Assembly: GCA_021803845.1 (NCBI GenBank)
Contig: JAJZLA010000108.1
Location: 1-6,240, forward strand
Length of the DNA stretch: 6,240 nt
Direction of reading: 5' to 3'
Source: a bacterium
GTDB taxonomy: Bacteria > SZUA-79 > Acidulodesulfobacterales > Acidulodesulfobacteraceae
Shown: one piece after another, positions 1-6,240 of the stretch
How positions within the stretch are numbered: position 1 is the first letter of the stretch
Layout: the number at the start of each line of letters is the position of its first letter
Made by a program: the position numbers and the translations under genes
The notes under the pieces: generated by a model
Databases searched by the model: none
What the model was told of the DNA's origin: nothing
The model's input: only the letters and a program-made list of their open reading frames with translations

Positions 1-822
1 TTTCGGCGATATTTGTTGATTTGAGCCGTCGATTATGTTTTTTATCAGATAATAATCGACAGAATAAAAATTAATACTTTTGCGGTTTACTTTTTGCCAC
101 TTATTTACGCCTCTCGTGTGCAATAGATAATTATTTTTGATAGGAACTACTCCGCCTTCGTTATGATTAAAATAAACGGATACCGACGGGCTTATCATAC
201 TAAAACCTTTATCGGGCAGATTATGTATTTTCGGAGTCCTCAGCAGTTTTATAAACCTGTATTTGTTCGAGCGCGTCATATTAATTTTGCTTAAAAAACG
301 GTTGGTATTCAAAAGTATCGTTCTATACGTTATATTAGTGTGTAGTCCAAGCCCGATGTAACGCAGGAAACTCGTTTGAATATCGCCGAACCTTTCGTTT
401 AGTAATTGTCCGTAATAACCCATAACTATATCATAATCGTATGTGCTATTATCTGTTCTATTCCAGAACGTATTCATCGCGGATTCTGCGGCTACCGCCG
501 ACTCTAACGTCTTGACGGAATTAAGGGTATTTCTATACTCCGGGTCGATTACGTTGAAAATTAATGTTTGCATGCCCCATTTCGTCCTGCCGTAAGTAAA
601 TCTGCCGTATATATTGAAATTATATTTGCCTTTCGGAATAAATTTTAAGTGCGTAAGCGCAAAAATCATTTCTGGTTCGTTATATTTTTTTATAGGCGGA
701 ATTGGCTTAACGGTTTTTTTCATACCGTTTAATTTTTGAAAATCGATTGAATATCCGGCAAAAGCTCTTGTTGTAAACAGTAGAATCCCCGCCAATCCAA
801 TAATAAAAGACAGTTTTTTCAT
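1..822 (-). CDS. Exported protein of unknown function, 3' end beyond the window
   Basis: The frame is open from the ATG at 822 to the left edge (274 codons, no stop), so the C-terminus is missing. It begins with a classic signal peptide: MKK, a hydrophobic stretch of about 15 residues, then a likely cleavage site after RAFA (residue 22). The mature part is rich in Tyr, Asn, Lys and Arg, has no further obvious membrane span, and contains many alternating beta-type stretches such as KYNFNIYGRFTYGR, so it is probably periplasmic or outer-membrane associated. I do not recognise a family. The ribosome binding site AAAGGGGG lies inside the end of the preceding gene, whose stop is only 5 bp upstream, so the two are probably translationally coupled. 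Being the last visible gene of the coupling-protein operon suggests an envelope role in DNA transfer, but this is inference from position only. Confidence 0.8.
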   Translation of the reverse strand, partial: MKKLSFIIGLAGILLFTTRAFAGYSIDFQKLNGMKKTVKPIPPIKKYNEPEMIFALTHLKFIPKGKYNFNIYGRFTYGRTKWGMQTLIFNVIDPEYRNTLNSVKTLESAVAAESAMNTFWNRTDNSTYDYDIVMGYYGQLLNERFGDIQTSFLRYIGLGLHTNITYRTILLNTNRFLSKINMTRSNKYRFIKLLRTPKIHNLPDKGFSMISPSVSVYFNHNEGGVVPIKNNYLLHTRGVNKWQKVNRKSINFYSVDYYLIKNIIDGSNQQISPK

Positions 823-827
823 GATTA

Positions 828-1481
828 TTATTCCCCCTTTAAAGCGGATTTAGGGACAGATAGAAAAAAAGCCCCTTTAAAAATTAACATATCTAAATCT
901 TTATTATATTTATAATTTCTTTTTATCCATTGCCAATTCATTAATGCTTTTTTACCTGTTTTGCCGGTTAAAATATTGTTTAATATAAACGGCGCAAAAC
1001 TATTTATAATATCGCTTTTTTTTAATTTAGAGCCGGCAAGTTTAACCGTATAATTGGGATTGTCCCATTTGTCAGTAAATATATGTTCAGGGTTATAGAA
1101 ACAAACAATTTTTTTACCTCCAACAAAATTAATCGTGAAATCATAGCGAGTAAGAAATTTTTCCAAAGCATGTTTCCAAGATAATTTCGTAAAAGAATAG
1201 GCTCTATTCGTATAATAACTTTTTTTAGCGAGATGATAATCAAGATAATATTTAACATTGCAAAAACCAGTAGTTGAGCCGTTAAAACCGTTGCAAAACC
1301 AGTTTTTAGCCCTATTCGGTATTTTGCCGGCGAAAATTACCTTATATCCCGCTTGTTCTCCCATTGTTTTAGCTATTTCTTCAAGTTTTGTTTTATCGAA
1401 CTTACGAGTCCAAGCGTTAGCATTTTTTGAAATACCGATAATTAAGGATATTAACATTAACATTAAGATTAATTTTTTCAT
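828..1481 (-). CDS. Exported periplasmic protein with possible secretin-N-terminal-like (STN/TcpQ-like) region
   Basis: This 217-aa protein starts with a clear signal peptide (MKKLILMLMLISLIIG, likely cut after NANA at residue 23). Residues about 30-130 follow a pattern seen in STN, TcpQ/PilL and DotD-like domains: a helix 'KLEEIAKTMGEQAGYKVIF', an insert, then 'SWKHALEKFLTRYDFTINF' and a closing strand 'KKIVCFYN'. Those domains sit in secretins and secretin-associated proteins of type IV pili and secretion systems. The similarity is by eye and weak. Cysteines 63, 74 and 127 could form disulfides in the periplasm. The C-terminal 80 residues are basic and unrecognised. The start is supported by AAGGAG about 8 bp upstream of the ATG. 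It lies 38 bp after the 69-aa membrane gene and 5 bp before the next exported protein, in one operon with the coupling protein. A role in the transfer channel is inferred. Confidence 0.85.
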   Translation of the reverse strand: MKKLILMLMLISLIIGISKNANAWTRKFDKTKLEEIAKTMGEQAGYKVIFAGKIPNRAKNWFCNGFNGSTTGFCNVKYYLDYHLAKKSYYTNRAYSFTKLSWKHALEKFLTRYDFTINFVGGKKIVCFYNPEHIFTDKWDNPNYTVKLAGSKLKKSDIINSFAPFILNNILTGKTGKKALMNWQWIKRNYKYNKDLDMLIFKGAFFLSVPKSALKGE

Positions 1482-1519
1482 GATAATTTACTCCTTAAAT
1501 TTTAATAATTATTTTTTTA

Positions 1520-1729
1520 TCAGTTTTTTTGCGGCTTTGCAAAGCGTAAACTATGGTTCTGACTTACGATATTACTATTTTTAAAAGTGCGCGTCAAATA
1601 CGTTTTTGCGGCTATAGCCCCGAATCCGCCGGCAAGCGCAAAAGCTATAACTAACACGATGACGGACGGATAAAAAGCCTTGCTGTTGTTTGCATAGTTT
1701 TCTTTTAAATTTTTAATTCTTTTACACAT
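1520..1729 (-). CDS. Small single-span membrane protein, unknown
   Basis: This 69-aa protein has a basic N-terminus (MCKRIKNLKEN), one hydrophobic segment at about residues 21-41 rich in Val, Ala, Ile and Gly (including AGGFGAIAA), and a polar basic tail. The N-terminal charge favours an N-in orientation, and the Gly/Ala pattern could support helix packing with another membrane protein. AAGGAG lies about 9 bp before the ATG. It follows the coupling-protein ATPase gene after 76 bp that contain a GC-rich hairpin. I recognise no family. Small membrane proteins of this kind are common in transfer operons, but nothing in the sequence assigns it a particular job. Confidence 0.75.
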   Translation of the reverse strand: MCKRIKNLKENYANNSKAFYPSVIVLVIAFALAGGFGAIAAKTYLTRTFKNSNIVSQNHSLRFAKPQKN

Positions 1730-1755
1730 AATTTTTACTCCTTTTTAATTTTAAT

Positions 1756-1773
1756 GCCCGGCTTGCGCCGGGC
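1756..1773. repeat. GC-rich hairpin between coupling-protein ATPase gene and the 69-aa gene
   Basis: GCCCGGC and GCCGGGC form a perfect 7-bp stem around the loop TTGC. On the transcribed (minus) strand it is followed by an A-rich stretch and the next gene's ribosome binding site, not by a U-run, so it does not look like an intrinsic terminator. It could protect the 3' end of the coupling-protein part of the mRNA, act as a processing site, or dampen expression of the downstream genes. It stands out as GC-rich in AT-rich surroundings. Confidence 0.7.
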
Positions 1774-1805
1774 GGTTAGTCTTACATTAAAAACAGCGAA
1801 TTATT

Positions 1806-3140
1806 TTATTTAGAAAAAGAAAAATCGTCGTAAGTCCGTTGTCCTTTTTCTTCTGCCTGTTCTGCCTGTTCCGGTTCGGCAAGTTCCCGTAATTCTATTT
1901 CCTGTGTTATGGGTAAAAATGCGGGCTGAGCAGGGGTTCTTTGAATTAATTTAAGTTGCGATTTAGCCATATATTGCATAGTTTTGAAATAAAATTCAAG
2001 ATCGCCGAGTTCTGTTAATTGAACAGGAAGGACAAGCCTTTCATTCCGACGATTATTTGATATATTTACTCTGTCCCATGCCTCGTCCATAGATAGCGAT
2101 GAGCTTGTGGAGTAATCTTCGACTTCGGATTCTCCGAGAGCGCGGCTCAAATACTCTGCGGTGTTAGGTTCGAGTATGCGCAGAAGGTATAAAGTATTCA
2201 TCGCATTAATGAGCGTTGTTTTTGCGTCCGTTCCGTATTTTTTATCTATCAGACCGAAATCCTGAGTTCCGGCTACGATAGAAGCTCCGGCAGAGCGTCC
2301 CAACGTTAAGATAGACAAAAGGGAAGGAATGGCCGATACATTTTGAAATTCGTCAAGCACCATAAATACCCTGCGACTTAAATCCTGACCTAATCCAAGT
2401 AAAATATTAAGCAAAAAATCGACGAAGAAGCGCGCAAGCGGACTTACGATATTGCTATATTTTTGCGAAGCGTTTAGGAATATAAGACCTTTGCCGTTTT
2501 TAATCCATTCTTCGATGGAAAAATCGCCGTCCATTGTGCTTAGAAGCTCTATCGCACGGCTCCAAGTATGAGCGGTAGCAAGAACGCCGTCGGCCTGCGC
2601 CGAGCGTTTGTCGCCCAGAGCCGAAAGGGCGTCCACTGCATTTACTCTTGAGAGCATTTCTTTTATTTTATCGTAGTCTTCAGTAAAAATTGTATCGGAA
2701 ATATCTTTATTGCTTTTCATGCCGCTTGCAAGCGCAAAGTAAATAAGCCCTTTTAGAACGTTTTTGCCCGCCTGTAAAAAGAATTTTTCGTTTTCGGATT
2801 GCGCAGATAAGTCGTTAATTAGGCTGTTAGATATGACTTCCGCATCTGCCCGCAAAAGATTAAAATTGATGTCGTTTGCAATGCTCCATTTTATCGACCT
2901 TTGGTCAAGCGGGTTTAAAATCATATCGACGCCCGGACGGTAAAAAAAACTTGTAAATTCACCCTTGAGGTCGAGTATTACCGCTCTGTCGCCTCTTTTG
3001 ATTATCTGGTCGATATACTGCGCTATTAATTGGCTTTTTCCCGAACCGGTCGCTCCCACGACGAGAGCGTGCTTTGTTTCTGTCGAAGGCGGCAGACTCA
3101 ATACGCCGTCTATCGTTTTTATTTCAATTCTTTTTTTCAT
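1806..3140 (-). CDS. traD: Type IV coupling protein ATPase (TraD/TrwB/VirD4 family), lacking its own membrane anchor
   Basis: This 444-aa ATPase would recruit the relaxase-DNA complex and pump the strand into the secretion channel at the inner membrane. Walker A is GATGSGKS (29-36). The family motif DLKGEF (57-62) is followed by LNPLD (75-79). An all-alpha insert probably occupies about 100-215. Walker B is VFMVLDEF (258-265), and GTQDF (291-295) matches the conserved glutamine motif of TraD/TrwB. The tail is acidic and Glu/Gln-rich with a short 9-nt tandem repeat (1852-1869, EQAEQA) and ends DDFSFSK; in F-plasmid TraD the C-terminal tail contacts the relaxosome, so a docking role here is plausible. 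Unlike TrwB or TraD, it has no N-terminal membrane segments: the protein begins 28 residues before Walker A. The anchor appears to be the gene just upstream, 2 bp away in another frame. Start is supported by AAGGAG at 3149-3154. Confidence 0.95.
   Translation of the reverse strand: MKKRIEIKTIDGVLSLPPSTETKHALVVGATGSGKSQLIAQYIDQIIKRGDRAVILDLKGEFTSFFYRPGVDMILNPLDQRSIKWSIANDINFNLLRADAEVISNSLINDLSAQSENEKFFLQAGKNVLKGLIYFALASGMKSNKDISDTIFTEDYDKIKEMLSRVNAVDALSALGDKRSAQADGVLATAHTWSRAIELLSTMDGDFSIEEWIKNGKGLIFLNASQKYSNIVSPLARFFVDFLLNILLGLGQDLSRRVFMVLDEFQNVSAIPSLLSILTLGRSAGASIVAGTQDFGLIDKKYGTDAKTTLINAMNTLYLLRILEPNTAEYLSRALGESEVEDYSTSSSLSMDEAWDRVNISNNRRNERLVLPVQLTELGDLEFYFKTMQYMAKSQLKLIQRTPAQPAFLPITQEIELRELAEPEQAEQAEEKGQRTYDDFSFSK
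3109..3134 (-). repeat. 26-bp sequence with an exact inverted copy at 6215-6240
   Basis: These bases, within codons 3-11 of the coupling-protein ATPase gene (encoding about RIEIKTI), occur again without mismatch in opposite orientation at the right end of the window. An exact 26-bp match in about 6 kb cannot reasonably be chance. The copy here is in its natural coding context, with ribosome binding site and ATG just upstream, so this is the likely original. Confidence 0.97.
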
Positions 3141-3142
3141 GA

Positions 3143-3595
3143 TTAATTCTCCTTGTTTAGTTGTTTTATTAATTTCTTCATGGGCAGTATCGCAATCCCG
3201 CGAATGTATTTTTTCTCGTAGGCTTTATTAGCAGACCATTTTAGATACCAGAAGCTCGCCGGAAAAATAAACATAAACAGCAGAATAGACCAATACAAAG
3301 AATCTATAACCGCATGCAATAAACCTAACAGGTATTGAACGAGATAATATCGTCCCGGCATGAACAATACGCCCGTTCCGAAATATTTAACGACCGCAAT
3401 TATTGCTTGTATAGCCGTGAACAATTTGCCGTTCCAAAGAAGCGGAATAGCGATACTTAAAGCCGCCGAAAAACCTAATATCATAATAAAAACACGGAAT
3501 TTTAGGAAAATTTGAGTTAAAAAGTTGTTGTAGTAAGTGTGATAACCCAATTGCCTGCTTGGGTCTTGCGGTTTGATAGGATTTTTAAAATACAT
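3143..3595 (-). CDS. Membrane protein, probable detached N-terminal anchor of the coupling protein
   Basis: This 150-aa protein has hydrophobic segments at about 35-54 and 99-118 and a weaker one near 60-75. It ends with a basic linker 'KKYIRGIAILPMKKLIKQLNKEN'. In intact TraD/TraG-type coupling proteins, two membrane helices near the N-terminus are followed by an RG-containing linker (xxRGxxLxxxxxLxxxL) and then the ATPase domain. Here the linker ends in a stop (3143-3145), and the ATPase starts 2 bp later in a different frame with its own AAGGAG, placed in the last codons of this gene. The anchor would therefore assemble with the ATPase non-covalently at the inner membrane. The start has AGAGGTG about 6 bp upstream. 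This is the first gene of the leftward operon. Family assignment rests on topology, linker and position, not on strong sequence identity; an unrelated small membrane protein is the alternative. Confidence 0.8.
   Translation of the reverse strand: MYFKNPIKPQDPSRQLGYHTYYNNFLTQIFLKFRVFIMILGFSAALSIAIPLLWNGKLFTAIQAIIAVVKYFGTGVLFMPGRYYLVQYLLGLLHAVIDSLYWSILLFMFIFPASFWYLKWSANKAYEKKYIRGIAILPMKKLIKQLNKEN
3149..3154 (-). promoter_or_regulatory. Ribosome binding site of the coupling-protein ATPase
   Basis: AAGGAG lies 8 bp before the ATG at 3140, inside the last codons of the preceding gene. It shows that the ATPase starts independently and is probably translationally coupled to the anchor gene, which argues against a simple frameshift having split one coupling-protein gene. 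Confidence 0.85.
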
Positions 3596-3709
3596 AATTG
3601 CACCTCTTTTTTTTAGTTAATTTTTATTTTTTTACTACATTACTACAGCGAATTCGACGTGAGGGCGGTTTTAAGACGGACTGCCAAGGAAATTTATTTT
3701 TTTTATTAC

Positions 3710-3728
3710 AGGGCGGCTGCGCCGCCCT
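3710..3728. repeat. GC-rich hairpin in the divergent region
   Basis: AGGGCGGC and GCCGCCCT form a perfect 8-bp stem around TGC. It stands next to T-rich sequence on its left (3691-3707) and only 2 bp from the long hairpin on its right. Read rightward, a T7 run follows about 10 nt after the stem, which is too far for a standard intrinsic terminator. It may be part of oriT, a protein-binding site, or an element insulating the two operons. Confidence 0.75.
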
Positions 3729-3730
3729 AA

Positions 3731-3791
3731 CGCATTGTTTTTTTACGGTCTAAACCCGCTTGTCGGGTTTGGGACGTAAAAAAACAATGCG
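3731..3791. repeat. 61-nt extended hairpin with 17-bp perfect arms
   Basis: The outer arms 3731-3747 and 3775-3791 (CGCATTG, seven T, ACG, and its complement) pair perfectly over 17 bp. Inside them, one G/A mismatch and three pairs (two G-T) lead to a second perfect 7-bp stem (AAACCCG / CGGGTTT, 3752-3758 and 3764-3770) closed by the loop CTTGT. About 27 of 28 positions pair. Such a cruciform-capable structure between the coupling-protein and relaxase operons is what an oriT inverted repeat would look like. Alternatives are a bidirectional terminator or attenuator (T7 or A7 lies in the arms, not after the stem) and a non-autonomous palindromic element. Confidence 0.85.
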
Positions 3792-3842
3792 GAACGAACG
3801 CTGGAATTACCTAAAAAACAATACCGACGGAGCGGACGGCTT

Positions 3843-3861
3843 GATACCGCTTGCCGGTATC
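3843..3861. repeat. Third hairpin of the divergent region
   Basis: GATACCG and CGGTATC form a perfect 7-bp stem around the loop CTTGC. It lies about 50 bp to the right of the long hairpin and 93 bp before the first plus-strand ATG, so it could be a binding site or a leader-RNA structure. Its loop, CTTGC, is nearly the same as the CTTGT loop of the long hairpin, which hints that one DNA- or RNA-binding factor may recognise both. Confidence 0.7.
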
Positions 3862-3941
3862 GAGACGCATAAGCGAACGGCGGGGCAGGAAAGAAATAAA
3901 ATAAAAATTCGCTGTTTTAATGTAAATAAAAACACTAATTT

Positions 3942-3947
3942 AAGGAG
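3942..3947 (+). promoter_or_regulatory. Ribosome binding site deciding the start at 3955
   Basis: AAGGAG lies 7 bp before the ATG at 3955, where a signal peptide begins. The reading frame stays open upstream to about 3760, but that extension runs through the long hairpin, has no ribosome binding site and would bury the signal peptide, so 3955 is chosen. Confidence 0.85.
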
Positions 3948-3954
3948 AAAAATC

Positions 3955-4845
3955 ATGAAAAAATTAATCGGTAAAATTCTTATCGTATCGGCATTTATTT
4001 TAGGTATGTTTTTAGCGTTTGTCGATAGCTATGCATTTGGAATGTCTGCCGGAACAGCGACTAATTCTGATTTAAGTTTGGCTAAGAAACAGGCATTGGA
4101 GCAGAAAAGAGAACTCGCAAAAACATATCAGAGGACTAAAACTATAAGCGTATTTGCATTGTATTTGCCGTATCTGGCGGAAGTGGAAAATACGATACCC
4201 TTTTTCGAAAAATGCGGAGTAATAACTAATCCGCCCGTTCTTAAAAATTTTATCGGAAACGTCAATACGAGATACGGAGTTGACCTATACGCGCTTGAAT
4301 ATTTAAAGCAGGAAGGGGAAATAGGTGGGCGCAATTCGATGTTGAAGCAAAAGAAAATAAAGAAGTATATGTTTTGCGTAGCCGCATACGGACTTATTCT
4401 TGCTCAGGCATTCAAGGATTTCGGTTCAGGTTTGTCCGGCGGCGGAGCGGCGTTAAGTTCGGAAACCTACGGAATAACGTCAAACGGCTTTTATAATTTA
4501 GTTGGTTCTTCTTTGGCGGACGCAATTCAACATCAGGACAGGCGTCTAAGAACGGAATACCGGCATATTAAAAATGAAATTAAAAATCATAAATGCGTTT
4601 TATACAACAAAAACATAAAATGCGGCGGCGTTTATTTAAATATTGAAAGTTCGCCGAAACTCACTTGGGGCGGTCTCGACTGGTATAATCCGCAAGAGGA
4701 CTTTGCCGGTAACAACGACGTAATTACTATCGGATACAACAAATCAAGGACTTTCGGGCAGACGCAGACTAAGGACAGGGCTATAAATTGGGTTGATAAT
4801 AACGTAAATAATATATCGTCGGATTTAATTAACGGATTATTCTAA
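3955..4845 (+). CDS. Exported protein of unknown function, first gene of the relaxase operon
   Basis: This 296-aa protein starts with a signal peptide: MKK, a hydrophobic core at about 8-23, and a likely cleavage site after SYA (residue 27). The mature N-terminus is helical and charged (residues 38-62), which may form a short coiled coil. A mildly hydrophobic stretch near 138-152 (YMFCVAAYGLILAQA) precedes a Gly/Ser-rich segment (157-169). Cysteines are at 87, 141, 214 and 223; the last two (C-x8-C) bracket a small loop before the Gly/Trp-rich 'GGVYLNIESS...WGGLDWYN', suggesting a disulfide-stabilised periplasmic domain. I recognise no family. Its place as first gene before two small proteins and the relaxase suggests a function in transfer at the envelope, for example surface or entry exclusion or channel assembly, but none of these can be shown here. 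Confidence 0.85.
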   Translation: MKKLIGKILIVSAFILGMFLAFVDSYAFGMSAGTATNSDLSLAKKQALEQKRELAKTYQRTKTISVFALYLPYLAEVENTIPFFEKCGVITNPPVLKNFIGNVNTRYGVDLYALEYLKQEGEIGGRNSMLKQKKIKKYMFCVAAYGLILAQAFKDFGSGLSGGGAALSSETYGITSNGFYNLVGSSLADAIQHQDRRLRTEYRHIKNEIKNHKCVLYNKNIKCGGVYLNIESSPKLTWGGLDWYNPQEDFAGNNDVITIGYNKSRTFGQTQTKDRAINWVDNNVNNISSDLINGLF

Positions 4846-4871
4846 AATAATTTTAAAAAAGGAGAATTATT

Positions 4872-5174
4872 ATGAAATCGACTTGGGCAAAAATCATTCT
4901 TTTCGCAATACCGTTTCTGGCTTTAATTTTTTTCTATATTGCTCACCAACAGCATAAGCAGAAACAAACTATTAAGAAGCAGAATTTAGCTTTTTCCCGC
5001 TCTTGGAACGAATTTAATTATCAGTTTACCGGAAAAAAGGTTTATAAGCAAAGAGCCGATAAGCGTTCCAAAGAACTTAACAATATTAGAAAAAAAGAAG
5101 AAGCTAAGAAAAAAGAAACCGTAAAAGAGTTTAACAAAAAGTTTAACTCTGATATGGCGCAATTTAAAGGTTAA
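4872..5174 (+). CDS. Small lysine-rich membrane-anchored protein, unknown
   Basis: This 100-aa protein has one N-terminal hydrophobic segment at about 7-24, followed by a highly charged, Lys-rich, probably helical tail (blocks such as 'NIRKKEEAKKKETVKEF'). The segment could be a membrane anchor or an uncleaved signal; no clear cleavage site follows. The basic tail could bind nucleic acid or acidic partners if it faces the cytoplasm, or pack as a coiled coil. GGAG at 4861-4864 lies 7 bp before the ATG, and the gap to the preceding gene is 26 bp, so they are in one operon. I recognise no family. Confidence 0.8.
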   Translation: MKSTWAKIILFAIPFLALIFFYIAHQQHKQKQTIKKQNLAFSRSWNEFNYQFTGKKVYKQRADKRSKELNNIRKKEEAKKKETVKEFNKKFNSDMAQFKG

Positions 5175-5183
5175 AGGGGGGTG
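5173..5183 (+). promoter_or_regulatory. Strong ribosome binding site of the GTG-start gene
   Basis: AAAGGGGGGTG overlaps the stop of the preceding gene and lies 4-5 bp before the GTG at 5188. It supports the non-ATG start and suggests translation coupled to the gene upstream. Confidence 0.7.
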
Positions 5184-5187
5184 TTTT

Positions 5188-5385
5188 GTGGATAGGATAG
5201 AAAAAGAAAAAAGCGAACTGCGCAAAAACGCCTTTTGTTTTAAATTCAGGTTGCTTGTAGGAGATAGGGAAAATTTCGATATGCACGGTTATTTCGACTT
5301 GGTAAGGGATTTTTCCCAATTGTCAAAATACGAAAGAGATATGGCAATACTGGATTTATTAATATTAACGGAATTAAAGAGGTAA
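5188..5385 (+). CDS. Small soluble protein of unknown function next to the relaxase
   Basis: This 65-aa protein starts with GTG, supported by a strong purine-rich ribosome binding site 4-5 bp upstream. It has a charged N-terminus (MDRIEKEKSELRK) and probably two or three helices, with no signal peptide or membrane span. The gap to the preceding gene is 13 bp. Its TAA stop (5383-5385) is in the same frame as the relaxase, with one codon between the stop and the relaxase ATG. In MobF systems a small DNA-binding auxiliary protein (TrwA or TraY type) is often encoded near the relaxase, but I see no ribbon-helix-helix motif, so that role is only a possibility. I recognise no family. Confidence 0.65.
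   Translation: MDRIEKEKSELRKNAFCFKFRLLVGDRENFDMHGYFDLVRDFSQLSKYERDMAILDLLILTELKR
5376..5382 (+). promoter_or_regulatory. Ribosome binding site of the relaxase
   Basis: AAAGAGG lies 6 bp before the ATG at 5389 and forms the last codons of the 65-aa gene. It supports independent initiation of the relaxase despite the shared frame. Confidence 0.75.
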
Positions 5386-5388
5386 AAA

Positions 5389-6225
5389 ATGATAAGCTCC
5401 GGCAAACAGTATCAAAATTTCGAATACTACGCAAAAGACCCTGCATATACGATTGAGGACGGACGGTTTATAGGCGGACTTGCCGCCGAACTCGGCTTTA
5501 CGGAAATCAACGCGGATAACATGGCAAAGTTGCAAGCGGGACAGGACGCAACGGGCAAACAGATAGTAGAAACGGCGGGTAAGGACGGAGTAGAACATAA
5601 TCCCGGAAAAGATTATACTTTTTCGATTGATAAACCTATATCTATTTTGCGTTTTTCCGAATCCACGCCGGAGCATATCAAACAAGCGATTGACGAAGCT
5701 ATGAGAGCCGCCGCTAACAAATTTGTAGAAACGGCGGTAAAAGAAGGTATGGTTACGTGGCGGGAACATTCAGGCGATAATATGATACATCACAAGATAG
5801 AAAACACCGACCAGATAACCGCCCATTCTTTTTTGCAATCGACAAGCCGAAACAACGACCCGGATTTGCATATCCATATCGCTTTTATGAATATGGCGAA
5901 AGTCGGAGACGGCTATAAAACGATTAAATTCGACGGAATCCACAAAAAAGACGCAAAGGCTTTTTTAGACCAAACCGCTAAAAATGAATTTTATCAGGTT
6001 TTAGAACAAAAGCTCGGCAAAAACTTATCAAACGTTATAGAAAAAAATAAGGTTGACGGAACTTTAAGCGTCGCAGGTATAGGAAAAGAATTAATCGAGC
6101 AGTTTTCAAGCCGGCAAAAAGAAATTAAAGAAGCCTTAGTTGAACTTAAAGAAAAATATCCGAATGCAACTGACGGAGAATTAACGCAAATGGCAAATAA
6201 GGCGACACGTCAGGAAAAGAATTGA
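5389..6225 (+). CDS. traI: MobF-family (TrwC/TraI) relaxase domain, helicase part missing
   Basis: MobF relaxases nick oriT through a tyrosine, stay covalently bound to the 5' end and are exported with the strand. Motifs in order: tyrosines Y8, Y13, Y14 and Y20, where 'YYAKD' (13-17) matches the second tyrosine pair of TrwC; D75 in 'DYTFSIDKPIS', matching the catalytic-base motif DxTFSxPKS; 'FLQSTSRNNDPDLHIH' (148-163), matching FxHxTSRxxDPxLHxH, with H161 and H163 present but Q150 where the first metal-ligand His is expected. 'FSSRQKEI' (239-246) and 'ATRQEK' (272-277) mark the end of the relaxase region. Family members are usually about 900-1700 aa with a C-terminal RecD-like helicase; this one is 278 aa. 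The frame ends inside 26 bp that duplicate the start of the coupling-protein gene, so it is probably truncated. The N-terminus is about 8-10 residues shorter than usual. It may keep nicking activity, but transfer would need a helicase from elsewhere. Confidence 0.92.
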   Translation: MISSGKQYQNFEYYAKDPAYTIEDGRFIGGLAAELGFTEINADNMAKLQAGQDATGKQIVETAGKDGVEHNPGKDYTFSIDKPISILRFSESTPEHIKQAIDEAMRAAANKFVETAVKEGMVTWREHSGDNMIHHKIENTDQITAHSFLQSTSRNNDPDLHIHIAFMNMAKVGDGYKTIKFDGIHKKDAKAFLDQTAKNEFYQVLEQKLGKNLSNVIEKNKVDGTLSVAGIGKELIEQFSSRQKEIKEALVELKEKYPNATDGELTQMANKATRQEKN

Positions 6226-6240
6226 AATAAAAACGATAGA
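6215..6240 (+). repeat. Inverted 26-bp copy of the coupling-protein gene start, at the window edge
   Basis: These 26 bases are the exact reverse complement of 3109-3134. Homology begins after CAGG at 6214 (the bases before it no longer match) and continues to the last base of the window, so the full copy may be longer. The relaxase stop TGA (6223-6225) is supplied by this copied sequence. The join lies in an A/G-rich AAAAGA, compatible with microhomology. Confidence 0.97.

What the first reader, a model, noticed from the sequence alone, without database searches (positions are those of the whole stretch)
6205..6240. Relaxase gene runs into an inverted copy of the coupling-protein gene
The last 26 bases are an exact inverted copy of 3109-3134 (codons 3-11 of the coupling-protein ATPase). 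The relaxase reads normally up to 'ATRQEK', a point where family members continue, and then stops inside the copied sequence. The natural gene was therefore joined to a piece of traD, by inversion or duplication at microhomology (AAAAGA), by a programmed DNA inversion, or by a false assembly join at a contig end.
Basis: partly seen in the sequence, partly recalled or inferred. Interest (0 to 1): 0.75.

Follow-up and report, generated by a model that had tools for sequence, protein, structure and literature searches.

The report
Chimeric join at a fragment's end
The last 26 bases of this plasmid-like DNA fragment look like a false join between two of its genes, made during DNA preparation or sequencing, because an identical copy of the interrupted gene product runs on without the join elsewhere; it is most likely an artefact rather than biology.

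Summary
In detail: 6215-6240 is an exact inverted copy of 3109-3134 (codons 3-11 of the coupling-protein ATPase gene), beyond chance at an edge. The relaxase stops at TGA 6223-6225, inside the copy. The interpretation can be narrowed. Database protein P0001 is identical to the window relaxase over 278 of 278 residues and continues for 102 more; 8 of 9 other aligned relaxases also continue past this point. The donor gene is intact in the window itself. So both parent genes exist whole, and the junction is seen only in the window's last 26 bases. An inverted join of segments 3 kb apart at up to 9 shared bases is the geometry of an amplification or library chimera. No recombinase or extended site supports programmed inversion. 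Best reading: a chimeric read carried into a contig end. A real rearrangement in part of the population cannot be excluded without reads, and it is not proved that the window edge is a contig edge. Low interest; the element is otherwise a MobF conjugation module with an apparently two-gene coupling protein.

The parts
6215..6240 (+). 26-nt exact inverted copy of 3109-3134; carries the relaxase's premature TGA (6223-6225)
3109..3134 (-). source of the copy: codons 3-11 of the coupling-protein ATPase gene
6215..6223 (+). zone in which the breakpoint must lie: up to 9 nt (AAAAGAATT) that can belong to both native relaxase and traD
   Evidence: native continuation KN-LDF in P0001; exact length depends on unseen codons
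5389..6225 (+). MobF/TrwC relaxase, first 278 residues; the native protein continues
   Evidence: Pfam TrwC 5.4e-39; P0001 100% identical over 278 aa and longer; NCBIfam MobF 134.6 bits vs cut-off 100 for P0001
1806..3140 (-). TraD/TrwB-type coupling-protein ATPase, 444 aa, intact, without N-terminal membrane segment
   Evidence: Pfam TrwB_AAD_bind 1.9e-81; hydropathy
3143..3595 (-). 150-aa protein with several membrane-like segments, 2 nt upstream of the ATPase gene; membrane anchor of the coupling protein (inferred)
   Evidence: no Pfam match

Best explanation
The window's right edge is the end of an assembled contig whose last bases come from a chimeric molecule or read. During amplification or library preparation a 3' end copying the relaxase gene was displaced, annealed through up to 9 shared bases (AAAAGAATT) to the opposite strand of the nearby traD gene and was extended, giving relaxase codons 1-278 joined to traD sense sequence from codon 3 on. 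The assembler followed that read and stopped on re-entering traD sequence that it already held. Shown: the copy, its geometry, an uninterrupted identical relaxase protein, an intact traD in the window. Inferred: that the window edge is a contig edge, and the strand-switching step.
For: P0001 is identical over 278 of 278 residues and continues in frame to 380 aa. Of 9 other aligned relaxases 8 continue past the junction; the 2 of them scanned with Pfam (L015, Blastomonas) carry helicase-type domains further on. traD is intact in the window and its protein P0003 stands for a 90%-identity cluster of 6 sequences on 3 contigs, the longest 21,106 bases. Geometry: inverted, 3,080 nt between arms. In E. 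coli MDA 406 of 475 mapped chimeras were inverted, 337 of the 406 joined segments under 10 kb apart, and 93.5% of inverted joins under 10 kb had 2 or more complementary bases, up to 21 (PMC1855051, passages). Another MDA study found overlaps peaking at 6 nt, mostly 5-8 (PMC4595205, passages). At random inverted joins of this window 9 or more shared bases occur with frequency 0.0001, 7 or more with 0.001. The copy runs exactly to the window edge. 26 equals k-1 for k=27, a k-min used in a published metagenome co-assembly (PMC10491686, passage): a coincidence that fits, no more.
Against: No reads, coverage or sample data: use of amplification is unknown. It is not proved that the window is a whole contig; the 21,106-base contig of cluster P0003 could be the window's own source, in which case the join would lie inside a long contig. 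The MDA distance peak is 250-300 nt in one study and inverted chimeras fall off with distance in the other, so 3 kb is in range but not typical. P0001 comes from one short contig (6,122 bases), may be cut at its own end, and its DNA could not be read; only 122 of 2,711 plasmid records matching it align over 80% or more of it, so its tail is weakly conserved. Real microhomology-mediated rearrangements have the same anatomy.
Confidence: 0.8

Rival explanations
1. A real, non-programmed inversion or inverted duplication at microhomology in part of the cell population (template switching or end joining), which truncates the relaxase and gives a transfer-defective plasmid form.
For: Same junction anatomy; an assembly of a mixture of both forms would also end where the rearranged form re-enters traD; the uninterrupted relaxase P0001 would be the other form. 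If the window is a slice of a longer contig (a 21,106-base contig exists for cluster P0003) this reading gains.
Against: Seen only in the window's last 26 bases; an uninterrupted identical relaxase exists; the truncated product has no apparent use (inference).
Confidence: 0.15
2. Programmed DNA inversion that switches the relaxase between a long and a short form.
For: Inverted arms; in L015 relaxase and coupling-protein genes lie on one strand, in the window on opposite strands, so their relative orientation differs between elements.
Against: No recombinase among the nine window ORFs scanned (DNA outside the window unseen); the shared sequence that would serve as a site is at most 9 nt, lies inside two coding sequences, and 69 inverted exact 9-mer matches have one arm in 5389-6214 anyway.
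Confidence: 0.02
3. Pure assembler mistake without any chimeric read: two unitigs joined through a shared word.
For: Position at an edge.
Against: Native relaxase and traD share at most 9 nt at the join, shorter than the words (21 or more, recalled) of short-read assemblers, so at least one read should have crossed the junction.
Confidence: 0.03

Closest known systems
Inverted chimeras of multiple displacement amplification (PMC1855051; PMC4595205; passages seen)
   Same: Inverted orientation, segments within 10 kb, join at a few complementary bases
   Different: Whether this sample was amplified is unknown; 3 kb is beyond the 250-300 nt distance peak of one study; up to 9 shared nt is slightly above its usual 5-8
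MobF/TrwC conjugative relaxases (TrwC of R388, TraI of F)
   Same: TrwC domain; P0001's best solved relative is TrwC 1omh, E 1.1e-14, residues 12-282; P0001 passes the NCBIfam MobF cut-off
   Different: The window protein stops at TrwC profile position 266 of 286, P0001 reaches 278; neither shows a helicase domain
TraD/TrwB coupling proteins
   Same: TrwB_AAD_bind and TraG-D_C domains
   Different: ATPase lacks an N-terminal membrane segment; membrane-like segments lie in a separate upstream gene. Comparable in principle to pIP501 TraJ, for which TraI is the likely membrane anchor (PMC13037476, passages)

Membership tests
Amplification/library chimera | Two segments of one molecule joined in inverted orientation within 10 kb | tested here: met
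   inverted, 3,080 nt between arms
Amplification/library chimera | Short complementary run at the join | tested here: met
   up to 9 nt, an upper value because P0001's DNA is unseen; random expectation
Amplification/library chimera | Uninterrupted parent sequences exist | tested here: met
   relaxase: P0001, protein level; traD: intact in the window
Amplification/library chimera | Join carried by few reads and not reproduced between libraries | not testable with these tools
   no reads; no genome held for the window
Programmed DNA inversion | Recombinase gene nearby | tested here: not met
   none among nine ORFs of the window; DNA beyond the window unseen
Programmed DNA inversion | Extended inverted-repeat sites at both breakpoints in the native sequence | tested here: not met
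   native KN-LDF (P0001) cannot match traD past 6223; at most 9 nt shared
MobF relaxase | TrwC/MobF domain above curated cut-off | tested here: met
   134.9 bits vs 25 (window); MobF 134.6 vs 100 (P0001)
MobF relaxase | C-terminal helicase domain | tested here: inconclusive
   not in the window or in P0001's 380 aa; present in L015 and the Blastomonas protein

The most novel reading that the evidence does not exclude
A real, recurrent inversion at AAAAGAATT in a fraction of plasmid copies that reversibly cuts the relaxase to a helicase-less form, so that transfer is switched off in some cells.
Probability: 0.03. Interest if true: 0.5.

Novelty: not a real feature. Interest (0 to 1): 0.07.

Why it matters
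Mainly as a caution: a short inverted self-copy at a contig edge can create a false truncated gene or false fusion in a metagenome protein catalogue, and comparison with an uninterrupted identical protein is a quick way to recognise it. If the join were real and recurrent, it would be a switch for plasmid transfer.

Tried and rejected
Close DNA relatives were not found. In viral contigs: no relaxase relative (32 stretches matched a pattern, none confirmed), no exact match to a 29-nt relaxase pattern or a 29-nt traD pattern, no TraD relative with the profile of 14 proteins (27 stretches, none confirmed). No TraD match in the phage collection. In plasmids all matches to relaxase and TraD were under 60% identity (one search stopped at 5,000 records). 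The one scan of genome contigs with the TraD profile gave 20 loci with 26-36% identity in the best segment. A second protein search from P0001 found only P0001 and P0002; relaxases outside 209-665 aa could not be found by it, nor those outside 153-486 aa.

Left edge of the window: shares at most 9 nt in inverted form with the rest, nothing notable. The P0002 tail had no match among plasmids. PADLOC gave only one weak hit. The k=27 idea is kept as a coincidence that fits; assemblies that end at larger k would not leave a 26-nt overlap. The randomisations were first-order Markov sequences, not exact dinucleotide shuffles.

Changed on re-checking: confidence in the chimera lowered from 0.83 to 0.80 and the real-rearrangement rival raised from 0.12 to 0.15, because the 21,106-base contig might be the window's own source.

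Full report
Observation. The window holds a divergent conjugation module: on the - strand a coupling-protein ATPase gene (1806-3140) preceded by a membrane-protein gene (3143-3595); on the + strand three ORFs (296, 100 and 65 aa from the starts used here) and a MobF/TrwC relaxase beginning at 5389. The last 26 bases, 6215-6240, are the exact reverse complement of 3109-3134, codons 3-11 of the ATPase gene. In 200 first-order Markov randomisations the right edge never recurred in inverted form over more than 13 nt. The relaxase reads ...Q-E-K-N and stops at TGA 6223-6225.

The gene naturally continues. A search of about 5.8 billion proteins with the 278-residue relaxase returned 2 proteins among 815 candidates. 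P0001 (380 aa; cluster of 3 members; 1 contig of 6,122 bases) is identical over all 278 residues and then reads LDFTKEELEDKLTPAASAV.... Its match to the TrwC profile extends from position 266 (window) to 278 of 286. P0002 (352 aa, 88% identical over the part aligned) leaves the family near residue 247 in an unrelated tail and so says nothing about this position. I aligned the window relaxase with 10 others: P0001, P0002, the relaxases of the 7 of 20 genome loci in which tblastn found one at E up to 0.01, and a Blastomonas MobF. Nine of the 10 (P0001 and 8 of the other 9) continue past the junction; the exception is P0002. The best-scoring genomic relative, L015 of a Deltaproteobacteria MAG (28% identity over 297 aligned columns), has 1,106 residues with AAA_30 and other helicase-type domains, as has the 927-residue Blastomonas protein. 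P0001 shows no such domain and may be cut at its own contig end; that is inference. Its tail is weakly conserved: 122 of 2,711 matching plasmid records align over at least 80% of it.

The donor gene is intact in the window itself. Its protein, P0003, stands for a 90%-identity cluster of 6 sequences on 3 contigs, the longest 21,106 bases. Which of these is the window's own source is not told; if it is the longest, the window would be a slice and the join would lie inside a contig.

Nature of the join. Native relaxase and traD can agree over at most AAAAGAATT (6215-6223), because the native protein goes on with L-D-F where traD has TGA AAT AAA. At random inverted joins of this window 9 or more shared bases occur with frequency 0.0001 and 7 or more with 0.001, so the join was probably guided by the shared bases. 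A pure assembler join through 9 bases is unlikely, so a chimeric read is needed. Published MDA chimeras match this anatomy: 406 of 475 inverted, 337 of those 406 under 10 kb apart, with complementary runs of up to 21 bases (PMC1855051, passages seen); overlaps of mostly 5-8 nt in another data set, where, however, the distance peak is 250-300 nt (PMC4595205, passages seen). Whether this sample was amplified is unknown; other library steps can give similar chimeras (general knowledge; one 2026 abstract in the listing, PMC13141652, reports inverted-repeat chimeras from nanopore ligation libraries).

Why at the edge. The copy runs to the last base of the window, and the left edge also cuts an ORF, as expected if the window is a whole contig whose right end follows a chimeric read into sequence that the assembly already holds. 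A 26-nt overlap is what a de Bruijn graph with k=27 leaves at such a node, and k-min 27 was used in a metagenome co-assembly (PMC10491686, passage seen). This is consistent, not proof.

Rivals. A real microhomology-mediated rearrangement in some molecules has the same junction and cannot be excluded without reads. A programmed inversion lacks a recombinase in the window (nine ORFs) and extended sites. Under each of these readings the 278-residue protein is not the native full-length relaxase.

Verdict. Observation confirmed; interpretation narrowed to a chimeric join, most likely at a contig end; interest low.

Noticed in passing
1806-3140 and 3143-3595 (- strand): The coupling protein seems split into two adjacent genes: a 444-aa ATPase without N-terminal membrane segment and a 150-aa protein with several membrane-like segments 2 nt upstream. 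None of the 14 proteins P0003 (identical to the window's) to P0016 has a membrane-like segment before residue 230, whereas 5 of the 6 next ones (P0017-P0022) have one within the first 50 residues (hydropathy only). Similarity of the 150-aa protein to L015 TraD was not significant (best E 0.58).
   Followed up: partly
P0002 (database protein, contig of 3,700 bases): A second relaxase of this family (88% identical) departs near residue 247 into an unrelated 105-residue tail with no match among plasmids; possibly another chimeric contig or an insertion.
   Followed up: partly
3955-4845 and 4872-5174 (+ strand): Two proteins with a hydrophobic N-terminus have distant counterparts near the L015 conjugation genes (E 2.7e-9 and 6.5e-13 in a five-protein comparison) and no Pfam match above cut-off; probably conjugation accessory proteins.
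   Followed up: partly
3731-3791: Inverted repeat with 28-nt arms, 89% complementary, 5 nt apart, between the divergent gene groups; possibly an origin-of-transfer or terminator structure.
   Followed up: no
L015 1679-7590: In this relative the relaxase and coupling-protein genes lie on the same strand, whereas in the window they are divergent.
   Followed up: no
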